From JAZDEY01 sp043808325 [NCBI: Candidatus Eiseniibacteriota bacterium] (GTDB lineage: Bacteria; Arandabacterota; Arandabacteria; Arandabacterales): DNA of 10,131 bases. Numbering within the stretch: position 1 is the first letter of the stretch; each line of letters opens with the position of its first letter. The notes below the pieces were generated by a model. The model did not search any database and was not told the origin of the DNA. It saw nothing but the letters and a program-made list of their open reading frames with translations. A program made the position numbers and the translations under genes. Shown here piece after piece: positions 1-10,131 of the stretch. The stretch is taken from positions 1 to 10,131 of the forward strand of contig JAZDEY010000029.1 in assembly GCA_043808325.1 (NCBI GenBank), in the 5' to 3' direction.

Positions 1-255
1 CTGGCAAAGCAGGGCAACCACATCCGTATCACCCACATCATCCGCCACACCAATAACGTCGCAAGGCGTCCACGGCCCCACGCGCCATCATCCCCGTAAC
101 GAACCCCTGCCCCCACCCGCGAAAACTGACAGAGGGCAAGCCCGTAAGGTTGTTGACACCCGCTTCGATCGTCCGTACGCTTGAAGCGGGCTATCCGGTC
201 GGCATCCATGCGTCAGCTTCACAGGCCATAGCGGGGTGCTGAGAGAGGGGGTACC
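1..255. other. Left edge with no confident gene
   Basis: No open frame here has a recognisable domain, a good ribosome binding site and sensible length. On the minus strand a short frame running off the left edge reads ...DVIGVADDVGDTDVVALL..., but only about 27 codons are visible and I cannot assign it. The region contains a TTGACA box and an 8-bp inverted repeat (listed separately) and ends in a purine-rich ribosome-binding-like tract (AGAGAGGGGG) just before the flavodoxin remnant at 256. Confidence 0.5.
153..190 (+). promoter_or_regulatory. Candidate promoter overlapped by an inverted repeat
   Basis: A perfect -35 consensus TTGACA lies at 153-158. With 17-base spacing the -10 would be TACGCT (176-181), which matches consensus at only three of six positions. 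A perfect 8-bp inverted repeat, CCCGCTTC (159-166) and GAAGCGGG (183-190) with a 16-base loop, fills the spacer and flanks the -10. That arrangement would suit a repressor operator or an RNA hairpin. Downstream lie the flavodoxin remnant and the isochorismatase-family gene. The promoter role is inference; the inverted repeat is directly visible. Confidence 0.35.
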
Positions 256-388
256 ATGAAGGCCATCGTGGTATACGAATCCCTGTGGGGGAACACTGCC
301 GCCGTCGCCCGGGGGCGCCACGGGCGGGATCATTCGCGGGTTGGAGAGCGCGGGATACCGATCGATCGCGAAGGCGAAGCGGCGATAA
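256..388 (+). pseudogene. Flavodoxin-like protein, N-terminal stump (frameshifted)
   Basis: The first 19 codons read MKAIVVYESLWGNTAAVAR, a typical flavodoxin start: beta strand 1 followed by the FMN phosphate-binding loop S-x-x-G-N-T. A good ribosome-binding-like sequence (AGAGAGGGGG) precedes the ATG. After residue 19 the starting frame becomes Arg/His-rich nonsense and runs to a stop at 466-468. The next frame instead gives GATGGIIRGLESAGYRSIAK, resembling a flavodoxin helix 1 and strand 2, and stops at 386-388. This fits a +1-type frameshift plus truncation. A flavodoxin needs about 140 residues, and only about 190 bases remain before the next gene, so most of it is gone. The reading as a decayed gene is inference; a 70-residue novel ORF (256-468) is the alternative. 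Confidence 0.45.
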
Positions 389-449
389 TCGGTAGCCACG
401 GATTCAGGCGATGGCCGCATGCCTGGCCGACATGGAAGATGGTGAACTT

Positions 450-974
450 ATGGGTACGACAGCTCTAGTGATCGTCGACGCTCAGGCCGGTATGTTCGAA
501 GAGCCTGAGCCGGTGCATGCCGGTGACCGGCTCCTTAAGACGCTAGCCGGACTCTTAGGCAGGGCACGTGAAGCCGTGGCCCCAGTGGTCTACATCCAGC
601 ACTGCGGTCCGGCCGGCAGCAGGCTTGCAAAGGGAAGTCCGGGTTGGTCGGTGCATCCCCGCATCGCACCGGTTGCCGGCGACATAGTGGTAGCAAAGAA
701 TGAACCTGACTCCTTCCAGGGCACCGACTTGGACGAGCAGCTGCGGAAGCGCGGGGTTACAAGGCTGGTGGTAGGCGGTATCGCCACCGAGTACTGCGTC
801 GACACGATGGTTCGAGCAGCATTCGGCCGAGGTTACAGGGTTGTGCTGGTGGCAGACGGGCACAGCACGTGGGACGGTGAGGTGCTCACAGCCGAGCAGG
901 CGGTGGCGCACCATAATCACGTTCTGCTGCGGTTCGGCGGGGTGATGCCGGCAGCCGATGTGCAGTTTACTTGA
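450..974 (+). CDS. Isochorismatase-family cysteine hydrolase
   Basis: The 174-residue protein has the fold signature of the isochorismatase/nicotinamidase superfamily, cytosolic hydrolases acting on amide or vinyl-ether substrates such as nicotinamide, isochorismate or carbamoyl compounds. The catalytic triad is visible: Asp10 in ALVIVDAQ, Lys83 in VVAKNEPDSF, and nucleophile Cys116 in GGIATEYCVDTM, preceded by the G-I-A segment where the family has its cis-peptide. The C-terminal stretch RVVLVADGHSTWD also fits. Length is normal for the short members. The start at 450 is chosen because the family alignment begins at TALVIVDAQ. In-frame ATGs at 411 and 432 would add 13 or 6 residues, and none of the three has a strong ribosome binding site. 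A broken flavodoxin lies directly upstream and the omptin gene converges 10 bases downstream. The substrate cannot be read from sequence; family assignment is firm. Confidence 0.92.
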   Translation: MGTTALVIVDAQAGMFEEPEPVHAGDRLLKTLAGLLGRAREAVAPVVYIQHCGPAGSRLAKGSPGWSVHPRIAPVAGDIVVAKNEPDSFQGTDLDEQLRKRGVTRLVVGGIATEYCVDTMVRAAFGRGYRVVLVADGHSTWDGEVLTAEQAVAHHNHVLLRFGGVMPAADVQFT

Positions 975-984
975 ACGTGCTGAG

Positions 985-2013
985 CTAGAACTCGTATCCC
1001 AAGCGGAAGACCACCGACTTGGACACCGAAGTAATCTCGTCATCGATGTCGGTGATGACCGATCCGGTGTCATCGACGTCAGGCGTGATCGGATCGTCGC
1101 CGTACCAGGTCTGATCTTGGTCTCCGCTGGTCCTGATCTTGATGAAGTCCGCTCCCATCCCAAGCAGCCAGCCGCGCCCCATTGCCGATCCGCATAATTT
1201 CCACGTGAGTTCGGCGCCGCCGAAATAAGCCTGACCGCTACAGTCTGCCTTAGCAGTCTTGTGCCGGAGCAGGTGGTTGTCCCTGTCCTCGGCGGTTGCG
1301 GTCGGAGAGAACGCAAGATTCATACCCACGCTGAAGTTGGCTGAGGGCTTCACCTGAGCCGCGAGCCCCACGTACGGCAGATGGTACATTATGTCGTAGT
1401 CGAGGACGTTCTCACCCGCAAGCGTGTCAACATCCACACGCACGAAGTTGTCTCCGGCAGGAGCCAACTGCCATCCCGTGATCCCGAGAATCTCATAGGA
1501 GAAGTGCTGGTATCTATATCCCAGTACGGCATCGAGGCCGAATTGCGGAAGTGCAACAAGGCCGATGCGGCCGCTCAGGTCCCCGACGACGGCATCAAGC
1601 TCAGCCACGGATTCGGTATAGCTGTACATGAGACTGTAGTCGTAATCGGGCAGGGTGAACCAGTCAGAATCCTTCATAGGATCGTCGGGATCATCGGTGT
1701 TCGTGCGGAAGCTCAGGGCCAAGGCCCAGGGCCTGGTGCCGTAGCACTTACCCGCTAAGCCCAGAGTGGCCCCTGCCATGAAAATGTCCAAGGGGAACTC
1801 GAGCTCGCTCGCTCCGCCAACTTCGAGGCCGATCTCCGGATCGTAATCGCCGAATTCGATTCGATACTTGGTATAGCCGTCCATCACGCGGCCGTCCGCC
1901 ACGGCGGAGAAGGTCAAGTTGCCACCTAGCGGGCAGCCCCCCGCCGCTAAAGACGGCAGCAGAGCGATGGCCAAGCCGGCGATGAATACGGGAATTCCCA
2001 ACCTCGCGCGCAT
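985..2013 (-). CDS. Omptin-like outer-membrane protease
   Basis: The 342-residue protein starts with a signal peptide (residues 1-24, hydrophobic core PVFIAGLAIALLPSLAA) and ends in alternating residues with terminal Phe (VVFRLGYEF), the C-terminal signature of outer-membrane beta-barrels. Several segments resemble omptins (OmpT, Pla, PgtE): KDSDW at 114-118 matches the D-x-D-W catalytic aspartate motif (D115, D117); LPYVGL (212-217) matches MPYIGL; RDNH at 244-247 matches the D-x-H pair (D245, H247). The interval between the pairs, 128 residues, is close to OmpT's (D85 to D210, 125 residues). Omptins are 10-stranded surface proteases that cut between basic residues and need LPS. The start is fixed by an excellent AAGGAGGA at 2018-2025, 4 bases from the ATG. 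Four cysteines (27, 90, 258, 274) are unusual for the family. Activity is inferred; the match is from memory, not alignment. Confidence 0.8.
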   Translation of the reverse strand: MRARLGIPVFIAGLAIALLPSLAAGGCPLGGNLTFSAVADGRVMDGYTKYRIEFGDYDPEIGLEVGGASELEFPLDIFMAGATLGLAGKCYGTRPWALALSFRTNTDDPDDPMKDSDWFTLPDYDYSLMYSYTESVAELDAVVGDLSGRIGLVALPQFGLDAVLGYRYQHFSYEILGITGWQLAPAGDNFVRVDVDTLAGENVLDYDIMYHLPYVGLAAQVKPSANFSVGMNLAFSPTATAEDRDNHLLRHKTAKADCSGQAYFGGAELTWKLCGSAMGRGWLLGMGADFIKIRTSGDQDQTWYGDDPITPDVDDTGSVITDIDDEITSVSKSVVFRLGYEF

Positions 2014-2045
2014 GTTGTCCTCCTTTTCGCTTTCCTATATGCACG

Positions 2046-2075
2046 GTTATGCATGGTCGGCGGGCCGGTTGTCAA
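2046..2075 (-). promoter_or_regulatory. Candidate promoter of the omptin-like gene
   Basis: On the minus strand a perfect -35 TTGACA (2070-2075) is followed 18 bases later by CATAAC (2046-2051), four of six matches to the -10 consensus. Transcription would begin near 2039, giving a short leader that includes the strong ribosome binding site. A small inverted repeat, ATGCA-N6-TGCAT (2039-2054), straddles the -10 and could be an operator. Confidence 0.5.
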
Positions 2076-2138
2076 TGCAAAAAATCCCCGTCGAGATTGT
2101 GGGCGAGGGATTGCGGGGCCCTGTCACGTTTAAACAGG

Positions 2139-2168
2139 TTGCCTTCGCAGCTCCGGTCTGCTTAGACT
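2139..2168 (+). promoter_or_regulatory. Candidate promoter of the threonine dehydrogenase gene
   Basis: TTGCCT (2139-2144) and TAGACT (2163-2168) are spaced by 18 bases and each match the sigma-70 consensus at four of six positions. The position, about 75 bases before the ATG at 2245, is suitable. The match is weak enough to arise by chance. Confidence 0.3.
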
Positions 2169-2244
2169 AGACCCTGGTGGTCCCAGAGACACACCTCAAG
2201 AACGACACGAACGCTAGAGACGATTACACTGGAGGAGCAGGCGC

Positions 2245-3225
2245 ATGGCCAAGGAAATGAAGCGAATCATGGTGACAGGGGCTGTGGGGCAGATCGGGTC
2301 GGAACTGACCCTGGCGCTGCGCAAACGCCACGGCGCCGAGAACGTGCTGGCGACCGGGCACAGGACGCAGCCCAGTAAGACGCTCCTGGAATCGGGGCCG
2401 TTTGAGTTCATCAACGTGGCCAAGCGCGAGACAATCGAGGAAGCGGTTAAGAAGTTCAAGATCGACACCATATATCACATGTCGGCAATCCTCTCGGCCG
2501 TCGGGGAGAAGAACCCGCAGGCCTGCTGGGATGTCAACATGAACGGCACCTACAACATCCTCGAGGTAGCGCGGGAGCATGAGATGACCAAGGTCTTTGT
2601 TCCCAGCTCGATTGCGGTGTTCGGTCCGGAAACCCCGCGGCACAATACCCCTCAGGACACGATCCTTAAGCCCAAGACTATGTACGGCGTGACCAAGGTT
2701 GCGGCCGAGCTCCTGTGTGACTACTACGTCAGGCGGTTCAAGCTTGATGTCAGGGGCTGCCGCTATCCGGGGATCATAAGCTACGAGACCCTGCCCGGCG
2801 GCGGGACCACCGACTACGCGGTCGCGATCTTCTTCGAGGCGGTGAAGAACAAGAAATACACTTGCTTCCTGCGGGAAGACACGAGGCTCCCCATGATGTA
2901 TATGCCCGACTGCCTCAAGGCAACCTTCGATCTCATGGACGCGGATTTCGGGAAGCTGAAGCACCACGCCGATTTCAACGTGACCGCGATGAGCTTCTCC
3001 GCCCGGGATCTGGCGGCCGAGATCAAGAAGCAGATCCCGGAGTTCACCTGTGACTACAAGCCTGATTTCCGCCAGGTGATTGCCGATTCGTGGCCGACTT
3101 CGCTCGATGATTCGGCGGCACGCGAGGAATGGGGCTGGAAGCCCGATTATGACCTGCCAGAGATGGTGAAGGATATGCTCGGGGTTCTTACCAGGCGTCA
3201 CAAGGAGGGGAATCTGGGCTACTGA
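2245..3225 (+). CDS. L-threonine 3-dehydrogenase, SDR (epimerase-like) type
   Basis: The 326-residue cytosolic protein is an extended short-chain dehydrogenase of the UDP-galactose-epimerase-like threonine dehydrogenase group, which oxidises L-threonine to 2-amino-3-ketobutyrate with NAD+. The nucleotide-binding glycine motif is TGAVGQIG (G12, G15, G18). Group-typical segments follow: LSAVGEKNPQACWDVNMNG (83-101), PSSIAVFGPETP (120-131) with the catalytic Ser region, the Y-x-x-x-K pair Y147/K151 in MYGVTKVAAELL, RYPGIISY (173-180), PGGGTTDYAV (184-193), LPMMYMPD (215-222) and SLDDSAAREEWGWKPDYD near the C-terminus. Length is usual for the group. GGAGGA at 2231-2236 sits 8 bases before the ATG; a second ATG at 2257 preceded by AAGGAA is possible. 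The usual partner, glycine C-acetyltransferase (kbl), is not in the window. A related SDR epimerase is the only serious alternative. Confidence 0.9.
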   Translation: MAKEMKRIMVTGAVGQIGSELTLALRKRHGAENVLATGHRTQPSKTLLESGPFEFINVAKRETIEEAVKKFKIDTIYHMSAILSAVGEKNPQACWDVNMNGTYNILEVAREHEMTKVFVPSSIAVFGPETPRHNTPQDTILKPKTMYGVTKVAAELLCDYYVRRFKLDVRGCRYPGIISYETLPGGGTTDYAVAIFFEAVKNKKYTCFLREDTRLPMMYMPDCLKATFDLMDADFGKLKHHADFNVTAMSFSARDLAAEIKKQIPEFTCDYKPDFRQVIADSWPTSLDDSAAREEWGWKPDYDLPEMVKDMLGVLTRRHKEGNLGY

Positions 3226-4004
3226 TTTGGCGTCGCGGGTTGCCGGGGCTCTTTTTCGAAGACCGCCACGAGAAGATATCCGGGAAGCCGGTTGAGCGGG
3301 CGCAGGACAAGGCTCAGCACTTCCACGAACCCGCACCAGGCGAGCCGGAGCCAGGCCGGTTTCGCGAAATAATACTTCAGGAAGTGAAGCTCGGCCAAGA
3401 ACCCGATGGAGTATTCGTGGGTCAGGATTGCCGGCACCTGTGCGGCGATATCCCTGAAGGAAGCGATGGGGGCTTCATAGCCGGGTTGCCATAGGCCCCG
3501 GCGATCGGCGTAGCGCTTGGCCCGAGCATAGATCCCGGCCTTGGATGATGGTACTGCGACAACCACCCTGCCGCCGGGCCGTGTCACTCGGAGCATCTCG
3601 CGCAAGGCCCTCATCTGGTCCTCCTTCTCGAAGTGCTCGATCACGCCGGCATTCCAGGTGACGTCGAAGCCGTTGTCCTCAAACGGCAAATCGAGAATCG
3701 AGCCCTCGACTGTTGTCTCTTTGACGCCTGCCCGGCTGAACACGGCCCTCGAGAACTTGATCGCCTCCGGCGAGATGTCGCAAAGCGTCACATCTGCCCC
3801 GCGCCTGGCCAGCGCCAGCGAGATGAGACCGCTGCCGGAGCCGACTTCAAGAACTCGCTTGCCGCAGGGCTCGGGGATCTCCCTGCGCAGGATAAGATCG
3901 ACGGTTCGGTAGACCACGTCCCGGGTCAAGGCCGACTTCAGCCGTCCCGAGGCGAATCGTTGCTTGGCACTCCAGATGTCGTCCCAGCGCTGGTCCTTCT
4001 CCAT
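3219..4004 (-). CDS. Class I SAM-dependent methyltransferase (Methyltransf_11-like)
   Basis: The 261-residue soluble protein carries the class I methyltransferase motifs in order: motif I VLEVGSGSG (51-59), which binds S-adenosylmethionine; an acidic residue at the end of strand 2, LCDIS (D76); SILDLPFEDNGFDV (102-115); the motif around VIEHF (121-125); and LRVTRPGGRVVVAVP (138-152). The remaining ~110 residues form a C-terminal extension with an aromatic, moderately hydrophobic stretch (about 205-250, FLAELHFLKYYF...), perhaps a substrate lid or membrane-contact region. The substrate is unknown; small molecules, lipids or sugars are all possible. Its 3' end overlaps the convergent threonine dehydrogenase gene by 7 bases (3219-3225), leaving no room for a terminator. 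No Shine-Dalgarno precedes the ATG, and the best promoter would start transcription almost at the ATG. Confidence 0.88.
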   Translation of the reverse strand: MEKDQRWDDIWSAKQRFASGRLKSALTRDVVYRTVDLILRREIPEPCGKRVLEVGSGSGLISLALARRGADVTLCDISPEAIKFSRAVFSRAGVKETTVEGSILDLPFEDNGFDVTWNAGVIEHFEKEDQMRALREMLRVTRPGGRVVVAVPSSKAGIYARAKRYADRRGLWQPGYEAPIASFRDIAAQVPAILTHEYSIGFLAELHFLKYYFAKPAWLRLAWCGFVEVLSLVLRPLNRLPGYLLVAVFEKEPRQPATPNQ

Positions 4005-4013
4005 GGCGGTACG

Positions 4014-4042
4014 AAGGTAGCATCCGGCACAGCAGGCGTCAA
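4014..4042 (-). promoter_or_regulatory. Candidate promoter of the methyltransferase gene (near-leaderless)
   Basis: On the minus strand TTGACG (4037-4042, five of six) is followed after 17 bases by TACCTT (4014-4019, three of six). The start site would be about 4007, only a few bases before the ATG at 4004. That would explain why no ribosome binding site is visible. The -10 is poor, so confidence is low. Confidence 0.3.
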
Positions 4043-4148
4043 CCTGCGACTAAACGGGACACCGGGGACCTGAAGCGAGATGCCCATCATAGGCGCGGCA
4101 GCTTGTTCCATGCCAGGTCGCGAACCCCGATTGTGCGCACGATCGTTC

Positions 4149-4177
4149 TTGCGGTGGCGGGCCATCCGTGATAAAAT
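4149..4177 (+). promoter_or_regulatory. Extended -10 promoter for the tandem secreted-protein genes
   Basis: TAAAAT at 4172-4177 matches the -10 at five of six positions and is preceded by TG at 4169-4170, forming an extended -10 (TG-A-TAAAAT). A weak -35, TTGCGG (4149-4154), lies 17 bases upstream. Transcription would start near 4184, giving about 43 bases of leader before the ATG at 4227. No promoter-like sequence is evident in the 13 bases between the two copies, so both are probably read from here. Confidence 0.5.
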
Positions 4178-4226
4178 CAAACTTGTGAACGTGGAACCAT
4201 GAAACCCTTGGCCGGAGGCGGGACGT

Positions 4227-5111
4227 ATGAGATTCCTTGTTACGGGAGTTCTTGTACTGGTGCTTGCTGTATCCGCTTATGGGCTTGAGAAGAAGGCCCT
4301 GCAGATGCGGGAGGACTTTGGCACGGAGCCGATGTACAACTGCTACATGAATTACTACTACTACATTCCTTGCCCGACCAGCTCCTGGTTCTGGTCGTTC
4401 TCCGGCTGGCCCCAGAATTCTGTGGTCGGTCAGGTGTTCAGAATCGGCGACCCCAGCATGTCGACAAGCAAGGGCTGTCCGCCCTATAGCGCCTGCGATC
4501 CATTTAATGCGTTGTTGATAGAGAAATTCCGAGTGCTCGACTTTGCCGGATACGGAACGCTCTATCCGGGGCTTTTCACAGTTGAATTCCAGCTCTGGTG
4601 CTCGACTTGGGATGGTACTCCTGCCGGACCTCCTTTTTGGAGCAGTGGGCCCAAGGAGCTCTGCACCGCAGGGTGGAACTACATCTCTATACCAGGTAAC
4701 TCTGGTTGTGTGTATACCTGTTACACTGATATGGTCGGGGGGAGGCAGGGCTATCCCAGATTCCTGATTACGGCCAAGATGATAGGCAGCAATGCCGTCT
4801 ACCCGCAGTGGGGATTCGACAACATTTCGACCCCGCTCGGGTTGGGTTGCGCGATGCACGACGAGGGCTGCTGCCCGGCTCTCTATCCAAGACCGGCCAC
4901 GGGCCACTATGGCACGATTCACTCCGGCTACTACGGCGTGGACTTCCAGTACTGCCCACCGCAGTGGTTCCTTGATCCGCGCGATTCAACCGGCGACGTA
5001 TACGGCTACGTCGAGTTGGCTTGGCGTGTGTACCTGGTCAACACGGGCCCCTGCGATAACACGCCGACTGAGCCGAGCACCTGGGGTTCGATCAAGTCGA
5101 TGTATAGATAA
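4227..5111 (+). CDS. Secreted Cys/aromatic-rich protein of unknown function, copy 1
   Basis: I do not recognise a named family. The 294-residue protein begins with a signal peptide (residues 1-19, MRFLVTGVLVLVLAVSAYG, probable cleavage before LEKK), so it is exported. The mature part is rich in Cys (13), Tyr, Trp, Pro and Gly and has no second membrane segment. Landmarks are YMNYYYYIPCPTSSWFW (40-56), DFAGYGTLYPGLFTVEFQLW (105-124), SSGPKELCTAGWNYIS (139-154), PRFLITAKM (177-185), WGFDNIST (195-202) and CAMHDEGCCPALYPRP (208-223). The pattern of short beta-like segments (WSSG...GWNY...YPRFLIT...) suggests an all-beta domain held by disulfides; this is inference. GGAGG at 4214-4218 sets the start. 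There is no lipobox, C-terminal sorting domain or transmembrane anchor. A close paralog follows 13 bases downstream. Confidence 0.85.
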   Translation: MRFLVTGVLVLVLAVSAYGLEKKALQMREDFGTEPMYNCYMNYYYYIPCPTSSWFWSFSGWPQNSVVGQVFRIGDPSMSTSKGCPPYSACDPFNALLIEKFRVLDFAGYGTLYPGLFTVEFQLWCSTWDGTPAGPPFWSSGPKELCTAGWNYISIPGNSGCVYTCYTDMVGGRQGYPRFLITAKMIGSNAVYPQWGFDNISTPLGLGCAMHDEGCCPALYPRPATGHYGTIHSGYYGVDFQYCPPQWFLDPRDSTGDVYGYVELAWRVYLVNTGPCDNTPTEPSTWGSIKSMYR

Positions 5112-5124
5112 CGGAGGTGGGACT

Positions 5125-5997
5125 ATGAGATTCCTTGTTACGGGATTGCTTGTACTGGTGCTTGCTGCATCCGCTTATGGGCTTGAGAAGAAGGCCCTGC
5201 AGATGCGCGAGGACTATGGCACGGAGGCGATGTACAACTGTTACATGAATTACTATTACTACATCCCGTGCCCGACCTCGTCCTGGTTCTGGTCGATCTC
5301 CGGCTGGTACCAGAATTCGATGGTCGGCGAGATGTTCACGATTGGCGACCCCAGCATGTTTACGAGCAAGGGTTGCCCACCCTATGCCAGCTGCAACCCG
5401 TGCGAGTTCCCGGGAATAGAGCAACTGCGCGTGCTTGATTTCGCTGGCTACGGCACGCTCTACCCCGGCCTATTCACCGTCAAGTTCCAGCTCTGGTGCG
5501 CGGATGCGAACGGTTGTCCGATTGGGCCGCCTACCTGGGACAGCGGACCGAGGGAACTCTGCACGGCCGGATGGAACTACATAAGCACTTACCCCGGTGG
5601 CTGTGTCTCTAACTGCTATACCAAGATGGTCGGTGGGCTCACCTGCTATCCCAGATTTCTCATCACGGCCAAGATGATAGGCTCCATTGGCACCTATCCC
5701 CAGTGGGGATTCGACAACATCTCCACCCCCGTGAGCCTAGGCTGCGCGATGCACGACCAGGGCTGTTGTCCGGCGCTCTATCCGAGGCCGACGGCCAGTC
5801 ACTACGGCACGATCCATTCGGGGTACTACGGGGTCGATTTCGAGCATTGTCCGCCGCAGTGGTTCCTTGATGGCCGGGATACAACCGGCGAAACATACGG
5901 CTACATTGAATTGGCTTGGCGAGTCTACGTCACGTACGGAATGGACTCGCCGACCCAGCCCAGTACCTGGGGCTCGATCAAGTCGATGTACCGATAG
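5125..5997 (+). CDS. Secreted Cys/aromatic-rich protein of unknown function, copy 2
   Basis: This 290-residue paralog is about 77% identical to copy 1 by eye, with the same signal peptide (1-19), the same mature start LEKKALQMRED and the same C-terminus (GSIKSMYR). The longest conserved blocks are residues 36-57 and the region around WGFDNIST and CAMHDQGCCPALYPRP. Twelve cysteines are shared. Copy 2 has three extra (93, 131, 174) and lacks the C-terminal Cys276 of copy 1, so the disulfide pattern probably differs. Variation concentrates at 91-101, 126-142, 154-175 and 268-280, as expected of surface loops. The frame is open back to 4792, but the start at 5125 is certain: it has its own GGAGGTGG (5113-5120) and signal peptide, and the extension would overlap copy 1 out of frame. 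The 13-base gap indicates co-transcription. Function unknown. Confidence 0.88.
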   Translation: MRFLVTGLLVLVLAASAYGLEKKALQMREDYGTEAMYNCYMNYYYYIPCPTSSWFWSISGWYQNSMVGEMFTIGDPSMFTSKGCPPYASCNPCEFPGIEQLRVLDFAGYGTLYPGLFTVKFQLWCADANGCPIGPPTWDSGPRELCTAGWNYISTYPGGCVSNCYTKMVGGLTCYPRFLITAKMIGSIGTYPQWGFDNISTPVSLGCAMHDQGCCPALYPRPTASHYGTIHSGYYGVDFEHCPPQWFLDGRDTTGETYGYIELAWRVYVTYGMDSPTQPSTWGSIKSMYR

Positions 5998-6015
5998 CGC
6001 CGTCACCGGCTCGCT
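5996..6015. terminator. Possible bidirectional hairpin between convergent genes
   Basis: AGCG-CCG (5996-6002) can pair with CGG-CT-CGCT (6007-6015) around a TCAC loop, with a two-base bulge. It spans the 16-base gap between the stop of copy 2 and the stop of the small membrane protein gene. There is no T-run on either side, so it is at best a weak terminator. Confidence 0.25.
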
Positions 6016-6217
6016 AAGGCTGCGGGGGCTGCTTTCCCTTGAGTGCCGGCCAATCCGTAAAGGCCAAGTAGAAAATCATCAGGATGTTGATAAAGGGAAT
6101 CAGCATCAGAATGGCCAGCGGCCCACTGAAGCCAGCCTTCTCGAAGATCTTCCAGAAGGGTAGGATGATAAGAAGCCCCACAATCACCCACCACACGAAC
6201 ATCAACATGGAAAACAT
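6014..6217 (-). CDS. Small two-helix membrane protein
   Basis: The 67-residue protein has two hydrophobic segments, about residues 4-23 (MLMFVWWVIVGLLIILPFW) and 32-53 (GPLAILMLIPFINILMIFYLAF), joined by a short charged/aromatic turn KIFEKAGFS and followed by a polar tail (TDWPALKGKQPPQP). The layout FPFWKIF-x-KAGFSG...LMLIPFINI...LAF-x-WP recurs in many small uncharacterised bacterial inner-membrane proteins; no function is known to me. The start is well supported: AAGGAGGG lies at 6224-6231, 6 bases before the ATG, with a promoter further upstream. The gene is monocistronic and converges on the Cys-rich pair with a 16-base gap. Codon phase and the strong ribosome binding site make it real despite its size. 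Confidence 0.85.
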   Translation of the reverse strand: MFSMLMFVWWVIVGLLIILPFWKIFEKAGFSGPLAILMLIPFINILMIFYLAFTDWPALKGKQPPQP

Positions 6218-6288
6218 GGTGCACCCTCCTTCGTTCGCCTGCCGTACTCAACCAACTCATGACTGAGGACCACAGTTCAGCCAGGCGC

Positions 6289-6318
6289 ATCGTAATCGCA
6301 AGGGTCGTCACGTGTCAA
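6289..6318 (-). promoter_or_regulatory. Candidate promoter of the small membrane protein gene
   Basis: On the minus strand a perfect TTGACA (6313-6318) and TACGAT (6289-6294, four of six) are separated by 18 bases. The start site would be near 6282, giving about 65 bases of leader containing the strong AAGGAGGG. Confidence 0.5.
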
Positions 6319-6351
6319 CCAGATAGAGCCGACACGGTAGGCGGAAAACGA

Positions 6352-6380
6352 TTGTATGCAGGCATCTCTTATGCTATACT
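6352..6380 (+). promoter_or_regulatory. Extended -10 promoter of the C25 protease gene
   Basis: TATACT (6375-6380) matches the -10 at five of six positions and is preceded by TG at 6372-6373 (TG-C-TATACT), an extended -10. TTGTAT (6352-6357) is a weak -35 at the ideal 17-base spacing. Transcription would start near 6387, about 137 bases before the ATG. The same extended -10 layout is seen upstream of the tandem secreted-protein genes. Confidence 0.6.
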
Positions 6381-6402
6381 GTAAGAAACTAAGGCGCACT
6401 TG

Positions 6403-6488
6403 AAGCCACACACAACTCTGGAGGGGCGTTGGCTGCTGTAAAGGGTGGCTTTTTTGTCAGTCCTGCCCATTTATACCCCAGAATGGCA
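6403..6488 (+). promoter_or_regulatory. Structured 5' leader, possible attenuator
   Basis: AAGCCAC (6403-6409) is fully complementary to GTGGCTT (6445-6451), and that distal arm runs into a T-tract (6450-6455), like an intrinsic terminator with a 35-base loop. The proximal arm can alternatively pair as AGCCA (6404-6408) with TGGCT (6430-6434), so two exclusive folds exist. A second hairpin follows: TGCC-C-ATT (6464-6471) with AATGGCA (6482-6488), one bulged base, 10-base loop. It matches no riboswitch class I can identify. Regulatory function is inference. Confidence 0.35.
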
Positions 6489-6523
6489 AACAAGATCAGA
6501 CACATTCGAAGGGAGGTTCTGCA

Positions 6524-9500
6524 ATGAGCACGCGGCTTTTTGCATTGGTGGTTGCGGTCTCACTGGTCGTCGTTGCGGCGGGCGCCGGGACGGCCCGTGC
6601 GGAGATCAGCACATTCATCTATAATGTCCCATCTCCTGAACTGCGGACCGCAGGCGGGAGTGTATATTTTGCGGTCAAGGGATTCGGAACCAGCACTACA
6701 CCCTATTATCCCGTGCTGCCGACCAAGAGAGTGAACTACGAGATTCCATTCGGGGCCCAGGATGTCAGCGTGACCATTATGCCTTCCGCTGCGCAATCTC
6801 TTGGGATCTTCCCGAACTACTTGATGCGGCAGCCCCCGATGCCGCTCGGCAACCCTGACTACACGCCGCCCGCGCGGCCCAAGCAAATCCCGGACGTTAT
6901 CCCCTTGGAGTACTACGCCTATCGCGGCGAGCGCGAATTCCGCGGGCACCGTCTGGTGGAGATTGTGCTCTACCCGGTTCAGTACAAGTCGAGTACGGGC
7001 GCAGTTGACCATGTCACTTCATATTCGATCAGCGTCTTCTACTCATTGCCCATGAGTCTGAAGGCTTCGGAGGAGATTGCCGCCAGAGGACGCTCATCGG
7101 CGTTCGAGCCCCTGGCCCGCGGCATCATCGAGAACTATGATGAGATGAATCCATCGCTCCTCGAAGGATCTCCGGGGCTAGAGGGTGGCCCGGGCGCACC
7201 CGCGCCGCTCCACGATCTCTCGAATCCGGCCTACGCGGTCATCACGACATCGACTTACCAGACGATGGCCCAGACTCTTGCTGACTGGAAGACCAAGAAG
7301 GGTGTCCCGACTCAGGTTTACACGGTCACCTGGATAACCAGCACCTACCCGGGCTACGATACGCAGGAGAAGATTAGGAACTTCCTGCGCCTGGATAACA
7401 GCACGCCGCGCTTTGACTACGTGTTTCTGCTTGGCGACACCAACGTTCTTCCGGACCGCAAGTGCAAGTGCGAATATGACGGCGACCTGGTGCCGTGCGA
7501 TTACTACTTCTCGGACGTGGTCGACGGTGCAATCGGCGCGGGCTACGACTGGGATTCCGATAACGACCATATATGGGGCGAGTTGAGTGGCGACCAGATA
7601 ACCTGGCTCCCCGACACCTACGTGGGGCGTATGGCGACAAGGTCCACTACCGAAGCGACCAACTACGTCAATGCGGTGATCTCCTACGAGAAGAATCCTC
7701 CCGCGGGCAGTTGGATGAAGAAGGTGGTCTTCGGGCCGTCGTTTGCGAATTTCGTGACGTCAAGCTATGGCCCGACCGATATGGCGTGCGTTTCCGAATT
7801 GGTGAGAACCAACCTCCTGGGCGGGACCGGCGTGACTTATGACAGGATCTACGAGGCCGCCGGCATCTATCCTTCCACTTTTACCCGTGACTACGATCTG
7901 ACTGCAACCAACTTCCGCGACCGGGTAGCCTTAGGTTGCGGGCTTGCCTTCCCAAGCGGCCACGGCAACTATCTGGGCAATTACAGAACAATCTGGGCTG
8001 GCGATTATAACAGCAACGGGTACTGCGATACCGGCGAGACCAGTACGTTCGACCTGTGCACTCAGTCCTACAATCCGGCAACCGGCGCGAAGAGGCCATT
8101 TGTGCTGGTCGGCGCCTGCCTTGCCGGTGAGTTCGACCGCACAGCGGCATGCCTTGGCGACTTCATCATCAACAACTGGGGCATCGGCGACGTTTCCTCG
8201 AGCAGGACGAGTTACTACTGCGTTGAGTGGAACGATCCCGACTGGCCCTGGAACCAGGGGCAGGAGTACCGGTGGTGGCAGGAGATCTTCACCAACGGGA
8301 AGCACCATATGGGCCAGATCCACGGCGACAACAAGTACCACTACGTTCAGGACTTCGCTGCGATCGAAGGCGGCGCCTACGGGCCGGATCAGGATGACGC
8401 GTCGCGCAAGAACATGTTTAGCTCCAACCTCTTCGGCGATCCCGAACTCCCGATCTGGACCGAGGCCGCAGCGTCCTTGAGTGTGGTCCACAACGCTACA
8501 CTGCCCAAGGCGCCCTCGACCTACATTGTGACAGTGACATCGGGCGGGAGTCCGCTTGCCGGCGCCACCGTCTGCCTGTGGAAGGGGACGGAAGTTTATC
8601 TGGTGCAGGATACCAATGGCTCGGGCATTGCGACCTTCAATCCTTCGCCCACGACCACGGGCACAATGTATGTGACGGTCACCAAGCACAATTACATTCC
8701 TTATGAGGGATCGGCGACGGTTCAGGAAGTAGGCGATACGACGCCGCCAACGGTCATAGTGAATGCTCCGGACGGTGGCGAGAGCTGGGGCATCGGAAGC
8801 ACCCACAACATCAACTGGACGGCAACCGATAACGTTGGTGTGACCTCGATCACCATAGTCCTGTCCCGGGACGGCGGGACCACCTTCCCCGATACCCTGG
8901 CGAAGGGCGAGGCCAACGATAGTGTGTATCCTTGGCTGGTGCCCTCACCACCCAGCACGACTGCGCGGATAAAGGTGATTGCCTATGATGCCGCCGGGAA
9001 CAGTGGTGCGGACGCTAGCAATTCGAACTTCCAGATTTTCGATGGCACCCCGCCGGCGGTTACCCTGAATGCTCCCAACGGTGGCGAGGGTTGGGCCATC
9101 GACAGCTTCTTTGATATCACCTGGACGGCGACCGATAACGTGGGTGTCGCCTCAATAACCCTGATCCTGTCTCGAGACGGTGCGATGACCTTCCCCGATA
9201 CCCTGGCGAAGGGCGAGGTCAACGATGGGATCTATCACTGGCAGGTGCCCCCGCCGCCCACTACGACCGCGCGGATAAAGGTGATTGCCTATGATGCCGC
9301 CGGGAATCTCAACGCGGACATGAGCAACGCCAACTTCCAAATGGTCGATACCACGCCGCCAACAGTCACCGTGACAGCGCCCAACGGCGGTGAGATCTGG
9401 GACATCGGGAGCACCTATGACATCACTTGGACGGCTACCGATAACATCGGCATCACCGCAATAGCGATCTTGCTCTCCTCCGACGGGGGCGCGGCCTTCC

Positions 9501-9952
9501 CCGATACCCTGGCTGCGGGGGAAGCAAACGACGGCATCTACTCGTGGCTTGTTGAGTCCGGTAGCACGCTTGAAGCGCGGATAAAGGTGATCGGCTACGA
9601 CGCTGCCGGCAATAGCGGAGCTGACCTGAGCAATGCCGATTTCGAGCTCTACGATCCGGCTTCAGGGGTCACTGGAGGCAAAGAGATCCCCGAGCGTCTT
9701 GTGATTTCGGGCAACGCGCCGAATCCTTTCGGTGAGAGCACAACCATCAGGTTCGGGCTGCCCACCAAGGGGCAGATCGAAATGGATGTGTTCGATGTGT
9801 CGGGCCGCAAGGTCGCGAGGCTCGCCCAGGGAGACTATCCCGAGGGCTATCACAAGGTGGAATGGCACGGCATCTCCGGCCGAGGCATATATTTCGTGAG
9901 GCTGCGCCTTGGCGAGGAGGAAGTGACTCGGAAGATCGTGATCTCCAAATAG
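6524..9952 (+). CDS. Secreted C25-family (gingipain-like) cysteine protease with Kre9-like repeats and C-terminal sorting domain
   Basis: The 1142-residue exported protease is organised as follows: signal peptide 1-26 (cleavage after TARA); gingipain-type propeptide about 27-230; C25 catalytic domain about 235-640; Ig-like domain about 650-735; three 102-residue NGGE...ITWTATDN...YDAAGN repeats (739-1044) resembling Kre9/KNH-type beta domains; and a FlgD-like/type IX-style C-terminal domain (about 1058-1142: NAPNPFGESTTIRFGLP ... GIYFVRL ... RKIVISK). Catalytic His480 lies in SGHGN and Cys532 in VGACLAGEFD, as in gingipains. They are 52 residues apart against 33 in RgpB because of an insert carrying a calcium-loop motif (494-505). 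Another acidic loop lies at 342-353. The start has AGGGAGG 7 bases upstream. It is likely made as a zymogen and anchored or released at the cell surface. No secretion-system gene is nearby, and substrate preference cannot be read. Confidence 0.92.
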   Translation: MSTRLFALVVAVSLVVVAAGAGTARAEISTFIYNVPSPELRTAGGSVYFAVKGFGTSTTPYYPVLPTKRVNYEIPFGAQDVSVTIMPSAAQSLGIFPNYLMRQPPMPLGNPDYTPPARPKQIPDVIPLEYYAYRGEREFRGHRLVEIVLYPVQYKSSTGAVDHVTSYSISVFYSLPMSLKASEEIAARGRSSAFEPLARGIIENYDEMNPSLLEGSPGLEGGPGAPAPLHDLSNPAYAVITTSTYQTMAQTLADWKTKKGVPTQVYTVTWITSTYPGYDTQEKIRNFLRLDNSTPRFDYVFLLGDTNVLPDRKCKCEYDGDLVPCDYYFSDVVDGAIGAGYDWDSDNDHIWGELSGDQITWLPDTYVGRMATRSTTEATNYVNAVISYEKNPPAGSWMKKVVFGPSFANFVTSSYGPTDMACVSELVRTNLLGGTGVTYDRIYEAAGIYPSTFTRDYDLTATNFRDRVALGCGLAFPSGHGNYLGNYRTIWAGDYNSNGYCDTGETSTFDLCTQSYNPATGAKRPFVLVGACLAGEFDRTAACLGDFIINNWGIGDVSSSRTSYYCVEWNDPDWPWNQGQEYRWWQEIFTNGKHHMGQIHGDNKYHYVQDFAAIEGGAYGPDQDDASRKNMFSSNLFGDPELPIWTEAAASLSVVHNATLPKAPSTYIVTVTSGGSPLAGATVCLWKGTEVYLVQDTNGSGIATFNPSPTTTGTMYVTVTKHNYIPYEGSATVQEVGDTTPPTVIVNAPDGGESWGIGSTHNINWTATDNVGVTSITIVLSRDGGTTFPDTLAKGEANDSVYPWLVPSPPSTTARIKVIAYDAAGNSGADASNSNFQIFDGTPPAVTLNAPNGGEGWAIDSFFDITWTATDNVGVASITLILSRDGAMTFPDTLAKGEVNDGIYHWQVPPPPTTTARIKVIAYDAAGNLNADMSNANFQMVDTTPPTVTVTAPNGGEIWDIGSTYDITWTATDNIGITAIAILLSSDGGAAFPDTLAAGEANDGIYSWLVESGSTLEARIKVIGYDAAGNSGADLSNADFELYDPASGVTGGKEIPERLVISGNAPNPFGESTTIRFGLPTKGQIEMDVFDVSGRKVARLAQGDYPEGYHKVEWHGISGRGIYFVRLRLGEEEVTRKIVISK
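7547..7582 (+). other. Acidic calcium-loop-like motif in the C25 domain
   Basis: Residues 342-353 (DWDSDNDHIWGE) place Asp at 1, 3 and 5 and Glu at 12, as in a calcium-binding loop, though Asn replaces the usual Gly at position 6. Acidic loops of this kind at this point, between YYFSD and the DTYVGRM strand, are common in C25 relatives. Calcium binding is inferred. Confidence 0.5.
8003..8038 (+). other. EF-hand-like loop inserted between catalytic His and Cys
   Basis: Residues 494-505 (DYNSNGYCDTGE) fit the 12-residue EF-hand loop: Asp1, Asn3, Asn5, Gly6, Asp9, Glu12. Position 8 is Cys rather than Ile/Leu/Val. The loop lies within the extra segment that lengthens the His480-Cys532 interval. 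No flanking EF-hand helices are evident, so it is more like the isolated dockerin-style loops of secreted proteins. Confidence 0.55.
8738..9655 (+). repeat. Three in-frame 306-bp tandem repeats
   Basis: Units are 8738-9043, 9044-9349 and 9350-9655, each exactly 102 codons and without indels between them. Units 1 and 2 share an exact 38-base run (8963-9000 and 9269-9306) and an exact 31-base run around the FPDTLAKGE codons. Unit 3 is more diverged (AAGE for AKGE, and a changed linker ESGSTLEARIK). Each unit encodes one beta-sandwich-type module beginning TPP-x-V and ending AAGN...SN-x-x-F. Confidence 0.92.
9695..9949 (+). other. C-terminal FlgD-like / type IX-style sorting domain
   Basis: Residues 1058-1142 carry the usual order of this domain: N-P-F-x-x-x-T-T-I-x-F-x-L-P near the start, V-F-D-V-S-G-R-K-V in the middle, then G-x-H-x-V-x-W, GIYFVRL and a basic end (TRKIVISK). 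In Bacteroidetes such domains direct export by the type IX system. In candidate FCB phyla the same sequence pattern is widespread, but the export route is less certain. Confidence 0.8.
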
Positions 9953-9971
9953 AGATCGCAGCTTAAAGGAG

Positions 9972-9987
9972 CAGCTTAGACAAGCTG
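9972..9987 (+). terminator. Small hairpin downstream of the protease gene
   Basis: CAGCTT (9972-9977) and AAGCTG (9982-9987) form a perfect 6-bp stem with the tetraloop AGAC, 19 bases after the stop codon. It has no T-tract, so alone it is probably an mRNA 3'-end structure rather than a terminator. Confidence 0.35.
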
Positions 9988-10001
9988 TGCCGATAGCAGA
10001 T

Positions 10002-10038
10002 GGGGGAGACGGTTGAGTCAAGGGCTCGCGTCTCCCCC
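10002..10038 (+). terminator. Strong hairpin, probable transcription terminator
   Basis: GGGGGAGACG (10002-10011) pairs perfectly with CGTCTCCCCC (10029-10038). Inside, TGAG (10014-10017) can pair with CTCG (10025-10028), leaving a two-base bulge and a 7-base loop. The stem is very stable, but only TTT (10045-10047) follows a few bases later, so it departs from the classical U-tract type. It lies 49 bases after the protease stop codon. Confidence 0.6.
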
Positions 10039-10049
10039 TCGGCGTTTAT

Positions 10050-10131
10050 GGGCCGTGGCGGGGGCGGGGGGCCCGCGCCGGAAAGGGTAATTGGCGGGGG
10101 GACAAGCCCCCCCCCCGGCCCCCTCCGGCGC
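10050..10131. other. G/C homopolymer-rich right edge, probable low-quality contig end
   Basis: Runs of 5-6 G and of 10 C crowd the last 80 bases. The final stretch is an inverted repeat: GCGCCGGA (10075-10082) against TCCGGCGC (10124-10131), enclosing GGGGGG (10096-10101) opposite a C-run (10107-10116). The repeat ends at the very last base. No gene is seen. Base composition differs sharply from the rest of the window, suggesting an assembly or read-end artefact. Confidence 0.5.

What the first reader, a model, noticed from the sequence alone, without database searches (positions are those of the whole stretch)
4227..5997. Tandem secreted Cys/aromatic-rich paralogs of no family I can name
Two adjacent exported proteins of 294 and 290 residues are about 77% identical, with 12 shared cysteines and unusual Tyr/Trp-rich blocks such as YMNYYYYIPC and CAMHDEGCCPALYPRP. 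Neither has a lipobox, transmembrane anchor or sorting domain. Tight co-transcription and retention of both copies suggest a selected role, for example a surface-layer, adhesin or extracellular structural protein. The conserved core with clustered variable stretches looks like a fixed beta scaffold with variable loops.
Basis: partly seen in the sequence, partly recalled or inferred. Interest (0 to 1): 0.7.

Follow-up and report, generated by a model that had tools for sequence, protein, structure and literature searches.

The report
New C-terminal tag on secreted proteins
Two odd neighbouring exported proteins end in a short peptide (roughly ...TTWGxIKxLYR) that also closes about 8 to 23 exported proteins per genome, most of them of unrelated kinds, in a little-known bacterial phylum, so they probably carry a new sort of C-terminal address label.

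Summary
Genes A (4227-5111) and B (5125-5997) are tandem, exported-looking, 79% identical, share 12 Cys and match no Pfam, NCBIfam, PHROG or PDB entry. Their family is in 7 of 8 genomes of one small phylum, often in tandem; of 36 other genomes none matched above noise.

All 24 homologues whose natural end is visible finish in W-[GS]-x-[IVL]-K-x-[LMI]-Y, 22 of them with Arg-stop. That ending recurs 131 times in the phylum's 8 genomes (8-23 each; reversed control 0), on bodies that fall into 39 blastp clusters and are mostly exported (95 of 109, against 98 of 266 control ORFs). The linker before it, consensus GPSATEPTT, is conserved although it was not in the search pattern.

Elsewhere the ending is rarer and mostly single-copy (73 of 395 genomes of a Bacteroidetes-labelled phylum). 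Of 23 tag-positive genomes searched, 22 have the T9SS translocon SprA over cut-off.

Best explanation: a short C-terminal sorting or anchoring tag, neither a T9SS CTD nor a membrane-segment CTERM. Its reader, and any T9SS link, are inferred.

The parts
4227..5111 (+). gene A, exported Cys/aromatic-rich protein of 294 aa with C-terminal tag
   Evidence: no family hit
5125..5997 (+). gene B, paralogue of 290 aa with C-terminal tag
   Evidence: no family hit
4227..4283 (+). signal-peptide-like start of A (residues 1-19)
   Evidence: by eye from the sequence; the N-terminus is conserved in the family
5125..5181 (+). signal-peptide-like start of B (residues 1-19)
   Evidence: by eye from the sequence; conserved in the family
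5112..5124 (+). spacer between A and B with a GGAGG ribosome-binding-like site
5055..5081 (+). linker of the tag of A (9 codons before the Trp)
   Evidence: corresponds to the conserved linker columns
5082..5111 (+). tag core of A, WGSIKSMYR, and stop
5941..5967 (+). linker of the tag of B (9 codons before the Trp)
   Evidence: corresponds to the conserved linker columns
5968..5997 (+). tag core of B, WGSIKSMYR, and stop
6524..9952 (+). context: C25 (gingipain-like) peptidase with a T9SS type A sorting tail, 526 bp downstream; it bears the known signal, not the tag
   Evidence: Peptidase_C25 5e-38; TIGR04183 3e-10

Best explanation
A and B belong to an exported protein family known here only from one small phylum. 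Like 8 to 23 proteins per genome of that phylum, they carry a short C-terminal tag: a flexible linker (consensus GPSATEPTT) and W-[GS]-x-[IV]-K-[AS]-[LM]-[YF]-R-COOH. The tag would be a separate, much smaller signal used mainly by small proteins, beside the T9SS type A CTDs of the same genomes.
For: 131 C-terminal matches in 8 genomes, reversed control 0. Found by profile rather than by the pattern, 24 of 24 homologues with a visible end carry the tag core, 22 ending in Arg-stop. 115 comparable bodies fall into 39 blastp clusters. 95 of 109 complete tagged ORFs are signal-peptide-like against 98 of 266 control ORFs. Linker positions outside the pattern carry 1.5-2.9 bits (1.6-2.7 with one sequence per cluster). 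The pattern also admitted Ser at the last position and Arg after the Trp, yet all 129 keys have Arg last and Gly or Ser after the Trp. All six Arg codons are used, so the constraint is on protein. SprA is over cut-off in 8 of 8 genomes of the phylum and in 14 of 15 tag-positive genomes elsewhere; 0 of 14 genomes without any SprA match has the tag. In 4 of 11 loci of the single-copy tagged protein a PorD-like gene is next door.
Against: No reader has been found and no localisation is known. 16 of 30 tag-negative genomes also have SprA, and the association is confounded by ancestry. The PorD-like neighbour was scanned in one locus only and is below the NCBIfam cut-off (64 of 170 bits). In other loci the tagged gene lies beside a metalloprotease, miaA or a beta-CASP nuclease. 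One of 39 representatives matches FlgD_ig (3e-5), a fold related to T9SS tails, and I did not trace it. The signal-peptide test is my own lenient heuristic. Two of 24 family members end in R-E or in E instead of R.
Confidence: 0.6

Rival explanations
1. The tag is itself a minimal, non-canonical type IX secretion signal: its last residues imitate the terminal strand (motif E) of a T9SS CTD and take small proteins through SprA without an Ig-like CTD.
For: SprA and 60-137 TIGR04183 matches in each of the 8 genomes. In P. gingivalis the last 22 residues of HBP35 were reported to hold the targeting signal, and a conserved basic residue sits near the end of CTDs (PMC11285876 section 2.2; PMC11969387 passages).
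Against: No TIGR04183 or Por_Secre_tail hit: ten isolated tails, 39 representatives in Pfam, and the 25 of 26 NCBIfam families shown. The GxY of motif D is missing. T9SS C-termini tolerate extension, whereas 22 of 24 tagged family members stop exactly after the Arg. 16 SprA-positive genomes lack the tag.
Confidence: 0.2
2. The tag is a docking peptide for assembly, not sorting: free C-termini of many exported proteins plug into one extracellular or periplasmic scaffold, as dockerins do with cohesins.
For: One small peptide on many beta-rich exported bodies with a flexible linker. In other phyla usually a single bearer, which could be part of a conserved complex.
Against: No scaffold with repeated binding modules was looked for or seen. 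The motif has neither the length nor the duplicated repeat of dockerins (recalled knowledge).
Confidence: 0.12
3. The tag is the conserved last strand of a common beta domain, so the tagged proteins are merely remote homologues of each other.
For: Bodies are mostly small and look beta-rich, and blastp at E 1e-3 would miss remote homology.
Against: The same ending closes representatives hitting beta-helix, rhodanese, lamin tail, PD40 and CBM20 models and a small single-copy protein elsewhere. A Pro/Thr/Ser/Glu-rich linker precedes it.
Confidence: 0.05

Closest known systems
T9SS type A C-terminal domain (TIGR04183 / PF18962)
   Same: C-terminal, on many unrelated proteins with signal peptides, in the same genomes; a basic residue at the end.
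   Different: A CTD is an Ig-like domain of about 70 residues, 40-51 in the short Prevotella form (PMC11969387 passages). The tag core is 9 residues, matches no CTD model and has no GxY motif.
PEP-CTERM / exosortase and GlyGly-CTERM / rhombosortase
   Same: Short C-terminal homology region, several copies per genome if present, on otherwise different exported proteins (PMC1569441 passages; PMC3237569 listing only).
   Different: Those classes have motif + transmembrane helix + basic cluster. The tag has no hydrophobic segment, and no paired enzyme is known.
Single-copy small exported protein ending in RxTWGSIKA[ML]FR or TWGMIKEMFR (unnamed; FnIII-like by eye only)
   Same: Signal-peptide-like start and the same C-terminal core.
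   Different: Usually one copy per genome; basic residues rather than an acidic/Pro linker before the Trp; Phe rather than Tyr. A profile of its body finds nothing among the 129 tagged ORFs of the window's phylum. It has no Pfam or NCBIfam hit over cut-off.

Membership tests
T9SS type A cargo (CTD) | C-terminal domain matching TIGR04183 / PF18962 | tested here: not met
   A and B: no hit; ten isolated tails: no hit; 39 representatives: no Por_Secre_tail in Pfam at E 0.01, TIGR04183 not among the 25 of 26 NCBIfam families shown
T9SS type A cargo (CTD) | T9SS translocon (SprA) in the genome | tested here: met
   8 of 8 genomes of the phylum of G023 over cut-off; the window's own genome is not held
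T9SS type A cargo (CTD) | N-terminal signal peptide | tested here: met
   95 of 109 complete tagged ORFs by heuristic against 98 of 266 controls; A and B by eye
T9SS type A cargo (CTD) | secretion and attachment depend on the T9SS | not testable with these tools
   needs an experiment
PEP-CTERM / GlyGly-CTERM class | C-terminal transmembrane helix followed by a basic cluster | tested here: not met
   column counts of the last 26 residues show no hydrophobic segment
PEP-CTERM / GlyGly-CTERM class | several unrelated proteins per genome with the same C-terminal region | tested here: met
   8-23 matches per genome, 39 clusters
PEP-CTERM / GlyGly-CTERM class | paired processing enzyme (exosortase, rhombosortase) | not tested
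   no search for these enzymes was run
Lipoprotein | lipobox Cys at the signal-peptide cleavage site | tested here: not met
   1 of 95 tagged signal peptides is lipobox-like by regular expression; none in A or B by eye

The most novel reading that the evidence does not exclude
An undescribed protein-sorting system: a 9-residue C-terminal address W-[GS]-x-[IVL]-K-x-[LMI]-[YF]-R-COOH with its own conserved reader in the envelope. It would be old, shared by several T9SS-bearing phyla where it usually serves a single small client, and it expanded in the window's phylum into a label for up to about 20 small exported proteins working alongside the T9SS CTD.
Probability: 0.45. Interest if true: 0.9.

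Novelty: new variant of a known kind. Interest (0 to 1): 0.78.

Why it matters
Short C-terminal homology regions have led to new processing or secretion machinery before (PEP-CTERM, GlyGly-CTERM, T9SS CTD). This one is unusually short, has no membrane segment, is abundant in a phylum whose only named record here is a metagenome-assembled 'bacterium', and survives as a single copy in many genomes of a Bacteroidetes-labelled phylum, where a cultured carrier may make it testable. It would also let annotators group many nameless exported proteins into one class.

Tried and rejected
AlphaFold2 on mature A+B (two rows) gave mean pLDDT 29, so no fold search was run. I did not offer the genome search homologues to the predictor, because its stated rule lists only window proteins and loci of other tools.

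A WGFDNI[ST]T-type DNA pattern in viral contigs gave two matches, rejected as chance (short alignments, best E 0.035). Family searches in viral contigs, plasmids and phages found nothing. PDB by sequence: nothing for A, one hit at E 1.4 for the pair, nothing for the 19-row profile.

A partner gene beside the tagged genes: around the 11 loci of the single-copy tagged protein two neighbours recur, a PorD-like gene (4 loci, one scanned) and an MXAN_6640-like putative metalloprotease (4 loci, one scanned, over cut-off), but others lie beside miaA or a beta-CASP nuclease. There is no universal neighbour.

Helix or strand for the tag: mean hydrophobic moments 0.59 at 100 degrees and 0.51 at 180 degrees; undecided.

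One search, an alignment of the in-frame-TGA genes, used wrong coordinates for the three minus-strand rows and was discarded; redone.

Literature: six literal tag peptides found 0 papers. Searches around C-terminal sorting signals, T9SS and candidate phyla listed no paper that I recognised as describing such a tag; I read only listings, plus passages of three papers and the outline and one section of a fourth. Only the CC-licensed PMC library was searched. A search for the bin name M3-30 listed one Bohai Sea sediment paper, which I did not open.

Full report
1. The observation. They are 79% identical, share 12 cysteines and begin with a signal-peptide-like stretch (by eye). Only 13 nt with a GGAGG separate them. 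dN/dS is about 0.16 (NG86), so both copies are under purifying selection. Neither matches Pfam, NCBIfam or PHROGs at E 1. PDB sequence searches with A, with the pair and with a 19-row profile gave one meaningless hit at E 1.4. Plasmids and phages (tblastn of B) and viral contigs gave no relative.

2. Finding relatives. No genome is held for the window. A first scan of named genome contigs found no relative. A profile of A and B then found the family in one of 37 of these genomes at E 4e-88 (G023, which holds L049, record JALGZP010000022.1, 'MAG: bacterium isolate M3-30_Bin_374'); two others gave noise at E 0.2 and 0.4. The phylum of G023 is represented by 8 genomes, 7 of which have the family. 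Copies are often in tandem: four in a row on G039:C152, pairs on G023:C153, G038:C330, G042:C256 and (second copy cut) G042:C166. The 17 homologues aligned are 48-56% identical to B. Five of the 12 Cys shared by A and B are invariant in all 19 rows (C49, C125, C164, C207, C214). None of the 19 has a Pfam match at E 1. That the window comes from the same phylum is inferred from this distribution, not shown.

3. The tag. Two weak profile matches covered only the last 24-30 positions in otherwise different frames (G043:C344 at E 0.0015, G042:C404 at E 0.06). That led to the C-terminus. A DNA pattern for W-[G/S/R]-x-[I/V/L/M]-K-x-[I/V/L/M]-[Y/F]-[R/S]-stop (or TGG) occurs 131 times in the 8 genomes: 23, 14, 21, 11, 13, 20, 8 and 21, with 0 for the reversed pattern. 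G044 lacks the family but has 21 matches. In the window it occurs twice, at the ends of A and B, against 0 in 200 shuffles. I read 128 of the 131; three were not fetched (G038:C247, G039:C171:5394, G040:C348). This gave 129 keys by last 60 residues, one being the same gene cut by a locus end. Trp and Lys are fixed by the pattern. But all 129 end in Arg although Ser was admitted, all have Gly or Ser after the Trp although Arg was admitted, and none has TGG in place of a stop. Positions -17 to -9, which the pattern did not ask for, carry 1.5-2.9 bits, or 1.6-2.7 with one sequence per body cluster, consensus G-P-[ST]-A-T-E-P-[TS]-[TS]; the two columns before them carry 0.4-0.9 bits. These are plain entropies without background correction. 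All six Arg codons occur at the last position, so the conservation is at protein level.

4. Is it terminal, modular and exported? Terminal: of 31 distinct family ORFs found by profile, 7 do not reach the natural end (contig or locus ends, broken frames). The other 24 all end in the tag core, 22 as Arg-stop, one as Arg-Glu-stop and one with Glu in place of Arg. In the fetched loci the protein motif is C-terminal 130 times and not quite terminal once, that one being the Arg-Glu case; these loci were chosen for tags, so this count is biased. Modular: 115 bodies long enough to compare fall into 39 single-linkage blastp clusters, the largest (23) being the window family; 14 keys were too short and were left out. 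Pfam hits among the 39 representatives at E 0.01 are scattered: DUF7901 in 2, and one each for lamin tail, beta-helix, rhodanese, DUF5689, CBM20, PD40, FlgD_ig, CARDB and Chlam_PMP. Exported: 95 of 109 5'-complete tagged ORFs pass a signal-peptide heuristic against 98 of 266 other ORFs of the same loci (Fisher p 4e-20; with stricter start choice 88 of 109 against 74 of 266). The heuristic is mine and lenient. Of the 14 failures, 5 are ORFs that begin at a conserved in-frame TGA and have a hydrophobic, signal-like start upstream in the same frame. One of the 95 looks like a lipoprotein. The median length of the 95 is 248 aa.

5. Distribution. In 45 genomes of other groups reached through the epimerase loci, 15 have 1-4 matches (19 in all) and the control has 0. 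I read all 19: each is on an ORF of 125 or more codons, and 17 look exported by eye; L145 runs off its locus and L146 shows no signal peptide. Eleven (L134-L144) are one small protein, FnIII-like by eye, without a Pfam or NCBIfam hit over cut-off in the two members scanned. G004 (a Coatesbacteria MAG) has four different tagged proteins. In the phylum of G051 (record labelled Bacteroidetes) 73 of 395 genomes match, all but two of them once; the reversed control matches 3 genomes and one forward match (L246) is TGG, not a stop. Of the 8 loci returned there, the other seven are the same small protein; the remaining matches were not read. Coatesbacteria phylum: 2 of 14. WOR-3 phylum: 3 of 147, of which only L270, a beta-helix-like protein, is a plausible bearer; L269 and L271 are ORFs of 10-11 codons. 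A Clostridiales-labelled phylum as background: 2 of 297, on ORFs of 46 and 62 codons without a clear signal peptide, and 1 reversed match. So in this sample heavy multi-copy use is seen only in the phylum of G023, single-copy use is broader, and the chance level is low.

6. T9SS. SprA is over cut-off in 8 of 8 genomes of the phylum. TIGR04183 gives 60-137 matches per genome at E 0.001 (2 of 14 control genomes ring); the first 20 listed frames have a median near 690 aa, longer than tagged proteins. Of the 45 other genomes, SprA is over cut-off in 14 of 15 tag-positive ones (G031 has only weak matches) and in 16 of 30 tag-negative ones. None of the 14 genomes without any SprA match has the tag. 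This is confounded by ancestry. In four loci (L158-L161) the tagged gene lies beside a PorD-like gene; in L158 the tagged ORF was hidden by my greedy ORF choice and is placed. Only the L160 neighbour was scanned: Pfam DUF4835 over cut-off, NCBIfam PorD 64 bits against a cut-off of 170. The tag matches no T9SS CTD model tested and lacks the GxY described for short and long CTDs (PMC11969387, passages). One review passage calls CTD proteins restricted to Bacteroidota (PMC10202324); the TIGR04183 counts here suggest otherwise, although the phylum could not be named.

7. What it does. Shown: a conserved, terminal, modular peptide on many unrelated proteins with export signals. Inferred: recognition by one envelope factor, hence sorting or anchoring, as in comparable classes (PEP-CTERM: PMC1569441 passages; GlyGly-CTERM: PMC3237569 listing; T9SS CTD). 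More speculative: the T9SS link. The role of the A/B body stays open; a surface-binding or structural part is the default guess, and the failed prediction adds nothing.

8. Novelty. The tag is in neither Pfam nor NCBIfam release 20 as far as ten isolated tails and 39 full proteins show (one NCBIfam family was not displayed). Six literal tag peptides occur in no paper of the held library. As a kind of thing, a C-terminal signal, it is known; this motif, its lack of a membrane segment and its distribution appear new. Group names here come from record titles.

Noticed in passing
L072 (TGA at 1353-1355) and homologues in L190, L199, L206, L228: Candidate selenoprotein: five tagged, exported-looking homologues (5 genomes) have a conserved in-frame TGA with the same frame on both sides and an invariant 14-nt GTCGCCGGGAGCGA starting 21 nt after it; the hairpin is in the predicted fold of 4 of 5 (not L206). 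tRNA-Sec is over cut-off in 7 of 8 genomes of the phylum (not G023).
   Followed up: partly
phylum of G023, 8 genomes: 60-137 T9SS type A CTD matches per genome in a phylum whose only named record is 'bacterium', whereas a review passage calls CTD proteins restricted to Bacteroidota (PMC10202324).
   Followed up: no
L134-L144 and L247-L253: A small single-copy exported protein (FnIII-like by eye) whose C-terminus RxTWGSIKAMFR is far better conserved than its body recurs across several phyla.
   Followed up: partly
window 985-2013, minus strand: Omptin-like outer-membrane protein (Pfam Omptin 4.7e-13, over its cut-off; NCBIfam omptin models far below theirs).
   Followed up: no
window 6014-6217, minus strand: ORF for a 67-aa protein with two hydrophobic stretches between B and the C25 peptidase gene.
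   Followed up: no
G044:C161 (1311, 2368, 3140 and 4056): Four tagged ORFs in a row on one contig of 4.9 kb.
   Followed up: no
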